From Deltaproteobacteria bacterium (lineage in GTDB: Bacteria > Desulfobacterota > Syntrophia > Syntrophales > UBA8958), in NCBI GenBank assembly GCA_029553375.1, contig JAKPCH010000059.1, positions 34,191 through 98,190 of the forward strand: 64,000 nucleotides of DNA. Direction: 5' to 3'. The first letter of the stretch is position 1; every line of letters begins with the position of its first letter. Below the pieces are notes generated by a model. It saw nothing but the letters and a program-made list of their open reading frames with translations, had not been told where the DNA came from and did not search any database. Made by a program: the position numbers and the translations under genes. Below are positions 1 to 64,000 of the stretch, piece by piece.

Positions 1-726
1 GCGGCGACCCGGAGTCACCTTGACGGCCTGCCGGCGTATCTCCCCCAGGGTGACCTCGCGCTCCTTCACCCCCCCCTCGTCCCGCCACCGGGCGAGGATC
101 GGCGTCTCGGGGGGGTACCCCTTCACGATCCCCTCCTTCACCTCGTTGAGCCACGGCCCCGTGTCGAAACCCATCTCCCTCAGGACGTTCTTCTTGATAT
201 TGACGTGCTGGCGCTCCTCGAAGGAGAAGGCCAGGGAGGGTATCTTGTGGTCGAGAAACGCGCGGCGGACAAGGAACAGACCCTCGTCCACGAGGACGTC
301 GTCGTCGGCCTCCCACCCCCCCTCGTCCTCCCGCACGAACCCCGTCCGGCACTGGAAGAGGGCCCGGCGGCGGCCCCGGCCGGGGTCCGTCTCCGTGACG
401 GTGAAGACGAAATCGTTGGTGTAATGGAGGACGAGATTCCAGCTGTACGCCCCCAGGCGCCTCTGGACCTGGTCGATGAAACCGGGGGGGCCGAAGAGGG
501 AGATGCGGCGGTCCCGGCCCAGGCAGAGGCGGACGAGGTGGTCGAACCCGATGAAGTGGTCCATGTGGGTGTGGGAGACGAAGACGTAATCGACCTTGAG
601 GATCTTCCGGGCGGGGAGGGGGTGGAGGTCCCCCAGGTCGAAGAGGATGGCCCGGCGCCGGTGCTTGAACTCCAAGAAGACGGCGGGGTCGCCGAAGGGG
701 TCGTTGACGAGGGAGACGCTGAACAC
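1..726 (-). CDS. MBL-fold metallohydrolase, RNase Z-like (partial, C-terminus off the left edge)
   Basis: This gene is absent from the ORF track because it starts with GTG and runs off the window. The minus strand reads open for 242 codons from GTG at 726, preceded by AAGGAGG. The N-terminal half has a beta-lactamase-fold start (ILFDLGDLH) and the metal-binding motif SHTHMDHFIGFD, typical of the RNase Z/ElaC-like group of metallo-beta-lactamases. The start lies 4 nt after the stop of the HAD-like gene, so the two are probably co-transcribed. The substrate cannot be inferred: this fold covers tRNA 3'-processing nucleases, phosphodiesterases and other hydrolases. The fold is fairly secure, the specific function is not. 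Confidence 0.8.
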   Translation of the reverse strand, partial: MFSVSLVNDPFGDPAVFLEFKHRRRAILFDLGDLHPLPARKILKVDYVFVSHTHMDHFIGFDHLVRLCLGRDRRISLFGPPGFIDQVQRRLGAYSWNLVLHYTNDFVFTVTETDPGRGRRRALFQCRTGFVREDEGGWEADDDVLVDEGLFLVRRAFLDHKIPSLAFSFEERQHVNIKKNVLREMGFDTGPWLNEVKEGIVKGYPPETPILARWRDEGGVKEREVTLGEIRRQAVKVTPGRR

Positions 727-730
727 GGCC

Positions 731-1528
731 TCACACCTCCTTAAGGAGGCCGAGGACCTCGGCGACGCTGGCCGAAACGGCCCCCGCCACGACATCGCCC
801 TCCCAGGGCGGGGAGGGGAGGCGGAAGAAGACGATCTCGGGCCTCAGACCGAAGACCCTCCCGACGGCCTCCCCCACGGCGCGGCGCCGCCTCGGGACGT
901 CCCGCGGGTCTGCGTAGGCCTCGTTGGCCCCGAAATCGTCCACCACCACGATCCTCCGCACCCCCCCCAGGGGGAGAAAAGAGCGGCACGCCTCCCAGAA
1001 CCCCTCGCTCTCCTTGGGGAAACCGAGATCGGCGGAATTGGCCACCGCCAGGGGAGGTCCGCCTTTGCGCCCCCAGTCCCTCACCGCCGCCCCCGCGAGC
1101 CCGAGGGCCGCAAGGTGGCCCAGGATGGCCCCCGTGGCCTCGGCGTAGTGATCCGTGGCGACGAGGAGGAAGAGGCCCGGCCGCCGCGCCGGTTCCGTCA
1201 GGAGGGGGAGCCACGCCTCCTCGATGGTCGAGGCGGCGAGGTATCGACCGACGAAGGTCCCGGCGGCCCGGCGCAGTTCCTCGCCGTCGCCGTCCTCCCC
1301 CCCGAGGGCGGCGACGATGGCGCCCCCATAACCGAGGGCGGTAGTGGTGGCCTCCTGCCACGTGGGCCTCACGACCCGGGCGAAGAGGGACGCCCCGTCC
1401 TTCACCCCCTGGGCGGCGAGACCGGAGGCCCTCAGCTCCCCCTCGAGACGGTGGGGTAGGGCGAAGAGGGCCGCCGCGCAACTGAGGGTCCCCGAGTAAT
1501 CGACGATGACGAGGCTCCGGCAGGTCAT
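731..1528 (-). CDS. HAD-like hypothetical protein
   Basis: This 265-residue protein has no family name I can give with confidence. It begins with a hydrophobic strand ending in VDYSGTLS, resembling HAD motif I (DxDxT) but with Ser in place of the second Asp. Near residue 200 it has IVVVDDFGANE, which resembles the acidic HAD motif IV. A catalytically altered or non-phosphatase HAD fold is therefore possible. Codon use matches its neighbours. It sits between the flavoprotein gene (18 nt upstream) and the MBL hydrolase (4 nt downstream) on the same strand, so all three look like one transcription unit. The antisense ORFs listed here are shadows. Confidence 0.6.
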   Translation of the reverse strand: MTCRSLVIVDYSGTLSCAAALFALPHRLEGELRASGLAAQGVKDGASLFARVVRPTWQEATTTALGYGGAIVAALGGEDGDGEELRRAAGTFVGRYLAASTIEEAWLPLLTEPARRPGLFLLVATDHYAEATGAILGHLAALGLAGAAVRDWGRKGGPPLAVANSADLGFPKESEGFWEACRSFLPLGGVRRIVVVDDFGANEAYADPRDVPRRRRAVGEAVGRVFGLRPEIVFFRLPSPPWEGDVVAGAVSASVAEVLGLLKEV

Positions 1529-1546
1529 GGGAGGTCGTGACGAGGT

Positions 1547-2929
1547 CTATTTGGTCTCCGCGATCCTCTGGAGGGGCTCCACCATCTTCTTCTTGATCTC
1601 CTTGAGGAAGCGCCTGCGGAAGGCGGGGATGCGCAGGAGGGTCATCATGACGAGATTGCGCATCCGCGTCCGGTAGCGTCCCTGGGGGAAGTCGTAGAGA
1701 CGGTTCTTTACGTAGTAACGGTGGTCCGCCTGGAAGACGAAGCGGAGATCCCCGTAGATCTCGTCGCGGAAGATCTTGTGCCCCCCCACGCCGAGGAAGG
1801 TCATGGGGGGCCGGTAAGCGGCCGTCCGGGGGTCGACGAGGCGGCGGGCCGTCTCCCCCAGGAGGGCGTCGATGACCTCACCGTCTTGGGCCTCGTCCGT
1901 GACGAAACCCACGGGGTTGACCTCCTCGAACTCGGCGTAGGCGCTGAGGATCTCCCTCAGGTTGGGGAGGTGACCCAGGGGGCCGGAGACGAGGTAGGCC
2001 AGTCTCTTCCCCGTCAGGGTGGGGACGTGGGTGTTGTAGAAGGAGCGGTCGAAGAAGGCCTTCCAGCGCGCCGACAGATAGCGGTCATGGACGGCCCCGG
2101 CCAAGACGAGGGCGTCGGCCTTCTTGACCTTGTGCTCGTAGAAGTCGATGTACCCGTCCCGCCCCAGGTACTGGCAGGTGTTGTCGAGGCCGCAGCGGCA
2201 GCAGCCCAGACACCCCCCCTTGATGTCGATCTGGGCCAGGTCGAAGACCTCCGCCCCCCCGCCCAGGTAGGAGACCAGGCCCGCCACCATGGCGTCGACG
2301 TTCCCCCCGGGGGGGCGGCCGTCCTTGACGACGAGGACCCTCATCCCCCCCGTGTTCAGGGTCTCGGCGGGGGGTGACGGGCGGTAGGTGAAGGGGGCGC
2401 CTTCGGGGAGGGGGGGGTGAACCCGGGCCGTGGGGGCGCGGCGACGGGCGGCGTCGAGGAAAGAGTCGAAGAAGGTCAGCCACCGTTCCCGTTCCCTCCG
2501 GCGGGCCAGGTCGTACATGGCCGCCGAGTACCCCCCCACGTAGGCCATGCCCAGGTCGTCGCAGATGCCGTGGATGTAGGCGTGGGCCGTGTGATCGAAG
2601 AAATGGACGGACGTCGAGACGGCGGCCGCGTACTTCCCCGCGAAGGCACCCCGGCCGCCGCGTTCGAAGACGAGCTCGATGAAGCGCTTATACTGGGAGC
2701 AGACGAGCATGTAGTAGAGGGGGAAGGCCCAGACGACGCCGTCGGCCTTCCCGACGGCGTCCATGACGGCGGCGAAGGCCCCCTCGTCCCTCTCGAGGCG
2801 GTGGATGCCCTGGGCGGGGTGGAGGTAACGGAAACGGTGGCCGGGGAATTTCCGCTCGGCGAAACGGAGGTACTGGAGGGTCACGCCCAACTCCCCCTTG
2901 GGGCTGCCGTTCAGGACCACGATCTCCAT
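1547..2929 (-). CDS. Tandem flavodoxin-fold protein with iron-sulfur flavoprotein cysteine motif
   Basis: The track ORF starts at 3088, but the ATG at 2929 has a GGGAGG ribosome site and opens directly into a flavodoxin-type strand (MEIVVLNGSPKG), so I use it; this gives 460 residues. The protein carries two NADPH-dependent FMN reductase/flavodoxin-like domains. The first spans about residues 1-165 and has the fold pattern without a cysteine cluster. The second starts near MRVLVVKDGRPPGGN and contains CLGCCRCGLDNTC, which is CX2CX2CX5C, the compact [4Fe-4S] motif of archaeal Isf proteins. A basic C-terminal tail of about 70 residues follows. The expected role is FMN-dependent electron transfer; partner and substrate are unknown. 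It leads a three-gene unit with the HAD-like and MBL genes. Confidence 0.75.
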   Translation of the reverse strand: MEIVVLNGSPKGELGVTLQYLRFAERKFPGHRFRYLHPAQGIHRLERDEGAFAAVMDAVGKADGVVWAFPLYYMLVCSQYKRFIELVFERGGRGAFAGKYAAAVSTSVHFFDHTAHAYIHGICDDLGMAYVGGYSAAMYDLARRRERERWLTFFDSFLDAARRRAPTARVHPPLPEGAPFTYRPSPPAETLNTGGMRVLVVKDGRPPGGNVDAMVAGLVSYLGGGAEVFDLAQIDIKGGCLGCCRCGLDNTCQYLGRDGYIDFYEHKVKKADALVLAGAVHDRYLSARWKAFFDRSFYNTHVPTLTGKRLAYLVSGPLGHLPNLREILSAYAEFEEVNPVGFVTDEAQDGEVIDALLGETARRLVDPRTAAYRPPMTFLGVGGHKIFRDEIYGDLRFVFQADHRYYVKNRLYDFPQGRYRTRMRNLVMMTLLRIPAFRRRFLKEIKKKMVEPLQRIAETK

Positions 2930-2977
2930 CTCCCGCCTCCCTGCGCGAAGTTCGGGGGGAATCACCCCCGGTCTTGG

Positions 2978-3006
2978 GCCGTAAACCAATCGCCCCCCTT
3001 TGTCAA
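2978..3006 (-). promoter_or_regulatory. Possible promoter of the flavoprotein operon
   Basis: On the minus strand TTGACA (3006-3001) is followed after 17 nt by TACGGC (2983-2978), about 50 nt before the ATG at 2929. The -35 is perfect but the -10 is poor, so this is tentative. Confidence 0.3.
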
Positions 3007-3073
3007 GGAAGGCAAGACGACGGCCGCCTGCGGACCCAGGGGCCCTCCCCGGGGCAACGGCACCACGGCGGCC

Positions 3074-3102
3074 TTGACAGGGACACATCGACCCTCTATG
3101 TT
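3074..3102 (+). promoter_or_regulatory. Sigma-70-like promoter for the substrate-binding protein gene
   Basis: TTGACA (3074-3079), a 17-nt spacer and TATGTT (3097-3102) lie 35 nt upstream of the ATG at 3137. The predicted start of transcription is near 3109. Confidence 0.5.
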
Positions 3103-3136
3103 CTCACGGACGGCGCGCTTCCGGGAAAGGACGGGG

Positions 3137-4168
3137 ATGATAAGAGATCACGGGGCCAGGGGGTGGAACCTTCATTGTGTCTTCGGGCGACCCCTGGGCC
3201 TTTTCCTCCTCCTCGCGGTCTGTCTCCTCGTCTCCCCCGGTGAGGGCCTCCCCTCGCCGCCCGACGCCTACCGGGCGACCTTTCTCCCCCAATGGCTCCC
3301 CCAGGCCCAGTTCGCCGGTTTCTACGTGGCCCAGGCCAAGGGGTTCTACAAGGCCCGCGGCATCGATCTCACGATCCTCAAGGGGGGACCGGACCTCCCC
3401 GCCGGCCCCGCCCTGGCGGCGGGCCGGGCCGACTTCGTCACCCTGTTCCTTGCCGAGGCCCTGAAGCTCCGCGACCGGGGCCTTGACCTCGTCAACATCG
3501 CCCAGCTCGTCCAGCGCTCCGGCTTCATCCTCGTGGCGAACCGGCAGCGGGGGATCGTCCGGCCCGAGGACCTCAACGGCAAAAAGGTGAGTCTCTGGAC
3601 GGATTTCCAGACCCAGCCCCTGGCCTTCTTCAGGCGGTACGGCGTCGAGGTCCGGCCCGTCGTCCAGGGCTCCACGGTGAACCTCTTCCTCCGGGGGGGC
3701 GTGGACGCCGCCTGCGCCATGTGGTACAACGAATACCACACCATCCTCAGCGCCGGGATCGACGAGAACGAGCTGACGGTCTTCTTCTTCGACCGCCACG
3801 GCCTGAATTTCCCCGAGGACGGGATCTACGCCCGCCGGGAGACGTGCCTCAGGGAGCCGGAGCTCTGCCGCCGTTTCGTCGCGGCGACCCTCGAGGGTTG
3901 GGAGTACGCCTTCGGCCACCCCGAGGAGGCCCTTCAGATCGTCATGAAGGCCATGGAGGAGGCGAACGTCATGGGCAACCGGGTACACCAGCGCTGGATG
4001 CTGAACCGGATGCGGGACCTTATGGGGGTCGGTGACTCCGGGACCCCCCTGGGCGTCCTCCGGCGGGAGGACTACCGGCGGGTGGCCGAGGAACTGGAGA
4101 AAAACGGCCTCATCAAGGCCTCACCCCCCTACGGTGACTTTCATGTCCCCCTCCTTTCGCGGCCTTGA
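3137..4168 (+). CDS. NMT1/THI5-like ABC transporter substrate-binding protein
   Basis: The track ORF begins at 2417, but its first 240 codons are antisense to the flavoprotein gene. The ATG at 3137 is followed by a basic stretch, a hydrophobic signal segment (LGLFLLLAVCLLV) and a likely cleavage region around GEGLPS, giving an exported protein of 343 residues. The mature part starts FLPQWLPQAQFAGFYVAQAKGFY, the classic opening of the NMT1/THI5 periplasmic binding family for thiamine-precursor-like or aromatic ligands. No ABC permease or ATPase gene is nearby. Its last 26 nt overlap the start of the sensor phosphatase gene, so the two are translationally coupled. I infer that this protein may present a ligand to that sensor rather than feed a transporter. 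Confidence 0.8.
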   Translation: MIRDHGARGWNLHCVFGRPLGLFLLLAVCLLVSPGEGLPSPPDAYRATFLPQWLPQAQFAGFYVAQAKGFYKARGIDLTILKGGPDLPAGPALAAGRADFVTLFLAEALKLRDRGLDLVNIAQLVQRSGFILVANRQRGIVRPEDLNGKKVSLWTDFQTQPLAFFRRYGVEVRPVVQGSTVNLFLRGGVDAACAMWYNEYHTILSAGIDENELTVFFFDRHGLNFPEDGIYARRETCLREPELCRRFVAATLEGWEYAFGHPEEALQIVMKAMEEANVMGNRVHQRWMLNRMRDLMGVGDSGTPLGVLRREDYRRVAEELEKNGLIKASPPYGDFHVPLLSRP

Positions 4169-6107
4169 GATCCGCCCCCTGCGGGGCCTGGCCTGGCGCT
4201 TTTCCTTCCCCGTCCTCACGGCCGCGGCCTGCATCTTCCTCTTCGCCTTCGGGTACAGCTACTTCTACATCCGGAGTCTCATCCTGAACGACGCGGGCCG
4301 GGATGCCGAGAGCGTCACCATGGCCACGGTGAGCCGCGTCGAGGTCATCCTCAAGGGCGTGGAGCGGCCCCCCGCCTTCCTCGCCCGCCGCCTCGAGGGA
4401 ACGAAACCGCCCCTTAGGGAGATCCAGAGGCAGATCATCGATCTCCTCCAGACGAACCCCGAGATCTTCGGCTCCGCCGTGGCCTACGAACCTTACGGCT
4501 ACGACGAAAAATCCCTCTATTTCGCCCCCTACGTCTGCCGGAGCCCCTACGGGGGCCTCGCGCCCACCTTCCTCGGCGGGGACGACTACCGGTACTTCTA
4601 CCTCGACTGGTACCAGATACCGCGGGAACTGGGCCGGCCCGCGTGGAGCGAACCGTACCTCGACGAAGGGGGGGGCAACATCCTCATGGCCACCTACTCC
4701 GTCCCCTTCTACACCTGGCGGGAGGGGGAGCGGGCCTTCCTGGGCGTCGTCACCGCCGACATCTCCCTCCAGTGGCTCACCCAGGCCGTCCGGGACCTCA
4801 CGCCCTCCCAGGCGGGCTTCTCCTTCCTCGTCTCCCGAAACGGCGTCTTCGTCGCCCATCCCCGGGAGGAATACGTGATGCGCCAGAGCATCTTCAGCAT
4901 CGCCGAGGAACACGGCGACGGGGACCTGCGCCGGATCGGCCGGGAGATGATCGCCGGGGGGAAGGGTTTCGTGGAGCTGAAGGACTACTTCGCCGGGGAG
5001 CGGGCCTGGCTCTACTACGCCCCCCTGCCCTCCCTGGGCTGGTCCGTGGGCGTCGTCTTCCCGGCCCACAAGCTCTTCGCGGGCGTCCGCAAGCTGGCGG
5101 CCGTCACCCTCTTCCTCGGGGGGGCGGGATTCGTGGCCCTCCTTTTGGTCATCATCAGCGTCACCCGCGGCGTGACGCAACCCCTGGTCTGCCTCGCCGG
5201 GAAGGCCCGGGAACTCGCCGGGGGCAACCTGGACACGGAGGTCCCCGTCGTCTCCTCCCGGGACGAGGTGGCGGACCTGGCCCGTTCCTTCCGCGACATG
5301 AGGGACTCCCTGAAGGTCTACATCCGCGACCTCACCCGGACGACGGCGGCGAAGGAGCGGATCGAGAGCGAGCTGAAGATCGCCCGGTCGATCCAGATGA
5401 GCTTCCTCCCCCGCCGTTTCCCCCCCTTCCCCGAGCGGCGGGAGTTCAGGGTCTTCGCCGTCGTCGAACCGGCCCGGGAGGTGGGGGGGGACCTCTACGA
5501 CTTCTTTCTCCTGGAAGGGGGACGTCTCTTCTTCGCCGTGGGCGACGTCTCGGGCAAGGGGATGCCGGCGGCCCTCTTCATGGCCGTGACGAAGACCCTC
5601 CTCAAGGACGCGGCCTCCCGCTGCGGCACCCCCGAGGGCGCCCTCGGGAACCTCAACGACCGTCTCTGCGAAGACAACGAGGCGACGATGTTCGTCACCA
5701 TCGGCTGCGGGGTCCTCGCCTACGAAACGGGAGAAATGACCCTGGCCAGCGGGGGCCACAACCCCCCCGTCGTCGTCGCGGGCGGCCGGGCCTCCTTCGT
5801 CGACAACCCCCCGGGGATCCTCCTCGGCGTCCAGCCGGGGGCCGCCTACGGGACCGCGCGCCTCCGCCTGAGGCCCGGCGACCTCGTCATCCTCTACAGC
5901 GACGGCGTCACGGAGGCCATGAACGAACAGGGTGAGATGTTCTCCGAGGAGAGGCTCCTGGCGACGGTGGCCGCCCGCGCCGGGGGGACCCCCGAGGAGG
6001 TGGCGGGCGCCGTCCTGGCCGCCGTCAGGGGATTCGCCGGGGGGGCGCCCCAGTCGGACGACATCACGATCCTGGTCCTGCGCTACGACGGCCCGGGGGG
6101 GCCTTGA
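4143..6107 (+). CDS. Membrane sensor serine phosphatase (extracytoplasmic sensor-HAMP-SpoIIE/RsbU)
   Basis: The ATG at 4143 (inside the end of the binding-protein gene) is preferred over the track start because the upstream residues are out-of-frame shadow; it gives 654 residues. The order is: transmembrane helix near 20-40, periplasmic dCache-like sensor with tyrosine-rich segments, second helix near 310-335 (LFLGGAGFVALLLVI), HAMP, a short linker helix, then a PP2C-type SpoIIE domain. Phosphatase motifs are visible: EVGGDLYDFF, GDVSGKGMPAALF, SGGHNPP, SDGVTEA and SDDITILVL. It should dephosphorylate a phospho-STAS protein in response to a periplasmic signal. Its 3' end overlaps the convergent RsbW-like gene by 44 nt. 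Confidence 0.88.
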   Translation: MSPSFRGLEIRPLRGLAWRFSFPVLTAAACIFLFAFGYSYFYIRSLILNDAGRDAESVTMATVSRVEVILKGVERPPAFLARRLEGTKPPLREIQRQIIDLLQTNPEIFGSAVAYEPYGYDEKSLYFAPYVCRSPYGGLAPTFLGGDDYRYFYLDWYQIPRELGRPAWSEPYLDEGGGNILMATYSVPFYTWREGERAFLGVVTADISLQWLTQAVRDLTPSQAGFSFLVSRNGVFVAHPREEYVMRQSIFSIAEEHGDGDLRRIGREMIAGGKGFVELKDYFAGERAWLYYAPLPSLGWSVGVVFPAHKLFAGVRKLAAVTLFLGGAGFVALLLVIISVTRGVTQPLVCLAGKARELAGGNLDTEVPVVSSRDEVADLARSFRDMRDSLKVYIRDLTRTTAAKERIESELKIARSIQMSFLPRRFPPFPERREFRVFAVVEPAREVGGDLYDFFLLEGGRLFFAVGDVSGKGMPAALFMAVTKTLLKDAASRCGTPEGALGNLNDRLCEDNEATMFVTIGCGVLAYETGEMTLASGGHNPPVVVAGGRASFVDNPPGILLGVQPGAAYGTARLRLRPGDLVILYSDGVTEAMNEQGEMFSEERLLATVAARAGGTPEEVAGAVLAAVRGFAGGAPQSDDITILVLRYDGPGGP

Positions 6108-6510
6108 CGACGAGGGTGAGGATGTTCCGCCCCCCCTCGCGGCGATAGGCGACGACGTCCATGAGGCGCTTGATGAGGTAGATGCCGAGGCCCCCGGGCT
6201 GCCGCTCGTCGAGGCCCGCCCGGACGTCGGGATCCTCCCGGGCGAGGACGTCGAAGGGGATCCCCTCGTCCTCGATCTCGATGACCAGGTCGCCCTCGGC
6301 CGTCTCCCGGCAGGTGACGGTCACCTCGCCGGGACCCTCGGGGTAGGCGTAGGAGGCGATGTTGACGAGGGCCTCCTCCACGCAGAGCCCCACCTCCCCG
6401 ACCCGGCGCGGTTCATGCCCCCCCTCCTCCAGGCAGGAGGCGACGAAGGCCGAGAGGTCCCCCAGGGAGGACAAACTGGCCGGCGCCCTGAGGCGCCTGT
6501 CCCTCTCCAT
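6064..6510 (-). CDS. RsbW-like serine kinase / ATP-binding anti-sigma factor
   Basis: This 148-residue protein is a compact GHKL ATPase. The N-box is visible in EEALVNIASYAY, the G1 region in IEDEGIPFD, and the G2 region in GGLGIYLIKRLMD. This architecture is that of RsbW/SpoIIAB-type kinases that phosphorylate a STAS protein and, in many systems, bind a sigma factor. The STAS antagonist gene lies 12 nt upstream on the same strand and the phosphatase is the convergent neighbour, which completes a kinase-substrate-phosphatase set. No sigma factor gene is present in the window, so the final output target is unknown. Confidence 0.85.
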   Translation of the reverse strand: MERDRRLRAPASLSSLGDLSAFVASCLEEGGHEPRRVGEVGLCVEEALVNIASYAYPEGPGEVTVTCRETAEGDLVIEIEDEGIPFDVLAREDPDVRAGLDERQPGGLGIYLIKRLMDVVAYRREGGRNILTLVVKAPPGRRSAGPGS

Positions 6511-6522
6511 GCCGAAAGCCCC

Positions 6523-6855
6523 TCAGAGGTTCTTCAGGGCCTCTTCCACGGTATCGTAGGCGCCGAAGATGGTCTCGAAACCCGAGATCTTGAAGACGTT
6601 CTTCGGTCCCCCCGTCAGGCCGGCGAAGACGACCCGGCCCTCCCGGGCCTTGAGGGCCTTGGCGAGGGCCAGGATGCTCCTCAGACCGGCGCTGCTGATG
6701 TACTCGAGGCCCCCCGTCTCCAGGATGAGGGTCTTTTCCCCCGCCGCCACGATCTCCGCCGCGGCCTGATCGAAATCGGGCGCCGTGACGGCGTCGATCC
6801 GCCCCCGCACCGAGGCGATCAGGACGCCCCCCTCCTTCCTTTTCTCTATCTCCAT
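6523..6855 (-). CDS. STAS-domain anti-sigma factor antagonist
   Basis: I use the ATG at 6855, which has GGAGG 7 nt upstream; the track's extra 14 residues are unlikely. The 110-residue protein is a single STAS domain (MEIEKRKEGGVLIASVRGRID). The phosphorylatable serine region is recognisable as EYISSAGLRSIL, where SpoIIAA/RsbV have DSSG at the same place. It is the expected substrate of the adjacent RsbW-like kinase and of the SpoIIE-type phosphatase across the convergent junction. Confidence 0.87.
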   Translation of the reverse strand: MEIEKRKEGGVLIASVRGRIDAVTAPDFDQAAAEIVAAGEKTLILETGGLEYISSAGLRSILALAKALKAREGRVVFAGLTGGPKNVFKISGFETIFGAYDTVEEALKNL

Positions 6856-7089
6856 ACCCTTACCTCCACGGTCCCCTCCCCCCGCCGGGGGCGACACATC
6901 CTCAAGAGAGTTCCCTTACCCTGTCACAATTCCCCTTGCCTTGTCAAAACGAACTTGGCCCACCGGCCGAGGGACAGGCCTTTCCTTTCGCCGCCGGCGG
7001 TGTTAGGGTGAGTTATGTATCATAGGCGCCGCCGGGGGAGGTCGGGCACGAGGACCTGCTTCCCCCGAGGGGCCGGGCGGGGAGAGGAC

Positions 7090-7866
7090 ATGAACGATCC
7101 GGGCGGCCGGGCGAGGGAGGGGGTGGTGACGAGGGAGATCGTCGCGAAGTCCGTCCTTTCCCCCTCGCGGGTCTACGACTACGTCGTCAACCCCTACCGG
7201 GGCTGCCAATTCGCCTGCGCCTACTGCTACGCCCGTTTCATGAGGCGCTTCACGGGCCACCGCGAGGCCTGGGGGGCCTTCGTGGACGTCAAGGTCAACG
7301 CCGCCCAACTCCTGAGGGGGGAACTGGCCAGGAAGAGGAGGGGCGAGGTCTGGGTGAGCGGTGTCTGCGACCCCTACCAGCCCCTCGAGGAGACCTACGG
7401 CGTCACCCGGGCCTGCCTCGAGGCCCTCCTGGGGCAAGGCTGGCCCGTGCGGGTCCAGACGAAGTCCGACCTGGTCCTGAGGGATCTGGATCTCCTCCGG
7501 GGGGGCGCCGACGTCGAGGTCGGCCTCTCCCTCTCCACGGCCGACGAGACGATCCGGCGGATCTTCGAGCCCCGGGCCCCGGCGACGGCCGTGAGGATCG
7601 AGGCCCTCGGGCGGCTACGGGCCGGGGGCGTGGGGACCTACGCCATGATCGCCCCCCTCCTCCCGGGGGCGGAGGGCCTGGTCCCCCTCCTGGCGGGCAA
7701 GGTGGATTACATCTACGTGGACCGGATGAACTACCACTACGCCCGCCCCCTCTACGGCCGCCACGGCCTCGAGGGATTCCTGAACGACGCCTACTTCCGG
7801 GAGCTGAAGGCCCTCCTGACCCGCCAGGCCCGCGAGGCGGCCATCCCCTGCCGCGTCCTGTTCTGA
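7090..7866 (+). CDS. SPL family radical SAM protein
   Basis: The start at 7090 follows GGAGAGG directly; upstream codons in the track ORF look non-coding. The 258-residue protein has the radical SAM cluster motif CQFACAYCYA (CxxxCxxC), preceded by VVNPYRGC, and then GVCDPYQPLE and VQTKSDLVLRD. These are characteristic of the spore photoproduct lyase-like SplB/Rv2578c group, most members of which do not repair DNA in non-sporulating bacteria. The enzyme should use SAM and a [4Fe-4S] cluster for radical chemistry on an unknown substrate. It is monocistronic, with an AT-rich gap after it. Confidence 0.85.
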   Translation: MNDPGGRAREGVVTREIVAKSVLSPSRVYDYVVNPYRGCQFACAYCYARFMRRFTGHREAWGAFVDVKVNAAQLLRGELARKRRGEVWVSGVCDPYQPLEETYGVTRACLEALLGQGWPVRVQTKSDLVLRDLDLLRGGADVEVGLSLSTADETIRRIFEPRAPATAVRIEALGRLRAGGVGTYAMIAPLLPGAEGLVPLLAGKVDYIYVDRMNYHYARPLYGRHGLEGFLNDAYFRELKALLTRQAREAAIPCRVLF

Positions 7867-8194
7867 CCGACAGGCGCCGGGGAGAAACGGATCAGACTAT
7901 AGGTCAATACTGATATTTATTGACGATTTCCTTCGGTAATTTGATTAGGGCGAAATATCTCATAATCACTTTTAATTACCGTTGGTTACAGAATTTGCCA
8001 ATGATTACCGCACTGTCCATATTCACCCAATGATTTCAATAATTTAACTTTGATTAGTGACTAATTTTCCGCCGCCGATCGGCGGGCCTGATGGGCAAAA
8101 TATCGGAAAATAATAGCAGTTTTATTGTGGATTGTGATGGTCCTGCCCGTCCCCGTCGGCGGCCGCAAGGACGGGGCGTAACGGGGGAGGAGCG
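7867..8194. other. AT-rich intergenic region (328 bp)
   Basis: I find no gene here. From about 7895 to 8140 the base composition drops sharply compared with the flanks. The tract holds several near-repeats of TGATTA/AATTA-type words, a perfect 14-bp palindrome CCGCCGATCGGCGG at 8072-8085, and an inverted repeat CCCCGTC (8151-8157) / GACGGGG (8170-8176) just before the GGGGGAGG ribosome site of the UMF1 gene. It probably holds the promoter and 5' leader of that gene, but the composition could also reflect an eroded insertion. No tRNA or known riboswitch was recognised. Confidence 0.5.
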
Positions 8195-9466
8195 ATGAAG
8201 GCAAGGCGGGGCGAGATCTGGGCCTGGGCCCTCTACGACTGGGGGAACTCGGCCTTCGCCACGACGGTCATGGCGGGTTTCTTCCCCCTCTTCTTCAAGA
8301 CCTACTGGGCCGGCGGGGCCGCCGCCCACGAGAGCACCCTCTACCTCGGCGCCGCCAATTCCCTGGCCGCCGTCCTCGTCGCCGCCGGCGCCCCCTTCCT
8401 CGGGGCCGCGGCCGACGGGGGAAGGATGAAGAAGAGGTTCCTCCTCCTCTTCGCGGCCCTCGGCGTCGCCGCCACGGCCGCTTTGGCCCTCGTCGGGGCG
8501 GGTCTGTGGCCCCTCGCCGCCGCCCTCTTCATTTTAGCCTCCCTCGGTTTTGCGGGGGGCAACATCTTCTACGACTCCCTCCTCCCCGGCCTCGCCTCCG
8601 GCCGGGAGGCCGATTACGCCTCCTCCCTCGGTTTCGCCCTCGGCTACCTCGGCGGCGGGGTCCTCTTCGCCGTCAACGTCCTGATGTACCTCCACCCCGG
8701 CCTTTTCGGCCTCCCCGACGAGACGGCGGCCGTCAGGGCCTCCTTCCTCACCGTGGCCCTCTGGTGGGGCCTCTTCTCCCTCCCCCTCTTCCTCCGGGTG
8801 AGGGAAAGGGGCGTCGGGGCGGCCCCCGGCCTCGGTGCGGCTTTTCCTCAGGGGTGGGCCCGCCTGCGGAGGACCTGCAGGGAGATCAAGAACCTGCGCG
8901 TCGTGGGCCTCTTTCTGGCCGCCTACTGGTTCTACATGGACGGGGTGGACACGGTGATCCGCATGGCCGTGGACTACGGGATGGCCGTCGGCCTGCCCCC
9001 GGGGGACCTCATCGCCGCCCTGTTGCTGGTCCAGTTCGTCGCCTTCCCCTGCACCCTCGCCTTCAACGGCCTGGCGGGGAAGACGGGACCCAAGGCCGCC
9101 CTCCTGGGGGCCGTCGCCGCCTACGGCCTCATCACCGTCGGCGGGGCCGCCATGACCCGCCCGTGGCACTTCTGGGCCCTGGCGTGCGCCATCGGGGCCT
9201 TCCAGGGGGGCATCCAGGCCATCAGCCGGAGCCTCTACGCCCGCCTCATACCCCCCGCCCGGGCAGGCGAGTTCTTCGGTTTCTACAACATGACGGGGAA
9301 GTTCGCCGCCGTCGTCGGCCCGGGGATGGTAGGGGCGGCGACGTACGTCACGGCGGACAACCGCCTCGGCATCCTCACCCTCCTCCTCCTCTTCGGGGCC
9401 GCCTTCGTCCTCCTCAGGGGGGTGGACGTCGCTGAGGGGGAGCGCCTGGCGAGGGAGGTCCTCTGA
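8195..9466 (+). CDS. UMF1-family MFS transporter (Atg22-like)
   Basis: This 423-residue membrane protein has about 12 hydrophobic segments. Near its N-terminus it has YDWGNSAFATTVMAGFFP, the signature of the UMF1/Atg22 vacuole-effluxer-like branch of the major facilitator superfamily. GGGGGAGG lies just upstream of the ATG. Fungal members export amino acids, and bacterial members have no assigned substrate. The gene stands alone after an AT-rich leader and converges on the DUF2284 gene with an 8-nt gap. Confidence 0.88.
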   Translation: MKARRGEIWAWALYDWGNSAFATTVMAGFFPLFFKTYWAGGAAAHESTLYLGAANSLAAVLVAAGAPFLGAAADGGRMKKRFLLLFAALGVAATAALALVGAGLWPLAAALFILASLGFAGGNIFYDSLLPGLASGREADYASSLGFALGYLGGGVLFAVNVLMYLHPGLFGLPDETAAVRASFLTVALWWGLFSLPLFLRVRERGVGAAPGLGAAFPQGWARLRRTCREIKNLRVVGLFLAAYWFYMDGVDTVIRMAVDYGMAVGLPPGDLIAALLLVQFVAFPCTLAFNGLAGKTGPKAALLGAVAAYGLITVGGAAMTRPWHFWALACAIGAFQGGIQAISRSLYARLIPPARAGEFFGFYNMTGKFAAVVGPGMVGAATYVTADNRLGILTLLLLFGAAFVLLRGVDVAEGERLAREVL

Positions 9467-9474
9467 GGCCGCGT

Positions 9475-10014
9475 TCAATCCACGAGGAGGAGACAGAAGA
9501 GGTTCTGGGTCTGGGTCTTCTCCCGCAGGGGGTCGATGGGGAAGCCGTTGTTGCGCGCCGTCTGGTAAACGTCGATGCCGCAGGCCTCCATGGAGGGCCG
9601 CGTGCGGGCGGGGAAACGGCAGGGGATCCCCTCCGTGAGGCCGCAGTCCTTGCAGAGGACGCAGGGGCCCGCCAGCATGACGAAGGCCTTGTAGTAGCCG
9701 TCCTTGAAGGCCTCACCCTCGAGACGGACGAGGGACTCGAGGTAGGCCGTCATGTTCTTCCCCCGCTCCTTCGAGTAGGGGGCGGCGACGTGGAAGAGGA
9801 TGGCCCGCCGGTAGGAATCGAGGCAGGCCCGGGTCTGCTCCGGCGTGGGGGTATGGGGGGGGCAGCTGTAACGGTGACGGTACTGGCACCCGAAGAGACA
9901 CTTGAAACGGACCCAGGGTGCCGTCACCACCGTGCGGGGGTCGATGACCTTCGCGGCGGTGGCGCCGAAGCCCTCGGCGGCCCGGCAGTAACGCTCGAGA
10001 TCCTTCGTCTCCAT
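9475..10014 (-). CDS. DUF2284 cysteine-rich putative metal-binding protein
   Basis: This 179-residue protein belongs to the DUF2284 group of predicted metal-binding proteins common in strict anaerobes. It has cysteine clusters around CLFGCQYRHRYSCPP and GPCVLCKDCGLTEGIPC, and the conserved RPSMEACGIDVY segment near the C-terminus. The cysteine spacing suggests an iron-sulfur or other metal site, but the function is unknown. A second family member is encoded at 17019-17582. The gene starts with ATG at 10014 and lies downstream of the efflux operon on the same strand, 46 nt after tolC's end. Confidence 0.8.
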   Translation of the reverse strand: METKDLERYCRAAEGFGATAAKVIDPRTVVTAPWVRFKCLFGCQYRHRYSCPPHTPTPEQTRACLDSYRRAILFHVAAPYSKERGKNMTAYLESLVRLEGEAFKDGYYKAFVMLAGPCVLCKDCGLTEGIPCRFPARTRPSMEACGIDVYQTARNNGFPIDPLREKTQTQNLFCLLLVD

Positions 10015-10060
10015 GGTTAAACCTCCCTCGGTTTTTTCCTTTGACGTAGCAGAAAAGACC

Positions 10061-11440
10061 CTAAGGGGCCCGAACCACCCCCATGGCCCGCTCCAGGCGG
10101 GCGCGGCCGATGAGGTAGTCCCCCAGGGCGGCCCAGTGGTCGCTCTTGGCCTTCGTCAGCAGGGTCAGGGCGTCGAGGACCTCCGTCGAGGAGGTGAGCT
10201 GTTCCGCGTACCGCTCCCGGCTGACGCGGAAGTTCTCCTCCCCCTGCTCGACGGCCCGGCGGGTGATCTCCACCTGCCGCTCGGCCTCCCGGAGCATCAG
10301 GTAGGCCGCCTTGACCTCCAGGGCCACCCGGTCCCGCTCCTGGTCGAGGAGGTGGGACGCCTGGCGTTGCCGTGCCTTCTCGGCGTCGAGGCGGTACTTC
10401 GTCCGCCCCCACTCCCAGAAGTTCCAGTCCGCCCGGGCCATGAGGGACCAGTTCTCCATGCTCCGATACGTGCTGCCGGCGAGGGCCGCCGTGTCCCCGA
10501 AGCGCTCGTAGCGCCCCAGGGCGCTGAGGGTGGGGAAGAGCTCCCCCCGGGCGGCCTCGACGAGGTGTCCCGCCGCCTCGGCCTTCAGGGCCGCCGCCCT
10601 GACCTCGGGCCTGTTCTCCCGGGCCGTCTTCAGGCACTCCTCGAGGCCCCCCGCGAAGGGGCTATAGACGAGGATGTCCTCCAGGGCCACGGCCTCGGAG
10701 ACGCCGCGGCCCATGAGGACGTTGAGGCGACTGCGGGCGAGCTCCAGGGCGTTTTCCGCCCTCAGGAGGTCCTGGCGCCCGTTGGCGAGGCGGACCTCCG
10801 ACAGGAGGAGGTCGTTGCGGGGGATGAGGCCCACGGAGAAGAAGTGGTGGGCGTCCCGGGAGTGGGCCTCGAGGAGTTCCACGGACTTCCGGGCCACCTC
10901 GAGGAGGCGCTCGGCCTTGAGGCAGTTCAGATAGGCCGTCTTCACCTCCTCGACGAGGGCCTGGCGGGCCGCCTCGTCCTCGGCCCGGGCCAGGGCCTCC
11001 CCCTTCTGCCCCGCCCGGTACTGGGCGACGATGGCCCCGCCGGCGAAGAGGGGCTGGCGGAACTCGAGGTTCCAGGTGTAGTTGTCCTTCGTCCCGATGA
11101 CCTGGGGTCCCGGGGGAATCACCACGGGGGTGCCGAAGAGGTTCAGGTTGTAGCCCGGGGAATAGACCCAGGGGTCGTCGTTGAGGCGGAGATAGGCCCA
11201 GGAGGTGCTCAGGCGGGGGAGAAAGGCCGTGAAGGCCTCCTTCTTGCGGGCCTCGGCCCCGGCGACACCCTCCCCGGCCGCCCGGACGAGGCCGTTGTGC
11301 CGGAGGGCCGTCTCCACGGCCTGGGGCAGGGTCAGGGCCCCCGGGGGACCCTCGGCGCCGCGGCCCTCGACGGCCGTCGTCGCCGCCATGATCACAGCTA
11401 TTACGATTGATATCAGATACTTTGCTAATAAATTACCCAT
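10061..11440 (-). CDS. TolC-family outer membrane efflux protein
   Basis: The track ORF begins at 11710, but the first 90 codons overlap the emrB-like gene. The ATG at 11440 has GAGGTG upstream and leads into a signal peptide (AKYLISIVIAVIMAATTA). The mature protein begins LTLPQAVETALRHN, as in TolC-family proteins, and has two repeats rich in long helices, for a total of 459 residues, close to TolC length. It would form the outer-membrane channel of the tripartite pump encoded upstream. It is the last gene of the tetR-emrA-emrB-tolC unit, with 14 nt between emrB and tolC. Confidence 0.88.
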   Translation of the reverse strand: MGNLLAKYLISIVIAVIMAATTAVEGRGAEGPPGALTLPQAVETALRHNGLVRAAGEGVAGAEARKKEAFTAFLPRLSTSWAYLRLNDDPWVYSPGYNLNLFGTPVVIPPGPQVIGTKDNYTWNLEFRQPLFAGGAIVAQYRAGQKGEALARAEDEAARQALVEEVKTAYLNCLKAERLLEVARKSVELLEAHSRDAHHFFSVGLIPRNDLLLSEVRLANGRQDLLRAENALELARSRLNVLMGRGVSEAVALEDILVYSPFAGGLEECLKTARENRPEVRAAALKAEAAGHLVEAARGELFPTLSALGRYERFGDTAALAGSTYRSMENWSLMARADWNFWEWGRTKYRLDAEKARQRQASHLLDQERDRVALEVKAAYLMLREAERQVEITRRAVEQGEENFRVSRERYAEQLTSSTEVLDALTLLTKAKSDHWAALGDYLIGRARLERAMGVVRAP

Positions 11441-11454
11441 ATTATTACACCTCG

Positions 11455-12990
11455 TCAGTGGACAACCGCAGGCCCCGCCTTGCGGTCTCCCTTCGTCTTC
11501 ACGAGGAGGACAAACAAAAGGGCGGCGAGAGGGAAGAGGGCCAGGTACTGGTATGCCGCCTCGAAGGCGTAGCTGGCCCCCCGGAGGGAGAGGTAACCCT
11601 GCAGGACGGCGGCGGCCCGGGTGTACCGGTCGGGGTCGAAAAGGGTCTCCCCCGTGACCCCCGCTCCCGAGAGGCGCCCCAGTAAATCCGCCACGGCCCC
11701 CTTGGCCCACGTCAGGTTCGACCCCAGGGCCTCGGTGAAGGTGTCGCGCTTCACCGACAGGAGGGACGTGGCGTAGGAGGTGCCGATGGAACCGGCGATG
11801 AGGCGGGCGATGTTTACCAGCGTCGAGCCGTTGGACACGTCCTCCTCCGCGAGGGTCCCCAGGGACAGGAGGGTGACGGGGGCGAAGGTGGCGCCCACGA
11901 AAAAACCCCAGAAGATGTAGTCGCCGTAGAGGATCCCCCGGGGGGTGTCCATGTCCGTGTGGAAGTACCAGGAGGCCGCCGCCGCGCCGATGAGGCTCAC
12001 GGCCGCCACGGCCTTGGGGTTGACCCGGTCGGAGGCGAATCCCGACAGCAGGGTCGCGACCCCGGCGAAGAGGGCCCCGGGGAGGAGGATCAGGCCGGCA
12101 TCGAGGGTGGTGTAACCGTGGACCCGCTGGAGATAGATGGGCAGGAGGAAGAAGAACCCATAGGCCGTGACGGAGAAGAGCATCATGGACCAGACACCCA
12201 GGCGGAAGGGCTGGTGGGCGATGATCCGCCGGGGGTAGAGGGGGTTCTTACCGAAGGTGACCCACAGCGCCGCCGCCACCCCCGTCACCACGAAGACGAT
12301 GATGAGATTGACGATGTAGTCGGAGTGGAGCCAGCCGTACTCCTGGCCCTTGCCGAGGAAGACGATGAGGGCCGAGAGGGACACGGAGACCAGGATGAAG
12401 CCGACGAAATCGAAGGGCGGGAGTTTCTCCCTCTTCACGTTCCCCATGAGATGCCAGATGAGGACGACGTCGACGATGCCGATGGGGACGTTGATGTAAA
12501 AGACCCAGCGCCAGTTGAGGTACTCCGTGAGGAGCCCCCCCAGGGTCGGCCCGAGGGCGGGGGCGAAGGAGGCGGAGATGCCGTAGACCCCCATGGCCAG
12601 ACCCCGCTCCTCGGGGGGGAAGGCCTCGTAGAGGATGAGGAGGCTGACGGGCATCATGGTCCCCTCGGCGAGCCCCTGGATGAAGCGGACGGTGATCATC
12701 ATCTCCAGCGATTCGGCCATCCCGGCCAGGGCCGACATGGCGACGAAGAGACTGATCCCGAAGATGTAGGTGTCACGGTGACCCACGGCCTCGGCGACCC
12801 AGCCGACGGCCGTCATGGCGATGGCGGCCCCGAGGAAGTAGGTGATGACCACCCACTGGACACCGTAGATATCCGTCTCCAGGGCGGACATCATCTTGGG
12901 AAGGACGATGTCCACGATGGTCGTGTCCAAGAGGGCGATGAAGACCCCGATGGAGACCAGGATGGCCGTGGTCCGCTTACCGGCCATCAT
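11455..12990 (-). CDS. emrB: DHA2-family (EmrB/QacA) drug efflux MFS transporter
   Basis: This 511-residue protein has about 14 transmembrane segments and the DHA2 opening IGVFIALLDTTIVDIVLPKM. Motif C-like APALGPTLGGLLTEYLNWRW, diagnostic of proton-driven drug antiporters, is near residues 145-165. It pairs with the membrane fusion protein upstream, whose stop codon overlaps its ATG (ATGA), and with the TolC-like gene downstream. The complex should export hydrophobic compounds across both membranes. The symbol is given by family and gene order; the true substrates are unknown. Confidence 0.88.
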   Translation of the reverse strand: MMAGKRTTAILVSIGVFIALLDTTIVDIVLPKMMSALETDIYGVQWVVITYFLGAAIAMTAVGWVAEAVGHRDTYIFGISLFVAMSALAGMAESLEMMITVRFIQGLAEGTMMPVSLLILYEAFPPEERGLAMGVYGISASFAPALGPTLGGLLTEYLNWRWVFYINVPIGIVDVVLIWHLMGNVKREKLPPFDFVGFILVSVSLSALIVFLGKGQEYGWLHSDYIVNLIIVFVVTGVAAALWVTFGKNPLYPRRIIAHQPFRLGVWSMMLFSVTAYGFFFLLPIYLQRVHGYTTLDAGLILLPGALFAGVATLLSGFASDRVNPKAVAAVSLIGAAAASWYFHTDMDTPRGILYGDYIFWGFFVGATFAPVTLLSLGTLAEEDVSNGSTLVNIARLIAGSIGTSYATSLLSVKRDTFTEALGSNLTWAKGAVADLLGRLSGAGVTGETLFDPDRYTRAAAVLQGYLSLRGASYAFEAAYQYLALFPLAALLFVLLVKTKGDRKAGPAVVH

Positions 12991-14090
12991 CGCCTGATGG
13001 AGACCTCGCAGGAGAGGCCCGGCAGGAGGTCGGGGCGGTTCTTGAGGTCGTCGACGGCGATGCGGACGGGGACGCGCTGGACGACCTTGGTGAACTCACC
13101 GGCGGAGATGTCCCGGGGGATGAGGGCGAACTCGGCGGCGGCGGCGGGGGTCAGATCCACCACCGTACCCGTCAAGGGCCGGTTGGGGAGGTTGTCCACC
13201 TTGATGTCGGCCTTCTTGCCCGGCGTGATGTAGCGGATCTTCGTCTCCTCGAAACGGGCCTCGACATACCGCGTCTCGGGGTTATAGAGGTAGACGACGG
13301 GCCTCCCCGGCACGGCGTAGTCCCCCTCGCGGACGAGGACCCGGGCCACGACCCCCGCGAAGGGGGCCTTGACCTCGCACCGCGCCCGGTTCAGGGAGGC
13401 GATACCGTAGGCCTCCCGGGCCTTGGTGACCCCGTCCTCCACCTGCCTCAGGGCCGCGGCGGCCTTGGCGATGACGGCCCTCGAGGCCTCCGCCTCCCGC
13501 AGGCGGGCCTCGGCGAGGGCGACCTGGGCGCGGGCGGCGGCGTGATCCGCCTCGGCGGCCCTGAAGGCCGTCTCCACCTCGTCGAGGCGGGCCTTGCCGA
13601 TCGTCTTCTTCTCGTAGAGGTTCTGGAAGCGCTCGTTTTGACGGCGCCATTGTTCAAGGTTCGCCAGGGCCTTGGCCTCCTGCCTCAGGGCCACCTCCCG
13701 GGCCGCCCTCGCCGCCTCCACCGCCGCGGGCACGGTCTGCCTGGCCTGATCGAGGTCGGCCTTCTGGCGTTCCCTTGTCGCCTCCAGGGAGGCGAGGTCG
13801 GCCCGGGCGACGTTCACCTGTCGCTCGAGCTGTTCCGGGTCGATGCGGAAGAGGACCTGGCCCTCCCGGACCGTCTCCCCCTCCCGCACCTCGATCTTCA
13901 GGACCCGCCCGGGGACCTCGGGGGCGATGTTGGCCATGTCGGCCTTCACGTAGGCGGCGTCCGTCGTGACGTGGTTGAGACGCCAGTAGAGCCACCTCCC
14001 CGACCAGACGAGGGCGGCGGCCCCCACGACGACGAGGACGATGGCGACGACCCTCCGCCCCCTTTCCTTGGCACGAAAAAACTCAATCAT
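12987..14090 (-). CDS. emrA: HlyD/EmrA-family membrane fusion protein
   Basis: This 367-residue periplasmic adaptor has one N-terminal transmembrane helix (VVAIVLVVVGAAALVW). A biotinyl-lipoyl-like strand follows (TTDAAYVKADMANIAPEVPGRV), then a long alpha-helical hairpin (about 95-215) and a second lipoyl half plus beta-barrel (KAPFAGVVARVLVREGDYA). This is the EmrA pattern. It overlaps the tetR-like gene upstream by 8 nt and emrB downstream by 4 nt, so the operon is tightly coupled. Confidence 0.88.
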   Translation of the reverse strand: MIEFFRAKERGRRVVAIVLVVVGAAALVWSGRWLYWRLNHVTTDAAYVKADMANIAPEVPGRVLKIEVREGETVREGQVLFRIDPEQLERQVNVARADLASLEATRERQKADLDQARQTVPAAVEAARAAREVALRQEAKALANLEQWRRQNERFQNLYEKKTIGKARLDEVETAFRAAEADHAAARAQVALAEARLREAEASRAVIAKAAAALRQVEDGVTKAREAYGIASLNRARCEVKAPFAGVVARVLVREGDYAVPGRPVVYLYNPETRYVEARFEETKIRYITPGKKADIKVDNLPNRPLTGTVVDLTPAAAAEFALIPRDISAGEFTKVVQRVPVRIAVDDLKNRPDLLPGLSCEVSIRR

Positions 14091-14673
14091 CTCCGTATCC
14101 TTCTTTCATGATGCCGTAGAGGATGAGGTCCAGGAGCTCGTCCACCTCCCGGGTCATGACCTCCGGCGTCTCCTCGAAGACGAGGGCGAGCTCCTGGCGG
14201 TTCAAAACGGACTGGACGGTCCTGGCCAGGCGGTCGGGATCGCCGGGGCGGAAGAGGCCCTCTTCCTGGCCCCTCCTGATGAAGGCGGCGATCAGGGACC
14301 GCTCCCGTTCCCGGAAGGTCGTCCCGTGGGCCCCGTAGAGGGCCGCCACCTCTTCGCCCACGTCCCGGGGGACGCACAGGAGCCTCCTCAGCTCTTGGAA
14401 GTGGGTGACCTTGGCCAGGAAGAGGGCCCGGAGACCATGCCGGGGATCGGCGACGGAGGCGACGGCCTGCTCCATCTCCCCCAGGACGGCCCCCTCCTCC
14501 CGGTCGATGAGGGCGCGGAAGATCTCCTCCTTGCCCCGGGGAAAGTGGTGATAGATGGCCGTCTTGGCCACGCCCAGGGGACGGACGAGGTCCGCCAGGG
14601 AGGCCTTGCGATAGCCGTGGCGGCCGAAGACGACCCGGGCGGCCTCGAGGATCTTCTCCCTATCCAGGTGCAA
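14083..14673 (-). CDS. TetR/AcrR-family transcriptional repressor
   Basis: This 196-residue regulator starts with TTG at 14673, with AAGGAG about 10 nt upstream. The N-terminal helix-turn-helix is typical of TetR proteins (DREKILEAARVVFGRHGY, then GVAKTAIYHHF as recognition helix), and the C-terminal ligand domain is divergent. It is the first gene of the efflux operon and probably represses it through the repeated TTAACG elements just upstream, with the pump's substrate as the likely inducer. Confidence 0.88.
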   Translation of the reverse strand: MHLDREKILEAARVVFGRHGYRKASLADLVRPLGVAKTAIYHHFPRGKEEIFRALIDREEGAVLGEMEQAVASVADPRHGLRALFLAKVTHFQELRRLLCVPRDVGEEVAALYGAHGTTFRERERSLIAAFIRRGQEEGLFRPGDPDRLARTVQSVLNRQELALVFEETPEVMTREVDELLDLILYGIMKEGYGDD

Positions 14674-14687
14674 GGTCAGGATTCTCC

Positions 14688-14711
14688 TTAACGTTTTAAC
14701 GCAATGTTAAC
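14688..14711. promoter_or_regulatory. Candidate TetR operator (TTAACG repeats)
   Basis: Fifteen nt upstream of the tetR-like start there are TTAACG at 14688-14693 and 14696-14701 and GTTAAC at 14706-14711, in an otherwise GC-rich stretch. The arrangement contains short inverted elements (GTT-TT-AAC) and a palindromic GTTAAC, as expected for a dimeric repressor site. A TTGACA lies further upstream at 14746-14741, with a weak -10. Confidence 0.4.
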
Positions 14712-14753
14712 TTGGTACCCCTAACGGGTCCGGCGGTCCCTGTCAAGGGAAAA

Positions 14754-16499
14754 TCACAGGCCCGCGGCGGCCCGGCGACGGGCGAAGAAGGCACTCAGCT
14801 CCTGTGTCCCCAGACAGTTGACAAGGTCCTTGGCCTCGAGCCAACCCTTGCGGGCCGTCATGATCCCCCAGCGGAGATAGGAGAACCCCTCGCGGGTGTG
14901 GAGATCGGGGTTGACGGCGAAGAGGCAGCCCCGCCTGCGGGCGTAGAGGCAGTGGCGCCAGTCGAGGTCGAGGCGCTGGGGGTGGGCGTTGATCTCCAGG
15001 ACGACCCCCCGGGCGGCCGCCTCGTCCATGACCCTCCGGATATCCACGGCGTAGGGTTCCCGGGCCAAAAGGAGCCTCCCCGTCGGGTGGGCGAGGATGG
15101 TCGTCAGGGGGTGGGAGAGGGCGCGGCAGACGCGCCTCGTCATCTCTTCGGCGGACATGGTGAAGTGGGAGTGGACGGCGGCGATGACGAAGTCGAAGGC
15201 GGCCAGGATCTCGTCGTCGTAGTCGAGGCGGCCGTCGGGGAGGATGTCCGCCTCGATACCCTTGAAGACGTGAAAGGCCCCTCCCTCGGCGGCGTTGACG
15301 GCGTCGATGAGGTCGTGCTGCCTCTTGATCGCCTCCCGGTCCAGGCCGCCGGCGTAGGCGGCGCTGCGGCTGTGGTCGCTTATGCCCAGGTAGGCGTAGC
15401 CCCTCCTCTTGGCCTCGGCGACGAGGGCCTCGATCTCCAGGGCCCCGTCGCTGGCCCGGGTATGGACGTGGAGGAGGCCCCGGACGTCCCCCTCCGTCAC
15501 CAGGTCGGGCAGACGGCCTTCGGCGGCGGCCTCGATCTCCCCCATGTCCTCCCGGAGCTCCGGGGGGATGAAACGGAGGCCCAAGGCGGCGAAGATCTCC
15601 TCTTCCGAGGCGCAGGGGATGAGGCGGTCGCCGGCGAAGAGGCCGTACTCGTTCATGGTGATCCCCAGCCCCTTGGCGCGGCCCCGCAGGGCCGTGTTGT
15701 GCCCTTTGCTCCCCGTCAGGTGGTGGAGCATGAAGGGGAACTCGCCGGGGGTGGAGATCCGCAAGTCGGCGTTGATCCCCCCCTGGAGGCGGACGCTCAC
15801 CTTCGTGTCCCCCCGGCCCGTGACGGCCCGGACGGAGGGTAGAGAGGCGAAGAGGGCCGCCGGGCGGACGGGTTCGTCCGTCGCGACGAGGAGGTCGATG
15901 TCCTTCACCGTCTCCCTCCCCCGGCGCAGGGACCCGGCCATCTCGACCCTGTCGGTCAGACCGGCTGCCCGCAGGGCCCCCAGGAGGGCCTCCGCCTCGG
16001 CGAGGGCCTCGGGGTAGAGGCGCCGCTCCCGGTAGCCCTTGACGGCCTCGATCCCCTCGAGGATCTTGTCCCTCATCCGCTCCCCGAACCCCGGCAGGTC
16101 GAGGAGGAGGTTCTCCCGGGCGGCGTACTCCAGCTCGCCCACCGTCTCGATCCCCATCTTCTCGTACAGGAGGCGGATCTTCTTCGGCCCCAGGCCGGGG
16201 ATCTTCAGGAGTTCGAAGTGCCCCGGGGGGATCGAGGCCTTGAGGTCCTCGTAATACCTCATGGTCCCCGTGGCGGCCAGCTCCTCGATCTTCTTGGCGA
16301 TGGCCGGCCCGATGCCCCGGAGGGCGGAGAGGCGCCCCTGGGCGATGACCCCCTCGAGATCCTCCCCCAGGGTCTCGAGGGTCCGGGCGGCGTTGGCGTA
16401 GGCCCGGGCCTTGAAGGGGTTCTCCCCCTTCATCTCCACGAGGAGGGAAAGGTCGTCCAGGATCCGAACGACGTCCTCGACGGTGATTCTCTTTGACAT
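14754..16499 (-). CDS. polX: Family X DNA polymerase with PHP domain (PolX)
   Basis: This 581-residue protein has the full bacterial PolX layout: an N-terminal helix-hairpin-helix lyase-like region (SALRGIGPAIAKKIEEL, IPGLGPKKI), a nucleotidyltransferase palm with the paired aspartates in VKDIDLLVAT and a third in NADLRI, then a C-terminal PHP domain. PHP metal-binding motifs are intact: LLHVHTRASDG, GISDHSRSAAYAG, AAVHSHF, LAHPTGR and NPDLHT. It should fill short gaps in base excision repair and have 3'-5' exonuclease or AP-endonuclease activity through PHP. It is transcribed alone, divergent from a small lipoprotein gene. Confidence 0.92.
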   Translation of the reverse strand: MSKRITVEDVVRILDDLSLLVEMKGENPFKARAYANAARTLETLGEDLEGVIAQGRLSALRGIGPAIAKKIEELAATGTMRYYEDLKASIPPGHFELLKIPGLGPKKIRLLYEKMGIETVGELEYAARENLLLDLPGFGERMRDKILEGIEAVKGYRERRLYPEALAEAEALLGALRAAGLTDRVEMAGSLRRGRETVKDIDLLVATDEPVRPAALFASLPSVRAVTGRGDTKVSVRLQGGINADLRISTPGEFPFMLHHLTGSKGHNTALRGRAKGLGITMNEYGLFAGDRLIPCASEEEIFAALGLRFIPPELREDMGEIEAAAEGRLPDLVTEGDVRGLLHVHTRASDGALEIEALVAEAKRRGYAYLGISDHSRSAAYAGGLDREAIKRQHDLIDAVNAAEGGAFHVFKGIEADILPDGRLDYDDEILAAFDFVIAAVHSHFTMSAEEMTRRVCRALSHPLTTILAHPTGRLLLAREPYAVDIRRVMDEAAARGVVLEINAHPQRLDLDWRHCLYARRRGCLFAVNPDLHTREGFSYLRWGIMTARKGWLEAKDLVNCLGTQELSAFFARRRAAAGL

Positions 16500-16552
16500 G
16501 AGGCCCCTTCTGTGTCAGTATCCCCGGGAGCGAAAAGCGACAAAGGCCTGGG

Positions 16553-16780
16553 ATGCGTCTGATGAGACTCGGCAAAACGGCGGCCCTCGTCGCCGTCCTG
16601 GCGGCCCTGCCCCTCCTCGGGGGCTGCTGGTACGTCGCGGCGGCCGGGGCGGGGGCTTACGGCGGCTACAAGGCCAAGGAGGCGGGCTACAGCCTACAGA
16701 GCCCCGTCAAGAAGGACGGCGCCAAGAAGGACACGACGAAGAAAGAGGCGGCGAAGAAGCAGGAAGCGGCCAAGGAATGA
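16553..16780 (+). CDS. Small lysine-rich lipoprotein
   Basis: This 75-residue protein has a short signal peptide ending in a lipobox (LPLLGGC). A Gly/Ala-rich segment follows (AAAGAGAYGGYKAKEAGYSL) and then a tail of KKxA/KKE repeats. A start at the fourth codon (MRLGK) is equally possible. The YGGYKAKEAGY region resembles small lipoproteins of the DUF3568 type, but that is only a suggestion. It is divergent from polX and convergent with the next small gene. Confidence 0.65.
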   Translation: MRLMRLGKTAALVAVLAALPLLGGCWYVAAAGAGAYGGYKAKEAGYSLQSPVKKDGAKKDTTKKEAAKKQEAAKE

Positions 16781-16810
16781 GGCGCCGGGCCTCCCCTCCC
16801 GCGGGCGTCC

Positions 16811-17008
16811 TCAGTCTTTCTTGAAGACCTTGACGAGGATGCTCCGGCAGCACTCGGCGTTCTTGATGATGAAGCAGTCCGGCCGCTCCATGAGGGTGTA
16901 CTGGCCGTTTGCCTCGATCTCGAGGTCGTCCTTCGTCACGCCCCCCTCCTTGGGGATGAAGAGCATCCTCCCGATGGGGATTCCCCCTTCCTTCAGCAGG
17001 TTCATCAT
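16811..17008 (-). CDS. Small conserved-looking hypothetical protein
   Basis: This 65-residue protein has no recognised domain. It contains MLFIPKEGGVTKDDLEIEANG and a pair of cysteines (AECCRSILVKVF), with codon use like the neighbours. It follows the DUF2284 gene by 10 nt on the same strand and may be the last gene of the acyl-CoA mutase operon. Confidence 0.55.
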   Translation of the reverse strand: MMNLLKEGGIPIGRMLFIPKEGGVTKDDLEIEANGQYTLMERPDCFIIKNAECCRSILVKVFKKD

Positions 17009-17018
17009 CCAACTCCCG

Positions 17019-17582
17019 TCATTCCAATAGGATCAAGCCCGTCCAGACGACGGTGTCGCCCATGGGGAAGGGGACACGCAGTCCCACCCTCTCCACCGTC
17101 GCCGCCACGTCTATCCCCACGGCCTCCATGGAGGGCCGGGCCCGGAAGGGGTGGCGGCAGGCGACGCTTCCCTCGGCGGCGACACAGGTCTCGCACAGGC
17201 GGCAACAGCCGCCGATGAGGCCGGCGGCGAAACGATAACCCCGGTGAAAGGCCTCCCTCTCCCCCAGGTTGACCAGGTCGTGGAGGCGGTTGGCCGGAAC
17301 GAAGACCTCCTCCCGGGAGGCCCCCGCGGGGGCCCTGACCTGGATGAGGACCCCCTCGCGGTACCTCCTCAGGGCCCGCCGGAATTCGGGGACGGTCATC
17401 ACGAAGGGGGGGCATGTCAGGTTCCGGCGGAAGGAGTCGCAGATGGGTATCTGGCACTTGAGGCGGACCCGCTCGTCGCAGACGACGTCCGCCGCGGCCA
17501 TGGGCAGGGCCGCCGAGGCCCCCGCCGCGAGGAGGACCTCCGCGACGGCCGCCGCCCCCCCGCCCGCGCCCGGGGTCTTCAT
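17019..17582 (-). CDS. DUF2284 cysteine-rich putative metal-binding protein (second copy)
   Basis: This 187-residue protein has the same framework as the gene at 9475: RLKCQIPICDSFRRNLTCPPF, then CCRLCETCVAAEGSVACRHPF and RPSMEAVGIDVA. The cysteine groups could bind an iron-sulfur cluster or other metal. Here it is 3 nt downstream of the cobalamin adenosyltransferase gene and in the acyl-CoA mutase operon, so a role connected with corrinoid or redox maintenance can be imagined but not shown. The N-terminal 30 residues are Ala/Gly-rich, and the start is not certain. Confidence 0.75.
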   Translation of the reverse strand: MKTPGAGGGAAAVAEVLLAAGASAALPMAAADVVCDERVRLKCQIPICDSFRRNLTCPPFVMTVPEFRRALRRYREGVLIQVRAPAGASREEVFVPANRLHDLVNLGEREAFHRGYRFAAGLIGGCCRLCETCVAAEGSVACRHPFRARPSMEAVGIDVAATVERVGLRVPFPMGDTVVWTGLILLE

Positions 17583-17585
17583 CCC

Positions 17586-18143
17586 TCAGTACTCCATCCC
17601 CGCCCGCTCCTTGAGCCCCTGGGCGTAGTGGTGCTTGACCTCCCCGACCTCGCTCACCGTGTCGGCCAGCTCGATGATCTCCCTCGGGGCGTAGCGGCCC
17701 GTGATGATCACGTCAAGGGCGGCGGGCTTGTTCCTCAGCTCCCCCAGGACGTCCTCGAGGGGCACGAGCTTGAAATCCAGCGCCACGTTGAGCTCGTCGA
17801 GGATGATCATGTCGTAGGCCCCCGAGGCCATGGCCTCCTTCGCCAGCTTCCAACCCTCCCGGGCCAGTTCCACGTCCACGGGGGCGGGGTTGTCCCGCAT
17901 GACGAAGCTGTCCAGGCCGCTCTGGCGGATGACGAGGTCCGGGAGGAACTTCTCCGCCGCCAGGACCTCGCCGTACTTCTTCCCCTTCATGAACTGGATC
18001 ATGAGGACCTTCCTGCCGTGGCCGATGGCGCGCAGGGCCTGACCCATGGCGGCCGTCGTCTTGCCCTTGCCGTTCCCCGTCAGGACGTAGATCACCCCCC
18101 GGTTGTGCCTCCTTGTGGCCTCCTCGATGAGCCTGTCCGTCAT
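17586..18143 (-). CDS. cobO: Cob(I)yrinic acid a,c-diamide adenosyltransferase (CobA/CobO type)
   Basis: The ATG at 18143 is chosen because GGGGGGAGG lies 7 nt before it and would fall inside the longer track version; the protein is 185 residues. It has the P-loop GNGKGKTTAAMG, followed by MIQFMKG and IILDELNVALD, as in CobA/BtuR/CobO enzymes. It transfers the 5'-deoxyadenosyl group of ATP to cob(I)alamin, giving adenosylcobalamin, the cofactor of the mutase encoded upstream. It lies after meaB with a hairpin between them. Confidence 0.88.
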   Translation of the reverse strand: MTDRLIEEATRRHNRGVIYVLTGNGKGKTTAAMGQALRAIGHGRKVLMIQFMKGKKYGEVLAAEKFLPDLVIRQSGLDSFVMRDNPAPVDVELAREGWKLAKEAMASGAYDMIILDELNVALDFKLVPLEDVLGELRNKPAALDVIITGRYAPREIIELADTVSEVGEVKHHYAQGLKERAGMEY

Positions 18144-18162
18144 AGAACCTCCCCCCATGGAA

Positions 18163-18197
18163 AAGGCCCGGGACCGCCTTCGCCCGCCCCGGGCCTT
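18163..18197 (-). terminator. Hairpin between meaB and cobO
   Basis: AAGGCCCGGG (18163-18172) and CCCGGGCCTT (18188-18197) form a perfect 10-bp inverted repeat with a 15-nt loop. On the minus strand it follows meaB by about 30 nt and precedes cobO. The AT-rich tract after it is short, so it may be a partial terminator or an mRNA-processing/stability hairpin within the operon rather than a full stop. Confidence 0.45.
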
Positions 18198-18227
18198 CCG
18201 TCTTTCAAACCCCGAGTCCGCCGGGAC

Positions 18228-19229
18228 TCAGACGCCCTCCTTCAGGAAGCGCCGCGCCACTTCCTCGGCGAGGGTGTAGGGATCCGTCTTCTTGTCCATC
18301 AGTTTCTGGATCATCCCCTCGATCTCCCCCTCCGCCACGAGGTGGTTGAGGATGGGCTCGAGGACGCAGGACCTGATGGCCTCGTGGAGCTCCACGGCGG
18401 CCTTGCGCCGGATCCGCGAACCCAGCAGGTCCTTGGCGACGAGGTGCTCGTGGTGCTTGGCGATGGTGTCCGTCAACTCCTCCATGCTCTTCCCGAACGA
18501 ATCGGGCTCGAAGGCGTTCTCCACCCGCACGATGGGCGGCCGCCAGCCCGAGGCGAACGTCTCGGGGGGGGCCATGTCCAGCATGGCCATGATCTCCCGG
18601 CGGAGCTTGGACGACCCCTCCCGGTCGGCCTTGTTGATGACGAAGACGTCGGCGATCTCCATGATCCCCGCCTTGATGGCCTGGATCTCGTCGCCCATGC
18701 CGGGGATCAGGACGACCAGGACCGTGTGGGAGTGGTTGATGATGTCCACCTCCTGCTGCCCCGTGCCGACGGTCTCCACAAGGATGACGTCCATGCCCAT
18801 GACGTCCATGACGTGGATGGCGTCACCCACGGCCTTCGCCAGGCCGCCGAGGGCGCCCCGGGTCGCCAGGCTGCGGACGAAGACCCCGGAGTCTTCCGCG
18901 TGGCGCTGCATGCGGATCCGGTCGCCGAGGATGGCACCGCCCGTGAAGGGGCTCGTGGGGTCCACGGCCAGGACGCCCACGGTCTTGCCCCGCTTGCGGA
19001 ACTGCTCCACCAGACCGTCGACGAGGGTGCTCTTCCCCGCCCCCGGCGACCCCGTGATCCCCACGACCTGGGCCTTGCCCGTCAGGGGAAAGAGGTGCTT
19101 GATGGTGGAACGGGCCTCCTTGACGCCGTCCTCCAGGTTCCTGATGAGGCGGGAAGCCGTCCTCACGTCCCCAGCCTTGATCTTTTTTACCTTTTCCATG
19201 TCCTCGCTCTCATTCTCTGGGTTTGACAT
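18228..19229 (-). CDS. meaB: MeaB/ArgK-type G-protein chaperone of B12-dependent acyl-CoA mutase
   Basis: This 333-residue G3E-family GTPase has the Walker A motif GSPGAGKSTL, VDPTSPFTGGAILGDRIRM, the Walker B/switch region ILVETVGTGQQEVD and the guanine specificity motif NKAD. MeaB-type proteins gate cofactor loading and protect adenosylcobalamin mutases from inactivation. The start overlaps the end of the mutase small subunit gene by 20 nt; a second ATG at codon 11 (MEKVKK) is an alternative. Direct coupling to both mutase subunits makes the partner clear. Confidence 0.92.
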   Translation of the reverse strand: MSNPENESEDMEKVKKIKAGDVRTASRLIRNLEDGVKEARSTIKHLFPLTGKAQVVGITGSPGAGKSTLVDGLVEQFRKRGKTVGVLAVDPTSPFTGGAILGDRIRMQRHAEDSGVFVRSLATRGALGGLAKAVGDAIHVMDVMGMDVILVETVGTGQQEVDIINHSHTVLVVLIPGMGDEIQAIKAGIMEIADVFVINKADREGSSKLRREIMAMLDMAPPETFASGWRPPIVRVENAFEPDSFGKSMEELTDTIAKHHEHLVAKDLLGSRIRRKAAVELHEAIRSCVLEPILNHLVAEGEIEGMIQKLMDKKTDPYTLAEEVARRFLKEGV

Positions 19230-19614
19230 TATTGTTTATCCACTCGACGATGCTGTCCAGGGTCGCCCCGGGCGTGAAGATGGCCTTGATGCCGTTGTCG
19301 TAGAGGTACTGGAAGTCCTGGTCGGGGATGATGCCGCCCCCGATGACCATGATGTCGTCGGCGCCGCGCTCCACGAGCTGCTTCTTCACCGCCGGGAAGA
19401 GGTAGCGGTGGGCGCCCGAGAGACAGCTCAAACCCACGAGGTCCACGTCTTCCTGAATGGCGGCGGCGGCGATCTGCTCCGGCGTCTGGTGACAACCCGT
19501 GTAGATCACCTCGAACCCCGCGTCCCTGAAACAGCGGGCCAGAACCCTCGCACCCCGGTCATGACCGTCCAGACCCGGTTTCGCGACCATCACGCGCAGT
19601 TTTCTCTCTGCCAT
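19210..19614 (-). CDS. Acyl-CoA mutase small subunit, B12-binding
   Basis: The ATG at 19614 (MAERKLRVMVAKPG) has GAGGG upstream and is preferred over the upstream start in the track. The 134-residue protein is a stand-alone cobalamin-binding domain with the DGHDRG (DxHxxG) motif that supplies the lower axial His, then GLSCLSGAH and IGGGIIP, as in the C-terminal domain of methylmalonyl-CoA mutase and in IcmB. It pairs with the large subunit encoded immediately upstream. The substrate is set by the large subunit. Confidence 0.92.
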   Translation of the reverse strand: MAERKLRVMVAKPGLDGHDRGARVLARCFRDAGFEVIYTGCHQTPEQIAAAAIQEDVDLVGLSCLSGAHRYLFPAVKKQLVERGADDIMVIGGGIIPDQDFQYLYDNGIKAIFTPGATLDSIVEWINNNVKPRE

Positions 19615-19646
19615 AAGCGTCGTTCCCTCCTCATGCACTCGTAATA

Positions 19647-21335
19647 TCAATAGAGACCCGGATCACGGTATTCACCGTAGACTTCCCTGTAGACGTCGCA
19701 GATCTCCTGGACGCTGGCCAGGTTCTTGACCGCCTCGATGCAGTAGGGCATGACGTTCTCGCCCTTCTTGCAGGCGTTCTTGAGGTCTTCGAGGCATCTC
19801 TTGACGGCCTTGTTGTCCCGCTTGCGGCGGACGGCGTTGAGGCGCTCGATCTGCTCGATCTCCACCCGGTCGTCGATCTCCACGAGGGGAATGGGCTCCT
19901 GGACCTCGCTGACGTACTTGTTGACGCCGATCATGATCTTCTCGCCCGCGTCGATCTGGCGCTGGAACTTGTAGGCGGCGTCGGCGATCTCCAGCTGGGG
20001 GAAGCCCTTCTCGATGGCCGCGATCATGCCGCCCATCTCGTCGATCTTGTGGATGTACTCCCAGGCCTTCTCCTCCATCTCGTTCGTGAGGGCCTCGACG
20101 AAGTAGGAGCCCGCCAGGGGGTCGATGGTGTTGGCCACGCCCGTCTCCTCGGCGATGATCTGCTGGGTCCTGAGGGCGATCTGGACGGCGTGGTCCGAGG
20201 GGAGGCAGAGGACCTCGTCGAGGGAGTTGGTGTGGAGGGACTGGGTACCGCCCAGGACGGCCGCCAGGGCCTCCGTGGCCGTGCGGATGACGTTGTTGTA
20301 AGGCTGCTGGGCCGTGAGGGAGCAGCCCGCCGTCTGGGTGTGGAAGCGCATCCACCAGGAGCGCGGATCCTTCGCCTTGTAGCGGTCCCTCATGGCCTTG
20401 GCCCAGATCCTCCGGGCGGCCCTCATCTTGGCGATCTCCTCGAAGAAGTCGATGTGGGAGTTGAAGAAGAAGGAGAGGCGGGGGGCGAAGGAATCGACGT
20501 CGAGGCCCTTGCGGCGGATGACGTCCTCCACGTACTCCATGCCGTCCCTGAGGGTGAAGGCCAGCTCCTGCACCGCCGTGGAGCCCGCCTCCCGGATGTG
20601 GTAGCCGCTGATGGAGATGGTGTTCCACTTGGGGACGTACTTCGTGCCGAACTCGACGGTGTCGCTGATGAGCTTGACCGACGGCTCGGGGGGGCACATG
20701 AGGGTCTTCTGGGCGATGAACTCCTTGAGCATGTCGTTCTGGATGGTCCCGCCGATCTTCGTCAGGGGGATGCCCTTCAGATCCGCCGCGGCGCAGTACA
20801 TGGCCCACAGGGCCGTCGCCGGCGGGTTGATCGTCATGGAGGTGGTGACCCTGTCCAGGGGGATGCCGTCGACGAGGGTGAGGAAGTCCTCCAGGGTGTC
20901 GATGGCGACGCCGCACTTCCCGCACTCGCCCCTGGCCTTGGGGGAATCGGTGTCGTAACCCATGAGGGTGGGGAAGTCGAAGGCCGTGCTCAGGCCCGTC
21001 TGCCCCTCCTTGAGGAGGAGGTGCCAGCGGGCGTTCGTCGTCTTGGCGTCCCCCATGCCGGAGAACATGCGGAAGGTCCAGTACTTCCCCCGGTAGCCCG
21101 TCACCTGGTTGCCCCTGAGGAAGGGGAACTGGCCCGGATAGCCGATGTCCCGCTCGAAGTCCATGTCCTTGATGTCCTCGGGACCGTAGAGGCGCTTGAT
21201 CTTGAGGTCCGAGACGGTGGACCACAGATGGTCCGGCTTCTGGTCCGGGTTCTTGGCGATGACCCGGCGCACCTCATCCTCCCACTTCTGCCTCAGTACG
21301 CTGGATTTCTCCAGCACTTCCGCTGCAAAGTACAT
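19647..21335 (-). CDS. Acyl-CoA mutase large subunit, isobutyryl-CoA mutase-type active site
   Basis: This 562-residue protein is the TIM-barrel catalytic subunit of an adenosylcobalamin-dependent acyl-CoA mutase, usually annotated methylmalonyl-CoA mutase. Conserved elements include [32 protein letters not shown] and SLHTNSLDE. The two residues that set substrate choice differ from methylmalonyl-CoA mutase. The position of Tyr89 is Phe91 (TFRMFSG), and the position of Arg207, which binds the carboxylate, is Gln209 (EFIAQKT). Isobutyryl-CoA mutase has Phe and Gln there. The nearby residue is Ala118 rather than the Asp reported in 2-hydroxyisobutyryl-CoA mutase. I infer an uncharged branched/linear acyl-CoA substrate, most simply isobutyryl-CoA/butyryl-CoA. 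AAGGAGG precedes the ATG. Confidence 0.85.
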
Positions 21336-21699
21336 AACTACACCCTCCTTACACGATAGATTTTAATGCCTACCTCAAAAAACCCCCAAAAACTTATCCG
21401 TACCCGATCCAGGACCCCCACGGGCAAGATCTCCCCGCGGACCGATCGAGGCGTAGGCTGAACGGAAGCTGTGATTTGCCATGTACTTTGAAAGGCGAGA
21501 GGAAGCATGGCCGAGATACTTTTCTACCCACTGAATTGCTATTACGGTTCGTCAGGTTTGTCAAGGGAAAAGGCACGGGCCGATACGAAGCCGCCCCCGC
21601 GTCTCCCGGCCTTGCGGGAGAAGGGGGGCGGTCGAGGGGTCGTCCTGCGGCGTCACGGCGGGCCTGCCGGTTTCGATCCCCGCCGCGGCCCGCCGCGCG
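21336..21699. other. Intergenic region between the AbfD-like gene and the mutase operon (364 bp)
   Basis: No convincing gene is present; the short ORFs listed here lack codon bias and homology. On the minus strand TTGACA (21564-21559) with a weak TAGCAA 17 nt later could be a mutase promoter, leaving a leader of about 200 nt. I looked for a cobalamin riboswitch B12 box in that leader and did not recognise one. Next to the AbfD-like stop, GGCGGGCC (21657-21664) and GGCCCGCC (21687-21694) form an inverted repeat without a T-tract. Confidence 0.4.
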
Positions 21700-23148
21700 T
21701 CAATCTTTCAAACCCATGATCTTTTTCGCCATCTTCTTCTTGGCCTCGAAGTCCGTCAGGACGGTGAACATGAACCGCTGGGTCTGGGGGGCCCCGGCGC
21801 CGTGCCACGTCCCCGGGCCGTGGAGGCCGGCGGACCAGTGCTGGAGGAACTTGGCGACCTTGAGGCGTTTCTCCGCCGGGGCGACGGCGCCGAAGGCCTT
21901 CTTCAGGGCCGGGCCCACCTCGGGGTCCTCGAGGTCCTTGATCCGCGGCATGGTGACGACGAGGCCGCCGCCGATGTCGCCGGCGTTCTTGATGATCTCC
22001 CAGAAGCCGTGGGCGATGTTGAGCTTCGCGGCGTTGCCGAAGAGGTCGTCGGGGAGATAGACGCCCGAGCCCTTGGGCTCCTCCCTCCCCCTCATGGCGG
22101 CGGCGATGGCGCAGGCGTGGGAGGTCTCGCTGTAGCGCAACATGTCGATGATCTTCTCCTGGATGTGGGGCACCTTGTCCACGCCGATGTACTCGGCGGC
22201 CAGGAGGGTCCCGCCGATGATGAGGTCGGCGAAACCGACCTTGCAGGCCCCGCCGCAGTTCATCCGGTGGGCCTTGGCGAAGCGGGTGACCATCCTCCCG
22301 CAGTACTTCGTCTCCCCGCAGAGGAAGACCCTCTCCCAGGGGATGAAGACGTTGTCGAAGTACATCGTCGACGTCTCCCGCTGGCCGTAGAGGGGATTGC
22401 CGAGTTCGTACTCGTCGTCGCACATCTCCCTCTCCGCCGAGTAGGCGTTGTACTGGCAGATGTACGAAAGGCCGGGGGCGCTGTTCTGGACGGCGAAGGC
22501 GAGGGCGAATTTCTCCTCCCCCTCCCGCAGGGCGCCGCCGGGGAGGACGAGGGTCTCGTGGGAACCGATGGCGCCGCTCTGGCTGACCTTGATCCCCCGG
22601 ACCACGATCCCGTCGTCGCGCTTTTCGACGAGATGGACGAAGGTGTCGATCTCGTCCTGCTGGGAGGGCCGTTTCTTCCGGTCCCCCTTCGCGTCCGTGA
22701 TGGCCCCCGACACGGCCAGGTCGTTGGCCTGGGCGTAGGCGAGCCACTTGTTGAACCGCTCGTTGTAGTTCGTCCCCAAATCGCGGTCCATCTCCCAGGT
22801 CGTCGAGGCGAGGCTGTTGAGGGCGTCGCAGCCCACGCAGCGGTAGTTGCACGTCCCCACGGTCTGGCTGGTGAGGAGGGCCATCTCCTGGCGCATGTCG
22901 AGGTCGTGGATGCTGCGGGCCACGTTGAGGTTGCGGTTGATGGGTTCCCCCGTGAGGTGGGAGGAGGCCACCATGACCTCCTTGTGGGCCGGGTCCTCTG
23001 CCAGACCGTAGATGGCCGCGTTGGCCAGGACCATGGAGCGGGTCACGGGGTTGTCCAGGAGGTTGTCCACCCACTTGCCCCCGATGTAGACCCGCGGTTT
23101 CATCTTCCTGATGGTGTCCAGGTATTCCTTTTCCGTCTTCAGTGCCAT
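21700..23148 (-). CDS. AbfD/HpaB-family protein (4-hydroxybutyryl-CoA dehydratase-like)
   Basis: The ATG at 23148 follows AAAAAGGAGG and gives 482 residues, close to AbfD (about 490). The family fold is shared by FAD-dependent 4-hydroxyphenylacetate 3-hydroxylases and the [4Fe-4S]/FAD 4-hydroxybutyryl-CoA dehydratase. Cluster ligands of the dehydratase are recognisable: Cys100 and Cys104 (GTCNYRCVGC) and His294 with a downstream Cys (AHRMNCGGACK). However, the dehydratase's Gln101 position is Tyr102 and its Tyr296 position is Cys298. One extra residue also separates the His and Cys ligands. It is therefore an iron-sulfur flavoenzyme-like paralogue, probably an acyl-CoA dehydratase, with unproved substrate. 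It is downstream of the selenoprotein gene. Confidence 0.72.
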   Translation of the reverse strand: MALKTEKEYLDTIRKMKPRVYIGGKWVDNLLDNPVTRSMVLANAAIYGLAEDPAHKEVMVASSHLTGEPINRNLNVARSIHDLDMRQEMALLTSQTVGTCNYRCVGCDALNSLASTTWEMDRDLGTNYNERFNKWLAYAQANDLAVSGAITDAKGDRKKRPSQQDEIDTFVHLVEKRDDGIVVRGIKVSQSGAIGSHETLVLPGGALREGEEKFALAFAVQNSAPGLSYICQYNAYSAEREMCDDEYELGNPLYGQRETSTMYFDNVFIPWERVFLCGETKYCGRMVTRFAKAHRMNCGGACKVGFADLIIGGTLLAAEYIGVDKVPHIQEKIIDMLRYSETSHACAIAAAMRGREEPKGSGVYLPDDLFGNAAKLNIAHGFWEIIKNAGDIGGGLVVTMPRIKDLEDPEVGPALKKAFGAVAPAEKRLKVAKFLQHWSAGLHGPGTWHGAGAPQTQRFMFTVLTDFEAKKKMAKKIMGLKD

Positions 23149-23210
23149 AACGCTCCTCCTTTTTATGCTATGAAGACCTTCTCCGTTAACCCGCCGCCGG
23201 GCCCGGGCCG

Positions 23211-23549
23211 TCACGTCTCCGCCGCCGCCTCGATGACGCAGCACGCCTCGCCCTTCCCGCCGGGGAAGGCCACGATGTTGACCAGGGCCTTGTCCATGAC
23301 GGCGGCCAGCTCCTCCCGCGACCGCCGTCCCCGGATGGTCAAGGTCAGGCGCCTCCCCGCCCGGTCGGCCCCGGCGAGGATATCCTCGGCGGCATACCCC
23401 GGGAGGGTGTTCTTGGCGAGGCACGCATAGGCGAAACTGGCGAACGTACCGGCCAAACCCTCGTATAGGCCCCAGAGTTGGCCGTTTACGACCAGGGCGA
23501 TGACCTCCGTGTCTCCCTCGCCCAGGGGCGAGATGGGCGTCTTTTCCAT
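23211..23549 (-). CDS. Small hypothetical protein between the FAD reductase and AbfD-like genes
   Basis: This 112-residue protein has no recognised domain. It contains a hydrophobic strand (EVIALVVNGQLWGLYEGL), an alanine-rich segment with two cysteines spread over the chain, and KGEACCVIEAA at the C-terminus. It starts 4 nt after the reductase stop and ends 62 nt before the AbfD-like start, so it is almost certainly in the same transcript. Confidence 0.55.
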   Translation of the reverse strand: MEKTPISPLGEGDTEVIALVVNGQLWGLYEGLAGTFASFAYACLAKNTLPGYAAEDILAGADRAGRRLTLTIRGRRSREELAAVMDKALVNIVAFPGGKGEACCVIEAAAET

Positions 23550-23553
23550 GGCC

Positions 23554-24885
23554 TCACAGGCTCCTTGCCAATTCCTGGGCCGCCACGTGGATGGCGTCCC
23601 AGGCCCCCCCGAAGGGCGGGGCGTAGGGCAGGTCGAGATAACCCACCTCGTCCACCGTCATGCCGTTCCAGAGGGCCGCGGAGAGGGCGAAGATCCTCTG
23701 GACGGCCCCCTTGGCGCCCAGACACTGGGCCCCGATGAGGCGGCCCGTGGTCTTGTCGGCCGTGAGCTTCACGAGGAGCCTCTCGCCCCTCGCTATGGGC
23801 CGGCCCACGGGGAGGCCCTGGATGAAGGCGCTTGCGGGGGCGAAGCCGTACTTGACCGCCTCGTTCTCGTTGAGGCCCGCGGCCGCCACCTCGAGGTCGA
23901 AGACCTTGAAGGACTGGGCCCCGACGACGCCGGGAAACTCCGCCGGCCGTCCCCCGATGTTCTGACCCGCCACCCGCCCCTGCTTGTTGGCGATGTCCCC
24001 CAGGGGTATGTAGACCCAGCGGCGGGCGACCTTGTGGAAGACCTCGCAGCAGTCCCCCACGGCATAGATCCCCGGGACGGAGGTCTGCTGGCGGAAATCC
24101 ACCTTGATGGCACCGCTTTCCCCCATCTCGACGCCGGCGGCCGCGGCGAGTTCCGTGTTACTCCTCACACCCACGGCCATGAGGACGAGATCGGCCCCCA
24201 GGTCGCCGGAGTTGGTTTTCACCACGAGGCCCTCCCCGTTCCTCTCGATGGAGAGGGGGGTGGTACCACCCTGAAAAAGGACACCGTTCTTTTCCAACTC
24301 TTCCAGGATGGGGGCGCAGAACTCCTCGTCCCAGCGGGGCACGGGCCGGTGCCGCCTAACGATGACCGTCGTCTCGATGCCCAGGTTGCGCAGGGCCTCG
24401 GACATCTCCATGGCGATGAAACCGCCGCCGACGATGACGGCCCGGCGGCAGGCCCTGCCGTTCAGATAGTCCTTGATGCGCAGGGCGTCGGAAAGATCCC
24501 GCAGGACAAAGACGCCGTCCAGGTCCACCCCGGGGATGTCGAGGCGGGTCGCCCGGGCCCCCGTGGCGATGGTCAGGCTATCGTAGGGGAGGCGGGAGCC
24601 GTCGGCGAGGCGGACCTCACCCCTGGCCGCGTCGATCTCCTCCACCCGCGTCTTCGTGAGGACCTTGATCCCCGTCTTCCCGAACGCCTCGGGAGTCCGG
24701 ATCACCAGCTTGTTGTAGTCTTTTATTACATCGCCGATGTAATAGGGCATCGGTCAAGCGGCATAGGAGACGAACTCCCCCGCCTCGATCATCGTGACCT
24801 CCAGGGACTTGTCCCGCCGCCTCGCCTCCGCCGCCGTGGACGGTCCGGCGGTGCCGCCGCCGACGACAATCAATTTTCGACCCAT
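23554..24885 (-). CDS. Selenocysteine-containing FAD/NAD(P) disulfide reductase (CoA-disulfide reductase/NADH oxidase-like)
   Basis: The track shows only codons 46 onward (23554-24750). Reading upstream in the same frame to ATG 24885, which has AAGGAGG 5 nt before it, gives the missing FAD-binding N-terminus (MGRKLIVVGGGTAGPSTAAE). A single in-frame UGA interrupts it at codon 44 (24754-24756). The context is SYAA-UGA-PMPYYIGD, exactly where CoA-disulfide reductase and NADH oxidase have the redox cysteine (SYAxCGxPYYIG; Cys42/43). A SECIS-like hairpin follows. With Sec at 44 the protein is 443 residues, normal for the family. Other motifs: the NAD(P)-binding VIVGGGFIAMEMSEAL and the FAD-binding GIYAVGDC. 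It should reduce CoA-disulfide, persulfide or a similar thiol substrate. Confidence 0.88.
24724..24744 (-). promoter_or_regulatory. Putative bacterial SECIS element
   Basis: In mRNA sense, UGA is followed by 9 nt, then a perfect 9-bp stem UAUUACAUC / GAUGUAAUA closing a GGC loop. The loop begins with G and lies 18 nt after the UGA. Both match the general rules for bacterial SECIS elements (apical loop about 16-37 nt from UGA, G at the start of the loop). It also encodes YYIGDVI, so it is inside the coding sequence. Confidence 0.7.
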
Positions 24886-24970
24886 TTTTACCTCCTTCAT
24901 TGACGGATTTATTGACGGATCCGGGTTTGCATCGGTATCGACGCCGGGACCCTCGATCCCGGACGAGATC

Positions 24971-25510
24971 TCAACCCTTCAGGTTCTCCACGTTCTTCCC
25001 GAAGGGCCGCGACGCCGCCTCATCCCGGTCGGTATAGATCAGCTCCGCCGCCAGGCCCGCCGCCTCGGTGATCAGCTCCCGGCAGAAGAGGGCGTGATCC
25101 CGGCAGAGCCAGCTGTGTTGCCACTGGGCGGTTAAGTCCCGGCAGAGGGTCTTGCCGTGCTTCTCGTAGAAATGGTTGGGGATGACGTTGAACAACCGGT
25201 AGAGACCCGGTCTCCCGTAGAGCTGTTCCGTGGCTTTCTTGACCAGCTCCTTGCCTTCCCCCTCGGGGAGGGCGCTCCGGCCGTGGACGGCCCCCACGGC
25301 CAAAACGGCCCCCGCGATGGCCCCGCAGGTGTCGCCGAAGAGGCCGATGCCCCCGCCGAAACCCGTGGCGACCTTCTTCACCTCCGGGGGCAGCCCCGTT
25401 TCCGCGAGGCTCAAGACCGCCTCGGTCACACACTCCGCACAGTTGTAACCCAGGGAGAAATTCTTCCGGGCCCGCTGGCGGATCGCCTCGATCTTCTCTT
25501 CCCGCGTCAT
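24971..25510 (-). CDS. C_GCAxxG_C_C family redox-type protein
   Basis: The ATG at 25510 is preferred, with AGGAGG 8 nt upstream; length is 179 residues. The family pattern is clear: YNCAECVTEAVL, then GFGGGIGLFGDTCGAIAGAVLAVG, with further cysteines at TLCRDL, WLCRD and FCREL. These small proteins are widespread in anaerobes and are often next to oxidoreductases; no enzyme activity is established. The gene precedes the selenoprotein gene by 85 nt on the same strand and may open this operon. A second member is encoded at 62477. Confidence 0.8.
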   Translation of the reverse strand: MTREEKIEAIRQRARKNFSLGYNCAECVTEAVLSLAETGLPPEVKKVATGFGGGIGLFGDTCGAIAGAVLAVGAVHGRSALPEGEGKELVKKATEQLYGRPGLYRLFNVIPNHFYEKHGKTLCRDLTAQWQHSWLCRDHALFCRELITEAAGLAAELIYTDRDEAASRPFGKNVENLKG

Positions 25511-25641
25511 GCCGTGCACCTCCTTGTTTTTTCAGTAATACCCCGCCTTTTACCCCGACAGCGGGGATGGTGACACCGCCGTCAAACAAATGCAACGCCT
25601 AAAGTATGCTTATAAATTACCGAGGCAAAATAAGATGCCAT

Positions 25642-26892
25642 CTACAAAGCCATGAGGTACGAACGGAGGTTGGCCTTACGGTGTTTCAGGCCCACCTTCC
25701 TACGGATGTTGTTCCGGTGGACGTCGACAGTCCGGGGGGAAATGCCGAGGAGTTCCGCCATTTCCTTCGTCGCGCGGCCCTCCTTGATGAAGGTGACGAT
25801 CTTCAGCTCCATGGGTGTGAGGTCGGGGTGGCGGGAGTAGAGGGTCCTGAGGAAGGGAGAGGTGATCTCGTTGAGGTGCCGCTCCAGGATGGCGAGCTGG
25901 TTGGCCTGGTGGGCGTTGAGGGGCGAGGCCTTGAGGTTCTCCACGTAGGGGAGGATTAGCTCCCGGATGTTGTGGACGACCTTCTCCTCCAGCTCCGCCC
26001 GGTCCTCGTCCCGGCGCCTGAGGAGGACCTTGAGGGCCGTGTTGGCGTCTTCGAGGTTCCGGGACTTCTCCTCCAGCTCCCGCTCCCGCCTCCTGAGGGC
26101 CTCCTCCATCTTCTTCCGCTCCGTGATGTTCCGGGCGATGCCGTGAATGGCCGTCGGCTGTCCCTCCGCCGCCACGATGCGGGCGTTGACCTCCAGCCAG
26201 ACCGTCTCCCCCTCCCTGGTGAGGGTGCGAAACTCCTGGGTCGCCTCGTCGTCGCCCCGGACGAGGCGTTGCTGGAGGAACTCCCGGGCGAGGGGCAGAT
26301 CCTCGGGATGGACGAGATCGGCGATCGAGAGGCGCCGGAACTCCTCGGCACTGTAGCCGTAGGTCCGGGAGGCGGCGGCGTTGCACGACCGGATCCGGCC
26401 CTCCAGGTCGAGGATGAAGATGACGTCGTTGGCGTTCTCGAAGAGTTCCCGGTACTGACGCTCCGACTGCCTCAGGGCCGCCTCGGCCCGGCGGCGGTCC
26501 GTGATGTCCGTGACGATCTCCACGACCCCCGTGACGGCGCTGCCCCCGTCCCGGACGGGGTAACTGCGCAGGACCCAGTTCTTGCCGTAGGAGGAGAGAT
26601 CGAAGACCTCGTGGGGCCTGCCGGTGCGGAGGGTCTTGGCGGCGGGACAGACCCGGCAGATCCGGTCCCGGCCGTGGAGGGTGCGGTAGCAGTGGGAGCC
26701 GTCGAGGCTCCCGGGGGGTAGGTTGAAGGCCTCGTGCATGGCCTTGTTGGCCCAGATGACCCGCATGTCCCGATCGAGGTAGAGGACCAGCTCCGTCATG
26801 GCGTCGAGGATGACGGCCTTTTCCCGTTCCGAGCGGGAGGTCCGACGGACGGGACCCGATCCTCCCCTCCCCTTTTCCGCCCTTTCCGGCAT
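25642..26892 (-). CDS. PAS-PAS-LuxR transcriptional regulator
   Basis: This 416-residue protein has a first PAS domain at about 20-135 (VILDAMTELVLYLDRDMRVIWANKAM, including CRVCPAAKTL) and a second at about 143-265 (LFENANDVIFILDLEGRI). A coiled coil follows to about 320, then a C-terminal LuxR-type helix-turn-helix (LTPMELKIVTFIKEGRATKEMAELLGIS, TVDVHRNNIRRKVG). There is no kinase or receiver domain, so it probably senses a ligand or redox state directly. Its promoter overlaps that of the divergent MtnA-like gene. By position it could control the surrounding acyl-CoA genes, which is inference. Confidence 0.87.
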   Translation of the reverse strand: MPERAEKGRGGSGPVRRTSRSEREKAVILDAMTELVLYLDRDMRVIWANKAMHEAFNLPPGSLDGSHCYRTLHGRDRICRVCPAAKTLRTGRPHEVFDLSSYGKNWVLRSYPVRDGGSAVTGVVEIVTDITDRRRAEAALRQSERQYRELFENANDVIFILDLEGRIRSCNAAASRTYGYSAEEFRRLSIADLVHPEDLPLAREFLQQRLVRGDDEATQEFRTLTREGETVWLEVNARIVAAEGQPTAIHGIARNITERKKMEEALRRRERELEEKSRNLEDANTALKVLLRRRDEDRAELEEKVVHNIRELILPYVENLKASPLNAHQANQLAILERHLNEITSPFLRTLYSRHPDLTPMELKIVTFIKEGRATKEMAELLGISPRTVDVHRNNIRRKVGLKHRKANLRSYLMAL

Positions 26893-26919
26893 GGATGAGC
26901 GCCCCCTGGTGAGGATTGG

Positions 26920-26948
26920 ATAATGGATTGATCCGCCGTCTTTGTCAA
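26920..26948 (-). promoter_or_regulatory. Promoter of the PAS-LuxR gene
   Basis: Minus strand TTGACA (26948-26943), 17-nt spacer, CATTAT (26925-26920), 28 nt upstream of the start codon at 26892. It shares the -35 region with the divergent promoter at 26942-26970. Confidence 0.5.
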
Positions 26949-26970
26949 GACCGGGGATGATTTGTATAGA
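26942..26970 (+). promoter_or_regulatory. Promoter of the MtnA-like gene
   Basis: Plus strand TTGTCA (26942-26947), 17-nt spacer, TATAGA (26965-26970), about 55 nt upstream of ATG 27026. The two divergent -35 boxes are the two strands of the same TTTGTCAA sequence. Confidence 0.45.
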
Positions 26971-27025
26971 GAAGGCGGCAAGGCCGTGTTATAGAAGGCC
27001 CGATATCGATACGGGGGGATCAGGG

Positions 27026-28063
27026 ATGAAGGAACCGCTCTTGATGAACATAAAGAACACCGTCTATCTCGACGGACCCGACGCCCTCATGATCGTCGAC
27101 CGCCGCCGCCTCCCCGAGAAGGTGGTGGGGGTCTATCTGACGGATCACATCGAGGTGGCGAGGGCCATCGAGGAGATGATGGTCCAGGGGGCGGGCGATA
27201 TCGCCATCACCGCCGCCTACGGCCTCTACCTCGCCGCCCGGGACCGGGAGAACAGGGGTTACGAGGCCGATATGGCCTATCTCGAAGAGGCGGCCGCCCT
27301 CCTCAAGGCGACGCGCCCGACGGGCTTCCACCTCGCGGCCCTCGTGGATAGGATCCTGGCGCGGGTGCGGGAAACCCCCGAGAGGCCGCCGTCGGAGGTG
27401 ATCCTCGCCGCCGTGGAGCGGGCCGTCAAGAGGCAGGGGGAGATCTCGGAGGCGACGGGGAGGGAGGCCGCGTCCCTCGTCAAAGACGGGGACACGATCC
27501 TGACCCATTGTTTCGCCGGGGCGGGTCTCCTCCACCTCTTCGCCGAGGCCGCCAGGGGAGGCAAGACCCTCAAGGCCCTCTGCACGGAGACGAGACCCTA
27601 TCTCCAGGGGGCCCGGCTGACGGCCTGGTCCCTCTCGGAGATGGGGGTGGAGACGACCCTCATCACGGACAACATGGCCGCCTGGTTCATGGCCCGCCGG
27701 GAGGTGCAGGCCGTCTTCACGGCGGCGGACCGCATCGCCCTCGACGGGAGCGCCGCCAACAAGATCGGGACCCTCCAGCTCGCCGTCTGCGCGAACCACT
27801 TCGGGATCCCCTTTTACATCCTCGGCTACGGGGGGCCGGACCGCCATACCCCCCGGGGGACAGACATCCCCATCGAGGAGCGCCCCGCCGCCGAGGTCCT
27901 GACCTTCCAGGACGCGCCCATCACGGGCCCCTTGGTAAAGGCCCGCTACCCGGCCTTCGACGTCACCCCCCCGGGGCTCATCACGGCCGTCGTCACCATG
28001 CGGGGGGTCTTCCCGCCGGAGGCCATGGCCACCTTCCACGAAGGCCGCCAGGGGTCTCTCTGA
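27026..28063 (+). CDS. Divergent MtnA/eIF2B-alpha family protein (sugar-phosphate isomerase-like)
   Basis: The ATG at 27026 follows GGGGGGATCAGGG and gives 345 residues, the normal MtnA length. The fold is that of 5-methylthioribose-1-phosphate isomerase. The catalytic Cys (ILTHCFAGAG) and Asp (AADRIALDGSAANKIG) are retained, and ETRPYLQGARLTAW is nearly invariant. The N-terminal substrate-binding motif is unusual: MVQGAGDIAITAAYG where canonical MtnA, including the paralogue at 32036, has TVRGAPAIGVAAALG. It probably isomerises a different 1-phosphorylated aldose, such as 5-deoxyribose 1-phosphate or a ribose 1,5-bisphosphate-like compound. It stands alone, ending at a strong terminator shared with the CoA-transferase genes. 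Confidence 0.8.
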   Translation: MKEPLLMNIKNTVYLDGPDALMIVDRRRLPEKVVGVYLTDHIEVARAIEEMMVQGAGDIAITAAYGLYLAARDRENRGYEADMAYLEEAAALLKATRPTGFHLAALVDRILARVRETPERPPSEVILAAVERAVKRQGEISEATGREAASLVKDGDTILTHCFAGAGLLHLFAEAARGGKTLKALCTETRPYLQGARLTAWSLSEMGVETTLITDNMAAWFMARREVQAVFTAADRIALDGSAANKIGTLQLAVCANHFGIPFYILGYGGPDRHTPRGTDIPIEERPAAEVLTFQDAPITGPLVKARYPAFDVTPPGLITAVVTMRGVFPPEAMATFHEGRQGSL

Positions 28064-28078
28064 AGGGGTAACGAAAGG

Positions 28079-28111
28079 CCCCTCTCCCCCCGGTCTCCGG
28101 GGGGAGAGGGG
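28079..28111. terminator. Bidirectional terminator-like hairpin
   Basis: CCCCTCTCCCCCCGG (28079-28093) and its perfect complement at 28097-28111 form a 15-bp stem with a 3-nt TCT loop. It lies between the convergent MtnA-like gene (ends 28063) and CoA-transferase subunit B (ends 28120). There is no strong T-tract on either side, but stem strength and position favour a two-way terminator. Confidence 0.6.
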
Positions 28112-28119
28112 GATACCGG

Positions 28120-28902
28120 TCACTTCACCTTACGGTTGAGGAAGTAGCCGTCGGGGTCGCACACCTCGCGCAGCAGGCGCAGGTCCTCGGCCGTCGGCTC
28201 GGCCATCTCCTTCAGGTCCGGGGAGACGAGGAGGTCGAAGCTCACCAGGTCCTGGATGTCCTTGGCCGTCTTGCCCGGCAGGACCTCGAGGAGGACCATC
28301 CGCTTCGTCTCCTCGTCGAAACCGAAGAGGGCCTGGTTGGTGATGACCCGGTAGGGTCCCTGACCCATGACCCCCGCCTTCTCGCGATAGTCGGGGGAGC
28401 CGTCGCCGTAGCCGATGCTCGTCAAGAACTCCACCTTCTCCACGAAACGCCGCTTCTCGAGGGCCATGATGATGATGGACCGCTCGCAGTTGGCCGCCAT
28501 GGCCCCGGCGCCGCCGCTCCCGGGGAAGCGGGTCTGGGGGCGGTCGTAGGTCCCCCCCTCGAAGGTGGAACAGACGTTCCCGTACATGTCGATCTGGGCC
28601 CCGCCGATGAAGGCGTAGTCGGAGTAACCCCGCTGGGTCAGTTCGAAGACGGCGCAGAGGCCCTTGAGGTAGCAGGCCTTGCGGCACGCCCTCGTGTCGC
28701 CCACGGAGAGGGGCATCCCCATCTCGAGGATGGGGCTCAGGGGACCCGACTCGAAGATCATGGCCAAGTTGGGGGCATGGGTCAACTGGGCGTGCATGGA
28801 GGCGATGATGGGCAGTCCCGTCCCGACGAAGACGATCTTTTCGTCCTCGAGGACGCGGGAACCCGTGTAGGCAATCATCTCAAAGGGTGTATATTCAGGC
28901 AT
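28120..28902 (-). CDS. CoA-transferase subunit B (GctB-like)
   Basis: This 260-residue protein is the beta subunit of a class I CoA-transferase. The catalytic glutamate is in MIFESGPLSP, matching the ESG context of GctB. Other family segments are GGAQIDMYGNVCST and FPGSGGAGAMAANC. With subunit A it moves CoA between carboxylates. The closest remembered relatives are glutaconate CoA-transferase-like proteins of anaerobic acid and aromatic degraders; the real acid pair is unknown. It is 24 nt downstream of subunit A. Confidence 0.85.
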   Translation of the reverse strand: MPEYTPFEMIAYTGSRVLEDEKIVFVGTGLPIIASMHAQLTHAPNLAMIFESGPLSPILEMGMPLSVGDTRACRKACYLKGLCAVFELTQRGYSDYAFIGGAQIDMYGNVCSTFEGGTYDRPQTRFPGSGGAGAMAANCERSIIIMALEKRRFVEKVEFLTSIGYGDGSPDYREKAGVMGQGPYRVITNQALFGFDEETKRMVLLEVLPGKTAKDIQDLVSFDLLVSPDLKEMAEPTAEDLRLLREVCDPDGYFLNRKVK

Positions 28903-28926
28903 GTGTCTTGACCTCCTTGTGCTTTT

Positions 28927-30000
28927 CTATGAAAGGATGATGGGCTGGCCGCCGTCCATGTCCTTGATCTTCCTCAGGGTCTTGTAGGGGAGACGGCCGA
29001 GGAAATCGTCGAAGGTGTCGCAGCCGAAGATGTACTCGTCGTAGTACCTCTTGAGGTTGTCCTTGTTGCCCGTCCGGCGGAACTCCTCGCAGAGGGAGCG
29101 GAACTTGAGGATGTGTTCCATGTCGAACCAGTAGAAACCGTAGGAGGCGCCGGGATAGGCGCCGAAGGGCTGTTCCACGAGGGCGTCCACGGCGGCGTAG
29201 GGGATCTCCGTGAGGTTCGGGTAGGTGCGGACGTTCTCGTTGGGGATGATCCGCTCCGTCGTGACGATGCTGTACGTGGCGGCCATGGTGATCTCGGGGC
29301 AGGTGCAGTGGGCCCCGAAGATGCGGCAGTTGCCGTACATGTCCGCCGCCGTCACGTGGACGATGGCCACGTCGGGGTGACAGGCCGGGACGAGATAGAC
29401 GTTCTTGCCGCTGAACGGGCAAACGACCATTTTTCCCCGGTTCACGAGCTCCATGTCCGAGCCGCCGTGGTCCCGCGTGGGGATGAAGGGGACGCCCATG
29501 GCCGCGGCCTTGAAGCGGGCGGACATGCCGTAGTTGGTGTAATCGTCCAGGCGGATCATCCCCCGGGAGGTGAGGTACCTCAAGAGGGGGGCGATACCGA
29601 TGACCTCGTAGCCCCACCAGGCCAGCTCCACCCTCTTGATGGAGACGTGGTCGGGGTCCAGGATCATGGCCCCCGCCAGGAGCTCCGCGCAGATGGAGTT
29701 GGACTGGAAGGAGAGGGTGAGGTCCTTCGCCCCCTTGCGGATGATCTCATGGACGATGGCCACGGGGACGCGGGTGTTCACGAAACCCCCGATCCCGATA
29801 TTGATACCGTCCTTGACGTACTTGGCGACGGCCTCTTTCAGGGTCGTGCGCTTGTCGTGCATACCCTTGCTCTTGGCCGACATGACCCTGCGGGCCTCTT
29901 CCGGGCTGGGCCCCCACCACTCGAAGGGTTCCTCCGCCAGGGCGGCGTCGTACTTCAGATTGGAAACCTTCTTGATCTTCGATGCCACTTTGTCGTTCAT
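28927..30000 (-). CDS. CoA-transferase subunit A (GctA-like)
   Basis: This 357-residue protein is the alpha subunit of the same class I CoA-transferase. The family start INIGIGGFVNTRVPVAIVHEI is preceded by an extra 45 or so residues compared with short homologues. Later segments include GVPFIPTRDHGGSDM, VACHPDVAIVHVTAADMYGNCRIFGAHC and a C-terminal tail (about 290-357) typical of the long GctA version. GGAGGT lies 11 nt before the ATG. Its location beside the mutase/AbfD-like genes suggests it activates the organic acid that enters that pathway. Confidence 0.85.
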   Translation of the reverse strand: MNDKVASKIKKVSNLKYDAALAEEPFEWWGPSPEEARRVMSAKSKGMHDKRTTLKEAVAKYVKDGINIGIGGFVNTRVPVAIVHEIIRKGAKDLTLSFQSNSICAELLAGAMILDPDHVSIKRVELAWWGYEVIGIAPLLRYLTSRGMIRLDDYTNYGMSARFKAAAMGVPFIPTRDHGGSDMELVNRGKMVVCPFSGKNVYLVPACHPDVAIVHVTAADMYGNCRIFGAHCTCPEITMAATYSIVTTERIIPNENVRTYPNLTEIPYAAVDALVEQPFGAYPGASYGFYWFDMEHILKFRSLCEEFRRTGNKDNLKRYYDEYIFGCDTFDDFLGRLPYKTLRKIKDMDGGQPIILS

Positions 30001-30059
30001 AACGGACTCTCTACCTCCACCTTGTTATTTTTGACCTTCCACCGCCCGGCGGCGGACGG

Positions 30060-30100
30060 CAAAAAAAGAGAGGCGCCGCCCCCCCGGGCGGCGCCTCCAT
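30060..30100 (-). terminator. Intrinsic terminator of the gatCAB-mtnA operon
   Basis: AGGCGCCGCCC (30071-30081) and GGGCGGCGCCT (30086-30096) form a perfect 11-bp stem with a 4-nt loop. In the minus-strand direction it is followed at once by CTCTTTTTTT, so it is a classic rho-independent terminator for the operon ending at 30210. Confidence 0.85.
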
Positions 30101-30209
30101 AGGCGAAAAAAGGCAAAAAGTCAACGCCAAAGACGCAGAGGACCACATCAGGAGCCCCCGCGGGGCGCCTCTTTACGGATCTCGCGTCATTTAGGACCTT
30201 GCAAGCCTC

Positions 30210-30431
30210 TCACTGCAGGCGGTGGCTGTAGGCGTCCACGGCCAGGGAGGGGTTCTCGTGGAGGCAGAGCATGGACTGGGGGATGAGAAAACTCCTCATG
30301 TTGGCCGGGACGTAGATGAGGAACCAGGGGTCGCCTTCGGCGTACAGGCCTCTCCTGCCGATGATCTTGCCCACCTTCCCGTAGAAGGGATGCTTCGGGT
30401 GGTCCACCACCACCACGTCTCCCAGATCCAT
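30210..30431 (-). CDS. Small KOW/SH3-like hypothetical protein
   Basis: This 73-residue protein begins MDLGDVVVVDHPKHPFYGKVGKIIGRRG, which looks like a KOW-type or small SH3-like barrel, as found in ribosomal and NusG-like proteins. No function is assigned. GGAGGTA lies just before the ATG. It is the last gene before the operon terminator. Confidence 0.6.
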   Translation of the reverse strand: MDLGDVVVVDHPKHPFYGKVGKIIGRRGLYAEGDPWFLIYVPANMRSFLIPQSMLCLHENPSLAVDAYSHRLQ

Positions 30432-30449
30432 CGCCGTACCTCCTTTCCT

Positions 30450-30896
30450 TCATAAGGGTTGCAGGAGGCTGAAACCGGAGGCGGCCTCCCGCCTCCTAAG
30501 CGACCGGCTACCCGTGAGCTCCAACACAATGACCTCCAGGACGTGCCACGTCCTGACACCGGTGCGGCAGCAACCCGCCCGGGCCTCCCCTCCCCTGCCG
30601 AAGGCCCCGTGGAGGTGCAGGACCACCTCCCCTTTCTCGTCGGGGAAGACGGTACCCACGCCGACCATCTCGTGGACCCCCGCCAGGGCCGTCATCACGG
30701 GGACGACGGGCACGGTCCTATCCTCCTCCGGGCCGACGACGATGCGGCTCCCGTCGTCGGCACCCCCCAGGCAGAAGACGACGGCCGAGGTGACACCCCG
30801 CTGTCGGGCGAAGGCCTCGACGGTCTCGTGGAGGACCTCCCCGTCCTCGAGGCGGAGGATGAACACCCTCCCCAAGGACGCCTCGGCGTACCTCAT
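30450..30896 (-). CDS. PPC (DUF296) domain protein
   Basis: This 148-residue protein matches the PPC/DUF296 fold: ILRLEDGEVLHETVEAFARQRGV, then VVLHLHGAFGRGGEARAGCC and TWHVLEVIVLEL at the end of the core. The two close histidines and the following residues are where PPC proteins place their metal or ligand site. Bacterial PPC proteins lack a known function, though plant members carry AT-hook DNA-binding motifs. It overlaps the upstream gene by 1 nt. Confidence 0.75.
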   Translation of the reverse strand: MRYAEASLGRVFILRLEDGEVLHETVEAFARQRGVTSAVVFCLGGADDGSRIVVGPEEDRTVPVVPVMTALAGVHEMVGVGTVFPDEKGEVVLHLHGAFGRGGEARAGCCRTGVRTWHVLEVIVLELTGSRSLRRREAASGFSLLQPL

Positions 30897-31342
30897 CAGA
30901 GCCTCCTCAGCTCCACGGACCAGGAGGAGACCTTCGTCCCCCCCGAGGTGAGGGTCCCCCGGTTCCAGTAGAGGTCGTCATCGATGAGGCGGAAATACTC
31001 TCCCCCCCGCATCCTCCCGTCCTCGGTCTCGAAGAGGGAGATGACGGAGTCGTCCACGAGGACGAAGCATCCCTCCATCCGGCCGAGGGCGGGGTTGTAG
31101 GAACGCCAGGTCGTCACATCCGCCCCCTCCCCCAGGGGGGTCACCTCGTAGCGGTTGGTGAACTCGATGCCCTCGTCCCCCACGATCCTCATCGTCGCCT
31201 CGATGATCCAGAGGCCCTCCTGGTGAAAGACCCGGGTCTCCCCCTCCACGGGGTAGATCCTCGTCCGGGGGTCGATGTAGATCCCCGAGGCCCGCCAGTT
31301 CCACTCGTCGAGGAGGAAGGTGTGATAGATCGCCCTCGTCAT
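30896..31342 (-). CDS. Hypothetical beta-rich protein
   Basis: This 148-residue protein begins MTRAIYHTFLLDEWNWRASGIYID and has many alternating beta-strand-like segments with acidic turns (VLVDDSVISLFETEDGRMRGG). It resembles lipocalin-like or DUF3598-like small barrels only in general pattern, so I give no function. It is within the gatCAB-mtnA operon, coupled to the PPC gene by overlapping stop/start. Confidence 0.55.
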   Translation of the reverse strand: MTRAIYHTFLLDEWNWRASGIYIDPRTRIYPVEGETRVFHQEGLWIIEATMRIVGDEGIEFTNRYEVTPLGEGADVTTWRSYNPALGRMEGCFVLVDDSVISLFETEDGRMRGGEYFRLIDDDLYWNRGTLTSGGTKVSSWSVELRRL

Positions 31343-31386
31343 CTCTTCCCCCCTTTTATCACCCCCCGGGAGGCGGCGCCAGTCTT

Positions 31387-32025
31387 TTATCGTCCCTGTC
31401 CCGCGCCGAAGAGGGTCAAGAGTTCCCGGGGGTTATCCACCACGAGGTCGGGGCCCGCCGCCAGGAGGCGCTCCCGGGTGTGCCAACCCCACGTCGCCGC
31501 CACCGTGACCACGCCCGCCTCCTTCCCCTCCCGGATGTCGCCGGCGGTGTCGCCGATATAGTAGGTCTCCCCGGGGGGAAAGGCGAATCGTTTCCTGGCC
31601 CTGTCGATCTTTTCCCGCTTGCTGAAGGCGTCCTCCGAGCCGAGGATCGCCCGGAAGGAACCGTTCCAGGTGAAGCGGGCGATGATGCGCCCGATGGCCC
31701 GGGCGGAATTGGAAGAGATGATCAGCAGGGTGTGGTCGCGCCCGAGGGCCTCGACGACGGGTGATATCCCCGCCACGGCCTTCACGTCCCCGTAGTAGTT
31801 GACCCGCGCCGAGTATTCCTTCAGGGCGGCGGCGAAGGCGTCCAGGTCCACCCCCCTCTCCCGGAGGGCCTCGTAGAAGTTGCCCTCGAAGAGCTCGAGA
31901 TAGTCCTCCACCGTCACGACGATGGGCATGCCGACGCGCTTGAGGCACCACTCGACGGCCCGGGTGTAGATCTCCAGGGAATCCACGAGGACGCCGTCGA
32001 AATCGAAGAGGAGGAGCTTGCCCAC
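31387..32025 (-). CDS. HAD-superfamily phosphatase (phosphoglycolate phosphatase-like)
   Basis: This 212-residue enzyme has HAD motif I LFDFDGVLVDS, motif II ISSNSA, a lysine in motif III (KREKIDRA) and motif IV IGDTAGDIREGKEAGV. A helical cap of the Gph type is inserted after motif I. It dephosphorylates a small phosphate ester; phosphoglycolate or a nucleotide/sugar phosphate are typical. It follows mtnA by 10 nt, so a role in a 5-methylthioribose-type salvage route is possible. Confidence 0.82.
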   Translation of the reverse strand: MGKLLLFDFDGVLVDSLEIYTRAVEWCLKRVGMPIVVTVEDYLELFEGNFYEALRERGVDLDAFAAALKEYSARVNYYGDVKAVAGISPVVEALGRDHTLLIISSNSARAIGRIIARFTWNGSFRAILGSEDAFSKREKIDRARKRFAFPPGETYYIGDTAGDIREGKEAGVVTVAATWGWHTRERLLAAGPDLVVDNPRELLTLFGAGQGR

Positions 32026-32035
32026 GGCCCGGTCT

Positions 32036-33070
32036 TCAGAGGCGGCGGAGGTTCTCCCCTAAGGGGGGGGAGACGATCCCGTCCTCGGTGATGATGGCAC
32101 TGACGAGATCGGCCGGCGTGACGTCGAAGGCGGGGTTGAAGCAGGGGAAGCCCTCGGGTGCCCAGCGGAGGCCGCCGAACCCCCTGACCTCCTCGGCGTC
32201 CCGTTCCTCGATGGGGATGGCCGTGCCGTCGGGAAGGGAAAGATCGATGGTGGAGCGGGGGGCGGCGATGTAGAGGGGTATCCCGTGGTGGCGGGCGAGG
32301 ACGGCCAGGGAGTAGGTGCCGATCTTGTTCGCCGTGTCACCGTTGGCGGCGACACGGTCCGCCCCGGTGACGACCTTCCGGACCCGACCCAACTTCATCA
32401 GCCAGCCCGCCATGTTGTCCGTGACGAGGCAGGCCTCGATCCCCTCCCTCGCCAGTTCCCACGCCGTCAGGCGCGCCCCCTGGAGGACGGGCCGGGTCTC
32501 GTCCACGTAGACGACGAACCTCTTGCCCTCCTCCCGGGCCGCCCTCAGGACCCCCAGGGCCGTGCCGTAACCCGCCGTGGCCAGGGCACCGGCGTTGCAG
32601 TGGGTGAGGACGGCGTCGCCGTCGTCGATGAGGGTCCGGCCGTGGAGGCCGATGCGGCGGTTGACCTCGATGTCCTCCTCGAGGATCGAGAGGGCCTCCG
32701 CTAGGAGGAGATCCCCCGCCCGCGCCGGGTCCGGCGGCAGGGTCGCAAGGCGCCGTTTCATCCGCTCGATGGCCCAGAAGAGGTTCCTCGCCGTGGGCCT
32801 CGTCCGGGCGAAGTCGTCGCAGATCCGCAGGGTCTCGAGGCGGAATTCCTCCCATGAACTGTTCCCGAACGACCTGGCCCCGAGGGCGATGCCCAGGGCG
32901 GCGGCCACGCCGATGGCGGGGGCCCCCCGAACGGTGAGATCGGAGATGGCCGCCATGACCCGGCGGTAATCGTCGCAGCGGACGTAGCGTTCCTCGCCGG
33001 GGAGGGCCCGCTGGTCCACCATGACGACGGCCTCGTTCTCCCAGAAGACGGTGCGGATCGGTGCCGTCAC
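32036..33070 (-). CDS. mtnA: S-methyl-5-thioribose-1-phosphate isomerase
   Basis: This 344-residue protein is the canonical MtnA: TVRGAPAIGVAAALG, the catalytic cysteine in LTHCNAGALATAGYGTALGV, ETRPVLQGARLTAW and the catalytic aspartate in GADRVAANGDTANKIGTY. It converts methylthioribose 1-phosphate to methylthioribulose 1-phosphate in methionine salvage. In organisms without the rest of the aerobic pathway it can act on 5-deoxyribose 1-phosphate. It lies 8 nt downstream of gatB in a long operon. Confidence 0.92.
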   Translation of the reverse strand: MTAPIRTVFWENEAVVMVDQRALPGEERYVRCDDYRRVMAAISDLTVRGAPAIGVAAALGIALGARSFGNSSWEEFRLETLRICDDFARTRPTARNLFWAIERMKRRLATLPPDPARAGDLLLAEALSILEEDIEVNRRIGLHGRTLIDDGDAVLTHCNAGALATAGYGTALGVLRAAREEGKRFVVYVDETRPVLQGARLTAWELAREGIEACLVTDNMAGWLMKLGRVRKVVTGADRVAANGDTANKIGTYSLAVLARHHGIPLYIAAPRSTIDLSLPDGTAIPIEERDAEEVRGFGGLRWAPEGFPCFNPAFDVTPADLVSAIITEDGIVSPPLGENLRRL

Positions 33071-33078
33071 GTTTTCTC

Positions 33079-34512
33079 CTAAGGGGCCAGCATCCTCTTC
33101 AGGAGGTCGTTGAGGAGGCGGGGGTTGGCCTTGCCGCCCGTGGCCTTCATGGCCTGGCCGACGAAGAACCCGAAGACCTTCTCCTTGCCCGCCCGGTACT
33201 GGGCCACCTGGGCGGGATTGGCGGCGAGGATCTCCTCGATGACGGCCTTCAGGGCCCCCTCGTCGGTGATCTGGACGAGGCCCCGCTCGGCGATGATCTC
33301 CTCCGGTTCCTTCCCCGCGGCGTACATCTCCTGGAGGAGCTCCTTGGCGATCTTGCCGCTGATGGTCCCGTCCTCGATGAGGCGGATCATCCGCGCCAGG
33401 GAGGCGGCCCCGACGGGGCAGGCGTCGAAGGTCTTACCCTCCTCGTTGAGGAGTTTCAGGAGATCCCCCATGACCCAGTTGGCGGCGATCTTGGGGGCGC
33501 CGCAGAGGCGGGCCGCCTCCTCGTAATAGTCGGCCAGGGCCCGGCTCGACGTCAAGACGCCGGCGTCGTAGGCGGGGAGGCCGTATTCCTTCTGGAGGCG
33601 CTCCCTCCTGGCCATGGGCAGCTCGGGGAGGGTCTTGCGTATCTCCTCGATCCAGGTCTCGTCGATATGGACGGTCACCAGGTCGGGGTCGGGGAAGTAA
33701 CGGTAATCGTGGGCCTCCTCCTTGCCCCGCATGGGGTTGGTCACTCCCTGGCTGTCGTCCCACAGGCGGGTCTCCTGGACGATCTCCCCGCCGCCCTCCA
33801 GGATGTACTCCTGGCGCTTGATCTCGTACTCCAGGGCCCGCTGGACGTTGCGGAAGGAGTTCATGTTCTTGAGCTCCGTCCGCGTGCCGAAGGCCTCCTG
33901 ACCCTTCGGCCTCAGGGAGACGTTGGCGTCGCAGCGGAAGCTCCCCTCCTCCATGTTCCCGTCGCAGATCCCCAGGTAAACGAGGATCTCGTGGAGGGCC
34001 CGCAGGTACGCCGCCGCCTCCTCGGCGCTGTGGATGTCCGGTTCGCTGACGATCTCGATGAGGGGGACGCCCGTGCGGTTGAGATCGACGTAGCTGTAGG
34101 GGTTATGCTCGTCGTGGATGAGCTTCCCCGCGTCCTCCTCCATGTGGATCCTCGTGATGCCGATCCTCTTCTTCCCCGCCGCCGTCTCGACGATGAGGTG
34201 ACCGTCCTCGGCCAGGGGCAGGGCGTACTGGGAGATCTGGTAGCCCTTGGGGAGGTCGGGGTAGAAGTAGTTCTTCCGGGCGAAGCGGTTGTAGGTGTTG
34301 ATGCGGCAATTGGTGGCCAGGGCCATCTTGACGGCGAACTCCACCACCTTCCTGTTAAGGACGGGCAGGACCCCCGGCATCCCCAGGCAGACGGGGCAGG
34401 TGTTGGTGTTGGGGGGGGCGCCGAAGGCGGTGGAACAGGCGCAGAAGATCTTGGAGGACGTCAGGAGCTGGGCGTGGACCTCCAGGCCGATGACGGGTTC
34501 GTATTCCATCAC
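33079..34512 (-). CDS. gatB: Asp/Glu-tRNA amidotransferase subunit B
   Basis: This 477-residue protein starts [21 protein letters not shown] and has the Zn site CAC...[19 protein letters not shown] and the conserved [17 protein letters not shown]. The C-terminal YqeY-like tail domain binds tRNA. GatB activates the side-chain carboxylate of mischarged Asp-tRNA(Asn) or Glu-tRNA(Gln) for amidation. Its start overlaps the gatA stop by 4 nt. Confidence 0.96.
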
Positions 34513-35966
34513 AGTCTCGGTCTCCTTACCTCGCGGGGCATGAGGGTCGAAAGGGCCGACCCGATCTGGATGAGCCTCCCCTCCTCGAAATGGGGGGCCA
34601 GGAACTGGACGCCGACGGGCAGCCCCTCGCCGGTGAAGCCGCAGGGGACGGAGATGCCCGGGATGCCCGCCAGGTTGGCCGAGATGGTGAAGATGTCGGA
34701 GAGGTACATCTGTATGGGGTCGTCGAGCTTTTCCCCGAGGCGGAAGGCCGCCGTGGGTGTCGTCGGGGTGAGGATCACGTCGCAGAGGGCGAAGACCCGG
34801 TCGAAATCCTCCCGGATGAGGGCCCGGACCTGGGAGGCCTTCTTGTAGTAGGCCTCGTAGTAGCCCGAGGAGAGGACGTAGGTGCCGATGATGATGCGAC
34901 GCTTCACCTCGGCCCCGAACCCGGCGGAACGGGTCTTCTTATACATCTCCAAAAGATCCCGGGGATCCTCGGCGCGGAAACCGTAACGGACGCCGTCGTA
35001 CCGCGCCAGGTTCGAGCTGGCCTCGGCGGGGGCGATGATGTAGTAGACGGCCACGCAGTACTTCGTGTGGGGGAGGGAGACCTCGATCAGCTTCGCCCCG
35101 CTCCCCTCCAGGGCCCGCGCGGCCCCCTCCACGGCCGCCCTCACCTCGGGGTCTATCCCCTCCATGAAGTACTCCCGGGGGATACCGATCTTCCAGCCCT
35201 CCACGGACCGGTCGAGAAAGGCCCGGTAGTCCGGGATCTCCACGGGCACGGAGGTCGATTCCCGGGGATCGTGCCCGGCGATGACGTTCATGAGGATGGC
35301 GCAGTCCCGAACGTCCTTCGTGAAGGGCCCGATCTGATCCAGGGACGAGGCGAAGGCCACGAGGCCGAACCGGGACACGCGGCCGTAAGTCGGTTTCATG
35401 CCGACGACGCCGCAGAGGGCGGCTGGCTGCCTGATGGAGCCCCCCGTGTCGGAGCCGATGGCGGCGGCGCACTCGTCGGCGGCCACGGCGGCGGCGGATC
35501 CGCCGCTCGATCCCCCCGGTATCCGCTCGAGGTCCCAGGGGTTGCGGGTGACGCCGAAGTAGGACGTCTCCGTCGAAGAGCCCATGGCGAATTCGTCCAT
35601 GTTCGTCTTACCCGTGAAAACGGCCCCCGCGGCCCTAAGCCTCGCCACGACCGTGGCGTCGTAGGGGGGGCGGAAGTTCTCCAGGATGCGGGAGGCGCAG
35701 GTGGTGGGGAAGCCCCGGGTGCAGCAGATGTCCTTGAGGGCGATGGGGACCCCCGTCAGGGGCCCGATGCGCCCCTCCCTGATGGACCGGTCCGCCTCCT
35801 CGGCCTGGGCGTAGGCCGTCTCCTTCATGAGGGAGATGTAGGCGTGGACCCGGTCTTCCACGGCCTCGATGCGCCGGTAATAGGCGTCGAGGACCTCGCG
35901 GGCCGTCGTCTCGCCGGAGACGAGCTTCTCGTGGAGCTCGTGGACCGTCAGTTCGTAAAGTTCCAT
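34509..35966 (-). CDS. gatA: Asp/Glu-tRNA amidotransferase subunit A
   Basis: This 485-residue amidase-signature enzyme has the catalytic Lys in ALKDI, the Ser-cis-Ser pair in [33 protein letters not shown], and the family start [16 protein letters not shown]. It releases ammonia from glutamine or asparagine and channels it to GatB. The order gatC-gatA-gatB with a 10-nt gap and a 4-nt overlap fits a single translation-coupled operon. Confidence 0.96.
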
Positions 35967-35976
35967 GACAACCCCG

Positions 35977-36264
35977 TCACTCGATCACCCGCGGGACGCG
36001 GAAGAACTGTCCCCGGGGATCCGGGGCGTTGGCCAGGGACTCCCCCTCCCCGAGGGACGGTTTGACCTCGTCGTCCCGGAAGGCGTTGTAGAGGACCGTG
36101 GCGTGGGTCATGGGCTCCACGCCCTTCGTGTCCAGGGCGTTGAGCATCTCCATGTACATGAGGATGTCGTTGAGCTGGATGGTGAACTTACCGATCTGAT
36201 CCTCGGGGAACTCGAGGCGCGCCAGGTGGGCGACGTGCCGGACCTCTTCCTGGGTAATCTTCAA
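35977..36264 (-). CDS. gatC: Asp/Glu-tRNA amidotransferase subunit C
   Basis: This 95-residue protein starts [19 protein letters not shown], the hallmark of GatC, which wraps around GatA and stabilises the complex. The C-terminal LREDEVKPSL-like segment is present as [24 protein letters not shown] lies upstream of the ATG. It is 11 nt from the HDAC-like gene. Confidence 0.94.
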
Positions 36265-36275
36265 ATCCTCACCTC

Positions 36276-37331
36276 CTAAAAGACCCGCCAGAGGGGCGTG
36301 ATCTCCTCCCGGACCCGCCGGATGACGGCCTCCTTCTCCCCCGCCGCCTCCCCTTCCAGGCGGGCGATCTCGGCGGACGGAAAGGTCTGGAGGCCCGCCA
36401 TCTCCCTCAGGACCGCCCGGACCGACGAGGTGACGCCCCCCTTGTGGTAGCCGCCCTCGAGGACGCCCACGAGGCGCCCCCGGCAGGAAGCGTCGGCGAT
36501 GTCGAGGAGGATGCGCGTCATGGCCGCGTAACCGTCCTCCGTGACCCGCATGTCCCCCAGGGGATCCATGTGATAGCTGTCGAACCCGGCGGAGAGGAGG
36601 ATCAACTCCGGCCGGAAGGACAGGGCCACGGGCTTGAGGAGACCGGTGAAGGCCCTCACGTACACGGCGTCGTCGCTCCTCGCCTTGAGGGGCACGTTGA
36701 TGGTGTAACCCTTGCCCTCGCCCGACCCGAGCTCCCTCACCCCCCCCGTGCCGGGGTAGGCCGGGTACTGGTGCACAGAGAAATACAGGACCCTGTTGTC
36801 GCCGTAGAAGATTTCCTGGGTGCCGTCGCCGTGGTGGAGATCCCAGTCGACGATGAGGATCCTCTTCAGGCCGTGCCTGGACAGGGCGTAACGGGCGGCG
36901 ATGGCGATATTGTTGAAGATGCAGAAGCCGGCGGCGCGGTGGCGGCTCGCGTGGTGTCCCGGGGGACGGACCAGGGCCATGGCGTTGTCCACCTCCGCCG
37001 CCATCACGGCGTCCAGGGCGTTCAGGAGACCGCCCACGGCCAGTTTCGCCGTGTCGTAGGACTCGGGGGTGGTCTGGGTATCCGGGTCGAGGGAATAGTA
37101 GTTCATCTTCGCCGTGGAGGCGATGAAGTCGATGTAGGTACGGTCATGGACGAGGGCGATCTCGTCGTGGTCGGCGTGGCGCGCCGGCAGGGGGACGAAC
37201 CGCCCCTTCATGTCGGGGCCGTCCAGCATGGCGTAGATGGCCTCGAGACGCTCGGGGGACTCGGGGTGGTAAAACCCCTCCCCGTGGCGCAGGTATCTAT
37301 CGTCCCTGACGATGCCCGTCCTTCTTTCCAT
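36276..37331 (-). CDS. Histone deacetylase-family (AcuC/APAH-like) amidohydrolase
   Basis: This 351-residue arginase/deacetylase-fold protein has [25 protein letters not shown], with the catalytic His pair, and the metal ligands in [16 protein letters not shown] and [14 protein letters not shown]. Family members deacetylate lysines in proteins such as acetyl-CoA synthetase or small acetylated amines. It is the first gene of the gatCAB-mtnA operon. The target is unknown. Confidence 0.88.
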
Positions 37332-37412
37332 TTCCGCCTCCCTCGCGACGACGTGGAGGCTTCTACCACAAAAGGAGGCGCCGATGCAAAGGGAAAGGGC
37401 CCGCGAATTTTG

Positions 37413-37440
37413 TTGACACCCCCTTGGGGCTCCATATAAG
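37413..37440 (+). promoter_or_regulatory. Sigma-70-like promoter of tatA-tatC-mrcA
   Basis: TTGACA (37413-37418), a 16-nt spacer and TATAAG (37435-37440) lie 35 nt upstream of the tatA ATG. Both boxes are close to consensus. Confidence 0.65.
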
Positions 37441-37474
37441 ATTCCGCCCTGATTCTTTTGGAGACATTCGGACC

Positions 37475-37723
37475 ATGTTCGGTATCGGCCTTCCGGAATT
37501 GATCGTCATCGCCATCGTGGCCCTCTTGGTCGTGGGACCCAAGAGGCTCCCGGACCTGGCCAAGTCCCTAGGCCAGGGGCTGAGCGAGTTTCGCCGGGCC
37601 GCCGACGGGTTGACGACGTCCGTGAAGGAGACCCTCAAGGAGGAGGACGGGGAAGAGACGGGGAAAGAGGGGAAAGAAGGGAAGACCGCCCCGGCGGCGG
37701 ACGACGCCCCCCCCAAGACCTGA
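37475..37723 (+). CDS. tatA: Twin-arginine translocase subunit TatA/B
   Basis: The ATG at 37475 ([33 protein letters not shown]-type start) replaces the longer track start, whose first 17 codons include the promoter. The 82-residue protein has one N-terminal transmembrane helix, the GPKRLPD hinge, an amphipathic helix and a charged, disordered tail. FxxxGxPE-type starts occur in both TatA and TatB, so the exact paralogue is open. TatC is encoded next. Confidence 0.9.
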
Positions 37724-37746
37724 GCCCCTTGACCTCCCCTCACCCC

Positions 37747-38505
37747 ATGGCAGAGAGACCAGAAGAGGAAAAACAGCCCCTCACGGCCCACCTGGCGGAG
37801 CTGAGGCAGCGCCTCATCAACTGCCTCGTCGCCATCGGCGTGGGCTTCCTCGCCTGTTACTATCTCAAGGAGGAGCTCTTCAAGATCATCACCCGACCCC
37901 TGGCCCAGGTCCTGCCCAAGGACAGCCACATGATCTTCACCGGCCTCCCCGAGGCCTTTTTCATCTACATGAAGATCGCCTTCTTCGCCTCCCTCTTCCT
38001 CACGAGCCCCTACACCCTCTATCAGGTCTGGCGCTTCATCTCCCCGGGCCTCTACCCCTCGGAGAAACGTTACGTCGTCCCCTTCGTCGTCTCCTCGACC
38101 CTCCTCTTCGTCGGGGGGGTCCTCTTTTGCTACTTCCTGGCCCTGCCCCCGGCCTTCGCCTTCTTCATCGAATTCTCGACGGATTTTCTCAGACCGATGA
38201 TCTCCTTCCGGGAGTACCTCTCCTTTTCCCTCAAGATGCTTTTGGCCTTCGGACTCTGTTTCGAGCTCCCCGTCTTCATCTTCTTCATGGCGAAGATCGG
38301 CATCGTCTCCTCCCGGGGCCTGGTCAAACAGAGGCGTTACGCCATCCTCGTGATCTTCATCGTGGCGGCGGTCCTCACCCCCTCACCCGACGCCTTCAGC
38401 CAGATCCTCCTCGCCGTCCCCTTGATGGTCCTCTACGAGATCAGCGTCCTTTTGGCCCGCTTCGCCGAACGTAAAAAAGAAGGAGCCTCCGAGGTCGGTT
38501 CATGA
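37747..38505 (+). CDS. tatC: Twin-arginine translocase subunit TatC
   Basis: This polytopic protein of 252 residues (from ATG 37747; TTG 37729 would add six) has six transmembrane segments and the conserved HLAELRQRLI near its start, then SPYTLYQVWRFISPGLYPSEKR and FGLCFELPVFIFF. It forms the signal-peptide receptor of the Tat pathway, which exports folded and cofactor-bearing proteins. It overlaps the PBP gene by 4 nt (ATGA). Confidence 0.94.
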   Translation: MAERPEEEKQPLTAHLAELRQRLINCLVAIGVGFLACYYLKEELFKIITRPLAQVLPKDSHMIFTGLPEAFFIYMKIAFFASLFLTSPYTLYQVWRFISPGLYPSEKRYVVPFVVSSTLLFVGGVLFCYFLALPPAFAFFIEFSTDFLRPMISFREYLSFSLKMLLAFGLCFELPVFIFFMAKIGIVSSRGLVKQRRYAILVIFIVAAVLTPSPDAFSQILLAVPLMVLYEISVLLARFAERKKEGASEVGS

Positions 38506-40514
38506 AACATCATTCAAGAAACAGGGGCTTTGCGACCATCGTCATCATCGCCGCCGTGGCCGTGGTCTCCCTGATCCTCATCGGGGCGGCCCTGCTCGTC
38601 TATCTCCTCGTGGTGGATCTTCCTTCCGTCGCCACCCTGAAGGACTACCGTCCCAGCATCGCCACCCGCGTCTACGCCGACAACAACGAGCTCGTGGACG
38701 AGTTCTTCCTCGAGGACCGCAAGATCATCCGGGTCGCCGACCTGCCCAAGTTCGTCATCCACGCCTTCGTGGCCGCCGAGGACAGCCGCTTCTTCGAGCA
38801 CCGGGGCATAGACCCCCAGAGTATCTCCCGGGCCTTTCTCAAGAACCTGGGGGCGGGGCGGATCGTCCAGGGGGGGAGCACCATCACCCAGCAGGTGGCC
38901 AAGAGCCTCTTCCTGACGCCCGAGCGGAGCTACACCCGCAAGTTGAAGGAGGCGATCCTGGCCTACAAGATCGACCACTACCTGACGAAGGAGGAGATCC
39001 TCAACCTCTACCTCAACCAGATCTACCTCGGCCACGGCACTTACGGGATCGAGGCCGCCGCCCAGGGTTACTTCGGCAAGAGCGCCCGCCAGCTGACCCT
39101 CCCCGAGGCGGCCATGCTCGCCGGCCTCCCCAAGGCCCCCAGCACCTACTCACCCTTCACGAACCCCGAGAGGGCCCGCCAGCGCCAGGCCTACGTCCTG
39201 GAGAGGATGTACGAGGACGGCTACATCACCCAGCAGGAGAGGGAGCGGGCCCTCAACACACCCCTCGTCCTCAGGTCCGTGCGGCCCAAGGAGAAGATCG
39301 CCCCCTACTTCGTCGAGGAGGTCCGCCGTTACATCCTGAGCCGCTACGGGAGCGACGTCCTCTACAAGGAAGGCCTCGAGGTCTACACGACCCTGAACAT
39401 CTCCATGCAGAAGGCGGCCCGTGACGCCGTCGAGCGGGGTCTTAGGGAACTAGAGGACCGCCAGAAATACGAACGGGGCCTCGTCCAGGGGGCCCTTTTG
39501 GCCATGGACGCCCGGACGGGGGCCATCAAGGCCATGGTGGGGGGGAGGGACTTCACCAAGAGCGAGTTCAACCGCGCCACCCAGTCCCGGAGGCAGCCGG
39601 GGTCGGCCTTCAAGCCCTTCATCTACACCGCCGCCTTCGACAAGGGACTGACGCCCGTGACGACCGTCATGGACGAGCCCATCGAATTCCCCGACCCCTC
39701 GAGTCCCGACGGGATGTGGCGGCCGAAAAACTTCGACGGCAAGTACAACGGTCCCACCACCCTGAGGACCGCCATCGTCCAATCCCGGAACGTCGTGACC
39801 GTCAAGGTCCTCAGGGAGATCGGCGTGGACTACGCCGCCGCCTACGCGGCGAACATGGGGATCACCTCCCCCCTGACGAAGAACCTCTCCCTGGCCCTCG
39901 GTTCCTCGGGGGTCACCCTCCTGGAGATGGTGAGGGCCTACGGGGTCCTGGCCAACCAGGGCAGAAGAGTCACACCCTTCTTCATCACCAGGATCGTCGA
40001 CCGGACGGGCCACATCTTCGAGGAGAACCAGGTCAAGGTGGAACAGGTGATCGACCCCCGCATCGCCTTCATCTCCACCTACATCATGCAGGACGTGGTG
40101 GAGAGCGGCACGGGGCGCCGCGTCAGGGGTATCGGCCGCCCCGTGGCGGGCAAGACGGGCACGACGAACGACGTGCGGGACGCCTGGTTCATCGGCTTCA
40201 CCCCCTCCCTCGTGGCGGGGGTCTGGGTCGGCTTCGACCAGGAGCGGCCCCTGGGGCACCAGGAGGTAGGCGGCCGGGCGGCGGCGCCCATCTGGCTGTA
40301 TTTCATGGAGAAGGCCCTGGCGGGCACCCCCGTCGAGACCTTCCCCGTGCCGGAGGGCATCGTCTTCGCCCGCGTCGGCGCCAGGGGGGACCCCGAAGGC
40401 GGGGCCAGGGGCTACATCTACGAGTGTTTCCTCGAGGGGACGGTGCCGGAGAACCTGACCCCCATCAGCCCAAGGGACGTCGGCCCGGCGAGGAGGGAAG
40501 AGGAGGAGGAATAA
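38502..40514 (+). CDS. mrcA: Penicillin-binding protein 1A-type bifunctional glycosyltransferase/transpeptidase
   Basis: This 670-residue protein has a short cytoplasmic tail, one membrane helix (IVIIAAVAVVSLILIG), a GT51 domain with EDSRFFEHRGID and GGSTITQQVAKSLFL, and a transpeptidase domain with the active Ser in QPGSAFKPF, SRN, and KTG in AGKTGTTND. It polymerises and cross-links peptidoglycan. It is shorter than E. coli PBP1A (850 residues), lacking most of the extra periplasmic insert. The acidic EEEEE end is unusual but natural. It converges with ftsH with a 5-nt gap. Confidence 0.92.
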   Translation: MKHHSRNRGFATIVIIAAVAVVSLILIGAALLVYLLVVDLPSVATLKDYRPSIATRVYADNNELVDEFFLEDRKIIRVADLPKFVIHAFVAAEDSRFFEHRGIDPQSISRAFLKNLGAGRIVQGGSTITQQVAKSLFLTPERSYTRKLKEAILAYKIDHYLTKEEILNLYLNQIYLGHGTYGIEAAAQGYFGKSARQLTLPEAAMLAGLPKAPSTYSPFTNPERARQRQAYVLERMYEDGYITQQERERALNTPLVLRSVRPKEKIAPYFVEEVRRYILSRYGSDVLYKEGLEVYTTLNISMQKAARDAVERGLRELEDRQKYERGLVQGALLAMDARTGAIKAMVGGRDFTKSEFNRATQSRRQPGSAFKPFIYTAAFDKGLTPVTTVMDEPIEFPDPSSPDGMWRPKNFDGKYNGPTTLRTAIVQSRNVVTVKVLREIGVDYAAAYAANMGITSPLTKNLSLALGSSGVTLLEMVRAYGVLANQGRRVTPFFITRIVDRTGHIFEENQVKVEQVIDPRIAFISTYIMQDVVESGTGRRVRGIGRPVAGKTGTTNDVRDAWFIGFTPSLVAGVWVGFDQERPLGHQEVGGRAAAPIWLYFMEKALAGTPVETFPVPEGIVFARVGARGDPEGGARGYIYECFLEGTVPENLTPISPRDVGPARREEEEE

Positions 40515-40519
40515 CCCCC

Positions 40520-42322
40520 CTAAGGGCGGCCCTCCATGAGGGCCTTGATCTCCTCCCCGTCCACCTTTTCCTTCTCCAGGAGGAGACGGGCCCCCGCCTC
40601 GAGAACGGCCCGTTTCTCCGAGAGGATGGCCAGGGCGCGGGCGTACTGTTCGTCGATGATCCGCCGGACCTCGGCGTCGACGGCCTGGGCCGTCGCCTCG
40701 CTGAACTCCCCTGCCTGCCGCGGCCCGATCTCGAGGAAGCGGTTCTGCCTTTCCCGGGCTAGATAGACCTGGCCGAGGGCATCGCTCATGCCGTATTCCA
40801 TGATCATGCTCCGGGCCGTCTCCGTGGCCCGGGCCAGGTCGTTGTGGGCCCCCGTGGATATGTCCCCGAAGACGAGGGCCTCCGCCGCCCGTCCCCCGAG
40901 GAGGGTGGCGATCTTGTTGAGGAGTTCCGTCTTCTTCATGAGGAAACGGTCCTCCGTGGGGACCTGCATGGTGTAGCCCAAGGCGGCGATGCCCCGGGGG
41001 ATGATGGAGATCTTCTGGACCGGATCCGTCCCCGGGAGGGACAGGGCCACCAGGGCGTGACCCATCTCATGGAAGGCGACGATCTCCCGTTCCTGGGCGT
41101 TGATGAGGCGGTTTTTCTTCTCGAGGCCGGCGATGATCCTCTCCACCGCCTCCTCGAACTCGGCCATACCCACGGCCTGCTTGTTGTGGCGCACCGCCAG
41201 GAGGGCCGCCTCGTTCACCATGTTGGCCAGGTCGGCCCCCACCATCCCCGGGGTCATGTTGGCCAGCTTCTCCACGTCCACGTCGGGGGCCAGGCGGACC
41301 TTCTTCAGGTGGACCCGCAGGATCTCCTCGCGGCCCTTCTTGTCCGGCCTGTCCACCAGGACGTGGCGATCGAAGCGGCCCGCCCTCAGGAGGGCGGGAT
41401 CGAGGATCTCCGGGCGGTTCGTGGCCGCCATGAGGATCACCCCCACCTTGGGGTCGAAACCGTCCATCTCCACCAAGAGCTGGTTCAGGGTCTGCTCCCG
41501 CTCGTCATGCCCCCCGATCCCTCCGAACCCCCGGGCCTTGCCCAGGGCGTCGAGCTCGTCGATGAAGATGATGCACGGGGCCTTCTGCTTGGCCTGGACG
41601 AAGAGATCCCTGACCCGGGCGGCCCCCATGCCGACGAACATCTCCACGAACTCGGAGCCGCTGATGCTGAAGAAGGGGACCCCGCTCTCGCCCGCCACGG
41701 CCTTGGCCAGGAGGGTCTTGCCCGTCCCCGGGGGGCCGACGAGGAGGATCCCCTTGGGGATCCGCCCCCCCAACTCGGTGAACCTCCCCGGGTTCTTGAG
41801 GAAATCGATGATCTCCATCAGCTCCTGCTTGGCCTCGTCGACGCCGGCGACGTCCTTGAAGGTGACGTTCAGGTCCCCCTCCATGTAGATCTTGGCCTTC
41901 TTACCCAGGGTCATGAATCCCGCCTGCTGGCTACCGATGCGCCTCATCATCAGGTACCAGACGCCGACGAACAGAAGAATCGGGAACACCCAGGAAAAGA
42001 GATCCCGCAGGAAGGTGGATTCGATCTCCCCCTTGAAGACGACGGGATACTTCTCCAGCATCGCCGACAGCTCGGGGTCGACGCGGATGGTCCTGAACAG
42101 GACCGTCTCGTCCGGTTTACCCCCCTCGACCCTCATCTTCCCCTGGATCTGATTGGCCGAGACGGCGATCTCTGTTATGCGGCCGCTCTTGAGGAGATTG
42201 AGAAACTGGCTGTAGGGGATGGTCTTGATGGCGAGGAGCGAGGCCAGGTAACCCTGGATGATGAATACCAGCCAGATGCCGAGAAGGACGTACCAAAGGG
42301 AGAAACGATGCCTCTTTTCCAT
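40520..42322 (-). CDS. ftsH: ATP-dependent zinc metalloprotease FtsH
   Basis: This 600-residue membrane protease has two N-terminal membrane helices flanking a small periplasmic domain and an AAA+ domain with Walker A GPPGTGKT, Walker [12 protein letters not shown] and the second region of homology ([20 protein letters not shown]). The M41 zinc site is HEMGH, with Met where most FtsH have Ala. The aspartate ligand is in GAHNDL. It degrades membrane and regulatory proteins. It is transcribed alone, divergent from the ilv operon. Confidence 0.95.
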
Positions 42323-42385
42323 GGGTTTTTATTAACAGACCTCCGAGGGATAGACAAGGGGTTTGTGCCCCCGCCCAAAAAAAGC

Positions 42386-42414
42386 TTGACAAAAGGGATA
42401 AACAGTCGTAAACG
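42386..42414 (+). promoter_or_regulatory. Promoter of the ilv operon
   Basis: TTGACA (42386-42391), a 17-nt spacer and TAAACG (42409-42414) lie about 29 nt upstream of the leader-peptide ATG. Transcription would begin near 42421, inside the leader described next. Confidence 0.6.
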
Positions 42415-42442
42415 CCCTGCATTCTGAAAATTGGTCCAAAAG

Positions 42443-42529
42443 ATGACTTTCACGGCAAAGAAGATAGACGTACCGCGGGGTGTCGTAGTCGTTATCGTAG
42501 GCGGGGGGACCGCTGCTCGGTGCGTCTGA
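42443..42529 (+). CDS. Branched-chain amino acid leader peptide (attenuator peptide)
   Basis: This 28-codon ORF, too short for the track, starts with ATG at 42443 and ends with TGA. Its middle has six consecutive branched-chain codons, GTC GTA GTC GTT ATC GTA (VVVVIV), plus extra Ile and Val before and after. It lies between a promoter and a rho-independent terminator, directly ahead of ilvB. This is the layout of ivbL/ilvL peptides in enterobacteria, in which ribosome stalling on uncharged tRNA(Val) or tRNA(Ile) prevents terminator formation. The ribosome-binding site is weak, which is common for short leader peptides. Confidence 0.75.
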   Translation: MTFTAKKIDVPRGVVVVIVGGGTAARCV

Positions 42530-42542
42530 GGGCGTAAGATCG

Positions 42543-42574
42543 AGCCGCGGGCCCCTGAACCCCGCGGCTTTTTT
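42543..42574 (+). terminator. Attenuator terminator 1 of the ilv leader
   Basis: AGCCGCGGG (42543-42551) and CCCGCGGCT (42561-42569) form a perfect 9-bp GC-rich stem with a 9-nt loop and run straight into TTTTTT. It lies 14 nt after the leader-peptide stop. The CCGCGGGG in the leader (42473-42480) is complementary to the 3' arm, so alternative pairing is possible. Confidence 0.8.
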
Positions 42575-42582
42575 AACAGTCG

Positions 42583-42617
42583 AAAAAGCCGCATTCGGAA
42601 AGATTGCGGCTTTTTTT
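42583..42617 (+). terminator. Second terminator of the ilv leader
   Basis: AAAAAGCCGCA (42583-42593) and TGCGGCTTTTT (42605-42615) form an 11-bp stem with an 11-nt loop and a T7 tract. It is 38 nt upstream of the ilvB start. It follows terminator 1 with only 8 nt between, giving tandem terminators. Confidence 0.7.
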
Positions 42618-42654
42618 ATTGAGGCGAAAAAACAATCCCAAGGAGGTGTCAACA

Positions 42655-44352
42655 TTGCAGCGTAAGGGAGCCGAGATACTTATCCAGGTCCTGAAGGAGG
42701 AGGGGGTCCATACCATCTTCGGGTATCCCGGGGGTGTCCTTTTGGACATCTACGACGAGATCCACAAGGGCCACATCCGTCACATCCTCGTCCGCCACGA
42801 GCAGGGGGCCGTGCACGCGGCGGACGGTTTCGCCCGGGCCTCGGGACAGGTGGGCGTGGTCCTCGTCACCTCCGGTCCCGGTGCCTCCAACACCGTCACG
42901 GGCATCGCCAACGCCTACATGGATTCCATACCCATCGTGGTCCTCACGGGTCAGGTGCCCACCCATCTCATCGGGACGGACGCCTTCCAGGAGGTCGACA
43001 TCGTGGGCATCACCAGGCCCTGCACCAAACACAACTTCCTGGTGAAACGGGTCGAGGAACTGGCCAAGACCCTTCACGAGGCCTTCCACATCGCCCGCTC
43101 CGGCAGGCCCGGGCCCGTCCTCGTCGACCTGCCCAAGGACGTCATGGCGGCCCAGACGGAATATACGCCCCGGCCGCCCGTCCGGGAGGAGGAGACGCCC
43201 CCCAGACCGGCCTCCAAGAAGGCCTTCTACGTCATGGACCTCATCGCCGAGTCTTCCCGCCCCCTGATCCTCTCGGGCGGAGGCGTCATCCTGGGAAGGG
43301 CCTCCGAGGAGCTCAGGAAACTGGCCTGGCGGACCAAGATACCCGTCTCCTCGACCCTCATGGGCCTCGGGGCCTTCCCGGGAACCGATCCCCTCTGGCT
43401 GGGGATGCCGGGGATGCACGGGACCTACTACGCCAACATGGCCATCAGCCACTGTGACCTCATGATCGCCATCGGCATGCGCTTCGACGACCGGGTGACG
43501 GGCAAGATCGACCACTTCGCCCCCCATGCCAAGATCGTCCATGTCGACGTGGACCCGTCCTCCATCAATAAAAACGTCATGGTCCACGTCCCCATCGTCA
43601 GCGATTGCAAGAGCGCCCTCCAGAGCTTCAACGCCCTGTTGGAGCAGCAGAACTTCACGGTGGAGGACGACCAGCGGAAGGAGTGGTTCGACCAGATCGA
43701 GGCCTGGAAAAGGGAAAACCCCCTCTCCTATTGCCCGAGCGACACGGAGATCAAACCCCAGTTCGTCATCGAGACCCTCTACAAGCTCACGAAGGGGAAA
43801 GCCATCATCACCACCGAGGTCGGCCAGAACCAGATGTGGGCCGCCCAGTTCTACAAATTCGAGGAACCCAACACCTTCCTGTCTTCCGGGGGCCTGGGGA
43901 CCATGGGTTACGGATTCCCCGCCGCCATCGGGGCCCAGATCGCCTTCCCCGACAAGCTCGTCGTCGACATCGCCGGCGACGGGAGCATCCAGATGAACAT
44001 CCAGGAGATGGCGACGGCCGTCCAGTACGACATCCCCGTGAAGATCGTCCTCATCAACAACGGCTACCTCGGCATGGTCCGCCAGTGGCAGCAGCTCTTC
44101 TACGAGAAGCGATACTCCCAGACGGACATGACCTTCCAGCCCGATTTTCTGAAGCTGGCCGAGGCCTACGGCTGGACGGGCCTGAGGGCGACGCGGCCCG
44201 ACGAGGTGGAGGAGGTCCTCAAGCGGGGTCTCAGCGCCAAGGGGCCGGTCATCATGGACTTCCGCGTCTCCCGTGAGGAGTGCGTCTATCCCATGGTGAG
44301 GCCGGGGGGACCCATCAGCGAGATGACCCTGGGCCGAGAGATGGCCAACTGA
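42655..44352 (+). CDS. ilvB: Acetolactate synthase large subunit
   Basis: The start is TTG at 42655, with AAGGAGGTG 7 nt upstream; the track start at 42604 lies in the terminator. The 565-residue enzyme has the ThDP-dependent fold: VFGYPGGVLLDIYDE with the catalytic glutamate in VRHEQGAVHAADG, the FAD-binding middle domain, and the ThDP/Mg motif GDGSIQMNIQEMATAV. It condenses two pyruvates, or pyruvate and 2-ketobutyrate, for valine/leucine/isoleucine synthesis. It heads ilvB-ilvN-ilvC-ilvD. Confidence 0.95.
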   Translation: MQRKGAEILIQVLKEEGVHTIFGYPGGVLLDIYDEIHKGHIRHILVRHEQGAVHAADGFARASGQVGVVLVTSGPGASNTVTGIANAYMDSIPIVVLTGQVPTHLIGTDAFQEVDIVGITRPCTKHNFLVKRVEELAKTLHEAFHIARSGRPGPVLVDLPKDVMAAQTEYTPRPPVREEETPPRPASKKAFYVMDLIAESSRPLILSGGGVILGRASEELRKLAWRTKIPVSSTLMGLGAFPGTDPLWLGMPGMHGTYYANMAISHCDLMIAIGMRFDDRVTGKIDHFAPHAKIVHVDVDPSSINKNVMVHVPIVSDCKSALQSFNALLEQQNFTVEDDQRKEWFDQIEAWKRENPLSYCPSDTEIKPQFVIETLYKLTKGKAIITTEVGQNQMWAAQFYKFEEPNTFLSSGGLGTMGYGFPAAIGAQIAFPDKLVVDIAGDGSIQMNIQEMATAVQYDIPVKIVLINNGYLGMVRQWQQLFYEKRYSQTDMTFQPDFLKLAEAYGWTGLRATRPDEVEEVLKRGLSAKGPVIMDFRVSREECVYPMVRPGGPISEMTLGREMAN

Positions 44353-44415
44353 CTTAACGGGATATGACCCGGTGAATGAGGAAAGATACAGAACGGGAGG
44401 AGGCAACGAGAGGCA

Positions 44416-44901
44416 ATGGAAAAAAAGGCACACACCCTGGCGTTGACGGTGAGCAACAAACCGGACGTCCTGGCCCGGGTGGCCGGGGTCCTCGGCGGCC
44501 GGGGGTACAACATCGAGACCCTATGCGTGGACGCGACGATCGACCCGGCGTACTCGAAGATCATCCTGACGACCATCCAGGACAAGACGACGATGACCAA
44601 GATCGAAAAGCAGCTCATCAAACTCATCGACGTCCACAAGGTCACGGACCTCACCAAGGTCGAGTCCGTGTCCCGGGAAATGATGCTCGTGCGGATGAAA
44701 CTGACGGACAAGAACAAGGCCGACATCGCCCTCATCATCGACACCTTCAACGGGCGCGTGGTGACCATGAACGGCGATCACTGCGTCCTCGAGATCACGG
44801 GCGAGAAGGAGGTCATTGAGAGGGCCCTGGCGAGTCTGAAACCCCTGGGGATCGACGACATGGCCAGGACAGGGATCGTGGCCCTGGAGAGGCAGGCCTG
44901 A
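44416..44901 (+). CDS. ilvN: Acetolactate synthase small (regulatory) subunit
   Basis: This 161-residue protein has an N-terminal ACT domain (HTLALTVSNKPDVLARVAGVLGGRGYNIE) and the C-terminal ALS small-subunit domain (REMMLVRMKL). It activates the large subunit and makes it sensitive to valine. The GGGAGGAGG ribosome site lies upstream. It could equally be named ilvH. Confidence 0.95.
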   Translation: MEKKAHTLALTVSNKPDVLARVAGVLGGRGYNIETLCVDATIDPAYSKIILTTIQDKTTMTKIEKQLIKLIDVHKVTDLTKVESVSREMMLVRMKLTDKNKADIALIIDTFNGRVVTMNGDHCVLEITGEKEVIERALASLKPLGIDDMARTGIVALERQA

Positions 44902-44923
44902 AAAAAAGGAGGAGGAGGGAGTT

Positions 44924-45973
44924 ATGGCGAAATTGAATATCGGCGGTGTGATCGAGGACGTGATCACGGCGGAAGAGTTCACCCTCGACAAGGCCCGGGA
45001 GGTCCTCAAGGACGAGATCGTGGCCGTCGTGGGCTACGGGGTCCAGGGACGGGGCCAGGCCCTGAACATGAGGGACAACGGCATAAGGGTAATCGTGGGC
45101 GAAGGCCCCTACAACTGGCAGAAGGCCATCGACGAAGGCTTCGTCCCCGGCCAGACCCTCTTTCCCCCCATGGAGGCGGCCGAGCGGGGCACCATCGTCC
45201 AGTACCTCCTTTCCGACGCCCAGCAGAAGGCCATGTGGCCGGAGTTGAAGAAGACCCTGACGAAGGGGAAGGCCCTCTACTTCTCCCATGGTTTCTCCAT
45301 AGTTTACAAGGACCAGACGGGTGTCATCCCCCCACCGGACATCGACGTGATCCTCGTTGCCCCCAAGGGGGCCGGACGGACCGTGCGGGACAATTTCCTT
45401 GCCGGCAGCGGGATCAATTCCAGCTATGCCGTTTTCCAGGACGCCACGGGCCGGGCCCTGGAGCGGACCCTGGCCGTGGGCGTGGCCATCGGTTCAGGCT
45501 ACCTCTTCCCCACGACCTTCGAGATGGAGGTGTACAGCGACCTCACGGGCGAGCGGGGGGTCCTGATGGGCTGTCTCGCCGGCGTCCTCGAGGCCCAGTA
45601 CAACGAGCTGCGCCGCCGGGGCCACAGCCCCAGCGAGGCCTTCAACGAGACCGTGGAGGAGCTCACCCAGAGTCTCATGCCCCTCGTCGCCGAGAACGGT
45701 ATGGACTGGATGTACGCCAACTGCAGCACCACGGCCCAGCGCGGGGCCCTGGACTGGAAGAACCGTTTCCGGGACGCCGTGGCGCCCCTGTTTAAGGAGC
45801 TTTACGATCGCGTGGCGGCGGGCAAGGAGACGGAGATCGTCCTCAAGGCCGGGGCGGCCGAGGATTACCGCGACACCCTCCAGAAAGAGTTGGACGAGAT
45901 GCGAAACAGCGAGATGTGGCAGGCCGGGGCCGTTCTCAGGTCCCTGCGGCCCGAGCGGCGCAAGAAGGGATAG
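44924..45973 (+). CDS. ilvC: Ketol-acid reductoisomerase
   Basis: This 349-residue enzyme has the Rossmann motif VVGYGVQGRGQALNMRDNG and the metal- and substrate-binding residues in the knotted C-terminal domain (GLFPTTFEMEVYSDLTGERG-like GYLFPTTFEMEVYSDLTGERG, NCSTTAQRGA). It is a class I (short) enzyme. It isomerises and reduces acetolactate or acetohydroxybutyrate. The ribosome site GGAGGAGGGAG is strong. Confidence 0.94.
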   Translation: MAKLNIGGVIEDVITAEEFTLDKAREVLKDEIVAVVGYGVQGRGQALNMRDNGIRVIVGEGPYNWQKAIDEGFVPGQTLFPPMEAAERGTIVQYLLSDAQQKAMWPELKKTLTKGKALYFSHGFSIVYKDQTGVIPPPDIDVILVAPKGAGRTVRDNFLAGSGINSSYAVFQDATGRALERTLAVGVAIGSGYLFPTTFEMEVYSDLTGERGVLMGCLAGVLEAQYNELRRRGHSPSEAFNETVEELTQSLMPLVAENGMDWMYANCSTTAQRGALDWKNRFRDAVAPLFKELYDRVAAGKETEIVLKAGAAEDYRDTLQKELDEMRNSEMWQAGAVLRSLRPERRKKG

Positions 45974-46044
45974 ACTCCGGAAGATCTTGAATTGAAGGAC
46001 CTTTTTGTGTTACCGAGGAGCAATCGTTCCTTAAGGAGGGAGAG

Positions 46045-47706
46045 ATGCGCAGCGATTTGATCATCAAGGGTCTGGAACGGGCACCCCACCGTTCTCTCTT
46101 CAAGGCCATGGGTTACACGGACGAGGAGTTGAGCCGACCCCTCGTGGGGGTATGTAACTCCTTCAACGAGATCATCCCCGGTCATGTCCATCTGCGGACC
46201 ATCACGGAAGACGTCAAGGCGGGGGTGAGGATGGCGGGGGGCACACCCGTCGAGTTCCCCGTCATCGGGATCTGCGACGGTATCGCCATGGGCCACGTGG
46301 GGATGAAGTACTCCCTGGCGAGCCGGGAACTCATCGCCGACTCCATCGAGTCCATGGTCATGGCCCACCCCTTCGACGCCCTCGTCATGGTGACGAACTG
46401 CGACAAGATCGTCCCCGGGATGCTCATGGCGATTCTGCGCCTGAACATCCCCGCCGTCGTCGTCAGTGGCGGGCCCATGATGGCGGGGCGACACAAGGGC
46501 CAGCCCGTGGATCTCATCAGCGTCTTCGAGGGGGTGGGGAAGGTCAAGGCCAAGAAGATCTCCATGCGGGAACTCAAGGCCATCGAGGACTGCGCCTGTC
46601 CGGGTTGCGGTTCCTGCTCGGGGATGTACACGGCCAATTCCATGAACTGCGTCACCGAGGCCCTGGGGCTGGGCCTGCCCGGTAACGGCACCATCCCCGC
46701 CGTGACCGCCGCCCGGCGGCGCCTGGCGAAAGAGGCGGGAATGGCCGTCATGAACCTCCTGAAGAAGGGCATCAGACCCCGCGACATCGCCACCCTCCAG
46801 GCCTTCCGCAACGCCGTGGCCGTGGACATGGCCCTGGGCTGTTCCACCAACACGGTCCTCCACATCCCCGCCGTCGCCCACGAGGCCGGGATCACCATCG
46901 ACCTGGAGATCTTCAACGAGATCAGCAAGAAGACCCCCAACCTCTGCAAGCTGAGTCCCGCCAGCACCCATCACCTCGAGGACCTCGACGCGGCGGGGGG
47001 CGTCCCGGCGGTCATGAAGAGGATCTCCGCCCTCGGCGTCATCGACGGGACCTGCATGACAGTCACGGGCCGGACGGTGGGGGAAAACATCAAGAATGCC
47101 TCCGTCCTGGACGAGACGGTCATCAGGCCCCTCGAAGACCCGTACCTGAAGGAAGGGGGCCTGGCCATCCTCCGGGGCAACCTGGCCCCGGACGGCTGCG
47201 TGGTCAAACAATCCGCCGTGGCGGAGAATATGCTCGTCAACGAGGGCCCGGCCCGGGTCTTCGACTCGGAGGACGAGGCCATCGAGGCCATCCTGGGCGG
47301 CCGGATCAAGGCGGGGGACGTCGTCGTCATCCGTTACGAGGGGCCGAAGGGCGGTCCCGGGATGAGGGAGATGCTCGCCCCCACCTCGGCCATCGCCGGC
47401 ATGGGTCTCGACACGACGGTGGCCCTCCTCACGGACGGCCGGTTCAGCGGCGGCACCCGCGGCGCCGCCATCGGTCACATCTCCCCAGAGGCGGCGGAGG
47501 GCGGTCCCATCGCCCTGGTGAGGGAGGGAGATCTGATCGCCATCGACATCCCCGCCCAGACCATCACCCTGAAGGTCTCGGAGGGGGAGCTGAAGAAGAG
47601 GAAGAAGGAACTCAAACCCTTCAAGCCCTCCATCTCCAACGGCTACCTGGCCAGGTACGCCCGCCTGGTGACCTCGGCGAGCACGGGGGCCGTGTTCAAG
47701 GACTGA
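46045..47706 (+). CDS. ilvD: Dihydroxy-acid dehydratase
   Basis: This 553-residue enzyme has the iron-sulfur ligands in [10 protein letters not shown] and [18 protein letters not shown], and the C-terminal [22 protein letters not shown]. It dehydrates 2,3-dihydroxy acids to 2-keto acids in branched-chain amino acid synthesis. AAGGAGGGAG precedes the ATG. It is the last gene of the ilv operon; two small ORFs follow. Confidence 0.95.
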
Positions 47707-47721
47707 AGGGCCGGTTCCGCG

Positions 47722-47859
47722 ATGGCAAGGGACGTGAAGGCCGTCGTCGCCGAGACCGTTTCCCTCTACCACAGGGCCTTCTCTTCCCTCCCGACGCCCT
47801 GGGAGGCGGCCCTGGAGGAGGTCTGGCCGGAACTCTCAGACCTGTGCCATCATGGATAA
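47722..47859 (+). CDS. Small hypothetical protein (45 residues)
   Basis: This ORF is below the track's size limit. It starts with ATG 15 nt after ilvD and ends with TAA, overlapping the next ATG in ATGGATAA. Codons are GC-rich in the third position like the neighbours, and the peptide (ARDVKAVVAETVSLYHRAF...) looks like a helical domain ending near LCHHG. Coupling to the next gene supports translation. Confidence 0.5.
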   Translation: MARDVKAVVAETVSLYHRAFSSLPTPWEAALEEVWPELSDLCHHG

Positions 47860-48091
47860 ACTCCTGCGTCTACCCCTCGAATCCCTTTACGAAGGGGATC
47901 GGGCGGATCTCCTCGCCGCCCTCGGTGAACTACAGGGGCTTTTGGGGAGGATCGAGGGTCGCGACGGGGGAGGCGCGCCCACGGTCCCCGGCGAAGAACT
48001 CATGGGGGCGATCAGGGATACGACGGGCCGTCTCCGCCGGACCACGGGGAAATGGGGCCCCGTCCTGAGTTTTATGTACGGGGAGGTTTAG
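47852..48091 (+). CDS. Small hypothetical protein (79 residues)
   Basis: This protein begins MDKLLRLPLESLYEGDRADLLAALGELQGLLGRIEGRD and is mostly helical, probably with a coiled-coil part. No domain is recognised. Its ATG overlaps the end of the 45-residue ORF, suggesting translational coupling; YbaK follows 13 nt later. Confidence 0.55.
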   Translation: MDKLLRLPLESLYEGDRADLLAALGELQGLLGRIEGRDGGGAPTVPGEELMGAIRDTTGRLRRTTGKWGPVLSFMYGEV

Positions 48092-48104
48092 ACCGGGGGG
48101 AGAT

Positions 48105-48590
48105 ATGGCCTCTCAGAAGAGGTTGCCGGTGACGCCGGCAATCCGCATGCTGAGGGAGAGGGGCGAGGACTTCATCCTCCGTCCCTACCGCTACGAGGAG
48201 CGGGGCGGGACGAAGGCGTCGGCCCGGGAACTGGGCGTGGACGAACACATCGTCGTCAAGACCCTGGTGATGGAGGACGATCAAGGCCGGCCCCTCATCG
48301 TCCTCATGCACGGGGACCGTCAGGTCTCGACGAAGAACCTGGCCCGTATCCTGGGCGTGAAGGCCGTAAATCCCTGCGACCCAAAAGTGGCGGAGAAGCA
48401 CACGGGCTACAAGGTGGGCGGCACCTCACCCTTCGGCACCCGGCGGGCCATGCCGGTCTATGTCGAAGAGACCATCCTCTCCCTCCCCGTCATCCTCATC
48501 AACGCGGGGGGGAGGGGCCTCCTCATGGAGATCCCGCCCGCGGCCCTGGTGCGGCTCTTGAACCCGACGCCCGTGAACGTGGCCGTTTAG
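48105..48590 (+). CDS. ybaK: Cys-tRNA(Pro)/Cys-tRNA(Cys) deacylase YbaK
   Basis: This 161-residue protein belongs to the YbaK/EbsC family of trans-editing deacylases: KTLVMEDDQGRPLIVLMHGDRQVS, the catalytic/anchor Lys near HTGYKVGGTSPFGTRRAMPVYVEE, and INAGGRGLLMEI. It removes cysteine from mischarged tRNA(Pro). It is in a short run of housekeeping genes. Confidence 0.9.
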   Translation: MASQKRLPVTPAIRMLRERGEDFILRPYRYEERGGTKASARELGVDEHIVVKTLVMEDDQGRPLIVLMHGDRQVSTKNLARILGVKAVNPCDPKVAEKHTGYKVGGTSPFGTRRAMPVYVEETILSLPVILINAGGRGLLMEIPPAALVRLLNPTPVNVAV

Positions 48591-48599
48591 GAGCCAGAC

Positions 48600-49160
48600 A
48601 TGGACAAGGATCACCTCATCGTCCGTTGCGCCCACTGCGGGACAAAGAACCGTATCCCCAAAGAGCGCATCAACGACCGCCCCACCTGCGGCAAGTGCGG
48701 CGCCGCCCTCGACGAGATCATCATCCGTTGCCTCCACTGCGGCACGAAAAACCGCGTCCCCGAGAAACGCCCCCACGACCGGCCCCTCTGCGGCAAGTGC
48801 GGCTCCCCCCTCGTCGTCACGGGCGACAAAGGGGAGCCCCTGGAAGTGACGGACGCCTCCTTCCTCCGGGAGGTCCTCCAGGAACCGGGGGCCGTTCTGG
48901 TGGATTTCTGGGCCCCCTGGTGCGCCCCCTGCCGGACCGTGGCCCCCGTCATCGAGGAACTGGCGGCCCGCTACGTCGGGGGGGTGAAATTCGTCAAGAT
49001 CAACGTGGACGAAAACCCCGTTACGGCGTCCCGTTACGACATTAGGAGCATCCCGACGATGCTCCTCTTCCGCGGCGGGGAACTGAGGGACCGCCTCGTG
49101 GGGGCCCTCCCGGCGGAGGAGATCGAGGAACACCTCCTGACCCTCATCAAGACAAACTGA
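48600..49160 (+). CDS. trxC: Thioredoxin 2-type protein with duplicated zinc ribbon
   Basis: This 186-residue protein has a C-terminal thioredoxin fold with the active site WCAPC in VLVDFWAPWCAPCRTVAPV. In front are two near-identical zinc ribbons: CAHCGTKNRIPKERINDRPTCGKCG and, after a short linker, CLHCGTKNRVPEKR...CGKCG. E. coli TrxC has a single such ribbon. It should act as a disulfide reductase under oxidative stress. The two copies are tandem duplicates in sequence. Confidence 0.88.
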   Translation: MDKDHLIVRCAHCGTKNRIPKERINDRPTCGKCGAALDEIIIRCLHCGTKNRVPEKRPHDRPLCGKCGSPLVVTGDKGEPLEVTDASFLREVLQEPGAVLVDFWAPWCAPCRTVAPVIEELAARYVGGVKFVKINVDENPVTASRYDIRSIPTMLLFRGGELRDRLVGALPAEEIEEHLLTLIKTN

Positions 49161-49173
49161 AAGGAATCCCCCG

Positions 49174-49716
49174 GTGGCCCAAAACCGCACCCCCGTCTAT
49201 ACCTGCCGTATCTTCAAGGTCTTCGAAGAGGACGTTGACCTCCCCAACGGCCGGGTGAGCCGCCAAAGCTGGATCGATCACCGCCCCTGCATTGCCGTCG
49301 TTCCCGTGGCCCCCGACGGGAGGATCATCCTCATCCGCCAGTACCGGCACCCCACCGGGGGGGCCCTTATCGAGATCCCCGCGGGGAGCATCGACGTGGG
49401 AGAAACCTCCGTCGAGGCCTGCGTCCAGAGGGAACTGGCGGAAGAGACGGGATACCAGGCCGGGAGGCTGGAGAAGCTCTTCGAGGGCTACCTCCTGCCC
49501 GGTTACGGCAACGAATACATGTATTTCTACCTGGCCACGGACTTGGTCAGGGCGCCCCTCCCCCCCGACGAGGACGAGGACATCGCCTGCTGCAGCGTCA
49601 CGGCGGCGGAGGCGCGGGCCATGCTCAGGGCCGGTGAGATCCGGGACGTCAAGACCGCCCTGGGCCTGACCCTCGCCCTGGCGAGACTGGAGGGGAACAC
49701 GCCCTGGGGAGAGTGA
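49174..49716 (+). CDS. NUDIX hydrolase (ADP-ribose pyrophosphatase-like)
   Basis: The start is GTG at 49174, with AAAGGAAT upstream, giving 180 residues. The Nudix box is GSIDVGET...RELAEETGY, with one residue more than the textbook spacing between the first Glu and RE. The early VVPVAPDGRIILIRQYRHP is typical of ADP-ribose pyrophosphatases. It would hydrolyse ADP-ribose or related nucleoside diphosphate sugars. It converges with the lipoprotein gene, 9 nt away. Confidence 0.88.
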   Translation: MAQNRTPVYTCRIFKVFEEDVDLPNGRVSRQSWIDHRPCIAVVPVAPDGRIILIRQYRHPTGGALIEIPAGSIDVGETSVEACVQRELAEETGYQAGRLEKLFEGYLLPGYGNEYMYFYLATDLVRAPLPPDEDEDIACCSVTAAEARAMLRAGEIRDVKTALGLTLALARLEGNTPWGE

Positions 49717-49725
49717 CCTCCCCTA

Positions 49726-50250
49726 TCAGCGCAGGAGCCTCTCCCTCCTCTGGAGCTCGATCTCCAGCCTCTTGAGCTGTTCGATATTCCTCCTCAGCTC
49801 CTCGTTCTCGACCCGCAGCCTCTCCAGCTCGGCGGCGTTGTTGCGTTTTCTTTCCTCCTCGGCGAGGCGGCCCCTGAGGTTCCCCGCCTCCTTCCGGGCC
49901 TCCGCGGCGGCCTCCCTTGCCGCCCCCAGGGCCGCCTCCAAATCCGCCGCCTGCCGCCGGGACCGTTCAACCTCGTCGATGAGGCGCACGAAGGCCTCGG
50001 CAAAAGGGCGCCACTTGCTCTGCGGGTAGCGTTCCACAAGGGTGGTGAAGGCCTGACGGGCCTGGGCGTAGTCCCTGACGTTCCCCTTCATCCCGAGCCA
50101 ATCGCACCCGGTTTCGAAAAGGGCCGCATCGGAACGGAGGACGATCTCCAGGGAGCCGGGCGGCGGGGGGGGCGGCTTGGGTCCCGAGGCGCAGGAGGAG
50201 AGGGCGAGGGCGAACAGGACGGCCGCGCCTATGACGGAGAGTTTTCTCAC
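49726..50250 (-). CDS. Coiled-coil lipoprotein
   Basis: The real start is GTG at 50250 (VRKLSVIGAAVLFALALSSC), sharing GTGA with the upstream stop; the longer track start is out of frame with the regulator's coding. The 174-residue protein has a signal peptide with lipobox LSSC, a proline-rich linker, a TPR-like segment (DYAQARQAFTTLVERYPQSKW) and a long C-terminal coiled coil. A cell-envelope role is likely, coupled to the GGDEF-like membrane protein. Confidence 0.75.
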   Translation of the reverse strand: MRKLSVIGAAVLFALALSSCASGPKPPPPPPGSLEIVLRSDAALFETGCDWLGMKGNVRDYAQARQAFTTLVERYPQSKWRPFAEAFVRLIDEVERSRRQAADLEAALGAAREAAAEARKEAGNLRGRLAEEERKRNNAAELERLRVENEELRRNIEQLKRLEIELQRRERLLR

Positions 50251-51578
50251 GATGCCCCGTCCATCTCTTCCTTCGTGACCACGTTGCTCCCCGCCAGGGT
50301 CTTTCCGTAATTCTTCACCTCCGCCGCCATCTTCGCCATCTCCAGGGGATTGGCGTACGTCAGGCCGTCCCCCGTGACGACGGAAACGGTAACGGACAGA
50401 AGGGGGAAGGAGCGCTCGTTGCCCTGACGGTCCCGGGAGACGATGCAACCTCTCCGGCGGTCCTCCTCGTTGAGGAAGGCGGGGATGCGGCGGTCGAATT
50501 CCCTGACGAGCCTTTCGCCGACGGCCCGGCCCCGTTCGGGGTCGCCGATGATAATGAAGTCGTCACCCCCGATATGGCCGATGAACATGTCCTCCCCCCC
50601 CAGTTCCGCCGCCGCCTCGGTCATGATCTTGGCCACCTCCTTTATCACCTCGCTCCCCCAGGCGTAGCCGTAGTTGTCGGCGAAGGCCTTAAAGTTGTCG
50701 AGATCGACGTGGCACAAGGCGAAGACCCGTCCCGAGGCGAGCCTCTTGTCGATCTCCTCCTCGATGGCCCGGTTGCCCGGGAGGCCCGTGAGGGGACTCG
50801 CGTCGAGGCGGAGGGCCTCCAGTTCCTTGAGGCGCTTCATCATGACGTTGAAGGATTGGCCGAGGCTCCCGATCTCGTCCCCCCGCTCCAGGGTAACCGT
50901 CTCGTCGAAACGGCCCTCGGCGACGAGACCCGTGGCCTTCTCCAGGCGTCTCAATGGGACGGAGATGTCGAGGGTGATGAGGACCGCCAAGAGGACGCCG
51001 ACGGCGAGGGCGGCGGCCGTCAGGGCCATGGTCACCCGGGCGGCGCGCAGTGTCTCCGCGTTGATCTCGCCGAGGCGGGCGTCGATGGTCCTCTCCATCT
51101 TTCTCTGGACGGCCCGCACACCGGAGGTCATGGCCTCCAGGATCTTCCGGCCCTCTTCCGAGGAGGCACGCGCCGCCTCCTCCGGCCGTCCTTGGGCGAT
51201 CATTTCCTGTTCCATCGCGAAGAGGCCGTCGTAGCGCCTCTTCGCGTCCCTGACGGGTCTCAGGAGGGAGGCCAAGGCGGGGGAGGCCGTGGAGAGCTGT
51301 TCGAGCTGACCCTCCAGCTCGGCGCTCCGGCTCCGGAAGAGCTGGGCGATGGCCTCGTCCTTGAGGATGAGGTATCTCTTCTCCGCCCCCTCCATGGCCA
51401 AGAGGGTGTCGCCGGCCTTGCGGGCCGTCTCGAGGGCGGTGAAGTCGTCGTTGATAATCCGGTGGGCGAGGCTGTTGAGATTGTTGAGGCGAAAGATGGC
51501 GTAGGAAGAGGCCAGCATGGTCAGCAAAGCCATGGCCAGGTAACTGGCCAACATCTTACGGCCGATGGTCCATTTCAT
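50247..51578 (-). CDS. Membrane HAMP protein with GGDEF-like domain (GGDDF)
   Basis: I take ATG 51578 (MKWTIGRKMLASYLAMALL), giving 443 residues; the upstream part of the track ORF lacks coding character. A transmembrane helix is followed by a four-helix-bundle periplasmic sensor (about 30-190), a second helix (VTMALTAAALAVGVLLAVLI), HAMP (LRRLEKATGLVAEGRFDE) and a C-terminal GGDEF-family domain. Its start is SPLTGLPGNRAIEEEI and the signature is GGDDF in place of GGDEF. Diguanylate cyclase activity is therefore uncertain. Confidence 0.82.
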   Translation of the reverse strand: MKWTIGRKMLASYLAMALLTMLASSYAIFRLNNLNSLAHRIINDDFTALETARKAGDTLLAMEGAEKRYLILKDEAIAQLFRSRSAELEGQLEQLSTASPALASLLRPVRDAKRRYDGLFAMEQEMIAQGRPEEAARASSEEGRKILEAMTSGVRAVQRKMERTIDARLGEINAETLRAARVTMALTAAALAVGVLLAVLITLDISVPLRRLEKATGLVAEGRFDETVTLERGDEIGSLGQSFNVMMKRLKELEALRLDASPLTGLPGNRAIEEEIDKRLASGRVFALCHVDLDNFKAFADNYGYAWGSEVIKEVAKIMTEAAAELGGEDMFIGHIGGDDFIIIGDPERGRAVGERLVREFDRRIPAFLNEEDRRRGCIVSRDRQGNERSFPLLSVTVSVVTGDGLTYANPLEMAKMAAEVKNYGKTLAGSNVVTKEEMDGAS

Positions 51579-51683
51579 GGCCCAGTGCCTACCACAACAC
51601 GGATCGGTAAGGAAGGGGGGAATTGAAAAGTCTTGATAGACCCGCAAGAAGTGATAAAGAGGCCTGGATCCGCGGGAGGTCAG

Positions 51684-52658
51684 ATGGGCGATCTACGGGA
51701 AACGGCGTCTTCACCGGCGGGCTCCCTCAGGGTGGGCCTCACCAACGGCCTCTCCAAGGGGTGGAGCGGTTTCGTCTGGATGATGAAGATCGTCCTGCCC
51801 GTCTCCTTCCTGACGACCCTCTTCGTCTGGACGGGGTGGCTCTTTTACCTCGACGCCCTGATCCGCCCCTTCACCTCCCTGATGGGTCTGCCCCCGGAGG
51901 CGGCCCTTCCCCTCCTCATCGGCATGCTGGCCAACATCTACGGGGCTATTGCCGCCATGGTCGTCCTCCCCCTCGACCGGGGCCAGATGACCCTCATCGC
52001 CATCTTCCTCCTCATGGCCCACAACCTCATCCAGGAGGGTATCATCCAGGGCCAGTCGGGCATCCACCCCTTCAAGGCGACCCTGTTCCGCATCATCGCC
52101 GCCGGCGTCACGACGGCCGTCGCCGCCCTTTGGCTGGGGAATCCGGGACCCGTGGGGGGCGCGGTCCCCCTCGTCCCTCCCCCCTCACCCCCCTTGACAG
52201 CGGTCCTGGGGGAATGGGTCGAGACGACCTTTTGGCTCTGCGTGAAGATCTTCTTCATCATCATGGCCATCATGATCGTCCTGGAGGTCCTCAAGGAAAA
52301 GGGCTGGATCGTCCACCTCGTGAGGCTCTTCAGCCCCCTGTTGACCGTCATGGGTCTCGACAGAAAGGTGGGTTTCCTCTGGATGACGGCCATCGTCTTC
52401 GGCCTGGCCTACGGGGGGGCCGTGATCGTGGAGGAGGCCAAGGCGGAGCACCTCTCCAGGGACGAGCTGGAGATGCTCCACCTCTCCATCGGGATCAACC
52501 ACTCCATGGTGGAGGACCCCCTCCTCTTCCTCTCCCTGGGCCTCAACCCCCTGTGGCTCTACCTCCCCCGCCTCGTGGCGGCGGTGGTCTCCATCCACGC
52601 CATCAGGTTCTGGATGGGCCTCAGGCGCCCCGGATCAAGCCCTGAGGCCGGCCTGTAG
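51684..52658 (+). CDS. Nucleoside-recognition (Gate) domain membrane protein
   Basis: The ATG at 51684 follows GGGAGGTCAG; the track's extra 17 codons are unlikely. The 324-residue protein has about eight membrane segments and two Gate-type blocks, LPPEAALPLLIGMLANIYGAIA and IGINHSMVEDPLLFLSLG. These are like the gate domains of FeoB and of spore-maturation SpmA/SpmB proteins. The transported substrate is unknown. It starts divergently from the GGDEF-like gene and its end overlaps the convergent aldolase by 24 nt. Confidence 0.8.
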   Translation: MGDLRETASSPAGSLRVGLTNGLSKGWSGFVWMMKIVLPVSFLTTLFVWTGWLFYLDALIRPFTSLMGLPPEAALPLLIGMLANIYGAIAAMVVLPLDRGQMTLIAIFLLMAHNLIQEGIIQGQSGIHPFKATLFRIIAAGVTTAVAALWLGNPGPVGGAVPLVPPPSPPLTAVLGEWVETTFWLCVKIFFIIMAIMIVLEVLKEKGWIVHLVRLFSPLLTVMGLDRKVGFLWMTAIVFGLAYGGAVIVEEAKAEHLSRDELEMLHLSIGINHSMVEDPLLFLSLGLNPLWLYLPRLVAAVVSIHAIRFWMGLRRPGSSPEAGL

Positions 52659-54029
52659 GGGCAGGGGTACGTCCACGGCCCGGACGTAACGCCCCAGGAG
52701 ATCCTTCGTCCCCGCCATGTTCAGCTTCCGGAAGAGGAAGGCGAACTTATCCTCCAGCTCCCGCCCCAGGGCGAGGCGGTTTTGAGCCGGCAGGTGCCAG
52801 AGGTCGTACTTGAAGGGCCCGAAGCCCTTCTTGCGGGTCTTGTAGAGGAACTGCTCCTCCGTGTCCTTCTCCTTACGCTCCTGGGCGCACTCCCTCCGCA
52901 GGTGGTCGTAGATCCGCTCCCTCAGGTCGGCGGGGAGGTGGGGGCTCTCATAGACGATGTTCTGGAAGCCCGTGGCGAGGTGCACCTCCGCCGTCCCCAC
53001 GGCGGGGAAGCGGTCGAAGGCCTCGTCGGGAAGGGTGGAGGCCCCGTGCTGGACCGCCCCGGCCAGGCCGTAGCGGGTCCGGGCGGCCTCGGAGAGGTTC
53101 TTCAGGGTCTCGAAATCGAGCTTCACCTGGGCCACCGTGCCGTCGGGGAGGGGGACGCCGCCGTGGGTCGTCCCCGTCTGGACGCTGATCTTGCTGATCC
53201 CCTTCAGGCCGGGGCCGAATTTCTCCAACTCCTCGCCGTAACCCTCCATGAAGGCGTCCAGCTCCTCGACGGTGCTGTTCTTGCCCCCCACCTCGCCGAT
53301 CTCACCGCCCACGGACACGGTGACGCCCTCGGGTTCCAGGTCCCGGATCATGGCCGTCAGTTCCGCCGCCAGGGAGTAGTTCAGGCGTTGCTGCTCCTTG
53401 ACCGTCCCCTGGGAGAGGTCGACGAGGGTCGAGGTGTCGACGTCGATGTTGTAGAAAGAGGCCTCCAGGGCCTCCCAGATCAGGTCCTTGACGGCCTTCA
53501 CCTCCTTTTCCGGGTCCTTGGCCCAGCGGCCCGCGTTGACCTGGAAGTGGTCCCCCTGGAGGAAGAGGGGACCCCGGTAACCCGTCTTGACGGCCGCCGC
53601 CGTCACGGCGCAGGTGTACTCCTCGGGCCGCTGGCGGGTGTAGTCGATCTCCGAACGGGCGATCTCGAAGATCACGGGTCCCACGGAGAGGGTCATGGCG
53701 GCCCGGAACACGGCCTGGGCCGTGTCGTAGGTGAGGGCCCGGATGTTGATGGCGGGGACGGTGAATCCCCCCGCCTCCCCTCGTCCCATGGCCTCGTACA
53801 GGCCCTGGATGGAGGCGGGGATGACGCCCAGGGCGGCACCCGCGCGGCGGACCAGCCAGCGGGCGGCATCCCGAGTCGCCTCGTCGGGGCCGAATACGGC
53901 CGTGTAGACCAGGTCGTCGATCAGGGACTCCCGCAGGACCTTCTCGTCCAAAACCTCGAGCCCCCCGTCGGTGATGCGGAGGGTACCTGCCACGCCCTCG
54001 CGGAGGGCGCCCAAACCGGCGAAGATCAT
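52635..54029 (-). CDS. Class II fructose-bisphosphate aldolase-family protein (long form)
   Basis: This 464-residue protein has the class II aldolase barrel: TVPAINIRALTYDTAQAVFRAA, the metal/catalytic region QGDHFQVNA, VSVGGEIGEVGGKNSTVEE, the second metal site SVQTGTTHGGVPLPDG and VQHGASTLPDEAF. It is about 100 residues longer than typical FbaA, with an N-terminal extension (1-85) and a C-terminal tail. The overlapping fructose-1,6-bisphosphatase gene supports a gluconeogenic aldolase role. The ATG is shared with the bisphosphatase stop. Confidence 0.82.
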   Translation of the reverse strand: MIFAGLGALREGVAGTLRITDGGLEVLDEKVLRESLIDDLVYTAVFGPDEATRDAARWLVRRAGAALGVIPASIQGLYEAMGRGEAGGFTVPAINIRALTYDTAQAVFRAAMTLSVGPVIFEIARSEIDYTRQRPEEYTCAVTAAAVKTGYRGPLFLQGDHFQVNAGRWAKDPEKEVKAVKDLIWEALEASFYNIDVDTSTLVDLSQGTVKEQQRLNYSLAAELTAMIRDLEPEGVTVSVGGEIGEVGGKNSTVEELDAFMEGYGEELEKFGPGLKGISKISVQTGTTHGGVPLPDGTVAQVKLDFETLKNLSEAARTRYGLAGAVQHGASTLPDEAFDRFPAVGTAEVHLATGFQNIVYESPHLPADLRERIYDHLRRECAQERKEKDTEEQFLYKTRKKGFGPFKYDLWHLPAQNRLALGRELEDKFAFLFRKLNMAGTKDLLGRYVRAVDVPLPLQAGLRA

Positions 54030-54982
54030 CCTTGCACCTCCTGTTTTTCGTTCAGAAAGGCCCGGGCCGTCTCCACCTCGAAACGACTGCCGATGTAGAT
54101 GGGGCTCCTCTGGCCCAGTTTCTCCACGGGGATATCGAGGATGGGGTTGTTGCCGTCCGTGGCCACGCCCCCGGCCTGCTCCACGAGGAAGGCCATGGGC
54201 TGGAGTTCGAAGAGAAGACGCAGCTTCCCCTCCGGGCTCTTGCGGAGGGCGGGATAGGTGAAGATCCCCCCGCCCTTGATGACGATCTGATTGATGTCGG
54301 GTACGAAACCGCCGCTGTAGCGGAGCTTGTAACCCTCCCGCTCGAGGTATTCCACGAACTTGAGGTGGGCCTCCGTCCAGTCGCGCCTCAGGCCCCCGAG
54401 GCTGTAGATGTCCCCCTTGTCCCGCAGGCGGATGTTCTCCTGGGAAAGGACGTACTCCCCCTCCCGGTTCAGGACGAACTCGTGGGTCCCCTTGCCCGCC
54501 GAGTAGACCATGGTGATGAGGGGGCCGTAGGTGATGTAGAGGGCCGCCACCATCGTGTCCCGCCCCTTGCCGAGGATGGTCCCGTTATGGATGCCGATGA
54601 TGGTGCCGATGGCGAGGTTGGTGTCCACCAGGGAGGACCCGTCCAGGGGATCGGCGGTCACGAAATACTTCTCCTGGCCCTGGCCGATGGTGATGACCTG
54701 GTCCCGTTCCTCCGAGGCGTATTCCCTGACGAAACCGGAGAACTGGAGCTGGTTCTTCAGGATCTCGTCGGAACTCTTGTCGAGGGCGAGTTGCTCCTCG
54801 CCGTAGATGTTCTTGAATCCTGCCAGCTTGCGGTTTGACTCATGGATCTTGGCGGAGATGTACTTGCCCGTCACGGCGATCTGCCAGATGAGGCGCCTAA
54901 GATCCAGCTCCACCCCGGCCATCCACATGTGGCGCCTGAGATCCACACAGAATTTCGTGTAATCCGATATCCCTTCTCCCAT
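54026..54982 (-). CDS. fbp: Class I fructose-1,6-bisphosphatase
   Basis: The ATG at 54982 (MGEGISDYTKFCVDLRRHMW) follows GAGGTC and gives 318 residues, normal for class I FBPase. The metal and substrate motifs are DPLDGSSLVDTNLAIGTI and the C-terminal FELQPMAFLVEQAGG. It removes the 1-phosphate of fructose 1,6-bisphosphate in gluconeogenesis, which fits an anaerobe growing on organic acids. It overlaps the aldolase gene by 4 nt. Confidence 0.93.
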   Translation of the reverse strand: MGEGISDYTKFCVDLRRHMWMAGVELDLRRLIWQIAVTGKYISAKIHESNRKLAGFKNIYGEEQLALDKSSDEILKNQLQFSGFVREYASEERDQVITIGQGQEKYFVTADPLDGSSLVDTNLAIGTIIGIHNGTILGKGRDTMVAALYITYGPLITMVYSAGKGTHEFVLNREGEYVLSQENIRLRDKGDIYSLGGLRRDWTEAHLKFVEYLEREGYKLRYSGGFVPDINQIVIKGGGIFTYPALRKSPEGKLRLLFELQPMAFLVEQAGGVATDGNNPILDIPVEKLGQRSPIYIGSRFEVETARAFLNEKQEVQG

Positions 54983-55100
54983 GGTTGACCTCGCGAAAAA
55001 CAATATGGATTGGGGGGTTTCATAACAGCAAATCGCCGGACTGGCAAGGTGGATTTTGACGTCTCCGGCCGCGGTGGGGCGTCTTTCGGCGAAAAAACCC

Positions 55101-55883
55101 TCAGGGGAGGGGCAGGGCGTGGTGGAGGACAATGACGACCAGGGCCAGGGAGGCGACGGCGGCGAGGAAACGCCGGTCCGGGGATCCCATCTCCCCGCCC
55201 CGCAGGGACGAAGGGGCCCGGTGTCCGTAACCGCGCGCCTCCACGGCCACGGCGAGGTCGTCGGCCCGGCGGAAGGCGCCGAGGAGGAGGGGGATGACGA
55301 GACCGACGGCGAGGCCCAGGCGTTTTGCGACCCCCCCCTCCCAGTCGGCCCCCCGCGCCGCCCGGGCCGCCCGCAGGCGCTCGTATTCCCCGAGGAGGAG
55401 GGGGATGAAGCGGAGGGAGACGGCGACCATGAAGGAGATGTCCCCCACGGGGACCCCCCAGCGTTCGAGGGGTCTCAGGAGGCGGCCGAGACCGGCGACG
55501 AGTTCCGAGGGGGGAGTCGTCGCCGTCAGGAATATCCCCACGGCCACGAGGGCCAGGTACTGCCAGGCCGTGTAGAGGCCCGCCAGGACGCCCGCCCCGG
55601 TGACGTCGATCAGGGGCCGCCCCTCGTGGAAGAAGGCGTGCATGGTGAAGAGGAGGAAGGCGAAGAACAACAGGGGTTTCATCGCGCCTAGGACCTCCTT
55701 AAAGGAAAGACCGGCGCCGCGCAGGGAGAGGGCCCCGGCGATGGTCAGGGCCGCCAGGCCCGACCAGCCGCCCGTAAGGGCGACGACGCTCAAGATGGCC
55801 GAGGCCGCGATCTTGACCCGGGCGTCGAGGCCGTGGAGGAGGGAGTCCCGGGGGGTGTAGTCGCCGAAGCGCAGCATCCTCAA
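55101..55883 (-). CDS. bioN: Energy-coupling factor transporter transmembrane protein EcfT (BioN-like)
   Basis: This 260-residue membrane protein has about five to six helices and the two coupling motifs AARAARG and VEARGYG that contact the ATPases. The N-terminus begins LRFGDYTPRDSLLHGLDARVK. With the ATPase and BioY it forms a biotin ECF transporter. It is the last gene of birA-bioY-ecfA-ecfT, overlapping ecfA by 4 nt. Confidence 0.88.
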   Translation of the reverse strand: MRMLRFGDYTPRDSLLHGLDARVKIAASAILSVVALTGGWSGLAALTIAGALSLRGAGLSFKEVLGAMKPLLFFAFLLFTMHAFFHEGRPLIDVTGAGVLAGLYTAWQYLALVAVGIFLTATTPPSELVAGLGRLLRPLERWGVPVGDISFMVAVSLRFIPLLLGEYERLRAARAARGADWEGGVAKRLGLAVGLVIPLLLGAFRRADDLAVAVEARGYGHRAPSSLRGGEMGSPDRRFLAAVASLALVVIVLHHALPLP

Positions 55884-56701
55884 CGACCCCCCAAGAGGGC
55901 GCCGATGGTCAGACGGGCCCCGTCGACGGTGAGAACGTCCGTCCGGACGGGGAAGCCGTCCCTTTTCAGGCCCCAGAGGAGCCTGGCGAGGGGTGGGGGG
56001 GCCAGGGGGCCCTCTCCCTCCATGAGGGCCCCAAAGACCTCCGGAGGCGGCCCCTGGAGGGTGACGGTCCCCGCCTCCATGACGACGAGGCGATCGGCCG
56101 CGACCAGGTCCGCCAGATCGTGGGTGATGTGGACGATGGTGATCCCTTCACGGTGGAGGCGGTTCATCACCCCCAGGACGAGGGCCCTCCCCGCCTGGTC
56201 CAGGAAGGCCGCCGGTTCGTCGAAGACGATGTAGCGGGGCCTCATGGCCAGGACGCCGGCCACGGCGACGAGGCGTTTCTCCCCCCCCGAGAGGGTGTGG
56301 GGGGACCTCCGGCGCAGATGGGCGATCCCCACCTGCTCGAGGCTCTCCTCCAGGCGGCGGCGCACCTCCCGGGGCGGCAGGCCGAGGTTGAGGGGCCCGA
56401 AGGCCACGTCCTCCTCCACCGTCATCCCCACGATCTGGGAATCGGGGTCCTGGAAGACCATCCCCACGAGGGCCCGGATCTTCCGGAGGGAGGAGGGGTC
56501 CGCGACGGAGAGGCCGTCCACGGTCACGGTCCCCGCCCGGGGCCGCAGGAGGCCGTTGAGGTGCATCGCCAGGGTCGTCTTCCCGCAGCCGTTGGGCCCC
56601 GCCAGGCCCAGATACTCCCCCTCGCCGACGGAGAGGTCCACGTCCTTCAACACGGGAGGACCGCCGTCGTAGGAAAAGGTGACGCCCTCAAGAACGATCA
56701 T
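55880..56701 (-). CDS. bioM: Energy-coupling factor ATPase (BioM-like)
   Basis: The ATG at 56701 overlaps the bioY stop (ATGA); the track start lies in bioY. The 273-residue ABC ATPase has Walker A GPNGCGKTTL, the Q-loop VGMVFQDPDSQ, the signature LSGGEKRLVAVAGVL and Walker B YIVFDEPAAFLD. It powers biotin uptake with the EcfT and BioY proteins. Only one ATPase gene is in the operon, as in BioMNY systems. Confidence 0.88.
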   Translation of the reverse strand: MIVLEGVTFSYDGGPPVLKDVDLSVGEGEYLGLAGPNGCGKTTLAMHLNGLLRPRAGTVTVDGLSVADPSSLRKIRALVGMVFQDPDSQIVGMTVEEDVAFGPLNLGLPPREVRRRLEESLEQVGIAHLRRRSPHTLSGGEKRLVAVAGVLAMRPRYIVFDEPAAFLDQAGRALVLGVMNRLHREGITIVHITHDLADLVAADRLVVMEAGTVTLQGPPPEVFGALMEGEGPLAPPPLARLLWGLKRDGFPVRTDVLTVDGARLTIGALLGGR

Positions 56702-57231
56702 GTCTTGAAATACCCCCGCACTTTCCTGACGACAAGGGCCGCCAGGACGATCTTCACGACGCCGCCCGGTATCGTCGGTACCAGCCCCACCGCCACGGCC
56801 CGGCCCAGGTCGAGGTTCGCCACGGCCATGAGCTGGAGGAGACCGGGGACGTAGATGAAGACGTAGCCCGCCAGCATGGCCCCCATGAGCCACCAGAGAC
56901 CCGCCTCCTTCCTCATGGCCGTCAGGCGCCCCGTGACGTAGGCCCCGAGGATGAAACCGAAGAGATACCCCCCCGTCGGTCCCAGCAGGACGCCGAAGCC
57001 CGCCTTCCCACCGGCGAAGACGGGGAGGCCGATGACCCCCATCAGGAGATAGACGACCTGGCTCATGGCCCCGAGGACGCCCCCCAAAAGGGCGCCGGCC
57101 AGAGAGACGAAGAAGGTCTGCATGGTGATGGGGACGGGGGGCATGGGGATGGCGATGTAGGCCCCGACGGCCGTGAGGGCGCCGAAGAGGGCGGCGTAGA
57201 CAAGACCCCTGAGGTTGCCCTCCCCTTTCAT
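56698..57231 (-). CDS. bioY: Biotin transporter substrate-binding component BioY
   Basis: The ATG at 57231 overlaps the birA stop; the 57 track residues before it are birA shadow. The 177-residue integral membrane protein has six helices with the BioY segments AALFGALTAVGAYIAIPMPPVPITMQTFFV and LLGPTGGYLFGFILGAYVTG. It binds biotin for the ECF complex. The gene order birA-bioY-bioM-bioN is diagnostic. Confidence 0.93.
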   Translation of the reverse strand: MKGEGNLRGLVYAALFGALTAVGAYIAIPMPPVPITMQTFFVSLAGALLGGVLGAMSQVVYLLMGVIGLPVFAGGKAGFGVLLGPTGGYLFGFILGAYVTGRLTAMRKEAGLWWLMGAMLAGYVFIYVPGLLQLMAVANLDLGRAVAVGLVPTIPGGVVKIVLAALVVRKVRGYFKT

Positions 57232-58238
57232 CCCTCGGCCCCCACGGTCAGATCCCCCGACGAGAGGCGCCGGATCCGCCCCTCGTCGTCCCTGAGAAGG
57301 AGAAAGCCGTTGGCGTCGAGATCCACGGCCGTCCCCGACCAGGTCCGGCCGATCCCCTCCACCGTGACCCTCCTGCCGAGGCAGTTGGTCCTCCTCCGCC
57401 ATTGCTCCATGACGGGGCCGAAATTGCCGGCCAGGAGGGCCTCATAGCCCTCCTCGAAAACGTCGAGGAAGCGGCAGAGGAGGGCGAGACGGGAGACGGG
57501 GGCGCCCCTCTCGGCGAGGACGCTCGTGGCGCCGCCGGCCAGCCCGGCGGGGAAGAGGTGAGGCGGGACGGCCACGTTCAGGCCCAAGCCGACGACGGCG
57601 TAACGGATCTCCTCACCCCCCGTCGCCAGCTCCGTGAGCACACCCCCCAGCTTCCGCCCGCCCGTCAGGAGGTCGTTGGGCCACTTGATCGACACCCCGA
57701 GGCCCGAGACATCCTCCACGGCCGTCGCCGCCGCCGTCGCCGCGAGGATGGACAGGCGTGGGGCCTCGCCGGGATCGATGGGCGGGCGCAGGATCAGGGA
57801 GACGTAGATGCCCAGGCGGGGAGGGGAAAACCACGAGCGGCCCCTCCTGCCCCGCCCCGCGGTCTGTCCCTCCGCCACGACGACGGTCCCTTCCTGCGCC
57901 CCCTCCCGGGCCAGGGAGTCGGCCAGGCGGTTGGTCGAGTCCACGATCTCTTCATGGAAGATCTCGCCCCGGCCGAGGGTCCTCGTCCTCAATCCCGAAC
58001 GGATCTCGGCGGGCAGGAGGAGGTCGGGCGTCTCCCGGAGGCGGTAGCCCCTGCGGCGGCAGGCCTCGATGACGTAACCCTCCCGCCTTAGGGCGGCGGC
58101 CTGTTTCCAGATGGCGGCCCGGCTGAGGGTCAGGGACGCGCCCAGGTCCGTCCCCGAGACCCATTCCCCGGGGCGGCCCCTGAGGCGATCCAAGAGGTGA
58201 CGCCTACTCTCCGGCGATCCTGAGACAGTCTTTCCCAT
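57228..58238 (-). CDS. birA: Bifunctional biotin-protein ligase / biotin operon repressor
   Basis: This 336-residue protein has an N-terminal winged helix (GEWVSGTDLGASLTLSRAAIWKQAAALR), so it is the repressor type of ligase. The catalytic domain has the biotin/ATP loop GRGRRGRSW and KWPNDLL. A small C-terminal SH3-like domain follows. It attaches biotin to acceptor proteins and, as biotinyl-AMP-bound dimer, should repress its own operon at the operator just upstream. Confidence 0.93.
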   Translation of the reverse strand: MGKTVSGSPESRRHLLDRLRGRPGEWVSGTDLGASLTLSRAAIWKQAAALRREGYVIEACRRRGYRLRETPDLLLPAEIRSGLRTRTLGRGEIFHEEIVDSTNRLADSLAREGAQEGTVVVAEGQTAGRGRRGRSWFSPPRLGIYVSLILRPPIDPGEAPRLSILAATAAATAVEDVSGLGVSIKWPNDLLTGGRKLGGVLTELATGGEEIRYAVVGLGLNVAVPPHLFPAGLAGGATSVLAERGAPVSRLALLCRFLDVFEEGYEALLAGNFGPVMEQWRRRTNCLGRRVTVEGIGRTWSGTAVDLDANGFLLLRDDEGRIRRLSSGDLTVGAEG

Positions 58239-58246
58239 GGCGCCGC

Positions 58247-58300
58247 CTCATAGGTCAGGGGGCGGGAATTGTCAACCACTTTTTTTCGCCGGGTCGACAA
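58247..58300 (-). promoter_or_regulatory. BirA operator overlapping the birA promoter
   Basis: TTGTCAACC (58269-58277) and GGTCGACAA (58292-58300) are near-perfect inverted half-sites (8 of 9) 14 nt apart, matching the remembered BirA box TTGTnAACC-N14/15-GGTTnACAA. On the minus strand TTGACA (58275-58270), 17 nt, TATGAG (58252-58247) makes a promoter whose -35 lies inside one half-site. Transcription would start at or within a few nt of the ATG (58238). Confidence 0.72.
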
Positions 58301-58309
58301 AAACGTGCC

Positions 58310-59479
58310 CTAAGGCCGGAACTCCCTCTCGATGCGGGCCATGGCCTCGGCGAGGCGTTCGTCGGGGACCGTGAGGGAGATGCGGATATAGCCCTCACCG
58401 TATTTACCGTAGGCCGTCCCCGCGGCCACGACGATGGCCGTCTTGTCGAAGAGACGGTTGGTGAACTCCAGGGAGGTCATCCCCCCCGGCACGGGGACCC
58501 AGAGGTAGAAGGTCCCCTTGGGGGGCTCAAAATCGATGCCGATCTTTCTCAGGGTGGCGAGGACCAGCTCCCGCCGCCGCGTGTAGATCTCGATCATCCG
58601 GTCGATGTAGGCGGCTTCCCTCCGGAGGGCGACGATGGCGGCGTACTGGATGGGGTTGAAGATCCCCGAGTCGGTGTTCTCCTTGACCTTGCTGATGGCG
58701 GCGATGAGGTCGGCGTTGCCGCAGGCCATCCCGATGCGCCAGCCGCACATGTTGAAGGGCTTGGAGAGGGAGTTGAGCTCCACCCCCACCTCCTTGGCAC
58801 CCTCGGCTTGGAGGAAACTGATCCGCTCCTGGCCCGCAAAGAGGATCTCGCTGTAGGGGTTGTCGTAGCAGACGGCGATGTCGTAGTCCCGGGCGAAGCG
58901 CACGAGGTCGGCGAGGAAGGGCCGGGTGGCGCAGGCCCCCGTGGGGTTGTTGGGATAGTTGAGGAACATGGCCGTCGCCTTCTTCGCCACCTCCGTGGGG
59001 ATAGCGGCGAAGTCGGGCAGGTAGTCGTTCTTGGCGAGGATGGGGACGTTGTAGGGCTCCCCCTCCCCCATAAGGATGCTCGCCCGGTAGGCGGGGTAGC
59101 CGGGGTCCGTCATGAGGACCGTGTCGCCGGGGTTGACCCGGGCGAGGACGAAGTGGTGGCACCCCTCCTTGGAGCCGATGAGGCCCAGGACCTCCGTCGC
59201 CGGGTCCAGGGTGACGCCGTAGCGGTCGGCGTACCAGCGGGCGACCTCCCGGCGGAAGGCGAGCATACCCTTCTCCTCGTCGATGGGGTAACGGTGGTTG
59301 ACGGGGTCGTAGGCCGTCCGGCACAGCTCGTCGATGACGGACCGGGGGGTCTCCTCCACGGGGTCGCCGATGGCGAGGCTGATGACGTCCACACCGTCGG
59401 CCTTGGCCTGGGCGATCTTCTTCCGCAGTTCCATGAACAGGTATGGTGGTATCCTCGTCAAACGTTCCGCCGTTCTCAC
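58310..59479 (-). CDS. dapL: LL-diaminopimelate aminotransferase
   Basis: This 389-residue class I/II PLP aminotransferase has LIGSKEGCHHFVLARVNPGD, NYPNNPTGACATRPF and the Schiff-base lysine in LNSLSKPFNMCGWRIGM. These match DapL-type LL-DAP aminotransferases. It converts tetrahydrodipicolinate directly to LL-diaminopimelate for lysine and peptidoglycan. The adjacent dapF supports this over a general aminotransferase. Confidence 0.88.
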   Translation of the reverse strand: MRTAERLTRIPPYLFMELRKKIAQAKADGVDVISLAIGDPVEETPRSVIDELCRTAYDPVNHRYPIDEEKGMLAFRREVARWYADRYGVTLDPATEVLGLIGSKEGCHHFVLARVNPGDTVLMTDPGYPAYRASILMGEGEPYNVPILAKNDYLPDFAAIPTEVAKKATAMFLNYPNNPTGACATRPFLADLVRFARDYDIAVCYDNPYSEILFAGQERISFLQAEGAKEVGVELNSLSKPFNMCGWRIGMACGNADLIAAISKVKENTDSGIFNPIQYAAIVALRREAAYIDRMIEIYTRRRELVLATLRKIGIDFEPPKGTFYLWVPVPGGMTSLEFTNRLFDKTAIVVAAGTAYGKYGEGYIRISLTVPDERLAEAMARIEREFRP

Positions 59480-59513
59480 CTTTGTCCTCCTCCCGTCTTT
59501 GTAATTATGGACC

Positions 59514-60356
59514 TCAGGGCCGGCCGAAGAGCCACCCCTCCTCCTTGAGACAGCCCTCGCAGACGAGGGCCGTCTTGCCCTCCAGATAAACCTTCTCGAA
59601 TCCCCCCGCCCCCGCCGCGAAATGGATCCGCAGGGTCTCGCCGCTCTTCACCCTCACGGCGACGGGGGACCGGACGAGGCCCTTGGCGGCGGCGACGAGG
59701 GCGCTCGCCACGGAGCCGGTGCCGCAGGCGAGGGTCTCGTCCTCGACGCCCCGCTCGTAGGTCCTAACGGCGATGGTCCCATCGTCGACGACGCGGATGA
59801 AGTTGGCGTTCGTCCCCGCGGGCCGGAAGCGCTCGTGGTACCTCAGGGCCCGGCCGAGGCGGAAGACGTCGCAACCCTCGAGGTCCTTAGCGAAGACCAC
59901 GGCGTGGGGGACGCCGGTGTTGACGCTGTGGACGACGAGGTCCTCCCCTTCGACGGGCAGAACCTCGTCGAGGCTGAGGCCGAAGGGATCCGTCAGGCGC
60001 AGCTTGACCACGGGACCCGTGACCTCGGCGTCGATGAGACCCGCCGCCGTCTCGAAGGTCATCCGGGTAGGGGCGATGCCCTTGAGGAGGGCGAAACGGG
60101 CGGCGCAGCGCCCGCCGTTACCGCACATCTCCACCTCGCTCCCGTCGGCGTTGAAGAAGCGCCAGGAGAAATCGGCCCGGGCAGATTCCTGGATCAGGAT
60201 CAGGCCGTCGGCCCCGACGGAGAGCTTGGGGGTGCAGACGGCCCGGACGAAGTCCTTCACGTCCAAGGCGCCGATGGCGGCCTCCACGGGCCGGGCGCGG
60301 TTGTCGATGAGGATGAAGTCGTTGCCGCTGCCGTTCATCTTGGCAAAGGGGATCAT
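59514..60356 (-). CDS. dapF: Diaminopimelate epimerase
   Basis: This 280-residue enzyme has the two catalytic cysteines in EMCGNGGRCAA and LACGTGSVASAL, and the start FAKMNGSGNDFILIDNR. It converts LL- to meso-diaminopimelate. It is followed at 34 nt by dapL, so these two consecutive steps are co-transcribed. The final C-terminal extension (GAGGFEKVYLEGKTALVCEG) is normal. Confidence 0.95.
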   Translation of the reverse strand: MIPFAKMNGSGNDFILIDNRARPVEAAIGALDVKDFVRAVCTPKLSVGADGLILIQESARADFSWRFFNADGSEVEMCGNGGRCAARFALLKGIAPTRMTFETAAGLIDAEVTGPVVKLRLTDPFGLSLDEVLPVEGEDLVVHSVNTGVPHAVVFAKDLEGCDVFRLGRALRYHERFRPAGTNANFIRVVDDGTIAVRTYERGVEDETLACGTGSVASALVAAAKGLVRSPVAVRVKSGETLRIHFAAGAGGFEKVYLEGKTALVCEGCLKEEGWLFGRP

Positions 60357-60499
60357 GGACCTGTCAACTGCCTCCCTTTGGGGTTAGGGGCCTCCATACC
60401 CCAAATCACGTCGGAGGTGAAGAAAAAAGAAAGGGATTGACAGGGGGCGCACGGTCCGGCTATGAGCCGGGGCGAATACCAGACAGGAGGTTGTCTATC

Positions 60500-60697
60500 A
60501 TGCTGAGTCACGAGGCGGCAAAGGTGAAGGCGATCATCGAGAAGGCCATGGAGGATCACAAGATCACCACGACGGAATACGAGAAGATCCTCGCCGTGGT
60601 CAACGCCGACATGGTCGTCGACTCCCAGGAGAAGCAGCTCCTCGCCCAGCTCCACGAGCTGATCGCCTCCGGTGCCGTGGAACGCGTACCGGGATGA
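60500..60697 (+). CDS. Small hypothetical protein (65 residues)
   Basis: The ATG at 60500 has CAGGAGG 9 nt upstream; the first 21 residues of the track ORF are not needed. It starts MLSHEAAKVKAIIEKAMEDHKIT and is predicted helical, with a possible TerB-like feel (VVNADMVVDSQEKQLLAQL). No function is known. It overlaps the next gene by 4 nt. Confidence 0.65.
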   Translation: MLSHEAAKVKAIIEKAMEDHKITTTEYEKILAVVNADMVVDSQEKQLLAQLHELIASGAVERVPG

Positions 60698-61443
60698 GGG
60701 CCCCAGGAGCGCCCCGAAGGTCGTCAAGACCGCCGGCAATGACGGGGAGAAGGGGGCCTGACCCCTCTCCCCACATCCTTCGACGCCCCCGGCGGGTCCT
60801 TTCCCTCGTCCTCCTGATCCTGTTTTTCATGCCGGCGGGAGGCCGCGGGGGCGAGGCGCCCCCCGGCGAAGACCCCCTCGCCTTACTGCGCAGGGACCCC
60901 ACGATCACCCATCGCCAGGAGCTCCCCCTCGCCGTCCCCGCCGGTGCCCTCGCCTTCCTCCTGGACAACCCGGCGGTCCTGGGGCGCCTCTGGAAGGCCT
61001 ACAACCTCCAGCCCGCCTACGAGATCACCACCAGAGACGCCTCCATCCACCTCCACGATCCCTCGGGCATCACCGTGGACCTGACGGCGCAGGAGAGGAC
61101 GGGAAACGCCCGCACCTTCTTCGGCCGGGGCAGGGTCAACCACTGGGCCGTCCCTTCCTTCTTCACGGCCGACGCCCTGGCGACGATCAGCCACCGCCGG
61201 GGCCCCGAAGGTCAAAAGGTGGAGGTGAGGATAGTCATGAGGGGCCGCAACGCCCCGTCCCGCCTGGCGATGAGGATATTCTCGGGTCTCTTGGAACGCC
61301 TCATGGAGGGCCGCATCAGGAACAACCTGGCGGACCTGGAAAGGATGGTCCAGGACCTGCGCGCCCACCCCCAGGAGGCGCGGCAACGTCTCCGGGGCGA
61401 GGACCTCTCCGCCGCCGAGGCCCTCCTCAAGGCCGCGGAATAG
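60694..61443 (+). CDS. Exported hypothetical protein
   Basis: This 249-residue protein has a basic N-terminus and a signal-like segment (LSLVLLILFFMPAGGRG), then a conserved-looking domain with YEITTRDASIHLHDPSG and RNNLADLERMVQDL. I do not recognise the family. The start is uncertain: the ATG overlapping the previous stop or an ATG 15 codons in both work. It is coupled to the 65-residue gene. Confidence 0.6.
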   Translation: MRAPGAPRRSSRPPAMTGRRGPDPSPHILRRPRRVLSLVLLILFFMPAGGRGGEAPPGEDPLALLRRDPTITHRQELPLAVPAGALAFLLDNPAVLGRLWKAYNLQPAYEITTRDASIHLHDPSGITVDLTAQERTGNARTFFGRGRVNHWAVPSFFTADALATISHRRGPEGQKVEVRIVMRGRNAPSRLAMRIFSGLLERLMEGRIRNNLADLERMVQDLRAHPQEARQRLRGEDLSAAEALLKAAE

Positions 61444-61489
61444 AGATCGCCATGGGGCCGCCCAAGGCTTTTTCCGTCTTGCCGCAAGG

Positions 61490-62383
61490 CTATCGAAGCT
61501 TCTGATAGACGGCGTATTGCAGGAAGGTGCTCGTCACCCTGCTTAGATATTTATCCTTGCGGTAGGCGAAATAGCAGGGGCGCTTCAAATCCATGCCGAC
61601 GATTCGCAGCGTCTTGATGACGCCCAGGCGTTCCTCCCGGACGACCACCGCCTTCGAGAGGATCGAGACACCCAGCCCGACCTCCACGGCCTTTTTCACG
61701 GCCTCCGTGTGACCGATCTCCAAGGTGTTTCTTAAGACGACGCCGGAGGCGGCCATTCTCTTTTCGATCACATCCCTCGTGCCCGACCCCCGCCGGGGGT
61801 AAATGAAGGTTTCCCCCGAAAGGTCTAGCGCCTCCACGGCGTCTCGCCGGGCCCACCTGTGGGAACCGGGGATGATGAGCACCAGTTCGTCCTGCATGAA
61901 CGCCTCCATTTTCAACCGCTCGTCCTCCACGGGCGCCCCCAGAAACCCAACGTCGACCCTGTTGGCGAGGACATTCTCCGCCACCTGTCTGTTCATGGTG
62001 ATATCCAGGCTGATATCGATGTGGGGATAGGCGGCCCGGAAACGACCGAGGATCTCCGGCAGGACATAAACGCCCAGGGTGATGCTGGACCCTACCGTAA
62101 GGGCGCCGCGATCCAACCCCTGCAGTTCGTCGAGCTCGACCTTTACCTGCTCGATCATTCCGAAGATGCTGTCGGTCCGCCGGTACAGGATCTCTCCGGC
62201 CTGGGTGAGGGCGACCCTCTTCCCCAGGCGGTCGAAGAGCCTAACCCCGTAATACTCTTCCAAATCCTTTATATATTTACTGATACCGGGCTGGGTGAGG
62301 CAGAGGATCTCCGCCGCCTTCGTAAAACTCCCCTCCCTGGCGGCGACATGAAACACCTTTAACTGGTTGAGATTCACATCCAT
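61490..62383 (-). CDS. LysR-family transcriptional regulator
   Basis: This 297-residue protein has an N-terminal winged HTH (LNQLKVFHVAAREGSFTKAAEILCLTQPGISKYIKDLEE) and a periplasmic-binding-like effector domain starting LTVGSSITLGVYVLPEILGRF, of the CysB/CbbR type. It is divergent from the C_GCAxxG_C_C and transporter genes and probably controls them. A candidate T-N11-A site lies just upstream of its start. Confidence 0.9.
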   Translation of the reverse strand: MDVNLNQLKVFHVAAREGSFTKAAEILCLTQPGISKYIKDLEEYYGVRLFDRLGKRVALTQAGEILYRRTDSIFGMIEQVKVELDELQGLDRGALTVGSSITLGVYVLPEILGRFRAAYPHIDISLDITMNRQVAENVLANRVDVGFLGAPVEDERLKMEAFMQDELVLIIPGSHRWARRDAVEALDLSGETFIYPRRGSGTRDVIEKRMAASGVVLRNTLEIGHTEAVKKAVEVGLGVSILSKAVVVREERLGVIKTLRIVGMDLKRPCYFAYRKDKYLSRVTSTFLQYAVYQKLR

Positions 62384-62392
62384 AAATTTTGA

Positions 62393-62407
62393 TTATGAGT
62401 AGGATAA
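62393..62407. promoter_or_regulatory. Candidate LysR-type operator (T-N11-A)
   Basis: TTAT-N7-ATAA (62393-62407) is a symmetric site with the T-N11-A core used by LysR regulators. It is 10 nt upstream of the regulator start, in the 93-nt AT-rich divergent region before the C_GCAxxG_C_C gene. The plus strand also has TTGACT further on. Confidence 0.4.
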
Positions 62408-62476
62408 AAACAATTCATTTGACTTATAACACTCTGAGACGGACCATGCAATCAAAAAATTGCGGAGGTGGCAACC

Positions 62477-62905
62477 ATGCAAAGAGAAGACTTGGAAAAG
62501 GAAGCTTTCGATTATTTCTACAACGGTTTTTGCTGTTCCGAGGCGATCTCGAAGACGATCATCGATCACTTCGCCGCGGATCCCAAGGGATATCCCGTGA
62601 AGGTGGCCTCGGGTTTTTGCGGCGGCATCGGCCGGTCCCATGAGGATATTTGCGGCGCCTTCACGGGGGGCGTAATCGCCGCGGGGTATCTCTTCGGGAG
62701 GATGGAGCAGGGGAAGGACCTACGTCAAGCCTGTCAAGTGATTCTCGAATATCGCGAGGCCTTTGTCGAGGCGTTCGGGTCGACCAACTGCGCGGCCATC
62801 CTCAAGAGCCTGGGGGACCAGGAAAAGTTCATCAAATGCAAACGGCTGACGGGGAGAGCGGCGGGCCTGCTGGCGGACATCATCGCGAGGCACCTCGAGA
62901 AATGA
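62477..62905 (+). CDS. C_GCAxxG_C_C family protein (second copy)
   Basis: The ATG at 62477, with GGAGGT 7 nt upstream, gives 142 residues. The family motif is FCCSEAISKTI, SGFCGGIGRSHEDICGAFTGGVIAAGYLFG, with later cysteines at TNCAAIL and IKCKRLTG. It is a distant paralogue of the gene at 24971. By position it may be regulated by the LysR protein and co-transcribed with the transporter 34 nt downstream. Confidence 0.8.
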   Translation: MQREDLEKEAFDYFYNGFCCSEAISKTIIDHFAADPKGYPVKVASGFCGGIGRSHEDICGAFTGGVIAAGYLFGRMEQGKDLRQACQVILEYREAFVEAFGSTNCAAILKSLGDQEKFIKCKRLTGRAAGLLADIIARHLEK

Positions 62906-62939
62906 CGGACCCGACGGGATTTCAGGATGCGGTCAAGAG

Positions 62940-63932
62940 ATGAACCTGGCGACGATTCCCAGCAATATCAGACGCCGTCTCGGTAGATACGCCTTCGCGG
63001 TCTTTACCGCAGGCATAGTCGTCGGCAAGCTGCATCCTTTCCCGACGCTGAGACTCCTTATCCCTTTCGCGCTGCTGATGATGTTATTCCCGGCCTTCCT
63101 GGACATGGACCGGGGGCGGCTTTCGTCAATCGCCTCAAGCCCCCTGCCGTTTCTGACGGCCTTGTCTTTGAACATCCTCCTGTCGCCCCTGCTGATGTAC
63201 GCCCTTACGGAAATTATCCGGGGAAACAAGATCACGGCACTGACGGCGGGCCTGCTGATTTTCGGCATGATACCCGCCGGCGGCATGGGACCGGCGTACA
63301 CGGCCATGCTGGGCGGCAACGTCAATCTTTCCCTTGCCATATCGGCGGTGAGTCTCTTTTTGAGCCTCGGCACGGTTCCCCTCTGGAGCCTCGTGCTCCT
63401 CGACAGGATCGTCACCGTCCCGGTCCTTTTGATTACAAAATACTTTTTCCTGATCATCCTCCTGCCGATGATATCGGCCCTTGTGGTCAAGGGCTGGGTG
63501 ACGCGTCGCTTCGGGGAGCCGACCTTCCTGAACGTGAAAGGCGTCTTGGGCGACTTCTCCGTACTCGGGATGATGATGCTGCTGTTCATCATTCCCGTCG
63601 TCAACGGCAGGCTTATCAAGGACAGTCCCTCGTTCATCCTGGAGCTCATCCTCCCGGCCGCGTCGTTCTCCCTGTTGCTCCTCGTCACGGCCACCGTTGC
63701 GGGACGGGCGTTGCGGCTTCCCTACCGAGACCGGATCGCCCTCACCATCGGCGCGACCACCAAGAACACGGCCATCGCCATGGCCCTGGCGACGACGGCC
63801 TTCAGCGGCCGGGAGGCTTTATCCATCGCCGTCGCCGGACCCCTGGTGCAACTGCCCGTCATGCTTTGCTATTTGAACATCCAGACCCGACTTTCCGCCG
63901 GGAGGACAAAGATCGCCAAGGATGATCGTTGA
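62940..63932 (+). CDS. BASS-family (bile acid/arsenite-like) transporter
   Basis: This 330-residue protein has about ten hydrophobic segments and the BASS-type sequence LIFGMIPAGGMGPAYTAMLGGNVNLSLAISAVSLF and, near the end, GATTKNTAIAMALATTAF. The family includes sodium/bile-acid symporters, pantoate and arsenite exporters. The lack of an arsR or arsC partner leaves the substrate open. Third-codon GC is lower than in the rest of the window, hinting at separate origin. Confidence 0.8.
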   Translation: MNLATIPSNIRRRLGRYAFAVFTAGIVVGKLHPFPTLRLLIPFALLMMLFPAFLDMDRGRLSSIASSPLPFLTALSLNILLSPLLMYALTEIIRGNKITALTAGLLIFGMIPAGGMGPAYTAMLGGNVNLSLAISAVSLFLSLGTVPLWSLVLLDRIVTVPVLLITKYFFLIILLPMISALVVKGWVTRRFGEPTFLNVKGVLGDFSVLGMMMLLFIIPVVNGRLIKDSPSFILELILPAASFSLLLLVTATVAGRALRLPYRDRIALTIGATTKNTAIAMALATTAFSGREALSIAVAGPLVQLPVMLCYLNIQTRLSAGRTKIAKDDR

Positions 63933-64000
63933 AAGGTCGAAAGACATGAACCCGGGTTCGACGGCGCCAGGTAAACGATTCGGTGATTGCTGAGTTATTG

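Follow-up and report, generated by a model that had tools for sequence, protein, structure and literature searches.

The 64,000-nucleotide stretch of DNA analysed here (the window), from a methane-consortium bacterium, carries a gene (23148..21700, minus strand) whose product, judged by its sequence, is a member of a well-defined, separate and uncharacterised subfamily related to 4-hydroxybutyryl-CoA dehydratase (4HBD; AbfD). The protein is probably a FAD/[4Fe-4S] lyase or isomerase of short acyl-CoA, representing a new subfamily of the AbfD superfamily with an altered radical initiation. Enzymes that generate a substrate radical with nothing more than a flavin and an iron-sulfur cluster are very rare, and 4HBD is among them; a natural subfamily in which the cluster is kept and the proposed electron donor is swapped would be a ready-made test of the 4HBD mechanism. 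No account of the subfamily was found in a full-text literature search, whose reach excluded most subscription papers.

Gene prediction and structural relatives

The AbfD-like gene starts with ATG, preceded by AGGAGG as a well-matching ribosome-binding site, and encodes a protein of 482 amino acids with HpaB_N and HpaB domains. The open reading frame that a preliminary description had placed at 21700-23148 is real, and its strand is to be read as minus. The AlphaFold2 model of the protein (pLDDT 92, pTM 0.90) matched the AbfD/HpaB-type acyl-CoA-dehydrogenase-like fold. The best PDB match in Foldseek was AbfD of C. aminobutyricum (1u8v; TM 0.94/0.93, rmsd 2.0), followed by the archaeal 4HBD/vinylacetyl-CoA delta-isomerase of N. 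maritimus (6vjr; TM 0.94). A phmmer search against the PDB also placed 1u8v first (375 bits), with 6vjr at 326 bits and the HpaB monooxygenases far behind. The archaeal enzyme shares the cluster ligands with the variant; however, 6vjr retains Q, Y and E at the positions discussed below and groups with AbfD, whereas the variant does neither.

The Pfam domain names, and a match to the NCBIfam family HpaB-1 (174.8 bits), could suggest an HpaB-type phenol monooxygenase, but the likelihood of this is practically negligible: the NCBIfam cut-offs were missed by far (174.8 vs. 480.2 bits for HpaB-1; 85.7 vs. 885.2 bits), the variant is nearest to 4HBD by both sequence and fold, and the host lineage is anaerobic. 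The 4-hydroxyphenylacetate 3-monooxygenase HpaB (2yyg) shares the overall fold (TM about 0.83-0.87) and the Pfam domains with the variant; it is, however, an oxygenase that lacks the four cluster ligands of the variant and scores much lower against it. The identity as HpaB monooxygenase was dropped on score and ligands.

Active-site residues

The AbfD residues named in the preliminary description were correct; in the 1u8v sequence, C99, Q101, C103, T190, E257, H292, Y296, C299, K300 and E455 were all confirmed. In the alignment, Cys100, Cys104 and His294, reported earlier as kept, correspond to C99, C103 and H292, and Cys302 and Lys303 to C299 and K300, which completes the ligand set C, C, H, C of AbfD. 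The substitutions that had been pointed out, Gln101 to Tyr102 and Tyr296 to Cys298, were both recovered, as was the spacing of 8 instead of 7 residues from the His to the last Cys ligand, with one residue inserted before Cys302. The codons for C100-N-Y102-R-C104 lie at 22837..22851, and those for H294-R-M-N-C298-G-G-A-C302 at 22243..22269 (both minus strand). A further change had been overlooked: E455 has no counterpart in the GPGTWH region (21802..21816, minus strand), from which the YRTE segment of AbfD is missing; the sequence GPGTWHGAG is four residues shorter than GYRTESMHGAG of AbfD. The T190 position is occupied by Ser or Thr in the variant rows, and a conserved Glu (QRE) lies one residue away from the E257 position.

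Among the 45 aligned variant rows, the four cluster-ligand positions and the match to K300 are conserved in all 45, with a His-to-Cys spacing of 8. Tyr102 is likewise present in 45/45 (Gln101 is kept in none), the Glu455 segment is absent in 45/45, and Cys298 is found in 44; the altered site is hence fixed across the rows, and the earlier view that it represents more than drift holds. Cys is also found in 80 of 81 matches to HRxx[CY]GG[ASTG]CK in the collected loci (duplicates counted). Canonical relatives carry HRQ[SN]YGGCK; in the canonical rows, 13 by count with one stray paralogue (L004) among them, the residues C, Q, C, H, Y, C and K are retained, and in most cases E as well. A characterised 4HBD with HRxxCGGAC had been named as the case that would speak against an altered site; 1u8v and 6vjr both keep the Tyr.

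The sole exception to Cys298 is locus L042, where the residue is Tyr (codon TAC). This Tyr, and the GG conserved after position 298, favour C298 as the equivalent of Y296 and an insertion just before C302. The gene cluster of L042 (4800-9600) is decaying, with frameshifts, truncation or erosion in its homologues of the upstream genes described below (NADH-oxidase-like, C_GCAxxG, PAS regulator and small ORF); the exchange C298Y therefore does not speak for a functional Tyr at this position in the subfamily. The loss of two catalytic residues, together with C298Y and the decaying neighbours in L042, could be taken as a sign of a degenerate, inactive AbfD paralogue, yet the decay in L042 is an exception, the variant site is fixed over deep divergence in at least five subgroups, and the cluster ligands are invariant, which makes an inactive protein very improbable.

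Subfamily and phylogeny

Relatives were gathered from 297 genomes of the phylum, 149 genomes of the order, and contigs of named genomes. The altered site is common to the aligned relatives down to approximately 49% identity. A quick maximum-likelihood tree separates the variant rows from all others at a branch with an SH-aLRT of 100 (the only support measure of this tree, which has no bootstrap and an HpaB root on a long branch), and the suspected distinct subfamily was thus recovered as one clade; the characterised AbfD and 6vjr fall together with the Syntrophales proteins of canonical motif, apart from the variant clade. The genome of the window itself also encodes an AbfD paralogue with canonical motifs (L002; CFQRC, HRQSYGGCK and RTESLHGAG).

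In a locus of Smithellaceae (L110, 913-9033; G229), four AbfD homologues occur together with two SDR genes and one gene of the crotonase family; among the motifs of these homologues, HRHSYSGCK represents a third type. In two other loci (L057 and L058), the variant gene lies beside a second AbfD-like gene and genes for aldehyde ferredoxin oxidoreductase-like and HypE/AIR-synthase-like proteins, and in three loci (L062, L066 and L070) an SBP_bac_11-type ABC transporter (molybdate/tungstate type) is encoded near the variant gene.

Proposed mechanism

For 4HBD, E455 reportedly deprotonates Y296, which in turn reduces the FAD, in a proposal attributed to Zhang et al. 2015; E257 and T190 are said to have roles as well. 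A thiol needs no deprotonating base, so that the replacement of Y296 by Cys298 and the loss of E455 would fit together, and the displacement of the E257 counterpart by one residue makes part of the radical relay uncertain. For the lyase or isomerase reading, we propose that the flavin would take one electron, and that the alpha and beta carbons of the acyl-CoA would be activated as an enoxy or ketyl radical, with the His-ligated cluster assisting as a Lewis acid or base. With Cys298 in the place of Tyr296 and Glu455 gone, the electron donor and the leaving-group chemistry would have to differ from those in AbfD. H294, C298 and C302 are located on one continuous predicted helix (280-321) of the AlphaFold2 model, at i, i+4 and i+8; the earlier suggestion that C298 and C302 could both reach the cluster is plausible on this model. 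An internal one-electron transfer in 4HBD has been described (PMC13101534).

The main rival is a 4-hydroxyacyl-CoA dehydratase of altered specificity, i.e. an enzyme in which Cys298 does the job of Tyr296 on a larger or branched substrate (a 4-hydroxy C5-C6 or 3-hydroxyisobutyryl-type CoA ester). This would agree with the retention of all cluster ligands and K300, and probably of E257 and T190; a second specificity would be sensible beside the canonical-motif AbfD in the same genome, and the several AbfD paralogues that accompany crotonase and SDR genes in the Smithellaceae locus indicate that the family has diversified in the order. However, E455 and Y296 are lost together, so that water elimination by the variant is not a given, and no hydroxyacyl dehydrogenase gene was found beside the variant gene. 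The 4HBD variants E455Q, Y296W and E257Q reportedly had no measurable activity, which weakens the case for a dehydratase further, and we regard it as somewhat unlikely.

The preferred reading, a radical lyase or isomerase, and the dehydratase reading both imply an acyl-CoA substrate, which is supported by the neighbouring genes for a CoA ligase, a CoA-transferase and an acyl-CoA mutase. This support applies to an acyl-CoA in general rather than to the hydroxyacyl-CoA suggested earlier.

Genes upstream of the AbfD-like gene

All upstream genes considered here are on the minus strand. The nearest is a small ORF of 112 amino acids (23211..23549), homologues of which immediately precede the AbfD-like gene in the majority of Syntrophales loci; it had no match in Pfam or NCBIfam, and its family carries a conserved G[TS]F motif. 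The next gene (24885..23554) encodes a flavoprotein similar to NADH oxidase and CoA-disulfide reductase (NOX-like), and contains an in-frame TGA (24756..24754) exactly at the position of the redox-active Cys (VSYAA-U-PMPYYIGD). Those intact Syntrophales orthologues that were examined share the TGA, L055 has Cys at this position, and the genome carries tRNA-Sec and SelB, both above cut-off. A search for a SECIS element for this TGA gave no match in Rfam and a fold z-score of only -1.3. The NOX-like gene probably encodes a selenoprotein, and usual gene calling would truncate it at the TGA.

Further upstream, profile matches indicated a putative redox protein of the C_GCAxxG_C_C family (24971..25519), a PAS-domain regulator with LuxR-type C-terminus (25642..26892), and CoA-transferase subunits B (28902..28120) and A (30000..28927), together spanning 28120..30000. 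The set of PAS-LuxR regulator, C_GCAxxG protein, NOX-like protein and small ORF, followed by the AbfD-like gene, recurs in many Syntrophales loci, and a PAS and GerE regulator gene also precedes a distant AbfD-like homologue in L060.

The recurrence of the NOX-like gene next to the AbfD-like gene in many Syntrophales loci, a NOX homologue near the 52% identical AbfD-like protein in L063 and L065, and the C_GCAxxG redox protein within the same cluster raise the possibility of a redox enzyme, whose flavin and cluster would oxidise or reduce an acyl-CoA and exchange electrons with the selenocysteine NADH-oxidase-like protein. We consider this distinctly unlikely, since the AbfD relatives catalyse overall non-redox reactions, the NOX gene was not found in L035, L044, L048, L049, L051 and L052 (labelled as Bacillota), where the AbfD-like gene is intact, and it is 945 nt distant in L063 and L065.

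B12-dependent mutase

The AbfD-like gene is followed in the window by a set of genes on the same strand (21335..17586), predicted to encode the large subunit of a B12-dependent acyl-CoA mutase (19647..21335; isobutyryl-CoA-mutase-like by alignment) and, by profile matches, the B12-binding small subunit (19210..19650), a MeaB GTPase (18228..19229) and a cob(I)alamin adenosyltransferase (17586..18158); a DUF2284 putative metal-binding protein (17019..17582, minus strand, profile match) is encoded thereafter. The mutase is the only PF01642 protein in its genome. In the alignment, it has F91 and Q209 at the positions of Tyr89 and Arg207 of methylmalonyl-CoA mutase, a Phe/Gln pair that we take to be that of isobutyryl-CoA mutase, and methylmalonyl-CoA mutase is disfavoured. 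Its best PDB sequence match is the 2-hydroxyisobutyryl-CoA mutase HcmA (4r3u; 517 bits); this identity is also out, given Phe91 and Ala118 in place of Ile90 and Asp117 of HcmA. The gene content (mutase N and C, adenosyltransferase and MeaB) is that of the isobutyryl-CoA mutase cluster Slip_0757-0760 of Syntrophothermus lipocalidus as described in an excerpt of its published account (PMC5017805), which makes no mention of an AbfD-like gene.

The mutase gene begins 364 nt past the stop codon of the AbfD-like gene, and no promoter or terminator was found between the two; at this distance, and with the mutase gene not adjacent to the AbfD-like gene in several genomes, the link in the window is loose. 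The mutase is present in 23/23 Syntrophales genomes with a close AbfD variant (at least 84%), and also in eight named genomes where the variant is not adjacent (overlapping partly with the 23). Orthologues of the mutase (at least approximately 77% identity) are common anyway, being present in the majority of the 149 genomes of Syntrophales, Smithellaceae included, so that this co-occurrence is consistent with a link without being strong proof.

A firmer link is seen in two distant genomes (L064 and L071), in which the AbfD-like gene shares a tight operon with genes for a GntR regulator, both mutase subunits and a PaaK-like CoA ligase (gaps of 41/114, -4/3 and 8/27 nt in the order large subunit, small subunit, ligase, AbfD-like gene). 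In L056, L063 and L065, too, a PaaK-like ligase gene lies next to the AbfD-like gene. The mutases of L064 and L071 differ in their active site from the mutase of the window by alignment, hence a shared substrate would not be constant. A more specific form of the preferred reading, in which Cys298 and the [4Fe-4S] cluster would start the flavin radical instead of Tyr296 and Glu455, and drive a new acyl-CoA rearrangement or elimination together with the B12 mutase, appears quite doubtful.

In other genomes, the mutase is accompanied by genes for CoA-transferase, acyl-CoA dehydrogenase and C_GCAxxG proteins (L103, where CoA-transferase subunits similar to the pair in the window adjoin the mutase operon), or for acyl-CoA dehydrogenases, thiolase and crotonase (L105). 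The mutase operon (21335..17586) might serve in isobutyrate isomerisation or in the carbon-skeleton step of propionate dismutation in Smithella, and the neighbourhood offers a mutase that may act in carbon-skeleton steps of Syntrophales; the enzymes of propionate dismutation in Smithella are still unidentified (PMC13248872). The C6 route considered for Smithella leads from 2-methyl-3-oxovaleryl-CoA via 4-oxohexanoyl-CoA and 4-hydroxyhexanoyl-CoA to 2-hexenoyl-CoA. The variant as the missing dehydratase of this route would be chemically possible, but was rejected because most Smithellaceae (f2) have the mutase without the variant; an AbfD with canonical motif would fit the route better.
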